The notes beneath the pieces were generated by a model. The model was given only the letters and a program-made list of their open reading frames with translations, was not told where the DNA came from and searched no databases. Below are positions 1 to 64,000 of a DNA stretch of 64,000 nucleotides, piece by piece. Location of the stretch: positions 537,001-601,000 of the forward strand of contig NC_087390.1 in NCBI RefSeq assembly GCF_963675165.1, given 5' to 3'. This stretch comes from Halichondria panicea (Eukaryota; Porifera; Demospongiae; Suberitida; Halichondriidae). The translations under genes and the position numbers were made by a program. The stretch's first letter is position 1; the number at the start of each line of letters is the position of its first letter.

Positions 1-159
1 GAGGGGGTGTTTTCATAACTAATTTGTGATAAGGAAGTGTCATCCACGCAAGGTAATACACACAGTTGCTATAATGGAGGAATGAGAGTTCACCATTCAA
101 ACTGTACTGTATACCACACCCACACACTGTACATGACTGTACTTAGAAACACTAAAATA

Positions 160-355
160 CAAATACATACGGGAAAGAGGAACCAACATTTGACAAAGGT
201 TTGAAACAATTTCTTTGGACAATGTATAAACAAAGGTGAACATGTTGTTTGTAGGTAATCAGTAGCCCTCATCTCCCCTCAAGCATATCAAACAGGAAAC
301 CACCACAGACCACTAAAGGTGATTGATGGTATCAGCAATAGTTGTAGGGTCAACT
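160..355 (+). pseudogene. Inverted fragment of the ZU5/Death gene linker exons
   Basis: The plus strand here matches the minus strand of about 59515-59705: the end of linker exon 2 (coding around EEPTFDK), the intron, the whole next exon (coding SSPLKHIKQE) and its donor AAAG|GTGATT. It differs by point changes and small deletions, one of them inside the exon (KQETKADPQ is shortened to KQET-PQ). No promoter or neighbouring exons accompany it, so it is a transposed or rearranged gene fragment, not a working gene. Confidence 0.65.
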
Positions 356-603
356 GCTGGTTACCTAGGGCAGTATACTAGACTGATCTCATGATATGCC
401 AACATCTATCCTACATGTCAATGCACAACACTCGTTATTATAATTATAGTAAGAAAGTTACTCTGAAGTTTGTGACGAATCTGTGCAGAACGGGGAAGAT
501 GGAGTTGGGTTGACTCAGTTTAGCATTTTCTCCAAAGTATTGCACAACTTCTCCGAACGCCTCCTACAAAATGAGGTTTACATGTGGTGTGATCGATAAG
601 CAA

Positions 604-752
604 TTGGTAATTACATGTACGTACTCAACATTGATGATACCATTTGAAAGGTCTCTTTTTAAGCTGTCAAAAACCCCCAAAATAGTTGAAATTGAATGCA
701 CGTTATGGCAGCTGAAAGAGTCCTCAAACCATTGATTAAACGGAGGGGGGAT
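604..752. repeat. Dispersed repeat (CCGTTTATTCAATGGTT family)
   Basis: A roughly 150-bp element recurs in this window. In one orientation it contains 'CCATAACTTGAATTC', 'CTGAAAGCTTAGA' and 'CCTCCGTTTATTCAATGGTT'. Here it is in reverse orientation (AACCATTGATTAAACGGAGG). Other copies lie at about 3838-3960, 4165-4310, 16128-16252 (reverse), 25500-25630, 25850-25990, 36205-36310 and 47305-47440. No coding potential and no clear terminal inverted repeats. Confidence 0.6.
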
Positions 753-1093
753 GAAGTTGGTATGTAATAGACGGACTATAATTATAACACGAGTGTAGGG
801 TCCAATTTGTCTGACAAAAGCGTGGGCTATAATTAGGGTATACGTTGGTATAAATGTTCGCGGTAGATGCTTGATCAGCGAAAACCATGAACATTTATAC
901 CCTCGAAATATCCCCGCTATACGGTAGCTAGGGAAATACTGAATGGAAGGAACTACCTACAGACAACACTGATAGTACACTCATAGGGAGGTAATAAACC
1001 CTCCACTGATATAGCTAGTGCAGCACTATTAGCATGCAGTGGATGAGATGGTGGTCTCACACACACACAGCTATTATCCGCCCACTCTCTCAC

Positions 1094-1806
1094 ATGAAGA
1101 ACTGAGATCCGTTGGTGATTGGTCCCTTGTTGGCCATTGAGAGGAGGAATGGTTTCTCGTGTTTGTGCTGGAACACCTCATCCTTGAACATGCCACCATA
1201 GATGGACTCCCCACCCATTCCACCACCTGTGTGGGGTGTGGGGGGTGGGTATGTGTGTGTGAGGTGTGTGGAGAGGTGTGAAACACAAAGATTGTCCAAT
1301 TGTCTTCGGGGAAACTAGTGAAGATGTGCAGTACCCTTGTGTGTACACGTAATTAACTTGCGACTAAAAGATATTTAAGCATCGTATTTTTTCACACTTA
1401 GGTACAGAATTGTATCACAAATGACATGATACAATGTCCATACTGACCGCAGCTGAAGTCTCCTCCTTGTACAATGAAGCCCTTCACTATACGGTATGGG
1501 TGTGCCCTTGTAGTGTAATGGCTTGAACGTGCTCTTGCCCCTCCCCCCTCTCACCCGTACACAGACACCGGAAGTTCTCCGTTCTCTTGGGAACCACATT
1601 ACTATATAACTCAAACACAACCCGCCCAGCTGAACAAGAGAGGAAGAAATACTTTTTACGACAGTCTACATTAATACAGCATATTAAAATGTCTACTAGA
1701 TCTAGTACAGCTTGATTATACAGCCAAACCAACACATCCATAACTTACTTGCCACTCCATTGATAGCTATGTCAAAGAAACATCGTGGAAGAGGAGCAGG
1801 CATCAT
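1094..1806 (-). pseudogene. PPIG: PPIG-like cyclophilin fragment, copy 1 (frameshifted)
   Basis: Three minus-strand exons: 1749-1806 (MM start, RCFFDIAING), 1448-1629 ([19 protein letters not shown]...CLCTGERG) and 1094-1226 ([30 protein letters not shown]). These are the first two thirds of a cyclophilin-type peptidyl-prolyl isomerase domain, and RCFFDIAI and the CTGE(K/R)G-G insert resemble PPIG/NKTR-type nuclear cyclophilins. Exon 2 has a 1-bp insertion in the C-run near 1548 and a 2-bp deletion near 1495, so the frame is lost before the active-site segment. The exon-3 donor (GTGAGA) is intact but no downstream exon is visible. Probably a pseudogene; its better-preserved twin is at 16598-17337. 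Confidence 0.75.
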
Positions 1807-2054
1807 GAAATTAGGCTATCTTCATGCATGGAGGGTGTATCTTTTACCACATGGCAGTAGTTGGGCGTTGCTGTTGGATTGGACTGATACGCCCATCTAG
1901 CCAATAATTGTGATCTTACCAATGTTTCATTAATGATCTTTACCCTAATAAAGTATCAGATTTAGTACACAATGCATTTTCACAACAATTAACACTAGAC
2001 TACAAGTCAGAAAACAGAGAATCTTGTGCCTTGTTTTTTAATACTTGACCATAC

Positions 2055-2568
2055 CATAGATTGAAGAGAGAGGGATAGGAAACGGAGTGGTGCACGTGAT
2101 GATTTTACATTGAATCTGCAGTGGAGCCTCGAAAATTATCCGCGCTACTCCCTATGAACGAGGCTATTAAGCACACTTTTGCCGGGTAACTCCCAAAGCT
2201 GTGTTTCCTCGAGACATAATCTCTTTCAGCAACTTAAAACACGCCTAGTCCATGAGCCACGTGTAGTACTTGCTAATGACTGACCACACCCAGTAAAAAG
2301 AGACTTTCCAATAAAGTTATATGTTCCCAAGGCTGTTTTAGAGCTATTGGAACATGTAACGTGTAAGCGTGCTGGTTATGACTACTACAATAGGTATAGA
2401 CCTTGAAATATAAGTGAGTTGCACGGACTAAGCACAGTTACTTGTAGTTTATTATGCACTGAGTGTAGAAATAGACATTGTTGTGATGGCCTCGATTAAA
2501 CCGCACCGTAGCGCGGATGTTACTCGAGATACAAACCGTTTCCTATCCCTCTAACTCTTCAATCTATG
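2055..2568. mobile_element. Non-autonomous DNA transposon, hAT-like
   Basis: The 514-bp element has about 33-bp imperfect terminal inverted repeats beginning CATAGATTGAAGAG and containing GAGGGATAGGAAACGG at both ends. It is flanked by the direct repeat ACCATAC (2048-2054 and 2569-2575), or GACCATAC if the terminal base is counted as target. A 7-8 bp target duplication fits the hAT superfamily. The empty site is seen in the paralogous copy near 14590 (cttgaccatacatacaag). It has no coding capacity. Confidence 0.8.
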
Positions 2569-2711
2569 ACCATACGTACAAGACCCTCCTCTTTGACCAT
2601 ACTGGCATACAAGACCCTCCACGATTTTTGCAACGCTATTCTTTCAATTGTTTTATCAACGATCTTTACCGTATATGACAATTTGGCATCAAGTACGTGC
2701 AGTCTTGTTTT

Positions 2712-3683
2712 ATGGCTGAAGTTGCTTCTACTGAACAGCTCCCAGTGAAACTGGGTCAGGAATACCGAATAAAACTGAGCAAAAGCTTCACCTTCCCCAG
2801 GGAGAATGCCTATTACACCATCAAATGTGAGTCAGAGTTTCTCCGATTTACACCATACTAAAATATCGCCATGCATACATAGAGTTCATCTCCTTCAGTG
2901 AAGGATTATATAAACCAGTATGATAGGAAGACTGTAGTGGCGTGTCTCCACCCCCTTAGTCTTAATATAAATACATGTATTTTTTTCAGCCTAATTTTAC
3001 CGAATCATTTAGTGACTGACATTGATGGCCACTGTATCAGATGACTTGAAGCCTCTGTCAGTGGATCCCACAAAGCCTGGTAAACTGCGAGTGGCTGATG
3101 ATGAAGTGAACGTACGACTACCAGTAGTACAGGTGAGGGGATAACTGTAGCTTAGCTACAATCACTTCCTCCATACCCTGAGGTTGTATCTAGGGAAGTG
3201 AGCAGTCACCGTGGTGGTACACTGGGGTACTGTACAACTAGCCCAGCATCATATCATACACTATTTGCTATCTCACAGCAACTGAGCTAGATCTATTAGT
3301 AGGTTTCTAGGGAGCAAACTTAATAAGCAAGTACATGTAGTTGTGTAGTTACAATTATGAGCTCTCCAATCAGCTATTTTATTGTGAGGCATGTTTGCCA
3401 ATAGAGAGGTGGCCTCCTAACACAGTCAGGTCCAAACACACAATTATATGCTATGGAGATGTTGAGTGGCTGTATTATAGAGGGTGACTACAATAGACAG
3501 GTTTGACTATAACTACATTCTGCCCCCCTCCACTTCCACACAGGCTGAGTGGATTGATGATGTGGCCCAGTTCAGAGGACCCAAGAAGCCTGTCACTAAA
3601 GAGTGTGTGCTCATCATAGACACTGTGTCTGGGGAGGCAGTACTGGAGAGGATCAGTAACAACATCCAACTCAAGGCCATCAG
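2712..3683 (+). pseudogene. EAF: EAF (ELL-associated factor) N-terminal exons, unit 1
   Basis: Three plus-strand exons: 2712-2826 (MAEVAST start, FTFPRENAYYTIK), 3041-3132 (YDLKPLSVDPTKPGKLRVADD, where the Tyr codon is split by the intron) and 3544-3683 (QFRGPKKPVTKECVLIID, SGEAVLERISNNIQLKAIR). Phases match (1, then 0). The order and motifs fit the conserved N-terminal domain of EAF1/EAF2, the ELL-binding elongation factor of the super/little elongation complexes. This copy is open throughout, but the Ser-rich transactivation region that follows in the family is absent and CPVL exons come next. So it is a truncated gene, possibly transcribed from a promoter like those between NLR and EAF in units 3-5. 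Confidence 0.8.
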
Positions 3684-4487
3684 GTTATTAGTAGGACACT
3701 CAGGCAGAGTCAAGTGTATTATGTGTGTACACTAACCACTAGGACACCCTCTATAATTATTACAGCCCAGGTTAATGGAGTTGCTTGCTTATAATTATAG
3801 ACAAAATCTGCTGTAGCAAAAGTCACTATAAGGGCACCAAAGTGTAATAGCTTCCCAATGGTGGGGACTCTTCAGCTGCCATAACTTGAATCCAATTTCA
3901 ACGCCTTTATGATTTCTTGAAAGCTTAGACAGAGACCTTTCAAAGGGTGTCATCAAAGTTTATAATTATTCAAGCGATAATAGCATTTGCCAATTTGGCA
4001 ATACCATGGACAATAGCCCATGGTCCAAAGGCGAAAAATGACAAATTACGGCCCCAACGATTTAAACACATAATTTGATCAGTCTCTTTGTACGCTTTCA
4101 GAAAATCATAAAAATGTTGACATTGGATCACCAGTACTGAAGAGTTATGGCTGTTGAAAGATACATGTATGTTTAACTACAACCCCCCTCCGTTTGTTCA
4201 ATGGTTCGGGGACTCTTTCATCTGCCATAACTTGAATTCCGGGTATCCAATTTCTGATTTTCTGAAAGCTTAGAAAGATACCTTTCATATTTGAGAGATA
4301 AAAAAGCAATTCTTATTTCTGCTGCTACCCCTCACACATACACACACACCACATCTATTTAATGCCTGTTCCCCATTCCCAACACTCCCATCACCACCAC
4401 AAAACCTCTAGACAATTCCTGAGGTTTATTATCATAAAATCACCTCAACCAAGCAACCTACATTTATACAGATAAGACACCCACCCA

Positions 4488-4529
4488 CACACACACACAC
4501 ACATGCACACACACACACACACACGCACG

Positions 4530-4572
<43 letters not shown>
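4488..4572. repeat. (CA)n microsatellite at a CPVL splice acceptor
   Basis: About 80 bp of CA dinucleotides with a few G interruptions ends directly in the CAG acceptor of the first CPVL exon. Compared with the other units, this copy has lost 25 bp of the exon's 5' end (the segment starting GGACGGACGC), probably by slippage of the CA tract. Confidence 0.9.
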
Positions 4573-6000
4573 CATACGCTGACCTTGTGTTCCAGTTTGG
4601 AATGGCTGACGAGAACCAAGCCACTTACATTTATTCAAGGACCAACACGGCTGAGCAGTACATCAAAGCTGAACGGTTTTACGATGGCTTCAAGGTACAC
4701 ACATTATACACAGCATCAGAACTCTAGTCACAGAGGCAACTCTAGTACTCAGTACCTGTACAGGAACCAACTACTGAAGCCACTGACTAACTACAATGTA
4801 TGTGCATCACGTACCCCCTTTCGTCCACCAGGGTTCAGTACCTAGCAGTTAGTGAACATTGTAGCCAGCTGTGTGCTTGTCTAAGCTATTACTCAACGCA
4901 GCTGTTACGGTTTATTCGGTGGCCAATTCACAGAAGCTCAGCGTCCAAAATCCATTTCACATTCTCAAAGTAGGTATAACATGTTTGTGCCGACTGTTGC
5001 AGATTTTTGATGCTCTGCTCAACGGAGATCTGATACCGTATCCTACGTACTTGTACAACATCACTGGATCCACCACCTACTACAACATTCTCAGGACCTC
5101 GCTAGGTACACGTATGTTGATAGAGTATGTCAGAAAGTGTTGGATAGAAGTATACAGTCCTGTTTGGAGTGGTATATACTCTTTTTACCTATACGTAGTG
5201 TACTGAACATTCTACTGTATTATTTACCTTATGTTGGTACATACTTAACCAGTGTTTGGTTAAAGGGCTCTTGTTTGAGTAGCTGATTGAATTTGGGAAT
5301 CTGTACAAGTTAAGTTGTGTGTATGGATTGAATTTGGGGAAGTCCTGGACTATACAATTATCTCTATTGTGGTCATGTACTGTGTTAGAGGACATTGAGA
5401 AGCTGTGTGCATGGCAAAGAAAGATTAGCAGTAATACATGCTGCCCCTCCCCCAAGCCATAGTCTAGCCTGCCACCCTGTTTGAACTGTACACTGGGGGA
5501 AACACTGACTTAAGTATTGTAGGGTGTTGTTGAAATGTCATGCCCTGGGGTGATTGGTTTCTCCCTGTGTGTATACTTGTGTAAGGAAACCAATCTATAG
5601 CTGTCACCCCTTGCAAGGGCAGACCAACAGTGGCTATAATAAAGAGGTAGTCTGGCTCAAACACATGCTATGGAGACTCTGAAGCTTGTTAACCTGGCTG
5701 TATTGTAAAGGGTGCCTGATTATAGGCTGACCACAATAGAAAAGTTTCACTGCATTTAATTTAGTTACAGTATAAGAACTGTAGAGGGAAATTGCTGACA
5801 TTTTGGTCATACAAATTGATTATTTAAGACAGTTCTTCACATTCAATATTTCTTATTCGTCCAGCCTCCCCTGATTTTAACTACTACGTTCCCTTCATCA
5901 ACACCACTGACATCAGACGAACCATTCACGTCGGCAGTCTCAGCTATGGCTATCACGCTGAGGTGGACAGATTAAAGGTTGCTAGTTTTGTATATGTTCT

Positions 6001-6335
6001 TACCCCCCTCCCCACACACACACACATTTCTTGTTCTTACCCCCCCCCCACACACACACACATTTCTTGTTCTCCCCCCCCACACACACACAAATTTCTT
6101 GTTCTCACCTCCCTCCCCACACACACACAAATTTCTTGTTCTCACCCCCCCCCCTACACGCACACACATTTCTTGTTCTCCCCTCCCTCCCCACACATAC
6201 ACACATTTCCTGTTCTCACCCCCCCCCACAGATAAATTTCTTGTTCTCACCCCCCCCCACAGATAAATTTCTTGTATCACCTCCCTCCCCACACACACAC
6301 AAATTTCTTGTTCTCACCCCTCCCCCCCACACACA
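6001..6335. repeat. CA/TTTCTTGTTCTCACCC minisatellite, unit 1 part a
   Basis: Tandem units of about 30-45 bp. Each is a CA run, then TTTCTTGTTCTCACC, then a C run of 5-10. It lies in the CPVL intron where the catalytic Asp exon should be. All long open frames here (repeats of [12 protein letters not shown] or VCVCGGGENKK) come from repeat composition and are not genes. Confidence 0.95.
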
Positions 6336-6572
6336 TAGCCTCGAGACCAGCCGTTCGTTATCTGAAAGAACGCCTGGTCAAGTTCCAATGTAGCACTCAC
6401 TCTAGCTGAGTCAGCGTTTTATAGCATCATAATGATATTCATGGGTAATACACCTTGTGCGGACCTTTGTGGGCAATTACCTGTCCAAGAAATTCCTGGA
6501 CCATAGAACGAGTGCTACATTGGAACTTGACCAGGCGTTCTTTCAGATAACGAACGGCTGGTCTCGAGGCTA
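6336..6572. mobile_element. 237-bp inverted-repeat element with perfect ~63-bp arms, unit 1
   Basis: Arms TAGCCTCGAGACCAGCCGTT... (6336-6398) and its exact reverse complement (6510-6572) enclose about 110 bp of unique sequence. It lies inside the minisatellite. A second copy is at 49483-49719; units 2-4 lack it. The ends are TAGCC...GGCTA, and no target duplication can be read because the flanks are repeats. It is a MITE or a folded-back exon piece; the right arm is open in one plus-strand frame but I do not recognise the peptide. Confidence 0.75.
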
Positions 6573-6881
6573 CCCACACACACACACATTTCTTGTTCTC
6601 ACCCCCCCCCACACACACACACATTTCTTGTTCTCACCCCCACCCCACACACACCCACATATTCTTGTTCTCACCCCCCCACTCACACACATATTCTTGT
6701 TCTCACCCCTCCCCCCACACACACACACATTTCTTGTTCTCACCCCCACCCCACACACACCCACATATTCTTGTTCTCACCCCCCCACTCACACACATAT
6801 TCTTGTTCTCACCCCTCCCCCCACACACACACACACACATATTCTTGTTCTCACCCCTCCCCCCCACACACACACACACAT
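6573..6881. repeat. CA/TTTCTTGTTCTCACCC minisatellite, unit 1 part b
   Basis: Continuation of the same array after the inverted-repeat element, with ATATTCTTGTTCTCACC unit variants. It ends at the conserved sequence TTAAAGGTTTCTAATTTTG that precedes the telomere-like motif. Confidence 0.95.
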
Positions 6882-6910
6882 TAAAGGTTTCTAATTTTGT
6901 TATGTTCGGG

Positions 6911-6927
6911 TTAACCCTAACCCTAAC
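6911..6927. repeat. Telomere-like (CCCTAA)n motif, unit 1
   Basis: TTAACCCTAACCCTAAC, about 2.5 copies of the animal telomere repeat. It sits between the minisatellite and the last CPVL exon and is conserved at this spot in every unit. Confidence 0.9.
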
Positions 6928-7096
6928 TCCCACACACACATTTCTCCCTTCACAGATAGGAGATGATGTTGCCGGGTATGTGAGGACAGTGAACAAGTTT
7001 ATGCAGGTGGTCGTGAGAGGGGGTGGGCACATTCTCCCGTTTGACCAGCCGGAGAGAGCACTCAACCTCATCCAGAACTTTGTGAACATGCAATAG

Positions 7097-7421
7097 CCTA
7101 TTATAATTATGTTGTCTGGAAATGATCATGCTTCAAGTATAAGGATAAAAATGAAATTTATAATTATAGTCATGTCATTTAATATGTTGTTTGAAGAGAA
7201 GATTTTAATTACCAAATCAACGAAACGATCAAAAACAATTGCTATTAGAGACATAAATAATTATGGAGTGTATAATTATTGTATAGAGTTTATACTCTCT
7301 GCCCAATGGTACACAAAAATATACTGTACATGTATAAGAAAGATAGCCACCGATTGGGAAGACTTATCAGATTTAGTATACAAACTAGACCATAACATAA
7401 AACAGGAGTCATGCATACATA
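7097..7421. other. Convergent 3' intergenic spacer
   Basis: AT-rich spacer between the CPVL stop and the NLR-A stop, which face each other. It recurs almost unchanged after each CPVL end in units 2, 4 and 5 (18788-19112, 39913-40224, 50182-50508) and is rearranged in unit 3 (28903-29431). I see no gene in it; apparent open frames are not conserved between copies. Confidence 0.7.
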
Positions 7422-10400
7422 CTACCAAATAAACACAATTCTTCGTCTGACATCAACGTACTCGGGACATGTGACAATGTTCTTTTTTGTATTCCTAGAA
7501 GTTCCGAATTCTTTCAGTGTTTTGTTTTCCAACAGCCCCCTGACAATTTGGGAGTAGTCGGTGATCTCAGCATTGAGGTGAAACACCTCTAGAGTCTTGT
7601 TCTTGGCTAACACATTACCGACAGCTTCAGCCTCTTCAGTGGTATCAGTGTACGGTATAAAATCTGAAACGTACAGACGGAGTATTAGGTGTTTAACTGT
7701 ATTGTTTTCTCCCAATGCTTCCAAGGCGGGTAGTAGCTCCATTGGCAACGACGTATCAACCCAATGTAGTTCAATAAATTGTAGAGTTGTATTAAGTTGA
7801 AACATTTGGGCCAGTCCTAAATAATCAAGCGGTTCACCATAACTCATAATAATAGGTGAAATAGTTAGCTTAGTTAGACTTGTGTTAACTTGCAGTCCCT
7901 GCATTAAATGACTCGGGCTACTTTTGAAATTCCTATAACACAGTGTCAATTCCTCTAGAGATGTGTCAGTCTGTAGACACTCACCAATAGCTTCATCAAA
8001 ATCGCAGTCAAGGTTACATGTAAGTTCAAGGCTTTTAATGGAATGTAATCGATTGTCTTTGAGAGAACGTAAAACTTCACAGGCATTATCAAGACATAAC
8101 AAAGTTAGTGATTGCAAGTGCTGGGGGGTACAGAAATATTCAAATTGGCCCATTTCACTTTGGATATCGAGTTCTTTAAGTATCGGACAATTGAGTAGAG
8201 TACTAAAAAGCTGCTCAGATTGTGCGGGGGTCAAGTTAACACGGGAAGAGCATCGCAGATATTGTAAGCTTAGTTTCCAGTGGCTTAATATTGAAATTAA
8301 GTTTCTGATACTAGACTCTGAAAAAACCTCATTGTCTGTTGAAAATATTCTTTTTGCTTCGTTATCGGTAAACGAATGTTCAAACAGTAAATGTGGTAAG
8401 ATTTTCGTGTTGTTCCTTTTTAACTCAGTCACGTTCAATCCAATTGAAATACACCAATTATAAGCATCTGTGATGGGTAAGTCAATAATAGAAATTGCTT
8501 GTACAGCAATAGGATCTTGTACCAAATGTATCACCAACATTTCAATACTAGAATGTGCAATGAAGTCAGACAACAACTCTTCATCAACTGGCGATACTTG
8601 AGCACATTTCAAAACTTTCAAGCAGTGTTTTGGCTTCAAAATATCAAGTATTCGTATCACAGTGTCTCTTGAGATGCCAAAATCTAGCTCTACAACACTT
8701 AAGTTTGGAGATAGCTGTATAGTGTCAAATATTTTTAATACACATGGAACCTCAGGCCCAACAAATTCATTGTCAATAATATTACTGATAGTGACTCTTT
8801 CTAATTCTGGTAGTATCCTATCAGTGAGTGTATGCCAAGCAGATGGAATCTTGAATGTGGTAGACATTTTCAGATGGCTTACACTTAGAGTAAAAGAAGG
8901 CAAAACTTTGTTGATTCCTGCTAATATCATTGATCTATCCACATTATACACATTGTCATTAAACTCGAACATGTCCATTAGAGTTACTTTGAAATGAGCA
9001 GACGCTACAACATAACCAAGTGCAAACTGATCAATATCATCCTCATCATTTAGCGGTGGTTCATACAGCACATTACAATACAAGTCCTTCATGGCTTGCA
9101 CATTTTGGCTTTCATAGATCCACAGAATTTGATCACTTGAGAATTCACACATTCTCTCGGCTTTTGATGATCCTTCCTCATAGTAGTACAAGTAATTCGG
9201 AGTTGGAAGTACACACTGTGTCCATGGGTCATTCAGTTTAGTCAATCCAGCTAAAAACAATAAAATCATCTTGTATGATCCATCATTAGCCTTCGTTTCA
9301 AACAAAATAAATTGCTCGTGTGGGGTGTTATTTTTCCAGACGTAAAATGCAGCGAGGAACTCTTGAAGTGTTAGATGAAGGAAATTGTAAGATGGAGAAC
9401 TGTTTCTTTTCATTATGGATTTATATAAAGGATATACACTGTTCATGAATCCAAGTGTAGTGCTAGCATCAGCAATATCTTCTTTGAAGAAAACCAACTG
9501 TTGTTTTTCTTTCGTTATTCCATTGTACGCAATTTGGCAGAGCTTATCAAAATGTACCTGAAGTGACGAAGGTAACTCACTCAGCTCACCACTCCAATCA
9601 CTCTCTGGTTTGTCATGCAAATATCTTATAATCAAAACTTGAGAGTATGCAGTGTATAGTTCAGTTGTTGTGTTAGGAAAGATGCTATTGCTTTCGTCGT
9701 GGCATTCTCTGTAAACTTCAACTACAATTCTGGCATGAAGAGGGTTATACATTGCACTAGAGATACGTGGATTAGAGTCAATGTATTCACGTAGTTCTGG
9801 TGGAGCCCCATCTTTAATCATTAGATCAATATACTCAAGAATTTTTTCTGAAGAAAATCCCAAGATTTCAATGAATTGATCAATTCTTGAACTACACTGA
9901 GTAGCAGGTAGATCACATGCCGCCCAGGGTCTAGTAGTAACAAGAACAGTACAACTAGAAAGAAGGTCTCCGGTTATTAGTTTCATAAAAATAGAATCTT
10001 TTTGTCTAAGGAATGGTGGTAACTCATCTAGGCCTTCCAAAATGAAAAGAATACCGTGCCCATGATGATTTTGTATGGTAGTAGTAGCAACAACATTTTC
10101 AGAAGCATCAATATTTTCACATTGAAATAGATCAACTAATTCTACAGCTTCCTGAACATTCTTATCTCGAAGTCGGAGCAATACAACGAGGGAGTAATCT
10201 GTCCAAACCTTACCATTAGCCCATTGTCTGCACAGTTCCCATGACAAAGTCGTCTTACCTCCTCCAGGAGCCCCTTTAATTACAATTAGCTTAGAGAACT
10301 TGCCCTCTACTTTGGAAGCTATCTGGTCCATTGTAATTCTCTCTCTAGGAAATCTATGCAGCTTGCCTTGAACTATTAGTGACCAAGACTTTTCCATTTC

Positions 10401-13400
10401 CTTTCTTGATAAATGTTTACTTACATCCGCACATTCTAGCTTAACAAAGTCTTTAACACACTGGAGAGGATATTTGTCATCAGCAGGGAGGGATCTTGTA
10501 TCGTAAATACTAGTTAAGTATGCTCGATAAATTCCTATTGCTTCATCTGGTTGAATGATGGAACGAATATCGGATTTGGATTCTATAATAATAGAATCAT
10601 CATGAAGCAAAGTTAAGGCCCTTCAATAAAGTAATTATAAACGTATAAAGTGTGGATACACATACCTCTCTAAATAGGAACTATCCCCCAAACTTTCTTA
10701 CATGATAAAGCGTACAGATATGTGTCTTTTATCCATCACTGTACACACAAACTAATAATAATTATTATGTAAGGCAATTCACTCACTGGTTGGTTCACGA
10801 GTCGTTGTAGACAATTTTTGCTTCTGAGATGGCCCAAGCGAAGTATGGTCATCTGAAAGTAAGTAATTGTTTGCATGGTAAAATACTGTTTTTGAGTATT
10901 TTTCAATGCTGGTGGCTGTGTCCTCTTTTCCCAGACTGCGGACAATAGTTAGAAGTGCTTGAAATGTCGCTTCTTTGGGTTTCCTTCTCTTCCAGTACTT
11001 CAAGCATAGATGTACTGCAATTTGTGTGCCCTCACTGGCTTTTGCTCGCGTTACATCACCGTTTTCATGAGGGTTTAGTGATATTGCGGCAGCAAGAAGT
11101 GTAGCACTATCAAAATAAGCAGCCAAATGAATCAGATCTTCATCTTTTATCACCGTATCTAGCATTGAATTTCCCAAGCTTTCTGTGAATCCAGCACCAC
11201 CTAATGAACAATATTATCTTTCACAGAGTCAGTATAATTATATATTATTATTATGTCATGTATCACAAATAATAATGCAGGTTTGGTACAGCGTTGTGCT
11301 ATAATACGGTAGGCACATATAAATAAATGATAAACCAAAACACAAATGGAAACAAAACATTCAATAATTGACCCTCCAAACTATTCTACCGCAATAGATT
11401 CAGCGTTACTATCCTGAGCTGTACGAATATTTAAAACACGAAAATTAATATTAAAAATAATGAGTATTTCATACGAATTTGCACCAACGAATATTACTCG
11501 CTATATAGCTATATACGGTAGGTACACTAAGTCTACTTGCTGAACTACGTACACTATAGTAACAATTGTAGAAATTATGGTAACTAATTATGATAATGGG
11601 CAATGGTGACCGAAGCTATTAAGATCAATGCCCGTGGTTCCATATTAATTTTATCAAGTAATATAAGAAATAATTGCAAGCCCTCCAAACTAAATAAATA
11701 CAGTACCACTCCAAATAAAGCTGTGCTTCCATCCCAGTACATAAACAATGTATAGCAATCTTTCAAAGGTGCATGTCTTTTATTCTATCTATCACCACTC
11801 ACACAAACTACCGATTAGCTAACTCACTGGTTGGTCCAGGAGTTGTTGTGGACAATGCTTGCCTCATAAATGGCCCAGGTGGAGTATCGTCATCTGAAAG
11901 TAAGTAATATTATTGTTTGCTACACAATGGACTGAAGTACAATAGTACTCCATCAGTTACATTCCTGACTAGGCTGGTAAACTATCCATTCATATACAAC
12001 TTCCATCAATACAAACTACCGATTAGCTAATTAAGGTGATTCACTCACTGGTTGGTTCAGGATTCATTGTAGACGTATTTGTTTTAGATGGCCCAGGTGA
12101 AGTATCGTCAACTGAACGTAAGTAATTGGATACTATATAATTATATACAAAAGTACATAATTATAGTAGTATACCTGATGTGGTCAACTACGTATATACC
12201 CATGCGTTCACATACCTAAGTCTATCCATAGAAATGCTTATAGTGTGGTCGAGGTTAGCCTCATCACTATTCATACCTGTACATGCCTTCTCTATAGCCT
12301 CAGCGACATCATTCCGTTCAACTGTTGGTGCTCTGAGACTCTGACATATTTCAGAATAGGTGAGAAGGCCAGTCTTCAAGCGAACAGCCAGCACTTCACA
12401 TAGACGAATTTGATTATCTCGATGTTTATCGCTGATATTATTAAGGGTGTCAAAACCTAATCCCAGATCAAGTCCCAGGTTGAACCAGTTTCCAGCGGCT
12501 TTTATCAGGTTCTTGTAAACAGAATTCAAATCATCGAGAGTAAGAATTGAGCCTACAAAAATTACCAGTGAATGGTAAGTGAATGGCACACACATGGTTT
12601 AAGCATACTCTATAAAAAACTGACAGCAGTTTGTACAAAGAGACTGCTTACCAAGCGTTGGTCCAGGGTTTGCTTCAACATCTCCTGACTGTAACAGTAA
12701 GCGGAATATCAGTAACAGTATATACAGACTGAGAGTGGGGGGCCGATTAGAGCTCTGAACTCTCACTTGGAACTGGGTCGGCTTTTCTTGAGTATCAAAA
12801 ACTAAAAAACACGAGTGACGTTTATAATTATTGTGGCAGTAAATATTCATTTGATTACCTGATGTGGTTGAGTTCCATTGTTTCCGAGGGTTCCATCTCA
12901 CCAAGCAGGCAGTGATGAGTGAGTAGCAGGTGATAAGCACAGCTGACAGAATGAGAACGGTCAGTGCACTCCCCCTCCATCCCAGCTCACAAGGAAACAC
13001 TCCGGTCCAACTCAAGTCAACCACAGGGCAAACAGGACGTGGGGGAGCTGTGTAGAGTTACATAAATATATTCATGTGCGGTGACATCACAATTGTGGTC
13101 ATGACTCCGTGAATACCAAGAATGCACTAATGCCTACTGTATAGCGGGTAATCTTCGGGGGACAAAATATTTGTGGTTCAGGAATAATTATTAAGACATT
13201 TCGTAGGTAATATTTTCGTGGTTGAACTTGCAAAGGTAGGCAAGGTCGCTTCATTCATGGATAAAATATTCATTCAGGCCTTCAACCACGGAAAACCAAA
13301 AATATTTTGTCCCACAAAAATCACCCTCTATATGGTATTTAAAACTGACCCTTTAAGTATAATTACATTGTGGCCTATGCCCCGTATAATAATTATGCTC

Positions 13401-14484
13401 TGTATAGTCGAGTAAGCGCTAATAATTCAGTTTCTACGGTAGACTACTACAAACTAGCACAGTGACACTCTCTAGCTTCCTAGATCTCTGTTGACCAGTA
13501 AGCAGTGCACCAAGAATGCTTCCACCTCTGTATGCAAGAGTAAAACATACAATTAACTTTTCTTCTTCATTCGCCACGTGATACAATAAACCCCGAAGTA
13601 GCCACACCCAGATTGGCATAAGCACCTACAATATAAAGCTGGAGTAGTGTCCATATTATATTTTCTACACATAAAGTTCGGTACTGCAAAACATTCAATT
13701 GAGTAAACTGTGGTCTGTTCTGGGAAGTATTGCTAATTAGTATACTGATGACTATCAAGTGGTGACCAATACAGGGCAAATTCTGTTACGTACTGTAGTT
13801 TAACACTTTTACTCTTATCTACTCTTGACTATAAATACACATGTAGCTGTAACTTAGTCTCATGGACCAGCCGATATATCATATCGTCTAGCAAATTACA
13901 CATGAGCTACTTGTGTTGTGCAGCTGTCTAAGTGACTGTTTGCATTGATAAGTGGTTAGTGGTTAGAGGACGGATGTGAAACCATATAATTAAAGCTAAG
14001 CCTGCAGCTGTGCAGTTTCACAACTTACTACAGTCAAACACTTATCAACCACTTAGAGCGCCACGACATTTGTGGCACGGTCAACACAACTCTGTACGGT
14101 GAAATTGGCCAGACTCTCTTTCAGGGTTTGGGTCAGCGAGACTATAGCTGTAACTTTCCTCTAAGTACACATAATTATAGTTATATGTTATGTGGCCTAT
14201 GCCTCGTAAATGCTCGGTATAATTATACCAAATTAAAATGTATGATAAGAAATGTTATGCAATTATTGGTGAGTATGCTTCACTGACTTACAGGAAAAAG
14301 TTTGTAAGAAGAGTATGTATCTGATGGTGACCATAATGAGGTAGAGTTGGTAGAGGACAGGGGTGATCAACACAGAGGCAAGGCTGGCTCTGAGCTGCCA
14401 ACTAGGCTTACGGAAAACCAGGGTAACATCGTCGTCCAAATCATTTGAGAAATAACGGGCATGTCTCTGAGATGTCATCTTCAT
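7422..14484 (-). CDS. NLR-A: membrane module-2A-Death-Death-NACHT-LRR receptor
   Basis: Eight minus-strand exons, all phase-1 junctions with GT-AG sites: 14292-14484, 12859-13047, 12652-12801, 12277-12552, 12049-12111, 11828-11893, 10787-11200, 7422-10582. They sum to 4512 nt, 1503 aa. Residues 1-174 hold three hydrophobic segments and end in the 2A motif GDVEANPG^P. Death domain about 178-269 (WFNLGLDLGL...LTYSEICQSLR); two short Thr/Pro linkers; a second Death-fold exon about 313-450, unique to this copy (ATFQALLTIVRSLGKEDTA). NACHT follows with Walker A GAPGGGKTTLS (about residue 550), Walker B ILFILEGLDELPP and sensor VTTRPWA, then a winged-helix part (YNFLHLTLQEFLAAFYVW) and ribonuclease-inhibitor-type LRRs to the C-terminus. 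Predicted cytosolic innate immune sensor released by 2A skipping. No defect seen. Confidence 0.85.
12659..12685 (-). other. 2A ribosome-skipping motif in NLR-A
   Basis: The codons for GDVEANPGP match the canonical D(V/I)ExNPG^P signature of 2A peptides, which make the ribosome skip the Gly-Pro bond. It lies at the 3' end of exon 12652-12801, directly after the hydrophobic stretch LSLYILLLIFRLLLQS. The residues after the skipped bond are PTLG, then the Death domain. Upstream product 174 aa, downstream product 1329 aa. Confidence 0.92.
13135..13337. mobile_element. MITE, TATAGCGGGTAA family
   Basis: A roughly 203-bp palindromic element in intron 2 of NLR-A. Left end TACTGTATAGCGGGTAATCT, right end the imperfect complement CACCCTCTATATGGTA, with inner arms around ACAAAATATTTGTGG and CCAAAAATATTTTGTCC. 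The same family is at 52541-52749 and 56559-56746. Confidence 0.7.
13338..14291. other. NLR-A first intron, remainder
   Basis: AT-rich intron sequence between exon 1 (14292-14484) and exon 2 of NLR-A. It includes a short imperfect inverted repeat around GATAAGTGGTTAG (about 13950) and CTTATCAACCACTTA (about 14042). I see no gene. Confidence 0.5.
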
Positions 14485-14990
14485 AGTTCTGTCAAGAATA
14501 GACCAACTTGTGCCAGCTCCAAGATTAGTGTTGCTTCTTTAGTGCAAATTTTATGCCAGTCGAGTCCAAACAGAGAATCTTGTGGTTTGTTTACTTGACC
14601 ATACATACAAGACCCTCCTCCTTTGACCATACAAGACCCTCCCCGTTTTTTGCAACGCTATTCTTTCAATTGTTCCATCAATGATCTTTACCTTATAGTT
14701 ATGCATGACTAGCTATTGTGTAAACTTTTCATAATAATGTTCATCCCTGCTTCAAGTATATGAACTGCACTATATATAGTAAATCTCACAATGTCATACA
14801 TGTACATGTGCATACTTATAATTATATTCTCGCATATGCCAACTTGTTATAGTAATACGGTAAAGCATGGGTCATCAACGAACATACAATACATTTTATT
14901 ACATGTATAATTATATGAATTGAGCAAAGAAACACAAAATGTACAGAAGACAATAACGGTGAATGAAATGATTTTAGCTAGCTATACAGA
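14485..14990. other. Truncated NLR/EAF spacer of unit 2
   Basis: About 210 bp upstream of the NLR-A start (14485-14700) is homologous to the spacer between NLR exon 1 and EAF exon 1 in the other units. The similarity stops near 14700, before the EAF start codon, and AT-rich unique sequence follows. So unit 2 has lost its EAF and most CPVL exons, and NLR-A has lost its divergent partner. Confidence 0.6.
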
Positions 14991-15774
14991 TTATTTCAGC
15001 CATGGTCTATTGGCACCGTAATTGTCCTCTCTAGCTTTAGTTCTTCTCTGTAGGGACTTGAGAAGTTCATCATGTGGTGAGGGTGCTGCCACCTGATTGG
15101 ACGACGTAGAGTTGCCATGCTTACGTAATGTGTTACGTCTGTAGTTGGCCGGTCTGTATGCAGTGTTCTTCATACCTGTATATAGTACAAGCACAAGAGC
15201 GGCCGATGAATTCAGAATTGGTACACTGTCATGTCTGTAGTAGCATGCATGCAAATCTATACTATAGTTCAGTAGTTACAGAAGACAAAATAACCCAGGG
15301 CCAAATCTACACCTAAAAAATGTGCACGCTGCTCAGTAAACTTCAGACTACCAAACTATACACATTCTCAAACAATGAGCCTATACAAGTGGTTACACAC
15401 AAGTACTGACAGTAGCCAATCAACTGACCGGAAATGATCTCTTCAATAGCTCCGTCGTAGATCTGAGGCAGTACGTCCACACCCTGATCATCCTGTACAC
15501 ACAAGCAAGCAGGTTCTCAGTTAATATATAGACAGACAGAACATTCTCAGTTGATATTTAGACAGCAAGTGATTATTATTCCAGAGATATTCTTATACCA
15601 GGAGAGGGTGTTGTTTACCTCTGATAAGGAAGTGTCATCCACGCAAGGTAATACACACAGTTGCTATAATGGGGGAATGAGAGAATGTGTTAACAGAATG
15701 ATTGATGTACGCTCTTGTGATATACTTACAGCTTGTCTGATGGCTATCTTGGCAAGGTTGTCACTGTCTGCTTT
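14991..15774 (-). CDS. 3' exons of an unrecognised gene
   Basis: Three minus-strand exons with good splice sites join in frame: 15730-15774 (KADSDNLAKIAIRQA), 15429-15492 (DDQGVDVLPQIYDGAIEEII) and 14991-15175 (MKNTAYRPANYRRNT...REDNYGANRPWLK, stop). The visible C-terminus is about 97 aa, with a basic, probably disordered stretch (YRRNTLRKHG, KSLQRRTKARED). I do not recognise the family. Upstream is the cyclophilin fragment on the same strand (16598-17337); the cyclophilin's missing 3' exons and these exons could once have belonged to one transcript, but I cannot show that. In duplication copy 1 the first of these exons is deleted. Confidence 0.55.
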
Positions 15775-17545
15775 CTGTATAGGGACAAAATATCATTCAC
15801 CATTCAAACTGTACTGTATGCCACACCCACATACTGAACATGACTGTAGAAACACTAAATACGGTTACCTAGGGCAGTATACTGTACATGCATAGATGCC
15901 AACATCTATCCTACATGTCAATGCACAACACTCGTTATTATAATTATAGTAAGAAAGTTACTCTGAAGTTTGTGACGAATCTGTGCAGAACGGGGAAGAT
16001 GGAGTTGGGTTGACTCAGTTTAGCATTTTCTCCAAGTATTGCACAACTTCTCCGAACGCCTCCTACAAAATGAGGTTGACATGTGGTGTGATCGATAAGC
16101 AATTGGTAATTACATGTACGTACTCAACATTGATGATACCATTTGAAAGGTCTCTTTTTAAGCTGTCAAAAAACCACAAAATAGTTGAAATTGAATGCAG
16201 GTTATGGCAGCTGAAAGAGTCCTCAAACCATTGATTAAACGGAGGGGGGGTGAAGTTGGTATGTAATAGACGGACTATAATTATAACACGAGTGTAGGGT
16301 CCAATTTGTCTGACAAAAGCGTGGGCTATAATTAGGGTATACGTTGGTATAAATGTTCGCGGTAGATGCTTGATCAGCGAAAACCATGAACATTTATACC
16401 CTCGAAATATCCCCGCTATACGGTAGCTAGGGAAATACTAAATGGAAGGAGCTACCTACAGACAACACTGATATTATAGGGAGTACACTCATAGGGAGGT
16501 AATAAACCCTCCACTGATATAGCTAGTGCAGCACTATTAGCATGCAGTGGATGAGATGGTGGTTTTACACACACACAGCTATTATCCGCCCACTCTCTTA
16601 GATGAAGAACTGAGATCCGTTGGTGTTTGGTCCCTTGTTGGCCATTGAGAGGAGGAATGGTTTCTCGTGTTTGAGCTGGAACACCTCATCCTTGAACATG
16701 CCACCATAGATGGACTCCCCACTCGTTCCATCACCTGTGTGAGATGTGAGGGGGTGTGTGGGCGGTGGGTGTGTGATGTGTGTGTGAGGTGTGTATGTGA
16801 GGTGTGTGGAGAGGGGTGAAACACAAAGATTGTCCAATTGTCTTCGGGAAAGATGTGTAGTACCCTTGTGTGTAGTAATACTTACCTTGTGACAAAAATA
16901 ATTATATTTAAGCATCGTATTTTTTCACACTTAGGTACAGAATTCTATCACAAATGACATGATACAATGTCCATACTGACCGCAGCTGAAGTCTCCTCCC
17001 TGTACAATGAAGCCCTTCACTATACGATGGATAGGTGTGCCCTTGTAGTGCAGTGGCTTGAACGTGCTCTTGCCCTCCCCCCTCTCACCCGTACACAGAC
17101 ACCGGAAGTTCTCCGTTGTCTTGGGAACCACATCACTATATAACTCAAACACAACCCGCCCAGCTGAACAAGAGAGGAAGAAATATTTTTTACGACAGTC
17201 TACATTACAGCATATTAAAATGTCTACTAGATCTAGTACAGCTTGATTATACAGCCAAACCAACACATCCATAACTTACTTGCCATTCCATTGATAGCTA
17301 TGTCAAAGAAACATCGTGGAAGAGGAGCAGGCATCATGAAATTAGGCTGTCTTCATGGAGGGTGTATCTTTACCACATGGCAGTAGATGGGCGTTGCTAT
17401 TGGATTAGACAGATACGCCCATCTAGCCCATAATTGTGATCTACCATTGTTTCATTAATGATCTTTACCCTAATTTTATCACAAATACAGATTTAGTACA
17501 AAATGCATTTTCAAATTTTAATCACAACAATTAACACTAGACTAC
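15605..17545. repeat. Segmental duplication copy 2 (cyclophilin block)
   Basis: Counterpart of 1-1990, with the same order: spacer with reverse dispersed repeat (16128-16252), a short inverted repeat (TTGGTATAAATGTTCG...GAACATTTATACC, near 16345-16400) and the cyclophilin exons. Near-identity suggests a recent duplication. The two copies now flank unit 1 (EAF/CPVL plus NLR-A). Confidence 0.85.
16598..17337 (-). pseudogene. PPIG: PPIG-like cyclophilin fragment, copy 2 (open, donor lost)
   Basis: Exons 17280-17337 (RCFFDIAINGMA), 16981-17163 ([35 protein letters not shown]) and 16598-16734 ([38 protein letters not shown]). This is the N-terminal two thirds of a cyclophilin PPIase domain with frame and splice phases intact, including the active-site segment H-R-I-V...QGGDF. 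At the end of exon 3 the donor GTGAGA of copy 1 is changed to CTAAGA, giving a stop right after QFFI. The last third of the domain (after NGSQFFITT in the family) is therefore missing and an active isomerase is unlikely. Upstream on the same strand is an NLR LRR fragment and minisatellite. Confidence 0.75.
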
Positions 17546-17840
17546 TAGAGTCCTTAGCTTCATAAACATTCAAAAAAAGGTTCTTCACAAACACAATTCT
17601 TTGTCTGACATCAACATACTCGGGACATGTGATAATATTCTTTTTCGTATTCTCAGAAGTGCCAAATTCTTTCAGTGTTTTGTTTTCCAACAGCCCCCTG
17701 ACAATTGGGGAGCACTCAATGATCTTAACATCGAGGTGAAACACCTCTAGAGTCTTGTTCTTGGCTAACACATTACCAACAGCTTCAGCTAACAGCTTAC
17801 TCACTGATTGGTTCAGGAGTCGTTGTGGACAATTTCTTGT
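17511..17840 (-). pseudogene. NLR 3' LRR fragment joined to a linker-exon piece
   Basis: The minus-strand frame matches the final LRR of the NLRs (AEAVGNVLAKNKTLEVFHLD, VRGLLENKTLKEFGTS, CPEYVDVRQRIVF), with a divergent tail after RIVF. Its upstream edge (17805-17840) reads as a piece of the Thr/Pro linker exon (TTTPEPISE plus a GTGAG donor) placed directly against the LRR sequence. Two distant NLR exons have thus been brought together, probably by a deletion, next to the minisatellite. No NACHT or Death part remains. Confidence 0.75.
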
Positions 17841-18562
17841 TTTAACCCCCCCCCCCCACACACACACACATTTCTTGTTCTCATCCCTCCCACACACACA
17901 CACACCCACACACTTTTCTTGTTCTCATCCCTCCCCCCACACACACACACACATTTCTTGTTCTCGCCCCCCCCCCCCACACACACACACACACATTTCT
18001 TGTTCTCATCCCCCCACACACACACACATTTCTTGTTCTCACCCCCCCCCCACACACACACACAGATTTCTTGTTCTCACCCCCCCCCCACACACACACA
18101 TCTTGTTCTAACCCCCCACACACACACACACATTTTTTGTTCTCACCCCCCCCCCCACACACACATTTCTTGTTTTCACCTCCCCACACGCACACACATT
18201 TCTTGTTCTCACCCCCCCCACACACACACATTTCTTGTTCTCCCTCCCCCCCCCACACACACACACATTTCTTGTTCTCACCCCCCACACACACACACAC
18301 ATTTTTTGTTCTCATCCCTCCCCCCCCCACACACACACACATTTCTTGTTCTCTCCCCCCACACACATACGCACAAACATTTCTTGTTCTCATCCCTCCC
18401 CCCCATACACACACACATTTCTTGTTCTCACCCCCCACACACACCCACATGTTCTTGTTCTTACCCCCCACACACACACACTTTTCTTGTTCTCACCCCC
18501 ACCCCACACACACCCACATATTCTTGTTCTCACCCCCCCCACACACACACACACACACACTA
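17841..18562. repeat. CA/TTTCTTGTTCTCACCC minisatellite, unit 2
   Basis: About 720 bp of the same array, roughly 20 units. CPVL exons a-c are absent upstream; the array abuts an NLR LRR fragment. Confidence 0.95.
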
Positions 18563-18599
18563 AAGTAGATTAAAGGTTTCTAATTTTGTTATGTTCTGG

Positions 18600-18615
18600 T
18601 TAACCCTAACCCTAA
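18600..18615. repeat. Telomere-like motif, unit 2
   Basis: TTAACCCTAACCCTAA, followed by AACCCCC. Same position as in the other units. Confidence 0.88.
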
Positions 18616-18646
18616 AACCCCCACACACACATTTCTCCCTTCACAG

Positions 18647-18787
18647 ATAGGAGATGATGTTGCCGGGTGTGTGAGGACAGTGAACAAGTTTATGCAGGTG
18701 GTCGTGAGAGGGGGTGGGCACATTCTCCCGTTTAACCAGCCGGAGAGAGCACTCAACCTCATCCAGAACTTTGTGAACATGCAATAG
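18647..18787 (+). pseudogene. CPVL: CPVL last exon only, unit 2
   Basis: Isolated final exon (DDVAGCVRTVNKF, VVVRGGGHILPFNQPERAL, stop), with the substitutions Y to C and D to N relative to units 1, 3 and 4. The acceptor is intact but no upstream CPVL exon is present in this unit, so it is a gene relic. Confidence 0.85.
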
Positions 18788-21700
18788 CCTATTATAATTA
18801 TGTTGTCTGGAAATGATCATGCTTCAAGTATAAGGATAAAAATGAAATCTATAATTATAGTCGTGTCATTTAATATGTTGTTTGATAGAGAAGATTTTAA
18901 TTATCAAATCAACGAAACGATCAAAAACAATTGCTATTAGAGACATAAATAATTATGGAGTGTATAATTATTGTACAGAGTTTATACTCTCTGCCCAATG
19001 GTACACAAAAATATACTGTACTTGTATAAGAAAGATAGCCACCGATTGGGAAGACTTATAAGATTTAGTATACAAACTAGACCATAACATAAAACAGGAG
19101 TCATACATACTACTAAATAAACACAATTCTTCGTCTGACATCAACGTACTCGGGACATGTGACAATGTTCTTTTTTGTATTCTTAGAAGTGCCGAATTCT
19201 TTCAGTGTTTTGTTTTCCAACAGCCCCCTGACAATTGGGGAGCACTCGGTGATCTCAGCCTTGAGGTGAAACACCTCTAGAGTCTTGTTCTTGGCTAACA
19301 CATTACCAACAGCTTCAGCCTCTTCAGTGGTAACAGTGTACGGTATTAAATCTATTAATGGTGGAACATACTGACGGAGTTTCAGGTGTTTAACTGTATT
19401 GTTTTCTCCTAATGCTTCCAAAACAGGTAGTAGATCCCCTGGCAACTGCTTACAAAACGTAAGTTTAATGAATTGTAGAGTTGTATGAAACATTTGGGCC
19501 AGTTCAAGCGTTCCGAGACTATAATCAACCGCTCTATATCTAATACCAGATGAAATAGTTAGCTTAGTTAGACATGTGTTAACTTGCAGTGCCTGCCATA
19601 AATGACTCAGGTTACTTTTGAAATTCATATAATGCAGTGTCAATTCCTCTAGAGATGTGTCAGTCTGTAGATACTCACCAATAGCTTCATCAAAATCGCA
19701 GTCAAGGTGACATGTAATTAAGGCTTTTAATGGAATGTAATCGATTGTCTTTGAGAGAACGTAAAACTTCACAGGCATTATCAGGACATAACAAAGTTAG
19801 TGATTGCAAGTGCTGGTGGGTACAGAAATATTCAAATTGGCCTTTTATTTCACTTCGGATATCGAGTTCTTTAAGTATCGGACAATTGAGTAGAGTACTA
19901 AAAAGCTGATCAGATTGTGCGGGAGTCAAGTGAAGTTGGGAAGAGCATCGCAGATATTGTAAGCTTAGTTTCCAGTGGCTTATTTTGGAAGTAGACTCTT
20001 CTTTTGTAAACAACAAACTTCTAACCAATGGACTAATGGTAATTGGATGTTCAGACAGTAAATGTGGCAAGATTTTCGTGTTGTTCCTTTTTAACTCAGT
20101 CACGTTCAATCCAATTGAAATACACCAATTATTAGTATCTGTGATGGATGAGGAAATAAAAGAATGCGCTTGTACCAAATGTATCACCAACATTTCAATA
20201 CTAGAATGTGTAATGAAGTCAGACAACAACTCTTCATCAGCTGGCGATACTTGAGCACATTTAAAAACTTTCAAGCAGTGTTTTGGCTTCAAAATATCAA
20301 GTATTCGTATCACAGTGTCTCTTGAGATGCCAAAATCTAGCTCTACAACACTTAAGTTTGGAGATAGCTGTATAGTGTCAAATATTTTTAATGCACATGG
20401 AACCTCAGGCCCAACAAATTCATCGTCAATAATATATCCTTGATTACCAATAGTGACTCTTTCTAATTCTGGTAGTATCCTATCAGTGAGTGTATGCCAA
20501 ACAGATGGAATCCCGAATGTGGTAGACATTTCCAGATGCCTTACACTTAGAGTAAAAGAAGGCAAAACTTTATTGATTCCTGCTAATATCATTGATCTAT
20601 CCATATTGTACACACTGTCATTAAACTCGAACATGTTCATTCGAATTACATTGAAATGAGCAGAAGCTACAACATAACCAAGTGCAAACTCATCATATAG
20701 CAGTGGTTTATACAGCACATTACAATACAAGTCCTTCATGGCTTGCACATTTTGGCTTTCATACATCCACAGAATTTGATCACTTGAGAATCTACACATT
20801 TTCTCAGCTTTTGATGATCCTTCCTCATAGTACACATAAGGAGTTGGAAGTACACACTGTGTCCATGGGTCATTCAGTTTAGTCAATCCAGCTAAAAACA
20901 ATAGAATCATCTTGTATGATCCATCATTAGCCTTCGTTTCAAATAAAATAAATTGCTCGTGTGGGGTTTTATTTTTCCAGACGTAAAATGCAGCGAGGAA
21001 CTCTTGAAGTGTTAGATGAAGGAAATTGTAAGATGGAGAACTGTTGCTTTTTTTTGTAGATTTATATAAAGGATGTACACTGTTCATGAATCCAAGTGTG
21101 TTAGTATCAATAACATCTTCTTTGAAGAAAACCAACTGTTGTTTTTCTTTTGCTATTCCGTTGTACGCAATATGGCAGAGCTTGTCAAAATGTACCTGAA
21201 GTGACGAAGGTAACTCGCTCAGCTCACCACTCCAATCATTGTCTGGATTTTTATGTAAATACCTTTCAATCAAAACTTGAGAGTATGAGGTGTATAGTTC
21301 GGTCGTTGTGTTAGGAAAGATGCTATTGCTTTTGTCATGATTTTCTCTGTACACTTCAACTACAATTCTGGCATGAAGAGGGTTATACATAGCACTAGAG
21401 ATATGTGGATTAGAGTTAACGTATTCACGTAGTTCTGGTGGAGCCCCATCTTTGATCATTAGATCAATGTACTTTTGAATTTGTTCGGAAGAAAAACCTA
21501 AGATTTCAATGAACTGATCAACTCTTGAGCTACAAGTAACAGGTAGATTGCATACAGCCCAGGGCCTAGTGGTAACAAGCACGGTACTAGCTGGCAGAAG
21601 AAGTCCGGTTATTAGCTTCATAAATATGGAGTCATTTTCTCTAAGGGATGGTGTCAACTCATCCAGGCCTTCCAAAATGAAAAGTATGCCCTGCCCATGA

Positions 21701-22993
21701 TTCTTTCGGATAATAGCATAAATATTTTGGGAATAATCAGTATCTTCACATTGAAATAGATCAACTAATTCTACAGCTTTCTGAACATTCTCATCTCGAA
21801 GTCGGAGCAACACAACGAGAGAGTAGTCTGTCCAAACTTCACCATTAGCCCATCGTCTGCACAGTTCCCATGACAAAGTCGTCTTACCTCCTCCAGGAGC
21901 CCCCTTAATGACAACTAGTTTAGAGAATTTGCCCTCTACTTTGGAAGCTATCTGGTCCATTGTGATTGACTCTCTAGGAAATCTATCCAGCTCGCCTTTA
22001 ACTTATTAGTGACCAGGACTCTTCCATTTTCTTTCTCGATAAATGTTTACTTACATCCGCACATTCTAGGTTAACAAAATGCTTAACACACTGGAGAGGA
22101 TATTTGTCATCAGCAGGGAGGGATCTTGTATCGTAAATATTAGTTAAGTATGATCGATAAATTCCTATTGCTTCATCTGGTTGGATGGTGGAACGATTAT
22201 CGGACTTGGATTCTACAGTATAAAAGAATAATCATGAAGCAAAGGTAATAATACAGTGGAATCTTCAATAATGGGCCCTCCAAACTAAGTAAACAGTGAG
22301 AAATACAACAAATAGGACTGCGCTTCCACCCCCACACTTTCAGTCTTACATGAACAAATGCAGCAATCCCTGAGATGTGTCCTTTTCTCAATCACCGTGT
22401 ACACATACAAACTACCGATTAGCTAACTCACTGGTTGGTTCAGGAGTCGTTGTGGACAATTTCTGCCTCTTAGATGGCCCAGGTGAAGTATCGTCATCTG
22501 AAAGTAAGTAATTGGATGCTATAGTATTGACTGGAGTACATAGTATTACGTTCGTGTTGTAGTAAAATTATTCATTACACTAAGTACTCATAGAACATGG
22601 TCGTAAGTTAGGCTCATCATTATTCATACCTGCACATGCATATGCCTCCTCAATAGCTACAGCGACATCATTCCGATCAACTGTTCGTGCTCTGAGACTC
22701 TGACATATGTCAGAATAAGTGAGAGGGCCAGTCTTCAAACGAACAGCTATCATTTCACGTAGACAGTCCTTATTCCTGTGATAGTCATCTTTTATATCAT
22801 CAAGGGTGCCATGACCTAATCCCAGAGCGAGTCCCAGGTTAAACCAGTTTCTTGCCGCTTTTATAACTTTCTCATAAACAGATTGCAAATCACTGAGCAT
22901 CAGAATTGAACCTACGCAGTAAATGGCAAGTTCTGTCATTTAAACTAATACTATATCATCATAATCATAAGGAGACACCCTCTTACCAAGCGT

Positions 22994-23020
22994 TGGTCCA
23001 GGGTTTGCTTCAACATCTCC
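22994..23020 (-). other. 2A ribosome-skipping motif in NLR-B
   Basis: Codons for GDVEANPGP, identical in protein to the other copies, at the end of exon 22987-23136, preceded by LLLIFRLLLQS and followed by TLG and the Death domain. Kept even though the gene is frameshifted further downstream. Confidence 0.9.
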
Positions 23021-23373
23021 TGACTGTAACAGTAAGCGGAATATCAGTAACAGTATATACAGACTGAGAGTGGGAGGCCGATTAGTGCTCTGAGCTCTCA
23101 CTTGGAACTTGATCGGCTTTTCTTGAGTATCAAAAACTAGAAAGTAAGAGTGACGTTTATAATTATTGTGGCAGTAAATATTACCTGATGTGGTTGAGTT
23201 CCATTGTTTCCGAGGGTTCCATCTCACCAAGCAGGCAGTGATGAGTGAGTAGCAGGTGATAAACACAGCTGACAGAATGAGAACGGCCAGTGCACTCCCC
23301 CTCCATCCCAGCTCACAAGGAAACACTCCGGTCCAACTCAAGTCAACCACAGGGCAAGCAGGACGTGGGGGAG

Positions 23374-23976
23374 CTGTGTAGAGTTACATAAATATGATAT
23401 TCATGTGCTGTGACATCACAATTTTGGGTTATGAGATTCCGTGAATACCAATTAAGCAATACACTAATGGCTGTTTCCTTAAGTGTAATTGTAGCCCGTA
23501 ATATGAGTAGAGTACAAGGGAGTATTATGAGACCTCTATAAAATTAATGTTTCTGACTTGCAGTAATCAGCTAAATAGCCTGTTCACTAACTACTGTATG
23601 GTCAATAGGCTTTGCATGTAAGCAAAAAAAATTAGTGACAGTGCTTTGTTTACAGCTAAATAAATGCTAGCATTTAGTGGTATGGTCAATAGGCTTTGCA
23701 CAAAATATTATATGCCTATATAATTCTGCCTGTATACAGTTTTAACAAATACCTAATGAATTTTACTTGGCACCCACACTTAAATTTGTTAACAAACTGT
23801 TGTGATATCTCTGTCAACACAAGCATACAACTACAAATTTCTTTTGGAAAAAATACTAGAGTTAATATATAAGAGACTATTAAGAATAGCTGAAGCACTT
23901 CTCATAATTGGTTCTGTCTCTACTCTATGACAAGAAATGTTATGCAATTATTGGCGAGTATGCTTCACTGACTTAC
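23374..23976. other. NLR-B first intron
   Basis: AT-rich intron, homologous to 33941-34639 of NLR-C (shared GTAATTGTAGCCCGTAATATG and AATTTTACTTGGCACCCACA). NLR-C has an extra roughly 100 bp near 34255-34370. I see no gene in either. Confidence 0.6.
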
Positions 23977-24169
23977 AGGAAAAAGTTTGTAAGAAGAGTA
24001 TGTATCTGATGGTGACCATAATGAGGTAGAGTTGGTAGAGGACAGGGGTGATCAACACAGAGGCAAGGCAGGCTCTGAGCTGCCAACTAGGTTTATGGAA
24101 AACCAGAGTAACATCATCGTCCAGATCAATTGAGAGATAACGGGCATGTCTCTGAGATGTCATCTTCAT

Positions 24170-24391
24170 GGTACTGTCAGGAATAGACCAACTGTGCCAG
24201 CTCCAAGATTTAATATTGTGGTTGAAGCTTACTTCTTTACAGCAGATTTAATGTCAGAGCTAGAGAATCTTGTGCATGCTCTTTTGACCACAAAACCTCC
24301 CCCGTTTTTTGCAACGTTATTCTTTCAATTGTTTCAATAAGGATCTTTACCGTATGCGACAAATTTGGCCTCGCTCTCCTGAGTTGACGGT
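24170..24391. promoter_or_regulatory. Head-to-head NLR-B / EAF spacer (putative bidirectional promoter)
   Basis: Only 222 bp separates the minus-strand NLR start codon from the plus-strand EAF-like start codon. Corresponding spacers are 34833-35046 (214 bp) and 45196-45439 (244 bp). Conserved blocks include CCAGCTCCAAGATT, TTTTTTGCAACGTTATTC and GATCTTTACCGTATG. Conserved short divergent spacing suggests a shared promoter; this is inference. Confidence 0.5.
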
Positions 24392-25345
24392 ATGGCTGAA
24401 GTTGCTTCTACTGAGCAGCTCCCAGTGAAACTGGGTCAGGAATACCGAGGCAACACCTTCCCCAGGGAGAACGCCTATCACACACTCAAATGTGAGTCTG
24501 ATTTCTACCATACTAAAATTATCGCCATGCTAGATTATCTCCTCTTCAGTAAAGGATTATATAAACTGGTATGGTAGGAAGACTGTAGTGGTGTGTCTCC
24601 ACCTCCTTGGTCTTAATATAATGTCTAATAGATGTATTTTTTCAGCCGAATTTTACCGAATCATTTAGTGATTGACATTGATGGCCACTGTATCAGATGA
24701 CTTCAAGCCTCTGTCAGTGGATCCCACAAAGCCTGGTAAACTGCGAGTGGCTGATGATGAAGTGAACGTACAACTACCAGTAGTACAGGTGTGGGGATAA
24801 CTGTAGCTTAGCTACAATCACTTCCTCCATACCCTGAGGTTGTATCTAGGGAAGTGAGCAGTCACCATGGTGGTACACTGGGATACTGTACAACTAGCCC
24901 AGCATCATATCACACACTATTTGCTATCTCACAGCAACTGAGCTAGATCTATTAGTAGGTTTCTAGGGAGCAAACTTAATAAGCAAGTACATGTAGTTGT
25001 GTAGTTATAATTATGAGGTCTCCAATCAGCTATTTTATTGTGAGGCATGTTTGCCAATATAGAGAGGTGGCCTCCTAACACAGTCAGGTCCAAACACATA
25101 ATTATATGCTATGGAGATGTTGAGTGGCTGTATTATAGAGGGTGACTACAATAGACAGGTTTGACTATAACTACAATCATTCTGTCCCCCTCCACTTCCA
25201 CACAGGCTGAGTGGACTGATGATGTGGCCCAGTTCAGAGGACCCAAGAAGCCTGTCACTAAAGAGTGTGTGCTCATCATAGACACTGTGTCTGGGGAGGC
25301 AGTACTGGAGAGGATCAGTAACAACATCCAACTCAAGGCCATCAG
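24392..25345 (+). pseudogene. EAF: EAF N-terminal exons, unit 3
   Basis: Exons 24392-24491 (in-frame 15-bp deletion reduces RIKLSKSFTFP to RGNTFP), 24697-24788 (YDFKPLSVDPTKPGKLRVAD) and 25206-25345 (AEWTDDVAQFRGPKKPVTKE, SGEAVLERISNNIQLKAIR). Open, with correct phases, but truncated like the other copies and followed by CPVL exons instead of the EAF C-terminal region. Confidence 0.78.
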
Positions 25346-26148
25346 GTTATTAGTAGGACACTCAGGCAGAGTCAAGTGTATTATGTGTGTACACTAATAC
25401 CACTAGGACACCCTCTATAATTATTACACCCCAGGTTAATGGAGTTGCTTGCTTACAATTATAGACAAAATCTACTGTAGCAAAAGTCACTAAGGGCACC
25501 AAAGTGTAATAGCTCGGGGACTCTTCAGCTGCCATAACTTGAATTCCGTGTATCCAATTTCAACGATTTTCTGATTTTCTGATTTTCTGAAAGCTTAGAA
25601 ATAGACCTTTCAAATGGTGTCATCAATGTTCATATTTAAGAGATAAAAGTTTTTACCAATTTGGCAATACCATGGACAATAGCCCATGGTCCAAAGGCGA
25701 AAAATGACAAATTACGACCCCCAACGAAAGTTTGGATTTAAACACATAATTTGAATGGTCTCTTTGTACGCTTCAGAAAATCATAAAAATGTTGACATTG
25801 GATCACCAGTACTGAAGTTATGGCTGTTGAAAGATACATGTATGTTTAACTACAACCCCCCCTCCGTTTATTCAATGGTTCGGGGGCTCTTCATCTGCCA
25901 TAACTTGAATTCCAGGTATCCAATTTCAACGCTTTTCTGATTTTCTGAAAGCTTAGAAAGATACCTTTCATATTTGAGAGATAAAAAAGCAATTCTTATT
26001 TCTGCTGCTACCCCTCACACACACACACACACACACACACCACATCTATTTAATGCCTGTTCCCCATTCCCAACACTCCCATCACCACCACAAAACCTCT
26101 AGACAATTCCAGAGGTTTATTATCATATGCAGTCCAAGATAAGACACC

Positions 26149-26170
26149 CACACACACACACACACCCACA

Positions 26171-26229
<59 letters not shown>
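26149..26229. repeat. (CA)n microsatellite
   Basis: About 80 bp of CA repeat just before the CPVL exon acceptor in unit 3; a shorter tract lies at about 26010-26040. Long Cys/Val frames on the minus strand are repeat artefacts. Confidence 0.92.
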
Positions 26230-26232
<3 letters not shown>

Positions 26233-27305
26233 GGGACGGACGCAAGTGATGATGAATGCGTACGCTGACCTTGTGTTCCAGTTTGGAATGGCTGACGAGA
26301 ACCAAGCCGCTTACATTTATTGAAGGACCAACACGGCTGTGCAGTACATCAAAGCTGAACGGTTTTACGATGGCTTCAAGGTACACACACTATACACAGC
26401 ATCAGAACTCTAGTCACAGAGGCAACTCTAGTACTCAGTACCTGTACAGGAACCAACTACTCAAGCCACTGACTAACTACAATGTATGTGCATCACGTAC
26501 CCCCTCTCGTCCACCAGGGTTCAGTACCTAGCAGTTAGTGAACATTGTAGCCAGCTCTGTGCTTGTCTAAGCTATTACTGAACGCAGCTGTTACGGTTTA
26601 TGCCAATTCACAGAAGCTCATCAGCATCCAAAATCCATTTCACATTCTCAAAGTAGGTATAACATGTTTGTGCCGACTGTTGCAGATTTTTGATGCTCTG
26701 CTCAACGGAGATCTGATACCGTATCCTACGTACTTGTACAACATTACTGGATCAACCAACTACTACAACATTCTCAGGACCTCGCTAGGTACACGTATGT
26801 TGATAGAGTATGTCAGAAAGTGTTGGATAGAAGTATACAGTCCTGTTTGGAGTGGTATATACTCTTTTTACCTATACGTAGTGTACTGAACATTCTACTG
26901 TATTATTTATCTTATGTTGGTACATACTTAACCAGTGTTTGGTTAAAGGGCTCTTGTTTGAGTAGCTGATTGAATTAGGGAATCTGTACAAGTTAAGTTG
27001 TGTGTATGGATTGAATTTGGGGAAGTCCTGGACTATACAATTATCTCTATTGTGGTCATGTACTGTGTTAGAGGACATTGAGAAGCTGTGTGCATGGCAA
27101 ATAATGGCAAGAAAGATTAGCAGTAATACATGCTGCCCCTCCCCCAAGCCATAGTCTAGCCTGCCACCCTGTTTGAACTGTACACTGGGGGAAACACTGA
27201 CTTAAGTATTGTAGGGTGTTGTTGAAATGTCATGCCCTGGGGTGATTGGTTTCTCCCTGTGTGTATACTTGTGTAAGGAAACCAATCTATAGCTGTCACC
27301 CCTTG

Positions 27306-28111
27306 CAACACACACACATTTCTTGTTCTCACCCCACACACACACACGCACACATTTCTTGTTCTCACCCCCCCCCCCCCGACACACACACACATTTCTT
27401 GTTCTCACCCCACACACACACACACACACAGTTCTTGTTCTCACCCCTCTCCCACACACACACACACACACATTTCTTGTTCTCCTCCCCCCCCCCACAA
27501 ACACACACAGTTCTTGTTCTCACCCCTCCCCCACACACACACACACATTCTCTTGTTCTCACCCCCCCCCCACACACACACACACATTTATTGTTCTCAC
27601 CCCCCCCGACACACACACACATTTCTTGTTCTCACCCCACACACACACACACACACACACACAGTTCTTGTTCTCACCCCTCTCCCACACACACACACAC
27701 ACATTTCTTGTTCCCCCACAAACACACACAGTTCTTGTTCTCACCCCTCCCCCACACACACACACACATTCTCTTGTTCTCACCCCCCCCCACACACACA
27801 CACACACACACACACATTTCTTGTTCTCACCCCACACACACACGCACACATTTCTTGTTCTCACCCCCCCCCCCACACACACACACATTTCTTGTTCTCA
27901 CCCCACACACACACACACACATTTCTTGTTCTCACCCCACACACATATTTCTTGTTCTCACCCCCCCACACACACACACAGACATTTCTTGTTCTCACCC
28001 CCCCCCCCACACACACACACATTTTTTGTTCTCACCCCACACACACACACATTTCTTGTTCTCACCCCCCACACACACACACACACATTTCTTGATCTCA
28101 CCCCCCCCCAC

Positions 28112-28147
<36 letters not shown>

Positions 28148-28670
28148 TTCTTGTTCTAACCCCCCCCACACACACACATTTTTGGTTCTTCTTACCCCCC
28201 CCACACACACACACATCTCTTGTTCTCACCCCCCCCACCCCCCCCCCACACACACACATTTCTTGTTCTCACCCCACACACACACGCACACATTTCATGT
28301 TCTCACCCCCCCACACACACACACACACACACATTTCTTGTTCTAACCCCCCCACACACACACACACATCTCTTGTTCTCACACCCCCTACACGCACACA
28401 CACATTTCTTGTTCTCACCCCCCCACACACACACACATTTCTTGTTCTCCCTCTCCCCACACACACACACATCTCTTGTTCTCACACCCCCTACACGCAC
28501 ACACACATTTCTTGTTCTCACCCCCCCACACACACACACATCCTTTGTTCTTACACATTCTTTGTTCTTACCCCCCCCCCACACACACACATTTCTTGTT
28601 CTCACCCCCACCCCACACACACCCACATATTCTTGTTCTCACCCCCCCCCCACACACACACACACACATT
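27306..28670. repeat. CA/TTTCTTGTTCTCACCC minisatellite, unit 3 (largest array)
   Basis: About 1.37 kb, with higher-order structure: a stretch near 27395-27590 recurs at about 27620-27780, and a unit variant with CTACACGCACACACAC recurs near 28388 and 28490. One strand has G-runs of 6-12 spaced every 30-45 bp, so G-quadruplex formation is plausible. The array has replaced a CPVL exon. Confidence 0.95.
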
Positions 28671-28708
28671 AAAGTAGATTAAAGGTTTCTAATTTTGTTA
28701 TGTTCGGG

Positions 28709-28725
28709 TTAACCCTAACCCTAAC
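28709..28725. repeat. Telomere-like motif, unit 3
   Basis: TTAACCCTAACCCTAAC, in the same context as in the other units (after TTATGTTCGGG). Confidence 0.9.
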
Positions 28726-28902
28726 CCCCACACCCCCACACACACATTTCTCCCTTCACAGATAGGAGATGATGTTGCCGGGTATGTGAGGACAGTGAAC
28801 AAGTTTATGCAGGTGGTCGTGAGAGGGGGTGGGCACATTCTCCCGTTTGACCAGCCGGAGAGAGCACTCAACCTCATCCAGAACTTTGTGAACATGCAAT
28901 AG

Positions 28903-29431
28903 CCTATTATTATTATGTTGTCTTGAAATGATTATGCTTCAAGTCTAAGGATAAAACTTTAGAATCTAATTGTCATGTTAATGTTTAGAAGAAAAGATTT
29001 ATAATTTTTTTATGCCAAATCAACGAAGTGATCGTGATCAAAACAAGAGACATAAATATGGAGTGTATATATTGAGAACAGTTTATACTCTCTGCCCATG
29101 AAACTGGTCGGGAATGGTACACACAAACAATAATTATACTGTATAAGATAGATAGATACTGGGAAGACTTATAATCATAATCGAGATTTAGTACACAATA
29201 TTTCACTATTATATAATTATAACAAGAGTCACTATAATTATTATATATATACAAGAGACATAAACTGCTGATAATCTCTGCCAATAAAATTGGGTCAGGA
29301 ATGGTACACAAAATGTTAAAAATAATATATAGCCACCGATCGGGAAGACTTATATATAAATAATATAATATATATAAGTAACACAATAATCATTCACTAG
29401 ATAAGTTACTACAGTTATTACATAATCATAG
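28903..29431. other. Rearranged 3' spacer, unit 3
   Basis: Homologous to 7097-7421 at its left edge, then divergent and AT-rich, with partial internal repetition (GGGAAGACTTATA and CAAGAGACATAAA each occur twice). No gene seen. Confidence 0.6.
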
Positions 29432-32400
29432 TTAAAATGATCGAAATGGTTGTGTATCTATAAACACAATTCTTCGTCTGACATTAACGAACTCAGGACA
29501 TGTGACAATGTTCTTTTTTGTATTCTCAGAAGTGCCGAATTCTTTCAGTGTTTTGTTTTCCAACAGCCCCCTGACAATTGGGGAGCACTCATTGATCTCA
29601 GCAGTGAGGTGAAACACCTCTAGAGTCTTGTTCTTGGCTAACACATTACCGACAGCTTCAGCCTCTTCAGTGGTAACAGTGTATGGTGTATACTCAAAGT
29701 AATTAAACGGTGTATACTCAACGTAATATATACCTGTTGTTGCACCATGAGTGATTAGTGGAACATACAAACAGAGTTTCAGGTGTTTAACTGTATTGTT
29801 TTCTTCCAATGCTTCCAAGGCGGGTAGTAAATCCATTCGCAACTGCATATCAACCACAAGTTCAATAAATTGTAGAGTTGTATTAAGTTGAAACATTTGG
29901 GCCAGTTCAAGCGTTCCGATATCATAATCTGAGTCCATACTATAAGTTTGAAGTGACATTGTTAGCTTAGTTAGACATGTGTTAACTCGCAGTCCCTGCA
30001 TTAAATGATTCGGGCTACTTTTGGAATCATAATGCAGTGTCAATTCCTCTAGAGATGTGTCAGTCTGTAGATACTCACCAATAGCTTCATCAAAATGACA
30101 GTCAGGGTGACATGTAAGTTCAAGGCTTTTAATGGAATGTAATCGATTGTCTTTCAGAGAACGTAAAACTTCACAGGCATCATTATTAGGACAATCCAAA
30201 GTTAGTGATTGCAAGTGCAGGGGGATACAGAAATATTCAAATTCGACGTTTGTTCTCGTTTGGATATCGAGTTCTTTGAGTATCGCACAATTGAGTAGAG
30301 TACTGAAAAACTGCTCAGATTGTGCGGGGGTCAAGGGAAGTTCGAAAGAGCATCGCAGATATTGTAAGCTTAGTTTCCAGTGGCTTAATATTGAAATTAT
30401 ATCTTCTATTGGAAACATTTCGTTTGAGTCATTAAAGATAACCAAATGTTCAGACAGTACGATTTTTTTGTTATTCCTTTTTAACTCAGTCACGTTCAAT
30501 CCAATTGAAATACACCAATTACCAGTATCTGTGATGGGTAACGCAAGATAAGGCGCTTGTACCAAATGTATTACCAACATTTCAATACTAGAATGTGCAA
30601 TGAAGTCAGACAACAACTCTTCATCAGCTGGCGATACTCGAGCACACTTCAAAACTTTCAAGCAGTGTTTTGGCTTCAAAATATCAAGTATTCGTATCAC
30701 AGTGTCTCTTGAGATGCCAAAATCTAGCTCTACAACACTTAAGTTTGGAGATAGCTGTATAGTGTCAAATATTTTTAATGTACATGGAACCTCAGGCCCA
30801 TCAAATTTAACGTCAATATCTCCTGATCTTCGATTACCGATAGTGACGCTTTCTAATTCTGGTAGTATCGTATCAGTGAGTGTATGCCAAGCAGATGGAA
30901 TCTCGAATGTGGTAGACATTTTCAGATGCCGTACACTTAGAGTAAAAGAAGGCAACACTTTGTTGATTCCTGCTAACATCATTGATCTATCCACATTACG
31001 GTCATTAAACTTGAACATGTCCATTAGAATTACTTTGAAATGAGCAGAAGCTACAACATAACCAAGTGCAAACTGATCAATATTCGGATCACGTAGCAAT
31101 GGTTCATACAGCACATTACAATACAAGTCCTTCATGGCTTGCACATTTTGGCTTTCATAGATCCACAGAATTTGATCACTTGAGAATCTACACGTTCTCT
31201 CGGCTTTTGACAATCCTTTCTTATAGTACACATGAGGAGTTGGAAGTACACACTGTGTCCATGGGTCATTCAGTTTAGTCAACCCAGCTAAAAACAATAG
31301 AATCATCTTGTATGATCCATCATTAGCCTTCGTTTCAAACAAAATAAATTGCTCGTGTGGGGTTTTATTTTTCCAGACGTAAAATGCAGCGAGGAACTCT
31401 TGAAGTGTTAGATGAAGGAAATTGTAAGATGGAGAACTGTTTCTTTTCATTATGGATTTATATAAAGGATGTACACTGTTCATGAATCCAAGTGTAGTGC
31501 TAGCATCAACAATATCTTCTTTGAAGAAAACCAACTGTTGTTTTTCTTTCGTTATTCCATTGTACGCAATTTGGCAGAGCTTATCAAAATGTACCTGAAG
31601 TGACGAAGGTAACTCACTCAGCTCACCACTCCAATCACTCTCTGGTTTGTCATGCAAATATCTTATAATCAAAACTTGAGAGTATGCAGTGTATAGTTCA
31701 GTTGTTGTGTTAGGAAAGATGCTATTGCTTTCGTCGTGGCATTCTCTGTAAACTTCAACTACAATTCTGGCATGAAGAGGGTTATACATTGCGCTAGAGA
31801 TACGTGGATTAGAGTCAATGTATTCACATAGTTCTGGTGGAGCCCCATCTTTGATCATTAGATCAATATACTCCTGAATTTCTTCTGAAGAAAATCCCAA
31901 GATTTCAATGAATTGATCAATTCTTGAACTACACTGAGTAGCAGGTAGATCACATGCCGCCCAGGGTCTAGTAGTAACAAGAACAGTACAACTAGAAAGA
32001 AGGTCTCCGGTTATTAGTTTCATAAAAATAGAATCTTTTTGTCTAAGGGATGGTGGTAACTCATCTAGGCCTTCCAAAATGAAAAGAATACCTTGCCCAT
32101 GATGATTTTGTATGATAGTAGTAGCAACAACATTTTTAGAAGCATCAATATTTTCACATTGAAATAGATCAACTAATTCTACAGCTTCCTGAACATTCTT
32201 ATCTCGAAGTCGGAGCAATACAACGAGGGAGTAATCTGTCCAAACGTCACCATTAGCCCATCGTCTGCACAGTTCCCATGACAAAGTTGTCTTACCTCCT
32301 CCAGGAGCCCCTTTAATGACAACTAGTTTAGAGAATTTGCCCTCTACTTTGGAAGCTATTTTGTCTATTGTGATTGACTTTCTAGGAAATCTATCCAGCT

Positions 32401-34832
32401 TGCCTTGAACTATTTTTGACCAGGAATCTTCGATTTCCTTTCTCGATAAATGTTTACTTACATCCGCACATTCTAGGTTAACAAAGTCTTTAACACACTG
32501 GAGAGGATATTTGTCATCAGCAGGGAGAGATCTTGTATCGTAAATACTAGTTAAGTATGATCGATAAATTCCTATTGCTTCATCTGGTTTGATGGTGGAA
32601 CGGTTATCTGACTTGGGTTCTACAGTATAAAGAATAATCATGAAGTGAAGGTAACAATACAGTGGAATCTTCAATAATGGACCCTCCAAACTAAGTAAAC
32701 AGTGAGAAATACAACAAATAGGACTGCGCTTCCACCCTCAAACTTTTAGAGTCTTACATGAACAAATACAGCAATCCTTGAGATGTGTCCTTTACTCTAT
32801 CACCACTCACACAAACTACCGATTAGCTAACTCACTGGTTGGTCCAGGAGTCGGTGTGGACAATTTCTTCTTAGATGGCCCAGGTGAAGTATCGTCATCT
32901 GCTATAATTATATATACAATTGACTGAAGTATACATAAAGATAATATAAGTGTTCGTGACGAGGTGGACTATCCATTCACATAGTTAAGTGCTGTTGACT
33001 ATTCATAGAAATGCTTATAGTGTGGTCTATATTGCTAGTAGCCTCACAATTGTCCTACATATCTAAGTTACGTTCCCGGCTTTAGGCTGCGGTATACTGC
33101 ATAGAAATGCTGGTCAAGGTTAGCCTCATGACTATTTATACCTGTACATGCCTTCTCTATAGCCTCAGCGACATCATTCCGATCAACTGTTGGTGCTCTG
33201 AGACTCTGACATATGTCAGAATAGGTGAGAGGGCCAGTCTTCAGGCGAGCAGATATCATTTCACGTAGACAATCCTTGTTCCTGCGATACTCATCTTTTA
33301 TATCTTTGAGGGTCCCAGGATCTAATCCCAGATCAAGTCCCAGGTCGAACCAGTCTCCAGCAGCTTTTATCAAGTTCTTATAAGCAAGATTCAAATCACC
33401 GAGAGTCAGAATTGAGGCTACAAAAATTACAAGCAAATAATAAGTACACAATGTTATACACGTGGTTCGTATATGTTCTGTGATGAGCAACTTGTATTAA
33501 TAATTATATACATACACATGGTTTAGACGGCTTACTAAACGTTGGTCCAGGGTTTGCTTCAACATCTCCTGACTGTAACAGTAAGCGGAATATCAGTAAC
33601 AGTATACACAGACTGAGAGTGGGGGGCAACATCAGTCGATTAGTGCTCTGAACTCTCACTTGGAACTTGGTCGGCTTTTCTTGAGTATCAAAAACTAAAA
33701 AGTAAAAGTGATGTTTATAATTATTGTGGCAGTAAATATATAATTGATTACCTGATGTGGTTGAGTTCCATTGTTTCCGAGGGTTCCATCTCACCAAGCA
33801 GGCAGTGATGAGTGAGTAGCAGGTGATAAGCACAGCTGACAGAATGAGAACGGCCAGTGCACTCCCCCTCCATCCCAGCTCACAAGGAAACACTCCAGTC
33901 CAACTCAAGTCAACCACAGGGCAAGCAGGACGTGGGGGAGCTGTGTATAGAGTTACATACATAATGATATTCATGTGCTGTGACATTACAATTGGTAATG
34001 GGTCATGAGATTCCGTGAATAGCAATTAAGCAATACACTAATGGCTGTTTCCTTAAGTGTAATTGTAGCCCGTAATATGAGTAGAGTACAAGGGAGTATT
34101 ATGAGACCTCTACAATTAATGTAGTTAATGTCTGACTTGCAGTAATCAGCTAAATAGCCTGTTCACTAACTACTATAATTATGGTCAATAGGCTTTGCAT
34201 ATAAGCAAACAAATTAGTGACAGTGCTTTGTTTACAGCTAATGCTAGTATTTAGTGTTTAAAGTGGTTTGGGTATTGAGACAGGGGGGTATTACTGACAC
34301 CATTGCTAGTAATTAATTTAAACCCTAATTGGCTGTTCTAACATAATATCTGATAATAAAATAATTATAGTGATTATTCTGCCAATATACAGTTTTAACA
34401 TTAATACCTAATGAATTTTACTTGGCACCCACACTTAAATTTGGTCAATTAACAAACTGTTGTGGAATCTCTGTCAACACAAGCATACAACTCAAAATTT
34501 CTTTTGGAAAAAAATACTAGAGTTAAATTATTAATAAGACTATTAAGAATAGCTGAAGCACTTCTCATAATTGGTTCTGCCTCTACTCTATGACAAGAAA
34601 TGTTATGCAATTATTGGTGAGTATGCTTCACTGACTTACATGAAAAAGTTTGTAAGAAGAGTATGTATCTGATGGTGACCATAATGAGGTAGAGTTGGTA
34701 GAGGACAGGGGTGATCAACACAGAGGCAAGGCAGGCTCTGAGCTGCCAACTAGGTTTATGGAAATCCAGGGTAACATCATCGTCCAGATCAATTGAGAGA
34801 TAACGGGCTTGTCTCTGAGATGTCATCTTCAT
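29432..34832 (-). CDS. NLR-C: membrane module-2A-Death-NACHT-LRR receptor
   Basis: Six minus-strand exons with phase-1 GT-AG joins: 34640-34832, 33752-33940, 33536-33694, 33142-33417, 32836-32898, 29432-32619. They sum to 4068 nt, 1355 aa, all open. Residues 1-177 are the membrane module (three extra residues, LML, in exon 3) ending in NPG; the released receptor is 1178 aa. Death domain about 181-272 (WFDLGLDLGLDPGTLKDI), a Ser/Thr/Pro linker, then NACHT (GAPGGGKTTLS, ILFILEGLDELPP, VTTRPWA), winged helix (YNFLHLTLQEFLAAF) and LRRs. The LRR holds a longer variable loop near 29690-29760 than any sister copy, with an internal duplication (YVEYTPF / YFEYTPY). The C-terminal tail after RIVFI differs from NLR-A/D because the 3' spacer is rearranged. 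Confidence 0.88.
33543..33569 (-). other. 2A ribosome-skipping motif in NLR-C
   Basis: Codons for GDVEANPGP, preceded by LSLCILLLIFRLLLQS (one Y to C change) and followed by TFT and the Death domain. Upstream product 177 aa. Confidence 0.92.
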
Positions 34833-35046
34833 AGTTCTGTCAGGAATAGACCAACTGTGCCAGCTCCAAGATTTAATGTTGTGGTTGAAGCTTACTTCTT
34901 TAGTGCAGATTTAATGTCAGTCAGAGCTAGAGAATCTTGTGCATGCTCTTTTGACCACAAAACCTCCCCCGTTTTTTTGCAACGTTATTCATTCAATTGT
35001 TTCAATAACGATCTTTACCGTATGTAACAAATTTGGCCTCGGTTCT
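34833..35046. promoter_or_regulatory. Head-to-head NLR-C / EAF spacer (putative bidirectional promoter)
   Basis: 214 bp between divergent start codons, sharing the blocks listed for 24170-24391. Promoter role inferred only from spacing and conservation. Confidence 0.5.
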
Positions 35047-36045
35047 ATGGCTGAAGTTGCTTCTACTGCACTGAACTGCTCCCAGTGAAACTGGGTGAGG
35101 AATATCGAGTCAAATTGGGCAAGAGCTTCACCTTCCCCAGGGAGAACGCCTATCACACCATCAAATGTGAGTCACAGTTTCTCCGATTTCTACCATACTA
35201 AAAAAAAATCATAATTATCGCCATGCATACATAGAGTTCATCTCCTTCAGTGAAGGATTATATAAACCAGGTAGGAAGACTGTAGTGGCGTGTCTCCACC
35301 CCTTTAGTATTAATATAATGTCTAATAAATGTATTTTTTCAGCCGAATTTTACCGAATCATTTAGTGACTGACATTGATGGCCACTGTATCAGATGACTT
35401 CAAGCCTCTGTCAGTGGATCCCACAAAGCCTGGTAAACTGCGAGTGGCTGATAATGAAGTGAACGTACAACTATACCAGTAGTACAGGTGAGGGGATAAC
35501 TGTAGCTTAGCTACAATCACTTCCTCCATACCCTGAGGTTGTATCTAGGGAAGTGAGCAGTCACCGTGGTGGTACACTGGGGTACTGTACAACTAGCCCA
35601 GCATCATATCACACACTATTTGCTATCTCACAGCAACTGAGCTAGATCTATTAGTAGGTTTCTAGGGAGGAGCCAACTTAATAAGCAAGTACATGTAGTT
35701 GTGTAGTTACAATTATGAGCTCTCCAATCATCTATTTTATTGTAAGGCGTGTTTGCCAATAGAGAGGTGGCCTCCTAACACAGTCAGGTCCAAACACATA
35801 ATTATATGCTATGGAGATGTTGAGTGGCTGTATTATAGAGGGTGACTACAATAGACAGGTTTGACTATAACTACAATCATTCTGCCCCCCTCCACTTCCA
35901 CACAGGCTGAGTGGACTGATGATGTGGCCCAGTTCAGAGGACCCAAGAAGCCTGTCACTAAATAGTGTGTGCTCATCATAGACACTGTGTCTGGGGAGGC
36001 AGTACTGGAGAGGATCAGTAACAACATCCAACTCAAGGCCATCAG
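35047..36045 (+). pseudogene. EAF: EAF N-terminal exons, unit 4 (broken)
   Basis: Exon 1 from 35047 has a 5-bp insertion after ASTA (frame lost, stop soon after). Exon 2 (35394-35487) has a 2-bp insertion near 35473. Exon 3 (35906-36045) has GAG changed to TAG (VTK-stop) at about 35962. Three independent lesions show no coding constraint on this copy, while the adjacent NLR-C and NLR-D stay intact. Confidence 0.88.
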
Positions 36046-36475
36046 GTTATTAGTAGGACACTCAGGCAGAGTCAAGTGTATTATGTGTGTACACTAACCA
36101 CTAGGACACCCTCTATAATTATTACAGCCCAGGTTAATGGAGTTGCTTGCTTACAATTATAGACAAAACCTACTGTAGCAAAAGTCACTAAGGGCACCAA
36201 AGTGTAATAGCTCCCCAATGGTTTGGGGACTCTTTTAGCTGCCATAACTTGAATTCTGTGGATCCAATTTCAACGCTTATCTGATTTTCAGAAAGAGACC
36301 TATCATATTTGAAAGATAAAAAAGCAATTCTTATTTCTGCTGCTACCCCTCACACACACACACACACACACCACATTTATTTAATGCCTGTTCCCCATTC
36401 CCAACACTCCCATCACCACCACAAAACCTCTAGACAATTCCTGAGGTTTATTATCATATACAGTCCAAGATAAGA

Positions 36476-36821
<346 letters not shown>

Positions 36822-38939
36822 GGGACGGACACAAGTGATGATGAATGCGTACGCTGACCTTGTGTTCCAGTTTGGAATGGCTGACGAGAACCAAGCCGCT
36901 TACATTTATTCAAGGACCAACACGGCTGTGCAGTACATCAAAACTGAATGGTTTTACGATGGCTTCAAGGTACACACACTATACACAGCATCAGAACTCT
37001 AGTCACAGAGGCAACTCTAGTACTCAGTACCTGTACAGGAACCAACTACTGAAGCCACTGACTAACTACAATGTATGTGCATCACGTACCCCCTCTCGTC
37101 CACCAGGGTTCAGTACCTAGCAGTTAGTGAACATTGTAGCCAGCTGTGTGCTTGTCTAAGCTATTACTGAACGCAGCTGTTACGGTTTATTCGGTGGCCA
37201 ATTCACAGAAGCTCAGCATCCAAAATCCATTTCACATTCTCAAAGTAGGTATAACATGTTTGTGCCGACTGTTGCAGATTTTTGATGCTCTGCTCAACGG
37301 AGATCTGATATACCGTATCCTACGTACTTGTACAACATCACTGGATCCACCAACTACTACAACATTCTCAGGACCTCGCTAGGTACACGTATGTTGATAG
37401 AGTATGTCAGAAAGTGTTGGATAGAAGTATACAGTCCTGTTTGGAGTGGTATATACTCTTTTTACCTATACGTAGTGTACTGAACATTCTACTGTATTAT
37501 TTATCTTATGTTGGTACATACTTAACCAGTGTTTGGTTAAAGGGCTCTTGTTTGAGTAGCTAATTGAATTTGGGAATCTGTACAAGTTAAGTTGTGTGTA
37601 TGGATTGAATTTGGGGAAGTCCTGGACTATACAATTATCTCTATTGTGGTCATGTACTGTGTTAGAGGACACATTGAGAAGCTGTGTGCATGGCAAATAA
37701 TGGCAAGAAAGATTAGCAGTAATACATGCTGCCCCTCCCCCAAGCCATAGTCTAGCCTGCCACCCTGTTTGAACTGTACACTGGGGGAAACACTGACTTA
37801 AGTATTGTAGGGTGTTGTTGAAATGTCATGCCCTGGGGTGATTGGTTTCTCCCTGTGTGTATACTTGTGTAAGGAAACCAATCTATAGCTGTCACCCCTT
37901 GCAAGGACAGACCAACAGTGGCTATAATAAAGAGGTGGTCTGGTTCAAACACATGCTATGGAGACTCTGAAGCTTGTTAACCTGGCTGTATTGTAAAGGG
38001 TGCCTGATTATAGGCTGACCACAATAGACAAGTTTCACTGCATTTAATTTAGTTACAGTATAAGAACTGTAGAGGGCAATTGCTGACATTTTGGTCATGC
38101 AAATTGATTATTTAAGACAGTTGTTCACATGCAATATTTCTTATTCGTCCAGCCTCCCCTGATTTTAACTACTACGTTCCCTTCATCAACACCACTGACA
38201 TCAGACGAGCCATTCACGTCGGCAGTCTCAGCTATGGCTATCACGCTGAGGTGGACAGATTAAAGGTTGCTAGTTTTGTATATGTTCTTACCCCCCCCCC
38301 ACACACAAAAATTTCTTGTTCTCACCTCCCTCCCCACACACAAAAATTTCTTGTTCTCACCCCCCCCCCACACACACACACATTTTTTGTTCTCCCCTCC
38401 CTCCCCACACACACACACATTTCTTGTTCTCACCCCCCCCACAGATAAATTTCTTGTTCTCACCCCCCTACACACACACATTTCTTGTTCTCCCCCCACA
38501 CACACACACACATTTCTTGTTCTCACCTCCCCCCCACACACACACATTTCTTGTTCTCACCCCCCACACACACACACACACATTTCTTGTTCTCACCTCC
38601 CCCCCACACACACACATTTCTTGTTCTCACCTCCCCCCCACACACACACATTTCTTGTTCTCACCCCCCCCCCACACACACACACACATTTCTTGTTCTG
38701 ACCCCCCACACACACACACACACACATTCTTGTTCTCACCCCCTACACACACACACACACACACATTTCTTGTTCTCACCCCCCACGCACACACACACAT
38801 TTCTTGTTCTCACCCCCCACACACACACACACACATTTCTTGTTCTCACCCCCCCCCACATACACACATTTCTTATTCTCACCCCCCCCCCCACACACAC
38901 ACACACACATTAAAGGTTTCTAATTTTGTTATGTTCGAG

Positions 38940-38956
38940 TTAACCCTAACCCTAAC
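38940..38956. repeat. Telomere-like motif, unit 4, first
   Basis: TTAACCCTAACCCTAAC after ATGTTCGAG, followed by CCCCACACACATAC, which restarts the minisatellite. Confidence 0.9.
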
Positions 38957-39301
38957 CCCCACACACATACATATATTCTTGTTCGCAACCCCCCCCCCAC
39001 ACACACATATTCTTGTTCTCACCCCCACCCCACACACACACATATTCTTGTTTTCACCCCCCCCCACACACACACACACACATATTCTTGTTCTCACCCC
39101 CCCACACACACCCACATATTCTTCTTCTCACCCCCCCCACACACACACACATTTCTTGTTCTCACCCCCCCCCCACACACACACACACACACACATATTC
39201 TTGTTCTCACCCCCCCCCCCCCACACACACACACATATTCTTGTTCTCACCCCCCCCCACACACACACACATTAAAGGTTTCTAATTTTGTTATGTTCGG
39301 G

Positions 39302-39318
39302 TTAACCCTAACCCTAAC
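39302..39318. repeat. Telomere-like motif, unit 4, second
   Basis: TTAACCCTAACCCTAAC after ATGTTCGGG, again followed by a restart of the minisatellite. Confidence 0.9.
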
Positions 39319-39726
39319 CCCCCTACACACACACACATATTCTTGTTCTCACCCCCCCCCCACACACACACACACACACACATATTCTTGTTCTCACCCC
39401 CCCCCCACACACACACACACACATATTCTTTCTTGTTCTCACCCCCACCCCACACACACACACATATTCTTGTTCTCACCGCCCCCCCCACACACACACA
39501 CACACACACATATTCTTGTTCTCACCCCCCCCCCCCACACACACACATATTCTTTCTTGTTCTCATCCCCCCCACACACACCCACATATTCTTGTTCTCA
39601 CCCCCCCCCACACACACATTTCTTGTTCTCACCCCTCCCCCCACACACACACACATATTCTTGTTCTCACCCCCCCCCCCCACACACACACACACATTAA
39701 AGGTTTCTAATTTTGTTATGTTCGAG

Positions 39727-39743
39727 TTAACCCTAACCCTAAC
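39727..39743. repeat. Telomere-like motif, unit 4, third
   Basis: TTAACCCTAACCCTAAC just upstream of the CPVL last-exon acceptor. Confidence 0.9.
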
Positions 39744-40224
39744 CACCACACACACATTTCTCCCTTCACAGATAGGAGATGATGTTGCCGGGTATGTGAG
39801 GACAGTGAACAAGTTTATGCAGGTGGTCGTGAGAGGGGGTGGGCACATTCTCCCGTTTGACCAGCCGGAGAGAGCACTCAACCTCATCCAGAACTTTGTG
39901 AACATGCAATAGCCTATTATAATTATGTTGTCTGGAAATGATCATGCTTCAAGTATAAGGATAAAAATGAAATCTATAATTATAGTCGTGTCATTTAATA
40001 TGTTGTTTGAAGAGAAGATTTTAATTACCAAATCAACGAAACGATCAAAAACAATTGCTATTAGAGACATAAATAATTATGGAGTGTATAATTATTGTAT
40101 AGCGTTTATACTCTCTGCCCAATGGTACACAAAAATATACTGTACATGTATAAGAAAGATAGCCACCGATTGGGAAGACTTATCAGATTTAGTATACAAA
40201 CTAGACCATAACATAAAACAGGGG

Positions 40225-43200
40225 TCATACATACCACCAAATAAACACAATTCTTCGTCTGACATCAACGTACTTGGGACATGTGACAATGTTCTTTTTT
40301 GTATTCTTAGAAGTGCCGAATTGTTTCAGTGTTTTGTTTTCCAACAGCCCCCTGACAATTGGGGAGCACTCGGTGATCTCAGCATTGAGGTGAAACACTT
40401 CTAGAGCCTTGTTCCTGGCTAACACATTACCAACAGCTTCAGCCTCTTCAGTGGTAACAGTGTATGGTATTGAATGTACTGATATTTTCACATACAGTTG
40501 GAGTTTCAGGTGTTTAACTGTATTGTTTTCTCTCAATGCTTTCAAAATGGGTAGTAGCTCCATTGGCAACCGCAAATAAAACGTAAGTTCAATGAATTGT
40601 AGAGTTGTATTACGTTGAAACATTTGGGCCAGTTCAAGCGTTCCGAGATTATAACCTGAGCCTGAACGAGGCGAAATTGTTAGCTTAGTTAGACATGTGT
40701 TAACTTTCAGTCCCTGCAATAAATGACTTGGGATACTTTTGAAATCAATATAATCCAGTTTCAATTCCTCTAGAGATGTGTCAGTCTGTAGATACTCACC
40801 AATAGCTTCATCAAAATCACGGTCAAAGTGACATCTAGGTTTAAGGGTTTTAATGGCATTTGATCGATTGTCTTTGAGAGAACGTAAAACTTCACAGGCA
40901 TTATCAGGACAATCCAAAGTTAGTGATTGCAAGTGCTGGGGGATACAAAAATATTCAAATTGGCCCTTTATTTCACTTTTGATATCGAGTTCTTTAAGTA
41001 TCGGACAATTGAGTAGAGAACTAAAAAGCTGCTCATATTGTGTGGGGGTGAACTTAACATAGTGAGAGCATCGCAGATATTGTAAGCTTAGTTTCCAGTG
41101 GCTTAATATTGAAATTATGTTTCTGATAGTAGACTCTGAAAAAACCACATCGTGTGTTGAAAACATTGTTTTTGCTTCTTCATTGGTAAATGGATATTCA
41201 GACAGTAAATGTGGCAAGATTCTCGTGGTATTATTTTTTAACTCAGTCACGTTTAATCCAATTGAAATATACCAATTATCAGTATCTGTGATGGGTGACT
41301 CAAAATGAGGCGATAGTACCAAATGTATCAACAACATTTCAATACTAGAATGTGCAATGAAGTCAGACAACAACTCTTCATCAGCTGGTGATACTTGAGC
41401 ACATTTCAAAACTTTCAAGCAGTGTTTTGGCTTCAAAATATCAAGTATTCGTATCACAGTGTCTCTTGAGATGCCAAAATCTAGCTCTACAACACTTAAG
41501 TTTGGAGATAGCTCTATAGTGTCAAATATTTTTAATGTACATGGAACCTCAGGCCCATCAAATCGATACAATGATTCTACTTCAATATCTCGATTACTGA
41601 TAGTGACGCTTTCTAATTCTTGTAGTATCCTATCAGTGAGTGTATGCCAAGCAGATGGAATCTCGAATGTGATACACATTTTCAGATGCCTTACACTTAG
41701 ATTAGAAGAAGGCAAAGCTTTGTTGATTCCTGCTAATATCATTGATTCATCCACATCATATTTATTAAGCTCGAATATGTCCATTTCAGTTACTTTGAAA
41801 TGAGCAGAAGCTACAACATAACCAAGTGCAAACTGATCAATTCTCCAATTATCATCATAATCCCGATCATATAGCGGTAGTTCATACAGCACATTACAAT
41901 ACAAGTCCTTCATGGCTTGCACATTTTGGCTTTCATAGATCCACAGAATTTGATCACTTGAGAATCTACACATTCTCTCGGCTTTTGATGATCCTTCCTC
42001 ATAGTACACATAAGGAGTTGGAAGTACACACTGTGTCCATGGGTCCTTCAGTTCAGTCAATCCAGCTAAAAACAATAGAATCATTTTGTATGATCCATCA
42101 TCAGCCTTTGTTTCAAACAAGATCAACTGCTCATGTGGGGTTTTCTTTTTCCAGACGTAAAATGCAGCGAGGAACTCTTGAAGTGTTAGATGAAGGAAAT
42201 TGTAAGATGGAGAACTGTTGCTTTTCTTATGTAAAGGATGTACACTGTTCATGAATCCAAGTGTGTTAGTATCAACAACATCTTCCTTGAAGAAAACCAA
42301 CTGTTGTTTTTCTTTTGTTATTCCTTTGTATGCAATATGGCAGAGCTTATCAAAATGTTTTTGAAGTGACGAAGGTAACTTACTCAGCTCACCACTCCAA
42401 TCACTGTCTGAATGTCTTTTAATCAAAATTTGACAGTATTCGGTGTATAGTTCAGTTGTTGTGTTGGGGATTATGCTATTGCTATTCTCATGGTTTTCTC
42501 TGTAAACTTCGACTACTATTCTGGCATGAAGAGGGTTATACATTGCACTAGAGATACGTGGATTAGAGTTAATGTATTCGCGTAGTTCTGGTGGAGCCCC
42601 ATCTTTGATCATTAGATCAATGTACTCTTGAATTTGTTCGGAAGAAAAACCTAAAATTTCAATGAACTGATCAACTCTTGAGCTACAAGTAACAGGTAGA
42701 TCACATACAGCCCAGGGCCTAGTGGTAACAAGCACGGTACTAGCTGGCAGAAGACGTCCGGTTATTAGTTTCATAAAAATGGAATTTTTTTGTCTAAAGA
42801 ATGGTGGCAACTCATCCAGGCCTTCCAAAATGAAAAGAATACCTTGCCCATGATGATTTTGTATGATAGTAGTAGCAACAACATTTTTAGAAGCATCAAT
42901 ATTTTCACATTGAAATAGATCAACTAATTCTACAGCTTCCTGAACATTCTCATCTCGAAGTCGGAGCAACACAACGAGGGAGTAATCTGTCCAAACTTTA
43001 CCATTAGCCCATCGTCTGCACAGTTCCCATGACAAAGTCGTCTTACCTCCTCCAGGAGCCCCTTTAATGACAACTAGTTTAGAGAATTTGTCCTCTACTT
43101 TGGAAGCTATTTGGTCTATTGTGATTGAATCTCTAGGAAATCTATCCAGCTTGCCTTGAACTATTTTTGACCAGGACTCTTCAATTTCCTTTCTCGATAA

Positions 43201-45195
43201 ATGTTTACTTACATCCGCACATTTTAGGTTAATAAAGTCTTTAACACACTGGAGAGGATATTTGTCATCAGCAGGGAGGGATCTTGTATCGTAAATACTA
43301 GTTAAGTATGATCGATAAATTCTTATTGCTTCATCTGGTTGGATGGTAGAACGATTATCAGATTTGGAATCTACAGTATAAAAGAATAATCATGAAGCGA
43401 AGGTAATAATACAGTGGAATCTTCAATAATGCATGGGCCCTCAAAACTAAGTAAACTGTGAGAAATACAACAAATAGGACTGCGCTTCCACCCCCAAACT
43501 TTCAGAGTCTTACATGAAAAAATGCAGCAATCCCTGAGATGTGTCCTTTACTCTATCACCATGCACTCACACAAACTACCGATTCGCTAACTCACTGGTT
43601 GGTCCAGGAGTCGTTGTGGACAATTTCTGCCTCTTAGATGGCCCAGGTGAAGTACCATCATCTGAAAATAAGTCTATTAAACAATTGTGTATTTAAGTAC
43701 ATAATTTACGTACGTTCGTGACTAGGTTATAAACTATCCATTCACATAATTATACTCATAGAAATGCTTTTAGCATGGTCGTAAGTTAGCCTCAATACCT
43801 GTATATTCCTTCTCTATAGCTTTAGCGATGGCATCTCGTCTAACTGTTGGTGCTCTGAGACTCTGACATATTTCAGAATAGGTGAGAGTGGCAGTATTCA
43901 AGCGAGCTGCTAGCATTTTCCGTAAACAGGTTTCATTATCTCGATGTTCATCACCAATATTATCGAGGGTGTCGGGGCTTACTTTCAGCTTAAGTCCCAG
44001 GTTGAACCACTTTTTGGCGGCTTTTATCAATTTCTCGTAAACAGATGGCAAATCATTGATAGTCAGAATGGTGCCTATACAACAATTACAAGCAAATGAT
44101 AAGTGCAATGTGCAATGTCAACACATGGCTTATACATGCACACTCTATGAAATAGCTGACGAGCAACTTGTATTATATACGCATACATAAAGAGACACTG
44201 CTTACTAAACGTTGGTCCAGGGTTTGCTTCAACATCTCCTGATTGTAACAGTAAGCGGAATATCAGTAACAGTATATACAGACTGAGAGTGGGGGGCCGA
44301 TTAGAGCTCTGAACTCTCACTTGGAACTGGGTCGGCTTTTCTTGAGTATCAAAAACTAAAAAGTAAGAGTGACGTTTATAATTATTGTGGCAGTAAATAT
44401 ATAATTGATTACCTGATGTGGTTGAGTTCCATTGTTTCCGAGGGTTCCATCTCACCAAGCAGGCAGTGATGAGTGAGTAGCAGGTGATAAGCACAGCTGA
44501 CAGAATGAGAACGGCCAGTGCACTCCCCCTCCATCCCAGCTCACAAGGAAACACTCCGGTCCAACTCAAGTCAACCACAGGACAAGCAGGACGTGGGGGA
44601 GCTGTGTAGAGTTACATAAATATATTCATGTGCTGTGACATCACAAGTGTGGGTCATGAGATTCCGTGAATACCAATTAAGTAATACACTAATGGCTGTT
44701 TCCCATTAATTATGAGTAGAGTACAAGGGAGTATTATGAGACCTCTATAAAATTAATGTTTCTGACCAATTAATGTCAGCTAAATAGCCTGTTCACTAAA
44801 CCATAAATATTCATGTGCTATATTCATGTGCTGTGTCATCACAAGTGTGTGTCACGAGATTCCGTGAATACCAAGCAATGCTGTTTAAAACTGACCTTTA
44901 TATTATAATGTGGCCTATGCCCCGTAATATGCTCTGTATAATACCAAAGTGTATGATAAGAAATGTTATGCAATTATTGGTGAGTATGCTTCACTGACTT
45001 ACAGGAAAAAGTTTGTAAGAAGAGTATGTATCTGATGGTGACCATAATGAAGTAGAGTTGGTAGAGGACAGGGGTGATCAACACAGAGGCAAGGCTGGCT
45101 CTGAGCTGCCAACTAGGCTTAGGGAAAACCAGGGTAACATCGTCGTCCAGATCATTTGAGAAATAACGGGCATGTCTCTGAGATGTTATCTTCAT
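40225..45195 (-). CDS. NLR-D: membrane module-2A-Death-NACHT-LRR receptor
   Basis: Six minus-strand exons, phase-1 GT-AG joins: 45003-45195, 44413-44601, 44206-44355, 43799-44074, 43596-43661, 40225-43370. They sum to 4020 nt, 1339 aa, open throughout. Start MKITSQRHARYF; membrane module 1-174 ending NPG; released receptor 1165 aa. The Death domain (about 178-269, WFNLGLKLKVSPDTLDNI) is the most divergent of the set. NACHT has GAPGGGKTTLS, ILFILEGLDELPP and VTTRPWA. It is mosaic: its Walker A-B segment (FQCENIDASKNVVATT) is like A/C, while the following part (LLPASTVLVTTRPWAVCDLP) is like B/F. LRRs run to the end (IVFIWWYV). Confidence 0.88.
44213..44239 (-). other. 2A ribosome-skipping motif in NLR-D
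   Basis: Codons for GDVEANPGP after LSLYILLLIFRLLLQS; followed by TFS and a Death domain starting TILTINDL. Upstream product 174 aa. Confidence 0.92.
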
Positions 45196-45439
45196 GGTTC
45201 TGTCAGAAGACCATGCAACTGCGCAGCTCCAAGATTCAAGACAAATAGTTGCTGAGAAGCTTTTTCTGTAGCGTTCAGTGCAGACTTAATGCCAGTCAGA
45301 ACAAATAATCTTTGTTTAGCCTTGACCTTTGACTACGAGACCCTCCCCTTTTTTTGCAAAGATATTCATTAATTATTTCTTTAATGATCTTTACCGTATG
45401 CAACAATTTGGTTTGGAGTTGTCTCTCCTGTCTTGTTCT
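45196..45439. promoter_or_regulatory. Head-to-head NLR-D / EAF spacer (putative bidirectional promoter)
   Basis: 244 bp between divergent start codons, similar to 24170-24391 and 34833-35046 but with more substitutions. Confidence 0.45.
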
Positions 45440-45800
45440 ATGGCTGAAGTTGCTTCTACTGAGCAGCTCCCAGTGAAACTAGGTCAGGAATACCGAGTCA
45501 AACTGGGCAAGAGCTTCACCTTCCCCAGGGAGAACGCCTATCACACCATCAAATGTGAGTCAGAGTTTCTTTAAGTCGATTTCTAGCATACTAAAAAAAT
45601 AATATTGCCATGCATACATAGAGTTCATCTCCTTCAGTGAAGGATTATATAAACCAGTATGGTAGGAAGACGGTAGTGGCGTGTCTCCACCCCCTTAGCC
45701 TTAATATAATGTCTAATGTATTTTTGCCAAATTTGTACACAACACTGGTGTGAATCATTTAGTGACTGACATTAGTATTTTTGATGGCCACTGTATCAGT
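45440..45800 (+). pseudogene. EAF: EAF exon 1 and truncated exon 2, unit 5
   Basis: Exon 1 (45440-45554) is intact (MAEVAST..., VKLGKSFTFPRENAYHTIK). The sequence leading into exon 2 is present up to its acceptor (CTGTATCAG, ending about 45800), then homology stops. Exon 2 beyond the acceptor and all of exon 3 are missing, replaced by unrelated sequence 45801-47274. Confidence 0.85.
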
Positions 45801-46108
45801 AGCCTCGATCCCAGGCCGCACTTCACCAGGGAAGTGGGCCTGGTATCGACTGCTTGCGCATGCGCTAATATCCCCCGGTATCTGGGGGCTTTGGATAACA
45901 TCGTATATGCTCAGTAAAACAATGACATCATAATGGGCAGAGTACTGCAGGACAGGTGTGTGAGGTGTAAGGGGTGAGGGGTGTGAGGTGTGAAACTACT
46001 AAGTCATGGAGTGTATTAATTTAGTGAGGAGTCATCAATATTAGGGTGCTTCCCTACAGTATAATTGCTAGCAAATATGGTTTTTTGGTCCGTGTACTGT
46101 TTTAAAGT

Positions 46109-46471
46109 TACTCAATCATTGTGATGTGATTCGTTGAAGGCACATATTCGTACTTATAGATATATTTTAGTACGTATCTTGTGTTAGAAGGTCAAGGCCA
46201 TTATTCACATACTTAGGAATAAATTCATTAGTTTTGCTATACTCCCCTTTGAGACCTCATACTTTGACACTTCTGCCTATTAGAATTATTAGCAATTTTT
46301 CTTCCTAGTATACTCAATCATTGTGATGTGATTTGTTGAAGGCACATATTCGTACTTATAGATAGATTTTAGTGCGATCTTGTGTTAGAAGGTCAAGGCC
46401 ATTATTCACATACTTAGGAATAAATTCATTTGGTTTGCTGTACTCCCCTTTGAGACCTCATACTTTGACAC
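46109..46471. repeat. 202-bp period tandem duplication
   Basis: Two near-identical stretches, about 46109-46271 and 46311-46471, both running from CTCAATCATTGTGATGTGAT to GAGACCTCATACTTTGACAC, separated by about 40 bp. Confidence 0.9.
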
Positions 46472-46900
46472 TGATCCCAATAAGGGGAGGGTAAGCGTCA
46501 GTCGTCTGGCTGTTCAAAATAGCTGTATAGCTTTATCATAGTACTATGCATAATTGCCCGAGGCTGTGCCGTGGCCAGCGGGTATATAGTAGTCATCTGG
46601 TTTGTTTGTTTATGTGTGGCACATGAGTCTACTTCTGCGTTTACAGCATGGATAGCCTTCACCCAACAAGTTAATACGTAGTTGCAGATTTTGATATAAA
46701 GCCTCGTTGTCGAATATAAGCGAGCAAAACTAAGAAGCTTAAACTTGCACGTTGGCAGCTAGCTAACTAACTACACGCGGCCTTTATTCGAGGTACCCTA
46801 CTTATTTACAGCTGAAGTGATCCCGTACCAAGAACAATGGAACAGGGTCGCTAATAGAAAGCTAAAATTATGATTGTGGTTGTTGCTTATAATTATTATC

Positions 46901-47113
46901 CTAGCCCCAGAGCATACCCCACAGGAGCTATACTGAGACTCTAGGCTTCTTTGCTGACTGTGCTGTGATCCTAGCCCCAGAGCATACCCCACAGGAGCTA
47001 TACTGAGACTCTAGGCTTCTTTGCTGACTGTGCTGTGATCCTAGCCCCAGAGCATACCCCACAGGAGCTATACTGAGACTCTAGGCTTCTTTGCTGACTT
47101 TGCTGTGATCCTA
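46901..47113. repeat. 70-bp tandem repeat, three copies
   Basis: Starts at 46901, 46971 and 47041; each copy begins CTAGCCCCAGAGCATACCCC and ends TGACTGTGCTGTGATC, with a single G to T change in copy 3. No coding sense. Confidence 0.97.
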
Positions 47114-47474
47114 GTCCACAGTACACTACTAAACTCCATTCTCAAAACTTTCAGTCTCTAGACTTTAATTGCTCCCGTACGTTACTTGCTGCTTAGCCTG
47201 CTAACATAACACCCTTAATTCTGATTTATGTGAACAGCCGAGGGTTAGCACTTAGTGCTCTAGTTAAACTTAACGTACTGAAGTTATGGCTGTTGAAAGA
47301 TACATGTATGTTTAACTACAACCCCCCTCCGTTTATTCAATGGTTCGGGGACTCTTTCATCTGCCATAACTTGAATTCCAGGTATCCAATTTCAACGCTT
47401 TTCTGACTTTCTGAAAGCAACCTTTCATATTTGAGAGATAAAAAAGCAATTCTTATTTCTGCTGCTACCTCTCA

Positions 47475-47508
47475 CACACACACACACACGCACACACACA
47501 CACGCGCA

Positions 47509-47579
<71 letters not shown>
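47475..47579. repeat. (CA)n microsatellite, unit 5
   Basis: About 105 bp of CA with a few G interruptions. A second short tract at 47675-47689 forms the acceptor region of the CPVL exon. Confidence 0.93.
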
Positions 47580-47581
<2 letters not shown>

Positions 47582-49146
47582 CCATCGCCACCACAAAACC
47601 TCTAGACAATTCCTGAGGTTTATTATCATAAAATCACCTCAACCAAGTAACTTACAGATAAGACACCCACCCACCCACACACACACACAGGGACGGACGC
47701 AAGTGATGATGAATGCGTACGCTGACCTTGTGTTCCAGTTTAGAATGGCTGACGAGAAAACCAAGCCGCTTACATTTATTCAAGGACCAACACGGCTGTG
47801 CAGTACATCAAAGCTGAACGGTTTTACGATGGCTTCAAGGTACACACACTATACACAGCATCAGAACTCTAGTCACAGAGGCAACTCTAGTACTCAGTAC
47901 CTGTACAGGAACCAACTACTGAAGCCACTGACTAACTACAATGTATGTGCATCACGTACCCCCTCTCGTCCACCAGGGTTCAGTACCTAGCAGTTAGTGA
48001 ACATTGTAGCCAGCTCTGTGCTTGTCTAAGCTATTACTGAACGCAGCTGTTACGGTTTATTCGGTGGCCAATTCACAGAAGCTCAGCATCCAAAATCCAT
48101 TTCACATTCTCAAAGTAGGTATAACATGTTTGTGCCGACTGTTGCAGATTTTTGATGCTCTGCTCAACGGAGATCTGATACCGTATCCTACGTACTTGTA
48201 CAACATGACTGGATCCACCAACTACTACAACATTCAGGACCTCGCTAGGTACACGTATGTTGATAGAGTATGTCAGAAAGTGTTGGATAGAAGTATACAG
48301 TCCTGTTTGGAGTGGTATATACTCTTTTTACCTATACGTAGTGTACTGAACATTCTACTGTATTATTTATCTTATGTTGGTACATACTTAACCAGTGTTT
48401 GGTTAAAGGGCTCTTGTTTGAGTAGCTAATTGAATTTGGGAATCTGTACAAGTTAAGTTGTGTGTATGGATTGAATTTGGGGAAGTCCTGGACTATACAA
48501 TTATCTCTATTGTGGTCATGCACTGTGTTAGAGGACATTGAGAAGCTGTGTGCATGGCAAATAATGGCAAGAAAGATTAGCAGTAATACATGCTGCCCCT
48601 CCCCCAAGCCATAGTCTAGCCTGCCACCCTGTTTGAACTGTACACTGGGGGAAACACTGACTTAAGTATTGTAGGGTGTTGTTGAAATGTCATGCCCTGG
48701 GGTGATTGGTTTCTCCCTGTGTGTATACTTGTGTAAGGAAACCAATCTATAGCTGTCACCCCTTGCAAGGGCAGACCAACAGTGGCTATAATAAAGAGGT
48801 GGTCTGGTTCAAACACATGCTATGGAGACTCTGAAGCTTGTTAACCTGGCTGTATTGGAAAGGGTGCCTGATTATAGGCTGACCACAATAGACAAGTTTC
48901 ACTGCATTTAATTTAGTTACAGTATAAGAACTGTAGAGGGCAATTGCTGACATTTTGGTCATGCAAATTGATTATTTAAGACAGTTCTTCACATGCAATA
49001 TTTCTTATTCGTCCAGCCTATTTTAACTACTACGTTCCCTTCATCAACACCACTGACATCAGACGAGCCATTCACGTCGGCAGTCTCAGCTATGGCTATC
49101 ACGCTGAGGTGGACAGATTAAAGGTTGTTAGTTTTGTATATGTTCT

Positions 49147-49482
49147 TACCCCCCTCCCCACACACACACACACATTTCTTGTTCTTACCCCCCCCACACA
49201 CACACACATTTCTTGTTCTCCCCCCCCACACACACACAAATTTCTTGTTCTCACCTCCCTCCCCACACACACACAAATTTCTTGTTCTCACCCCCCCCCC
49301 ACACGCACACATATTTCTTGTTCTCCCCTCCCTCCCCACACACACACACATTTCCTGTTCTCACCCCCCCCCCACAGATAAATTTCTTGTTCTCACCCCC
49401 CCCCCACAGATAAATTTCTTGTATCACCTCCCTCCCCACACACACACAAATTTCTTGTTCTCACCCCTCCCCCCCACACACA
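49147..49482. repeat. CA/TTTCTTGTTCTCACCC minisatellite, unit 5 part a
   Basis: Closely parallels unit 1 part a, including two ACAGATAAATTTCTTGT variant units. Confidence 0.95.
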
Positions 49483-49719
49483 TAGCCTCGAGACCAGCCG
49501 TTCGTTATCTGAAAGAACGCCTGGTCAAGTTCCAATGTAGCACTCGTTCTAGCTGAGTCAGCGTTTTATAGCATCATAATGATATTCATGGGTAATACAC
49601 CTTGTGCGGACCTTTGTGGGCAATTACCGGTCCAAGAAATTCCTGGACCATAGAATGAGTGCTACATTGGAACTTGACCAGGTGTTCTTTCAGATAACAA
49701 ACGGCTGGTCTCGAGGCTA
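49483..49719. mobile_element. 237-bp inverted-repeat element, unit 5
   Basis: Same element as 6336-6572. The left arm is nearly identical; the right arm carries a few substitutions (GGTGTTCTTT, ATAACAAACG). Same location in the minisatellite, so it was inserted before units 1 and 5 diverged. Confidence 0.75.
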
Positions 49720-49964
49720 CCCACACACACACACATTTCTTGTTCTCACCCCCCCCTCACACACACACACATTTCTTGTTCTCACCCCCACCCCACACAC
49801 ACCCACATATTCTTGTTCTCACCCCCCCACTCACACACATATTCTTGTTCTCACCCCTCCCCCCACACACACACACACATATTCTTGTTCTCACCCCCCC
49901 CCCCCCACACACACACACACACACATATTCTTGTTCTCACCCCCCCCCCCACACACACACACAC
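49720..49964. repeat. CA/TTTCTTGTTCTCACCC minisatellite, unit 5 part b
   Basis: Second part of the array, ending in the TTAAAGGTTTCTAATTTTG flank. Confidence 0.95.
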
Positions 49965-49995
49965 ATTAAAGGTTTCTAATTTTGTTATGTTCGGG

Positions 49996-50012
49996 TTAAC
50001 CCTAACCCTAAC
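49996..50012. repeat. Telomere-like motif, unit 5
   Basis: TTAACCCTAACCCTAAC, conserved context. Confidence 0.9.
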
Positions 50013-50508
50013 CCCCACACACACATTTCTCCCTTCACAGATAGGAGATGATGTTGCCGGGTGTGTGAGGACAGTGAACAAGTTTATGCAGGTGGTCGTG
50101 AGAGGGGGTGGGCACATTTTCCCGTTTGATCAGCCGGAGAGAGCACTCAACCTCATCCAGAACTTTGTGAACATGCAATAGCCTATTATAATTATGTTGT
50201 CTGGAAATGATCATGCTTCAAGTATAAGGATAAAAATGAAATCTATAATTATAGTCGTGTCATTAAATTTTAATATGTTGTTTGAAGAGAAGATTTTAAT
50301 TACCAAATCAACGAAACGATCAAAAACAATTGCTATTAGAGACATAAATAATTATGGAGTGTATAATTATTGTATAGAGTTTATACTCTCTGCCCAATGG
50401 TACACAAAAATATACTGTACATGTATAAGAAAGATAGCCACCGATTGGGAAGACTTATAAGATTTAGTATACAAACTAGACCATAACATAAAACAGGAGT
50501 CATACATA

Positions 50509-51534
50509 CTACCAAATAAACACAATTCTTCGTCTGACATCAACGTACTCGGGACATGTGACAATGTTCTTTTTTGTCTTCTCAGAAGTGCCGAATTCTT
50601 TCAGTGTTTTGTTTTCCAACAGCCCCCTGACAATTGAGGAGCACTCGGTGATCTCAGCTTTGAGGTGAAACACTTCTAGAGTCTTGTTCTTGGCTAACAC
50701 ATTACCAACAGCTTCAGCCTCTTCAGTGGTAACAGTGTATGGAATAGGGATATCGAACTCAGTGTTGGATGATGGCACATACAGCTTTAGGTGTTTTACT
50801 GTATTTTTTTCTCTCAATGCTTTCAAAGCGGGTAGTAGATCCATTGGCAACTGCATAAAAACCATAAGCTCAATGAATTGTAGAGTTGTATTAAGTTGAA
50901 ACATTTGGGCCAGGTTCAAGCGTTCCGAGATTATAATCTGGGCCTCTTTTATTACTATAATAATTACGTAAAGTAGTTAGCTTAGTTAGACATGTGTTAA
51001 GTTGCAGTCCCTGCCATAAATGACTCATGTTACTTTTCAAATCAACACAACGCAGTGTCAATTCCTCTAGAGATGTGTCAGTCTGTAGATACTCACCAAT
51101 AGCTTCATAAAAATCGCAGTCAAGGTGACATTTAAGTTTAAGGCTTTTAATGGAATGTATTCGATTGTCTTTGAGAGAACGTAAAACTTCACAGGCATTA
51201 TCACGACAATCCAAAGTTAGTGATTGCAAGTGCTGGCCATGGTGGGTAAAAAAATATTCAAATTGGCCCTTTATTTCACTTTGGATATCGAGTTCTTTAA
51301 GTATCGGACAATTGAGTTGAGAACTAAAAAGTTGCTCATATTGTGCGGGGGTCAACTTAACATCGGAGCATCGCAGATATTGTAAGCTTAGCTTCCAGTG
51401 GCTTAATATTGAAATTAAGTTTGTGGAAGCAGACACTGAATCTGTTGAAAACGTGTTTTCTTCGTTATTGGTAAATGAATGTTCAAACAGTAAATGTGGT
51501 AAGATTTTCGTGCTATTCTTTTTTAACTCAGTGA
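50509..51534 (-). pseudogene. NLR-E: LRR remnant
   Basis: The minus-strand LRR half of an NLR (SHWKLSLQYLRCS, CPILKELDIQSEIKGQFEYF, TLEVFHLKAEITECSSIVRG). A 1-bp insertion near 50913 (LEPGP in place of LELAQ) breaks the frame between the two parts 50509-50919 and 50891-51436. Homology ends abruptly at about 51534, inside the segment coding LKN in NLR-D, so the NACHT, Death and 2A exons are gone. This is the left border of the unique region 51535-60360. Confidence 0.88.
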
Positions 51535-52540
51535 ACTACATGCAGTTTAAACATGTACGTATGTCACACACCCACACATTAATTTTACGACCTCTATTAA
51601 TTAATTATTGTGTCCCTCTAGATGTGGCTGAGCTGCTAGCATGGACAATGTCTGCAGAATGGACCCCTCTTGATTATTAATAATACTCACTGGCCTTAAT
51701 TCGGAACACTATAGCTAGTTCTGATATGAACGATATATTATACATGCATGTACAGCGTACATTGTAATTTTAGGGTTCAACAATAATTAATCATGCTGTA
51801 TACGTATTCAATTTTGGCATTAGAGACTTTCCTCAATGAAAAAATAATCTTCTATATCAATAAACGTAATTTAGCAATGAACAAACAATTAATTTTATGG
51901 AAGAAAATTCGACTCGTAACTGGGCAAACAATTATGGAGGGTGTCAAGCATAAATTCGTGTACTATTCCTCAATCTGTTCCTGAGGAGGTGACCATCAAC
52001 AGACGAGCTGGACAGTGTACGTAGTCCATTCTCCTCCCTCACTGTTCCTCTGACCGAGGTCTCTTGGGGGGAACTGCATGGAGACACTCACCAGTAAAAT
52101 AGACCATCACAACAACTGACTGTCTCACCTTGCTCAGTGTGTTCAGTGGCCTCTCTCTTCTCACCAGTGAGGGGGTGTGGTCGGGACGAGTGCTCTGCAT
52201 GGGGAACATGTTTTGTATTATTAATTGGTAGCTGTTGCATGTATAATTATACTGTGCTGATATGAGGACAAGTGTCTACTAGCAACATGTATTTGTGATT
52301 GGAGAGCATATGGTTGGTCAAAATGGGGAAAACACCAACTATATATAATGTTAAATTCAAAATTGTTTGTGCCTTGTAGCGGTGGTAAAATGGGGGCTAG
52401 TGGCCATTGATGATAGTCCCGGCCAGATTGCTGACCTGGTATTGCTAGTGCACTCATCAGGTTGGGCACTTGTGGAGGGGCCACTGACAGTGAGCCTACA
52501 GATTTGGGCATGTATAAAAATTAAGCAACAATTATTACAA
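51535..52540. other. Unique region, no assignable gene
   Basis: No match to the repeat units. Short stretches look exon-like but cannot be assigned: plus strand 51621-51680 (DVAELLAWTMSAEW, stop) and about 52379-52490 (VVKWGLVAIDDSPGQIADLV) after a TTGTAG acceptor; minus strand about 52135-52200 with a GTGAGAC donor. None joins convincingly to a neighbour. Confidence 0.4.
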
Positions 52541-52749
52541 TACCGTATAGCGGGTAAATTTCGTGGGGTAAAAAATTCGTTCAACTCGAGAAACGGTGGT
52601 ATTCGTGAATAAAAATTTCGTTTAGTCTCGTGGCTGCACGGCATTCCTACGTTCCGATAAGCCACGCCTACGTTAAAATTTCGTGGAGGTCAGCCTGCCC
52701 ACGAAAATAACGAATATTTTATCCCCCGAAAATTACCCGCTATACGGTA
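52541..52749. mobile_element. MITE, TATAGCGGGTAA family
   Basis: 209-bp element with terminal inverted repeats TACCGTATAGCGGGTAAATT and the complement of AATTACCCGCTATACGGTA. The inner part is also largely self-complementary. Best-preserved member of the family in this window. Confidence 0.85.
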
Positions 52750-52793
52750 TGGAATTACAAGGAATACATGCACCATTATAATTATTTATTCAC

Positions 52794-53096
52794 CTTTGTA
52801 TTTCTCCTCGATTTTATCAGCAAGATTGATTTGTTTGACAGTGTCACTTCTGAGGCCATTGCAAATGTCACTCCATGTACGAGAAGGTGAGTACTACAAC
52901 CAGTGGGTCAGCATTTCACGCAAGCGATCTTGGTCGTTGCTTTCATTAGATTTGATGGCTTTGAGTGTGCCAACTTGAATTCCCAAAGAGAGCCCCAAAT
53001 TAAACCAACTAGTAACAACCTCCATCAAGTTTGAAAACACTTCTTGCAAGTCTCTAGTGCATAATTGATTTTCACACCCATGATCATCCTCGTTGC
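52794..53096 (-). pseudogene. Death-domain exon with an in-frame stop
   Basis: Minus-strand exon bounded by AG and GTGAAT sites. It reads as a Death domain (VVTSWFNLGLSLGIQVGTLKAI, DRLREMLTHWL, TWSDICNGLRSDTVKQINLA, KIEEKYKG), similar to but distinct from the NLR Death domains. A TAG at 52894-52896 interrupts it after THWL. No partner exon is obvious; the minus-strand open stretch at about 53440-53580 (GGEQVGTPSLSHLSHRET) may be an upstream exon. Confidence 0.6.
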
Positions 53097-53672
53097 CTAT
53101 ATGTGTATAGGGTGAGAATAAGAAGTCATGGCTCTACACATGCAGCATGACCAAAATAAAGGATACTGATTTGCCTCAATATCACCTACCCTAAATTGAT
53201 TTGAAGGCTGAAGTAAACCGTTATTGTATGCATGGCTGATCAGTAATCTGGGTCATGTTTGAGGCACTGAATTTTCGCGGATTGCCTAAACTAAACATTT
53301 CAAGGATTTTACTTTAAATTTCAAGGATAGGTTCAAACGACCACACCCCTACAATATAGATACTGGATGTAAACCACTTTTCGAGGCACTAAATTTTCAT
53401 GTTTCTGGGTCAATCCAGAATGTGCCCACAAAAATACATCGTGGCTTCTTTTCATGTGTGTTCACCGACATTAGAGATTGAACGAGACTTAGAATAGTTT
53501 CCCTGTGTGATAAGTGTGAGAGGGAAGGAGTGCCGACTTGTTCTCCTCCTATAGAACTCATCATGGTTTCACTGTAGCGAGAAGATAACAAGTACAGAAT
53601 CACTATATAAATATGTTCTTACATTGACAGCTATAAGCTTACTCCTATAGAGCTAGTGAAGTCAAGGCAGAG
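53097..53672. other. Unique spacer upstream of the Death pseudoexon
   Basis: No recognisable gene. It holds two short related stretches (GAGGCACTGAATTTTCGCGG at 53261 and GAGGCACTAAATTTTCATG at 53384), probably a decayed repeat, and the minus-strand open stretch mentioned for the Death pseudoexon. Confidence 0.35.
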
Positions 53673-53931
53673 ATCCACAGTTTTGTTCTGTTGTTGGAAA
53701 TCCAACAATTCCTCCAGCTCCAATCAGATTGCAGTATCTCAAGGGGATTGATCACACCCACTCAACTGTACCACATGTGAATTTTGCACACGTTGGATTG
53801 ACTGAGAGGCGAGGGCCGCGAGGCCAACACCCACTTTAATAAATGATATTCATCGCTATTGGTTAGCACCCACATAGAATGAATGATATTCATGATACTA
53901 TTGCGTAACAGGCCAGAACAAAACTGTGGAT
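53673..53931. mobile_element. MITE-like inverted repeat, ATCCACAGTTTTGTTCTG
   Basis: 18-bp perfect terminal inverted repeats ATCCACAGTTTTGTTCTG / CAGAACAAAACTGTGGAT about 260 bp apart, with ATGATATTCAT repeated inside. No clear target duplication. Non-coding. Confidence 0.6.
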
Positions 53932-54162
53932 AGGCTTGATTCCCGACCTCCTTCAAGGAGGGCAGCGGCGCTCGACTAGTCACTGTATACGTGTTGGAAG
54001 GAAGAGTGTGGGCAGATATCATGTGATCTTTAATTGACCTTTGACCCAATGCATGCATCAGGTGATCTCTAAGTGATCTGTCTAAGTCCCCTAGGTAGGG
54101 GAGCAAATTCAAGTCTAATCCCCACTTATTCCCGGTAGGGGGGAGGTGGGGCATTACTTTGA

Positions 54163-54383
54163 TAGACTCGCAAACCGTCACTGTTAAAGGCAAACAGTAG
54201 ACTGGTCAAACTCCGTGTTGAGACTCGTGTAACGTTTACCACGATATTTGTGGCAACTAACCGCATGCGGTTACCACAAGCCACTTAAAATATTTTCTGA
54301 TATGCTGACTGTGCAACACGAGTCTCAATACGGAGTTTGACCAGTCTACTGTTCGCCTGCAACAGTGACGGCTTGCGAGTCTA
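54163..54383. mobile_element. Mutator-like MITE with 9-bp target duplication
   Basis: 221-bp element with long (about 75-bp) imperfect terminal inverted repeats starting TAGACTCGCAA(A/G)CCGTCACTG and containing AACAGTAGACTGGTCAAACT. It is flanked by TTACTTTGA on both sides (54154-54162 and 54384-54392). Long TIRs plus a 9-bp duplication fit the Mutator superfamily. Non-coding. Confidence 0.85.
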
Positions 54384-54654
54384 TTACTTTGACAAGTGCA
54401 TTAGTAGAACATTCTAGAAACAGGTGTTTAGTATTGAAGTGTTGAGTTTTGTATTATTTTGTTGAGTGCCATGAATTGACTGTGAAAACTGAATCAATGT
54501 TATCTCTAAATCCCTGATCCCTCGAGCTCACACCACTCACAGGGGGTACGATTCTGATAACCCCCTCGCCGTTAGGGACATCCAGCTCCAATGACCAATC
54601 TCAATGAAAGGTAGCTGTTCTTGTTTGGAGCATTTTCTCCATATAATTATGGAT

Positions 54655-55610
54655 TGCAGAGAGTAACTCTAGAGATTGTAAGATGGAGAATTGATACTTC
54701 TTTTTATTGTTGATATTCTCTGTAAACTTTACTACAATATTAATTCTGGTAAAATTCAACACAACAATATTATTCTGACATGAGATCTAGATTAGAGTTT
54801 AATTAATAGAGTCTAATGTATATATTCACGTAGTTCTAGGGGAGCCCCATATTACGATTAACTGCATGATCAATAAATTATTGGACTAGCCAATGGCTAC
54901 ACTACACTGATAGCAGGTAGATCACATGTCGCCCAGGGCACGGTATTATATATACAACATTCATTCATGCTCTTTAGGAAATCTATTCGTGACCAATTTC
55001 TTTTGTCGATAAACGTTTACCTTAAGGTGGCATATTTTCTGCTATTTCTGCGAATGAGAGTAAAATCGCAAAAATTGGTACTCGCAAATAATTGGCTGCC
55101 CTCTTGTTCAGATCGACATTTCGCAAAAAATTATACCAGCAAAATGCACAAAACTGTAAAAACGCAAACAAATCTACCTGTGAAAATAATTTATGTCACC
55201 TTAAGGTATTTATATACATCCGCACATTCTAAGTGTTTAGTGTACTGGAGAGGATATATTTGTCATCAGCATGCAGGGAGGGATCTTGTATCGTAAATAC
55301 ACTGATAGCAGGTAGATCACATGTCTCCCATGGGCACGGTACAACATTCATTCATTGTAATTCTCTCTTTAGGAAATCTATTAGTGACCAAAACGCTTCA
55401 ATTTCTTTGGTCGATAAACGTTTACTTATACATCCGCACATTCTAGGTTAACAAAGTGTTTAGTGTACTGGAGAGGATATTTGTCATCAGCATCTTGTAT
55501 CAGTAAATACCATGAAGTAGGATCGATAAGTTCCTATTGCTTCATCTGGTTACTGAGATGAATGGTGGAACAATTATCGGATTTGGGTTTTGAAACGAAG
55601 ATAATAAAGT
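54655..55610 (-). pseudogene. Degenerate NACHT-exon remnants
   Basis: Scattered minus-strand pieces of the NLR NACHT exon: about 54670-54880 (NFLHL region; GAGCCCC/ACGTAGTTCT block), about 54900-55018 and about 55205-55610 (pre-NACHT region coding ECADV, YKHLS, DDKYPLQ, QPDEA). A block from GATAGCAGGTAGATCACATG to the pre-NACHT segment is present twice. Many deletions and stops; Walker motifs are lost. It lies directly downstream of the ZU5/Death gene on the same strand, so that gene probably once continued into NACHT. Confidence 0.75.
55020..55206. mobile_element. MITE with CCTTAAGGTG(A/G)CATA ends
   Basis: 187-bp element inserted in a NACHT remnant. Terminal inverted repeats CCTTAAGGTGGCATA / TATGTCACCTTAAGG, flanked by TA on both sides. 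The paralogous empty site is AACGTTTACTTATACATCC at about 55426. TA target duplication suggests the Tc1/mariner-pogo group. Confidence 0.8.
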
Positions 55611-55788
55611 GGAACATTCAATATTGGGTCCTCCAAACTATATGTATAGGAGAAATAATTATATACCTTATTATATAGGACCAAACTTTCTTATACTTGA
55701 ATAATGTACGTACAGTAATCTTTGAGATAATTATGTTTTATTCTATCACTATCAACATAAATTAAGCCGATTAACTAAGGTGATTTAA

Positions 55789-58700
55789 TCACTGCATGGT
55801 TGGTCCAGAAGACAATTTTGGCGTCTTAGATGGCCCAGGCGAAGTATCATCATCTGCATGAAAGTATAAAGATGGTACATGTATAATAGGATGGCAATTG
55901 GATGCTATAATTATAGTATCTAGTTTTACGTTCCTGACTATAGACTGTGGTCAATAATCCATTCACATGTCTCTAAGCTGCATGATGTCTACTCATAGAA
56001 ATGTTTATATAATGTGGTCGAGGTTAACCTATTCTCACCTGTAAATTCCTCCTTTATAGCATCAGCGAGGGCATCTTGTCTAACTGCTGGTGCTCTGAGA
56101 CTCTGACATATTTTAGAATAGGTGAGATTGGCAGTCTCCAAGCAAACAGTTAGCATTTCACGTAGATAGTCCTTGCTCTTGCGATAGTCTTGTTCTATAT
56201 TTTTGAGGGTTCCAGAATGTAATCCCAGGGCAAGTCCTAGTTCCTTCCAGTTACCAGCGACTTTGATCAGTTTCTCATTAACAGACCCCAAATCATCGAG
56301 AGTCAGAATGGAGCCTTTTTATAGGTACAATGGGATACATGCATGTGGTTTTACTATATGAAATAGCTGATAAACTACTTGTATATGCATATATATAGGA
56401 GACATCTGCTTACCAAGCGTTGGTCTTCCTGACTCGTCTTTTTTGTCCTCTTTTTTTCTCTTAACACCAATTATGGTTGATGGTTTGGACTCTTAAAATA
56501 TTTGTAGACGTAGAGTATAATTATTATAGTTGAAATGCTAACTATAATTTATAGTGTTACTGTAATATAGCGGGTAATTTTCGTTGGTGAAAAATGAACT
56601 ACCCAATTAAATAGTTCGTAATCTAAATATTCGTACAGCTCTTGGGGTAGAATAATTTCGCAGTTTTAATTTTCGTATGATGCTCTTCAATACGAAATGT
56701 ATATACCATCTTACGAAAATAACCCGCTACTGATATACATACGGTATAATATATGGCATGATTTGTACAGCTATATAGACGATACAGAATCCACATAGTA
56801 AGACGCTCCATTCCCTCATGTGCTCCTGACGATAACAAGAGTTTATTATAGGAAGAGTACGCAAATCCAACCATATATTATAGTATGGGGGAAATTCTGT
56901 ACATTTAGAACTCAAAATTAGCTATGTGTACAGTAATAACAAGGCCGTAGCAAACAAGTTTAGAGTTGTCAGGCCAACGGTAAATTTTGCTAAAAAAAAC
57001 GTTAACTACTTTACTAATCGATTACAATATTGACGACCTTTACCAGGAAACCATCAGGCATTTTCAACAATGTGACGACCATTACCTACTTAGGTCCAAA
57101 AAGTGGTAAGGCTAAAACTGACCAGCCTGACCGCTTGCTATGGCCTTGAATAATTGTGCAATCCACGTTTTTGCATGTTATAGTACTGGATTTGGACCTA
57201 CGTACATTCTAACACTCAGATTACCCGGTTTCATATTTTATATAATTATGTATCAAATCGAGGGTAGGTAGGTGTATAGAGCAATATAATTATACTTAGT
57301 CGCATGTGATTAAGGTTGCATTACTAATAGAAAGATTTGTAACACCTGTTAGCACACATCTATTATGATGTTTTACATGCATTAATCGACAGTACATAAC
57401 TTGGGTTCTCTTTGGATAACACAGCAGCTATACTATATAGGTTTTCAATGAAATAATTATACGTATACAGTGACAGTATAGCTATAAAACACACAAAATC
57501 AACTCACGTGGAAGAGTACTTTGGAGGTCTAGATCAATAGTGGTGAATTGGAAGGGATCCTTTGCACCCAATAGATTGACTTTGTGTGACAGCTTTGGAG
57601 CAGATTTCCTGCGTTTGTTGGTAATCTCGGCTTTCAAGTGGCAGTGCGGAATTCTCTGTCCTGGCTTGAACTGATCAACATTCTTCTTGATGACCTAATA
57701 GAGATGATGTAATTCTGTATAATTCTACAGAAAAGTTATATTATACAAATAATTTAGTCTCGCACCAGCCCCGATTAAAAATAGGGTCTGGAGAACTTCC
57801 TATCAACGAGTTGTGCAAGTGATAGTAAATAGTGGTCACAAATAAAATTATTCATGGTTGATGACCACATTGTGGTTACAATAATGTGAAAACCACAGTT
57901 CTGCAAATAAATTTATATGTACAGTATAGTTGAGAGTCCTCGGTGCTCAGTGCTCAAATCAGGATGAATCTACACATGCAAGAAGGAGAGAAGCTATAGC
58001 AACTACTCAGAGTCACTAGAAAGATCTAGACTGAGTTTAAACCAGGCATGTTATGTTTCAAGGTTCTCAACAATGGCATGGATTCAGTTCTCAGAGAAAA
58101 AGATGCAAATCAAATCTTATTTGCAGTACTGCCACTTGAATATGGAATGCTGGTTTCAGGTATAGATGTAGTACTAGTAGGAGACATCCTTGAAGCTAAT
58201 TATCTACAACTCAGCTCTTGCTTCTGTACAACTACCCATGGAACTTCTCTCTCTTTGTGATCTTCTGGGATAGTCTTAGGGCATAAATAAGCCATTATAT
58301 TGTCAGTTGCATTTAGCTAGAAACTGTAGCAAGTTGGGCAACAAGAGGCTGCTTTGCATAACTATCTTTCCTTCTTTTTGCCTCCAGTTGACCGCAGCGG
58401 TTAACACGCCGAGAAATCTTCGGCGTGTCAACACAACTTGTACATAGGAAGTTCACCAGACCCATTATCGACCTAGGGTTCAAATAGAAAACATCCGGGG
58501 CTGGCTGTGCGAGACTACAAATAATTATGCCTACCGTAGGATGAAACATTGGCGTTATTTTCCATCCTCCTTTGACTTTAGTACCGTCAATAGGAATATC
58601 CAGTGTTATCCTGTCCCCCTCGAACTCAACAAAATGATTCACTCCGAGAATGGCTTCTTTAGTGGAGTACTTCTCACTCACAAACTGCAGTGAAACAATA

Positions 58701-60277
58701 AATTGCTGTATAATTATAGTGTCACTTACTGTGTTATGAATATCATTATCCCAGTTAACAACAAAATGTATTTCCCTGCTGTACAGCTCTGAGCCAAGGT
58801 AGTAGAGGCTGGCAGTGTACACTCTCTCCACATTCTCTCCTGTCACAGCCAGCCCACTAAACTGGCTCAGCTCCAGTGATCCATACGAACTGTGCTCAGT
58901 GAAAGAGCCACAGCCTTCGAGGTGCTTGAATGTATAGGGCAGACTCTCCTGGGAGCAATGTGCTCTCACAAATGAGAGCTTGGTGGAGCTGGTCATCTTG
59001 GCACAGTGCTGTATCTCAACTGTCAGCTGCTGTTGGAATCGACCCGAGGGAAGAGGACGTATCCAGAAGACACCACTAACCAACTGGAGATTGTTGGGAA
59101 ACAGGTACTGTCCAGCTACACTGGCCTTGATGTCTAGTCGACACTGGTCAACACCAGCTGGCAAGGAGCCCTGGGGTATGGTGAGCTTGAACCCATAGCC
59201 ATCCCAGTGGAAGGTTTGGGGTGAGTTGGTGACTATCACACACGTGCTGGCCACAACTTCAACACCAGGGAGGTCTGAGTAGAGGTAACAGTATAGAACA
59301 ATGCAAATGAGGTACCTAACTCACTGAATGGTATTGCATGATGCTGTACAGTAGACAATCCCAAAGGTAGTAGCTGTGAGACTGGTTCTTCACTTTTCAC
59401 TGTAGATAGACATACATACATGCATGAAATACGTATTTGCATAAATATTATGTACCAGGACGCTTGTTCTAGAATACATACAGTATACATGTTCTGTGAT
59501 TCAACCCTACCAGTGGTTGACCCTACAACTATTGCTGATACCAGCTGATGCCCAATCACCTTTAGTGGTCTGTGGATCAGCTTTGGTTTCCTGTTTGATA
59601 TGCTTCAGGGGAGATGAGGGTGACTGATTATCTACAAACAACAAGTTCACCTTTGTTTGCACATTGTCAAATAAATTGTTTCAAACTTTTATCAAATGTT
59701 GGCTCCTCTTTGATAGAAGCTGGGTCTAGTTGCTCTTCTTTCACCTTCTCAGATTTCAAATGATGCTCAAGGTTGATATTCGCCTTCTTCAATTGAATAT
59801 TCTTCAGTAGAATATTAGCACTAATGTACTCAGCCAGTACATTGTTTAGCCTGAGATTTTCTTGTTTCGGTGTTTCATCTGTGGAATTTTAAACATTAAA
59901 ACAAAACAGATAATCATTAATATGCTTACCATCTTTCTCCTCCTCTGAGTCACCTTCCTCATCAGGGGGTGGTCGAGGTGGGTCCTCGGGAACCGACCCT
60001 CTTAAGTACTTCTCTATCCGACCAGCCAGCTCACTCAAGCCTATCTCCTTGAGAACTCTGAACAGCTCTGTCCATGTGGGTGGGTGTGGTCCACGTCCTG
60101 ACTCCCACTCTCCCAAGATGTAGTTATACATCTCCCAAACATCCACACCAGCAACAGCTAGGAAGGCAGTGGGTGAGGTGTGTTGTACAAGCTCCTCTTT
60201 CACAGAGATTCCTGCTGAGACTTTGAGGCGATCAATAGCTCTCATAGTGAAGTGACTGTCAGCATCAAATGGAGTCA
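55789..60277 (-). CDS. Death-fold / ZU5 / Death protein, 5' end not found
   Basis: Ten minus-strand exons whose phases agree: 59930-60277, 59687-59878, 59560-59631, 59325-59399, 58730-59274, 58535-58684, 57508-57694, 56414-56491, 56039-56314, 55789-55853; about 662 codons. N-terminal Death-fold (RLKVSAGISVKEELV, TWTELFRVLKEIGLSELAG), acidic tail (EEGDSEEEKD), linkers with three SUMO-consensus-like sites (IKEE, IKQE, VKSE), then a ZU5 domain (HWDGYGFKLTIPQGSLPAGV) with more beta-rich sequence, a basic stretch (NKRRKSAPK, GVKRKKEDKK) and a Death domain (WKELGLALGLHSGTLKNI) homologous to the NLR ones. The last linker exon has lost its donor and stops (PTMQ-stop). ZU5 plus Death recalls PIDD1/UNC5-type signalling proteins. 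No upstream exon is seen before the NLR-F remnant, so the 5' end may be truncated; the exon-2 donor (GTTTGA) is non-consensus. Confidence 0.7.
56559..56746. mobile_element. MITE, TATAGCGGGTAA family
   Basis: About 188 bp in an intron of the ZU5/Death gene. Ends TACTGTAATATAGCGGGTAA and AACCCGCTACTG...ACGGTA; inner TTTTCGT/ACGAAAA arms. More diverged than 52541-52749. Confidence 0.7.
56747..57507. other. Intron of the ZU5/Death gene
   Basis: AT-rich intron between exons 56414-56491 and 57508-57694. No gene or repeat recognised. Confidence 0.5.
57695..58534. other. Intron of the ZU5/Death gene
   Basis: Between exons 57508-57694 and 58535-58684. It includes a 70-codon plus-strand open frame (58048-58260) with no recognisable features and, near 58395-58440, a short inverted repeat (GTTAACACGCCGAAGA-type). 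I see no gene. Confidence 0.4.
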
Positions 60278-60404
60278 CTGTAAAGTGTGTGTCAGTGAAT
60301 AAAGATTATGTTCTGTTAAGCATGTTAGAACGTTAGAATTAGAAGTAAAAATAAATACTAAAACTACACATTCTCTCGGCTTTTGACGATCCTTCCTCAT
60401 AGTA

Positions 60405-60833
60405 GAGTAGACTCTCGCTATTCCAGCTCCCTGAAGTACGGCCACCTCGATATACCGGCCATTTGGCTTGGCACGGAATGCTAGCTATATGTTTACTGCA
60501 CAAAACTCGACCTGAAGTACGGCCACTCGCTATTCCGTTTACCGGCCAGTGCTGGCTGTCCCAAACAAGGTTTTCAATGTACTTTAATACGTGTATTACG
60601 GCCGGATATGACGTTTTGGGTGTGGTTTAGCAAATAAAATTGAATTACACTTAAATAGAGAACAAAATGATTCATTATCCTACATTATCCTCGAGACAAG
60701 AACCGCAAAAGTAGTCATTAGATTCGAGGTAAGGTCGTTTTTAAGCCGCGGCTATTTACTGAGATGCAGCCACCTCGCTATTCCGGCCAAGCTGCATGGT
60801 CCCAAGGGTGACCGGATTAACGAGAGTCTACTG
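60405..60833. mobile_element. Pogo/Tc1-type MITE inside NLR-F
   Basis: 429-bp element with ends GAGTAGACTCTCGCTATTCC and, at the other side, the complement CAGTAGACTCTCGTTAATCC, flanked by TA (60403-60404, 60834-60835). Sister NLRs give the empty site (CCTCATAGTACACATAAGG). Inside, CTCGCTATTCCG and TACCGGCC motifs are repeated. TIR sequence and TA duplication fit pogo-like (Tc1/mariner) elements. Non-coding. Confidence 0.88.
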
Positions 60834-63133
60834 TACACATATATATAAGGAGTTGGAAGTACACACTGTGTCCATGGGTCATTCAGTTTAGTCAATCCAG
60901 CTAAAAACAATAGAATCATCTTGTATGATCCATCATCAGCCTTTGTTTCAAACAAGAGTAACTGGTCGTGTGGGGTTTTATTTTTCCAGATATAAAATGC
61001 AGCGAGGAACTCTTGAAGTGTTAGATGAAGGAAATTGTAAGATGGAGAACTGTTGCTTTTCTTATGTAAAGGATGTACACTGTTCATGAATCCAAGTGTG
61101 TTAGCATCAACAACATCTTCCTTGAAGAAAACCAATTGTTGTTTTTCTTTTGTTATTCCTTTGTACGCAATTTGGCAAGGCTTATCAAAATGTTCCTGAA
61201 GTGATGAAGGTAACTCACTCAGCTCACCACTCCAATCATTCTCTAAACATCTTTTAATCAAAATTTGAGAGTATTCGGTGTATAGTTCAGTTGTTGTGTT
61301 GGGGATTATGCTATTGCTATTCTCATGGTTTTCTCTGTACACTTCAACTACAATTCTGGCATGAAGAGGGTTATACATTGCACTAGAGATACATGGATTA
61401 GAGTTAATGTATTCACGTAGTTCTGGTGGAGCCCCATCTTTGATCATTAGATCAATGTATTCTTGAATTTGTTTGGAAGAAAAACCTAAGATTTCAATGA
61501 ACTGATCAACTCTTGAGCTACAAGTAACAGGTAGATCGCATACAGCCCAGGGCCTAGTGGTAACAACCACGGTACTAGCTGGCAGAAGACGTCCGTCTAT
61601 TAGTTTCTTAAATATAGAGTCATTTTCTCTAAGAGATGGTGGCAACTCATCCAGTCCTTCCAAAATGAAAAGTATGCCCTGCCCATGATTCTTTCGGATA
61701 ATAGCATAAATATTTTTGGAATAATCAGTATCTTCACATTGAAATAGATCAACTAATTCTACAGCTTTCTGAACATTCTCATCTCGAAGTCGGAGCAATA
61801 CAACGAGGGAGTAATCTGTCCAAACTTTACCATTAGCCCATCGTTTGCAAAGTTCCCATGACAAAGTCGTCTTACCTCCTCCAGGAGCCCCTTTAATGAC
61901 AACCAGTTTAGAGAATTTGCCCTCTACTTTGGAAGCTATCTGGTCCATTGTGATTGACTCTCTAGGAAATCCATCCAGCTCGCCTTTAACTATTTCTGAC
62001 CAGGATTCTTCAATTTCCTTTCTTGATAAATGTTTACTTATACATCTGCACATTCTAGATTAACAAAATGCTTAACACACTGGAGAGGATATTTGTCATC
62101 AGCAGGGAGAGCTCTTGTATCGTAAATACTAGTTAAGTATGATTGATAAATTCCTATTGCTTCATCTGGTTGGATGGTGGAACGATTATCGGATTTGGAT
62201 TCTACAGTATAAAAGAATAATCATGAAGCGAAGGTAATAATACAGTGGAATCTTCAATAATGGGCCCTCCAAACTAAGTAAACTGTGAGAATTACAACAA
62301 ATAGGACTGCGCTTCCACCCCCAAACTTTCAGAGTCTTACATGAACTAATGCAGCAATCCCTGAGATGGGTCCTTTACTCTATCACCACTCACACAAACT
62401 ACCGATTAGCTAACTCACTGGTTGGTCCAGGAGTCGTTGTGGACAATTTCTTCTTAGATGGCCCAGGTGAAGTATCGTCATCTGCTATAATTATATATAC
62501 AATTGACTGAAGTACATAAAGATAATAATATAAGTGTTCGTGATGAGTTGAACTATCCATTCACATAGTTAAGTACTGTTGACTATTCATGGAAATGCTT
62601 ATAGTGTGGTCTATATTGCTAGTAGCCTCACAATTGTTCTACATATCTAAGTTACGTTCCTAGCTTTAGGCTACGGTATACTGATATTTATCAATAGAAA
62701 AGGTCAAGGTTAGCCTCATGACTATTCATACCTGTACATGCCTCCTCTATAGCCTCAGCGACATCATTCCGTGCAACTGTTGGTGCTCTGAGACTTTGAC
62801 ATATGTCAGAATAGGTGAGAGGGCCAGTCTTCAAGCGAGCAGATATCATTTCACGTAAGCAGTCCTTGTTCCTGTGACACTCATCTTTTATATCTTTGAG
62901 GGTGCCAGGATCTAATCCCAGATCAAGTCCCAGGTCTAACCAGTCTCCAGCAGCTTTTATCAAGTTCTTGTAAACAAAATTCACATCACCGAGAGTCAGA
63001 ATTGAGCCTATAAAAATTACAACCAAATGATAAGTACACATGGTCATACACATGGTTTATGCAAGCATGTTCTCTGAGGAGCAATGTCATTGTGTATATT
63101 ATGTATCATAAGGAGACACCGCTTACCAAGCGT

Positions 63134-63160
63134 TGGTCCAGGGTTTGCTTCAACATCTCC
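63134..63160 (-). other. 2A ribosome-skipping motif in NLR-F
   Basis: Codons for GDVEANPGP at the end of exon 63127-63276, same context (LLLIFRLLLQS before, TLG after). Confidence 0.9.
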
Positions 63161-64000
63161 TGACTGTAACAGTAAGCGGAATATCAGTAACAGTATATAC
63201 AGACTGAGAGTGGGGGGCCGATTAGTGCTCTGAGCTCTCACTTGGAACTTGATCGGCTTTTCTTGAGTATCAAAAACTAGAAAGTAAGAGTGACGTTTAT
63301 AATTATTGTGGCAGTAAATATATAATTGATTACCTGATGTGGTTGAGTTCCATTGTTTCCGAGGGTTCCATCTCACCAAGCAGGCAGTGATGAGTGAGTA
63401 GCAGGTGATAAGCACAGCTGACAGAATGAGAACGGCCAGTGCACTCCCCCTCCATCCCAGCTCACAAGGAAACACTCCGGTCCAACTCAAGTCAACCATA
63501 GGGCAAGCAGGACGTGGGGGAGCTGGGTAGAGTTACATAAAATTAATATATTCATGTGATGTGACATCACAATTGTGGTCATGAGATTCCGTGAATACCA
63601 AGCAATGCTGTTTAAAACCGACCTTTATATTATAATTATGCAGATTATATGATGTAGCCTATGCTTTGTAATATGCTCCGTATTAATATGCTCGGTATAA
63701 TTATACCAAAGTGTATGATAAGAAATGTTATGCAATTATTGGTGAGTATGCTTCACTGACTTACAGGAAAAAGTTTGTAAGAAGAGTATGTATCTGATGG
63801 TGACCATAATGAAGTAGAGTTGGTAGAGGACAGGGGTGATCAACACAGAGGCAAGGCTGGCTCTGAGCTGCCAACTAGGCTTAGGGAAAACCAGGGTAAC
63901 ATCATCGTCCAGATCATTTGAGAGATAACTGGCATGTCTCTGAGATGTCATCTTCATGGTTCTGTCAGAAGACCATGCAACTGTGCAGCTCCAAGATTCA

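Follow-up and report, generated by a model that had tools for sequence, protein, structure and literature searches.

Death-domain receptor genes of the sponge Halichondria panicea start with a membrane-type leader that ends in a putative StopGo/2A element

The DNA studied comes from Halichondria panicea, and all coordinates are positions in a window of 64,000 nt, which is the whole stretch analysed. The gene NLR-A lies on the minus strand and starts with three leader exons. Exon 1 (14484-14292, 193 nt) encodes residues 1-64, with a first hydrophobic helix at about residues 36-60, and is letter-identical to the NCBI model P0001. Exon 2 (13047-12859, 189 nt) carries the Cys loop CPVVDLSWTGVFPCELGWRGS, the second helix (residues 95-113) and the motif RWNPRKQW. 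After intron 2 (12802..12858, 57 nt), which is in frame and stop-free and may be retained, exon 3 (12801-12652, 150 nt) encodes a hydrophilic spacer, an L-rich element and the StopGo octapeptide DVEANPGP (12659..12682), with the putative skip site between Gly (12664-12662) and Pro (12661-12659). The 2A exon is directly adjoined by a Death-type exon (12552-12277), followed by the small linker exons 5 (12111-12049) and 6 (11893-11828), an exon with a second Death domain (Pfam PF00531; 11200-10787) and a NACHT plus LRR-like exon (10582-7422), for which NACHT matches are found in sister models. Every join presents GT..AG, with phase-1 introns in the leader, and no stop interrupts the 1503-aa frame, in which the part up to NPG takes 174 aa.

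The same leader is found in other copies in the window, all on the minus strand. In NLR-C (33536..34832; exons 34832-34640, 33940-33752 and 33694-33536; DVEANPGP at 33566-33543) the leader has 177 aa and the open frame 1355 aa, and in NLR-D (44206..45195; exons 45195-45003, 44601-44413 and 44355-44206; DVEANPGP at 44236-44213) these values are 174 and 1339 aa. Copy B (22987..24169; exons 24169-23977, 23373-23185 and 23136-22987; DVEANPGP at 23017-22994) and a fifth copy, E (63127..63957; exons 63957-63765, 63522-63334 and 63276-63127; DVEANPGP at 63157-63134), present the same leader and 2A, but in their bodies, joined by homology, the frame is interrupted by a stop at residue 363 in B and 345 in E. 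The NCBI model P0027 has the leader letters of copy E joined to a Death / ZU5-like / Death body. The initial annotation had described NLR-A, C and D as three exons of 174-177 aa ending in GDVEANPG^P before a Death-type domain; this structure was re-derived from the window exons, its interval 12652-14484 corresponds exactly to NLR-A exons 1-3, and the three open frames were reproduced by joining the exons.

Concerning gene models, leader, 2A and body are joined in one frame in the NCBI models P0001, P0002, P0021, P0026, P0027, P0029, P0030, P0032, P0033, P0035 and P0036, which may be partly ab initio. A first protein search returned 25 matches, of which the three with a species name are all from H. 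panicea (18 of the 25 sequences were fetched). In a second search all 12 matches were from H. panicea, and eight of the nine sequences fetched carry leader and 2A, P0037 being the one without. NACHT is present in P0029, P0030, P0032 and P0033 (PF05729 above the cut-off in P0029, P0030 and P0033), and the NACHT exon of NLR-A is homologous to that of these models. PF00531 matches residues 367-414 of P0001, which correspond to the second Death domain. No Pfam LRR family was listed for P0030 or P0033, where the repeats were seen by eye alone.

For the first Death-type domain, a profile of seven sequences matches the FADD death domain (positions 6-90, E 3.5e-4), with an engineered TPR protein aligned over 24 positions as the top row of that search, and Pfam Death detects three of the seven members, that of NLR-A being without match. 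The domain located behind the 2A in the genes of C2, C1 and C7 and in L007 gave no meaningful Pfam match, so that the terms "CARD-like" and "Death-like" come there from inspection by eye. Met is absent from the first half of 13 of 14 Death exons, the exception being copy B (L013, Met at residue 4); hence, the start codon for this domain must come from the leader, from intron 3 or from a further 5' exon. Among the 150 rows matching the Death exon, 70 were checked for a 2A (the first 63 and seven chosen ones): 60 have it, five of these beyond 300 bp, and 10 do not. In the first 49 rows listed (69-96% identity), from which the rate is quoted, a 2A lies at most 1.5 kb upstream in 46. Most of the weaker rows probably lack it.

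Regarding the frequency of the element, the 131-Mb genome contains 116 matches to the wider DxExNPGP pattern, 100 of which were listed individually, and 48 to a narrower 2A codon pattern. Both reversed-pattern controls gave 0, and chance occurrence was rejected on these grounds. C1, on which many of the 80 other Death-exon rows lie, has four wide-pattern places among those listed. A permissive StopGo octapeptide, defined as (D/G/C/N)(V/I)ExNPGP, is located 171-248 bp downstream of the two-helix exon in all 47 copies found genome-wide; as with the other genome-search counts of large families, this number is a lower bound. The variants DVEANPGP, DVEVNPGP, DIEANPGP, NVEANPGP and DVESNPGP all fall within this definition. 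The octapeptide is preceded by LLLQSG, LLLLSG or LLLQCG, which, matched by eye without motif software, belong to the L-rich class with (A/S/C)G before p12 = D, a class of LLLLSG-like upstream elements defined in PMC12846837. An alignment of 17 closely paralogous proteins, with leaders of two kinds, shows no variation in 24 of the 29 columns of the stretch PPTLSL..QSGD.E.NPGPT and almost none in four more. Skipping at the Gly-Pro bond in H. panicea is predicted from these features.

The leader is also conserved outside the C14 cluster. In the diverged C2 cluster, on another chromosome, the same three phase-1 exons are present. Two models are possible for them, the shorter one giving 226, 210 and 147 nt. 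Exon 2 keeps 35 of 52 residues between both clusters (dN 0.27, dS 1.8, dN/dS 0.15), and the likeness of exon 3 is confined to the surroundings of LLLQ-GDVE-NPGP, where the codons differ. This conservation indicates, in line with the initial annotation, that the leader is a membrane-type protein and not a short signal of 26 aa, and a short signal peptide as the whole story was rejected for the same reason. Within the C14 cluster constraint is weak (dN/dS of 0.88, 0.50 and 0.71 for exons 1, 2 and 3); these values come from 14 of 20 loci, after dropping L025 (identical to L012 in exons 1-4), L017, L022, L026 and L027 (altered exon edges) and L028 (diverged). A separate comparison of loci covered 16 loci and 120 pairs. 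Between copies, the leader exons are far more similar than the adjoining Death exon. Synonymous-site constraint was rejected as the sole cause of this low divergence, since near identity also extends over the first ~50 nt of intron 1 in the seven copies aligned, which points to recent exchange or a common origin.

Leader topology and the localisation of the products were predicted. The charge pattern fits an N-in orientation with the two-Cys loop outside, in agreement with the earlier proposal, whereas the third membrane segment included in it is the L-rich upstream element of the 2A itself. This stretch is at most ~25 residues from the skip site and should remain in the ribosome tunnel, making insertion before skipping impossible; it is relevant to topology solely in a read-through product or after release. 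Helix 1 contains an Arg and has only moderate hydrophobicity (peak 1.85). The structure model of the leader (mean pLDDT 50.5, too low in quality for a fold search) predicts helices at residues 29-63, 87-116 and 151-165, and the sole match in a Pfam scan was Commissureless, under the cut-off (E 0.024). Intron 2 is in frame and stop-free in 18 of 20 C14 loci, with exon edges set by homology (L017 and L022 do not keep the frame), and it is retained as coding sequence in the NCBI model P0030; the leader could therefore be extended by 16-21 aa.

Bodies found behind the leader-2A cassette are NLR, Roc-like, ZU5-like and dynamin-like. That the NLR would be the second product, as initially annotated, fits NLR-A, C and D, but the arrangement is not specific to NLRs and both leaders and bodies are exchangeable. 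There are 2A copies without exon 2, among them L029, P0021, P0035 and P0036 with an EHD fragment as leader, and thus the membrane exons are dispensable. Residues 32-118 of P0036 match EHD4 (E 1.3e-22); this likeness is limited to an 87-residue fragment and, therefore, it is not an EHD protein. A second leader family presents StopGo in 25 of 26 full-length rows, with Death-type sequence following in the five loci read. Short leaders of the SpNLR2A type are also present (L003 and L007).

Taken together, these data make it probable that each gene encodes a natural StopGo polyprotein, from which a membrane leader is released before a separate Death-domain receptor is made. Exons 1-3 would encode a membrane protein of ~174 aa with a cytosolic N-terminus, helix 1, an external two-Cys loop, helix 2 and a cytosolic spacer of ~60 aa ending in the L-rich 2A. 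With Gly174 in the P site, both helices would be out of the ribosome tunnel and the L-rich stretch still inside. Skipping of the Gly-Pro bond would then set the membrane protein free, and translation would continue on the same ribosome, which is probably close to the ER at that moment, to give the Death-domain receptor starting at Pro. Since this receptor has no signal, it is expected to stay cytosolic. The leader would be a functional partner, near identical in many receptor genes with varying bodies; as a guess, it could dock its receptors at the membrane or regulate them. Against this reading stand the weak constraint within the C14 cluster, the dispensability of the membrane exons, the low-quality structure model, the Arg and modest hydrophobicity of helix 1 and the failure of 2A behind a translocated protein that can occur in HeLa cells.

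An alternative, which seems unlikely although it is the strongest one, is dual targeting of the kind described in sea urchin NLRs. In that case the leader would be a targeting device without a job of its own, and StopGo efficiency would split the receptor between the cytosol and a membrane-anchored or ER-directed fusion. The 26-aa SpNLR2A6 is reported to behave in this way, with ~80% recoding in vitro and the read-through product entering the exocytic pathway (PMC4981915). Leaders of this short type exist in the same sponge genome, and leaders can be swapped, as in P0021, P0035 and P0036. Nevertheless, hydrophobicity alone would suffice for a signal, whereas the Cys loop and helix 2 show between clusters the constraint described for exon 2, and a 174-aa two-helix module far exceeds a signal.

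It is much less plausible that the 2A is inactive or inefficient in a membrane context, leaving a membrane-tethered NLR to which the transmembrane NLR models of other sponges would be equivalent. In HeLa cells, a 2A placed behind a translocated protein can fail, and the residues responsible for this interference were located 28-48 positions from the peptidyl-transferase centre (PMC2978324). In the sponge leader these positions correspond to the hydrophilic spacer; the distance from the end of helix 2 to the skip site is 61 residues, and 69 in C2 if the shorter model is taken. Transmembrane NLRs have been reported in Dysidea avara and, by citation, in Amphimedon (PMC12909245). However, no part of exon 3 is better kept between clusters and between kinds of leader than the octapeptide with its L-rich element, which is unexpected under neutrality. 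Least probable of all, and hardly credible, is a gene-model error, with exons 1-3 belonging to a gene of their own or forming a non-coding head and translation of the receptor beginning at another site, such as the in-frame ATG in intron 3 of NLR-A or the early ATG of the copy B Death exon: the gene-level evidence is largely prediction, but exons 3 and 4 join in frame in NLR-A, C and D, the NCBI models join leader to body, and nearly all of the first-listed Death-exon rows have a 2A close upstream.

More tentatively than the polyprotein reading itself, StopGo could be a general gene-building device of sponge innate immunity, with dozens of death-fold receptor genes whose exchangeable membrane heads are split off in translation. 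Each receptor variant would be made beside the same small partner, kept uniform through exchange between copies while the bodies diversify, forming a translation-coupled pair of receptor and membrane subunit. The 116 pattern matches occur in one animal, and many belong to death-domain genes whose upstream products are substantial and conserved. Provided that they are active, they would constitute a cellular polyprotein system coupling membrane-protein synthesis to immune-receptor synthesis, and sponge models annotated as "transmembrane NLRs" may each represent two proteins.

Examples of this split-polyprotein layout have until now come mostly from viruses and, as a shorter version, from sea urchins. 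The sponge genes share with viral StopGo/2A polyproteins (Li et al. 2026, PMC12846837) the permissive octapeptide, and LLLQSG fits, by eye, their L-rich class with G before p12 = D; in contrast, they are cellular, contain introns and encode a membrane-type protein and a death-fold receptor. The 2A of non-LTR retrotransposons has the same octapeptide, and L040 and L041 resemble it by eye. No endonuclease or reverse transcriptase family was listed in Pfam scans of ten models, and a retrotransposon origin of the C14 copies was rejected given their Death/NACHT, Roc-like, ZU5-like or dynamin-like bodies. The transmembrane NLR models of Dysidea and Amphimedon (PMC12909245) also have hydrophobic helices predicted in an NLR gene, whereas in H. 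panicea a 2A lies between helices and receptor, for which reason the receptor is predicted to be cytosolic. Sea urchin SpNLR2A (Roulston et al. 2016, PMC4981915) has in common with the sponge genes a StopGo before a Death-domain NLR, an L-rich element with DVExNPGP and a large NLR family. The SpNLR2A element, described in that report for 14 of 87 NCBI entries, is an N-terminal 2A of 26 aa with signal-sequence function. In the sponge, the 2A ends at residue 174-177 (L003 and L007 come closer to the sea urchin type), and the upstream product has three exons and two helices, is kept between clusters, is common to several body types and can be replaced by an EHD fragment.

NLR-A lies on the minus strand from 14484 to 7422 and has eight exons. 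Exons 1 to 3 (193, 189 and 150 nt, with phase 1, GT..AG introns) code for 174 residues, the last of which is the Gly of GDVEANPG^P, and P-TLG and a Death-type exon come next. This exon reading bears out the initial annotation, which placed the end of a three-exon leader exactly at this StopGo (2A) octapeptide. The open frames it gave across leader, 2A and receptor also hold on homologous or GT..AG joins (1503 aa in NLR-A, 1355 in NLR-C and 1339 in NLR-D). The window contains two further minus-strand copies, B and E, in which this leader precedes a damaged or different body. In copy B (24169-19113), leader and 2A are intact, the body runs into a stop at residue 363 with homologous joins, and two reading frames share the NACHT/LRR part (ORFs 22002-19702 and 19796-19113). 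In copy E (63957-58313) the NACHT exon is truncated, with the ORF ending at 60752. The protein model P0027, with a leader identical to copy E's letter by letter, bypasses that exon and joins the Death exon to the sequence of ORFs 60305-59889 and 59320-58313 (a weak ZU5-like match, E 0.021); therefore, a leader is now attached here to another body. A Death and NACHT-type remnant at 56314-55209 has no leader-exon match nearby.

Other features accompany these genes. CA/CT-rich arrays, whose long ORFs are probably spurious, recur between the NLR units (4.4-7.0, 17.8-18.6, 27.2-28.7, 38.2-39.9 and 47.4-50.1 kb). A common short tail, VRTVNKFMQVVVRGGGHI..NLIQNFVNMQ, follows arrays on the plus strand at about 7.0, 18.7, 39.9 and 50.1 kb; we take it to resemble the end of a serine carboxypeptidase and to belong to the duplicated unit. 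Cyclophilin-like exons were seen by eye on the minus strand at 15.0-17.3 kb.

A single frame running from the leader through the 2A into the receptor is also found in 11 of the fetched models, which are predictions and which we take to be from NCBI, as their LOC and isoform names follow RefSeq style (P0001, P0002, P0021, P0026, P0027, P0029, P0030, P0032, P0033, P0035 and P0036). The public H. panicea protein LOC135347261 isoform X3 (P0001) agrees letter for letter with NLR-A exons 1-7. Concerning the bodies, P0029, P0030, P0032 and P0033 are NACHT genes, P0035 and P0036 carry a dynamin-type GTPase, and P0026 and P0034 show a Roc match below the cut-off; P0037 was matched via its Death domain only.

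The association of the membrane module with the splitter was then followed through the whole assembly, using as query the version of exon 2 (the membrane exon) from C2, another sequence of this assembly. The search found 47 copies: 37 on C14 (home of the window cluster), seven on C2 and one each on C6, C7 and C16. A permissive StopGo octapeptide lies 171-248 bp downstream on the same strand in 47/47, so among these copies no membrane module without a splitter was found. StopGo positions come from genome pattern searches, and three were read from sequence (NVEANPGP in L028 and L032, DVEVNPGP in L030). In the reverse direction, a 2A was found no more than 1.5 kb upstream of 46 of the first 49 Death-exon matches (69-96% identity).

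The C14 and C2 modules share a three-exon, phase 1 build (193/189/150 versus 226/210/147 nt, although a longer second exon is also conceivable in C2). Exon 2 keeps 35 of 52 residues between them (dN 0.27, dS 1.8, dN/dS 0.15) and exon 1 keeps 26 of 64, with dS saturated. Exon 3 is similar, by eye, only at LLLQ-GDVE-NPGP, where the codons differ synonymously. Hence, protein-level conservation extends to the membrane part and the splitter but not to the linker. This agrees with the earlier proposal that the upstream partner is a conserved protein and not a short leader. From PPTLSL to NPGPT, 24 of 29 columns are invariant in an alignment of 17 proteins, which are close paralogues with two kinds of leader.

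Within C14, the leader is far more uniform than the sequence next to it. In 14 copies, pS is 0.041, 0.021 and 0.043 in exons 1-3 versus 0.22 in the adjoining Death exon. Median nucleotide distances (120 pairs) are 0.036 in exon 1, 0.016 in exon 2, 0.042 in intron 2 and 0.040 in exon 3; on entering intron 3 the value rises to 0.38, and for the Death exon it is 0.16. Since indels inflate the intron window distances, the synonymous rates are taken as the basis for uniformity. By eye, similarity breaks off within about a dozen bases 3' of exon 3, the upstream regions fall into two classes, and the first ~50 nt of intron 1 are near-identical in the seven copies aligned. Distances between heads are weakly correlated with those between bodies (r 0.24, 136 pairs). 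Recent exchange or spread of a head cassette is the likely cause, and for this reason dN/dS within the cluster (0.88, 0.50 and 0.71 in exons 1-3, 0.65 in the Death exon; 14 copies) is a poor guide. Intron 2 (12858-12802 in the window) is in frame and stop-free in 18 of 20 C14 loci; read as coding, its dN/dS is 0.28 (14 copies), one NCBI model (P0030) retains it, and regulated retention is possible.

Moreover, the leader itself is exchangeable. In P0021, P0035 and P0036, an EHD GTPase domain fragment (87 residues in P0036, matching EHD4 at E 1.3e-22) replaces exons 1-2 and continues directly into exon 3. Among the matches listed, seven C14-type 2A copies are without the membrane exon: six on C14 (1.226-1.314 Mb), which we infer to carry the EHD leader, and L029 on C13, where the EHD fragment was read in the DNA. 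A second long leader family begins with MG(I/V)xVELWRARIGLF. Its C5 type gave 19 matches over query residues 1-109 or 1-110 (17/19 stop-free, 18/19 with StopGo inside), and its C11 type gave seven, all stop-free and with StopGo. A Death-type sequence lies behind the 2A at each of the five loci that were read (L036, L038, L042, L043 and L044), with Pfam Death below the cut-off in L036 (E 0.036), and three of them recur among the Death-exon matches at 51-53% identity. In this family dN/dS is 0.46 (L036 versus L038) and 0.69 (L042 versus L043). Short sea-urchin-type leaders precede Death-like sequence, by eye, in L003, L007 and L008, with no Pfam match for that of L007. A three-helix leader on C1 (L001 and L002) has a dN/dS of 0.35, and L001 shows a NACHT match ~1.8 kb downstream of the 2A.

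Elsewhere in the assembly, exons 1-4 of L012 and L025 (C14, ~549.7 and ~779.3 kb) are identical, through either a recent large duplication or an unmerged haplotype. Four 2A copies in the C2 cluster (C2:7798392, 7825389, 7827358 and 7829624) have no exon 2 match just upstream among the matches listed and are perhaps partial tandem copies. The octapeptides at L040 (C2:5771131) and L041 (C3:1931384) lie within retrotransposon-like ORFs (endonuclease-like or PHD-like, by eye), and this genome seems to have cellular and mobile-element 2As alike.

Regarding topology, hydropathy peaks at leader residues 36-60, 95-113 and 149-169. K+R/D+E counts are 6/4 before helix 1, 2/2 in the loop, which holds two Cys, and 6/2 after helix 2. 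By the positive-inside rule these counts suggest an N-in, loop-out, C-in arrangement, in agreement with the N-in topology first proposed. The AlphaFold model is poor overall (mean pLDDT 50.5; helices 29-63, 87-116 and 151-165). The third segment of the initial annotation is reassigned: this helix is the L-rich element of the 2A itself, matched by eye to described L-rich classes, which end in (A/S/C)G before D and of which one was tested (PMC12846837). Another study places 30-40 residues inside the exit tunnel and 65-70 within the ribosome-translocon complex; it also shows that a 2A behind a translocated upstream protein can be blocked when the residues 28-48 away from the active site are unsuitable (PMC2978324). 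In the leader these positions fall in a hydrophilic spacer, with the end of helix 2 lying 61 residues from the skip site (69 in the shorter C2 model). The layout therefore seems compatible with skipping once both helices have left the tunnel. Skipping would then release a membrane protein and a free receptor. Unskipped, the receptor might be membrane-tied or ER-directed, by analogy with the 26-aa sea urchin element, for which this was shown (PMC4981915); the ribosome's fate after the skip is something we infer.

Searches of an open-licence library, judged by their listings, turned up no work that treats StopGo in the NLRs of sponges; Yuen et al. 2014, who describe those of Amphimedon, may have remarked on it. 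The Dysidea NLR paper (PMC12909245) reports transmembrane NLRs, and the terms '2A peptide' and 'NPGP' are absent from its text, as are '2A-like' and 'NPGP' from that of the H. panicea immune-repertoire paper. A 2A before NLRs is already known from sea urchin. New here are the length and conservation of the membrane protein predicted as first product, its invariable coupling with the splitter, the swapping of heads between genes and the variety of bodies behind them.
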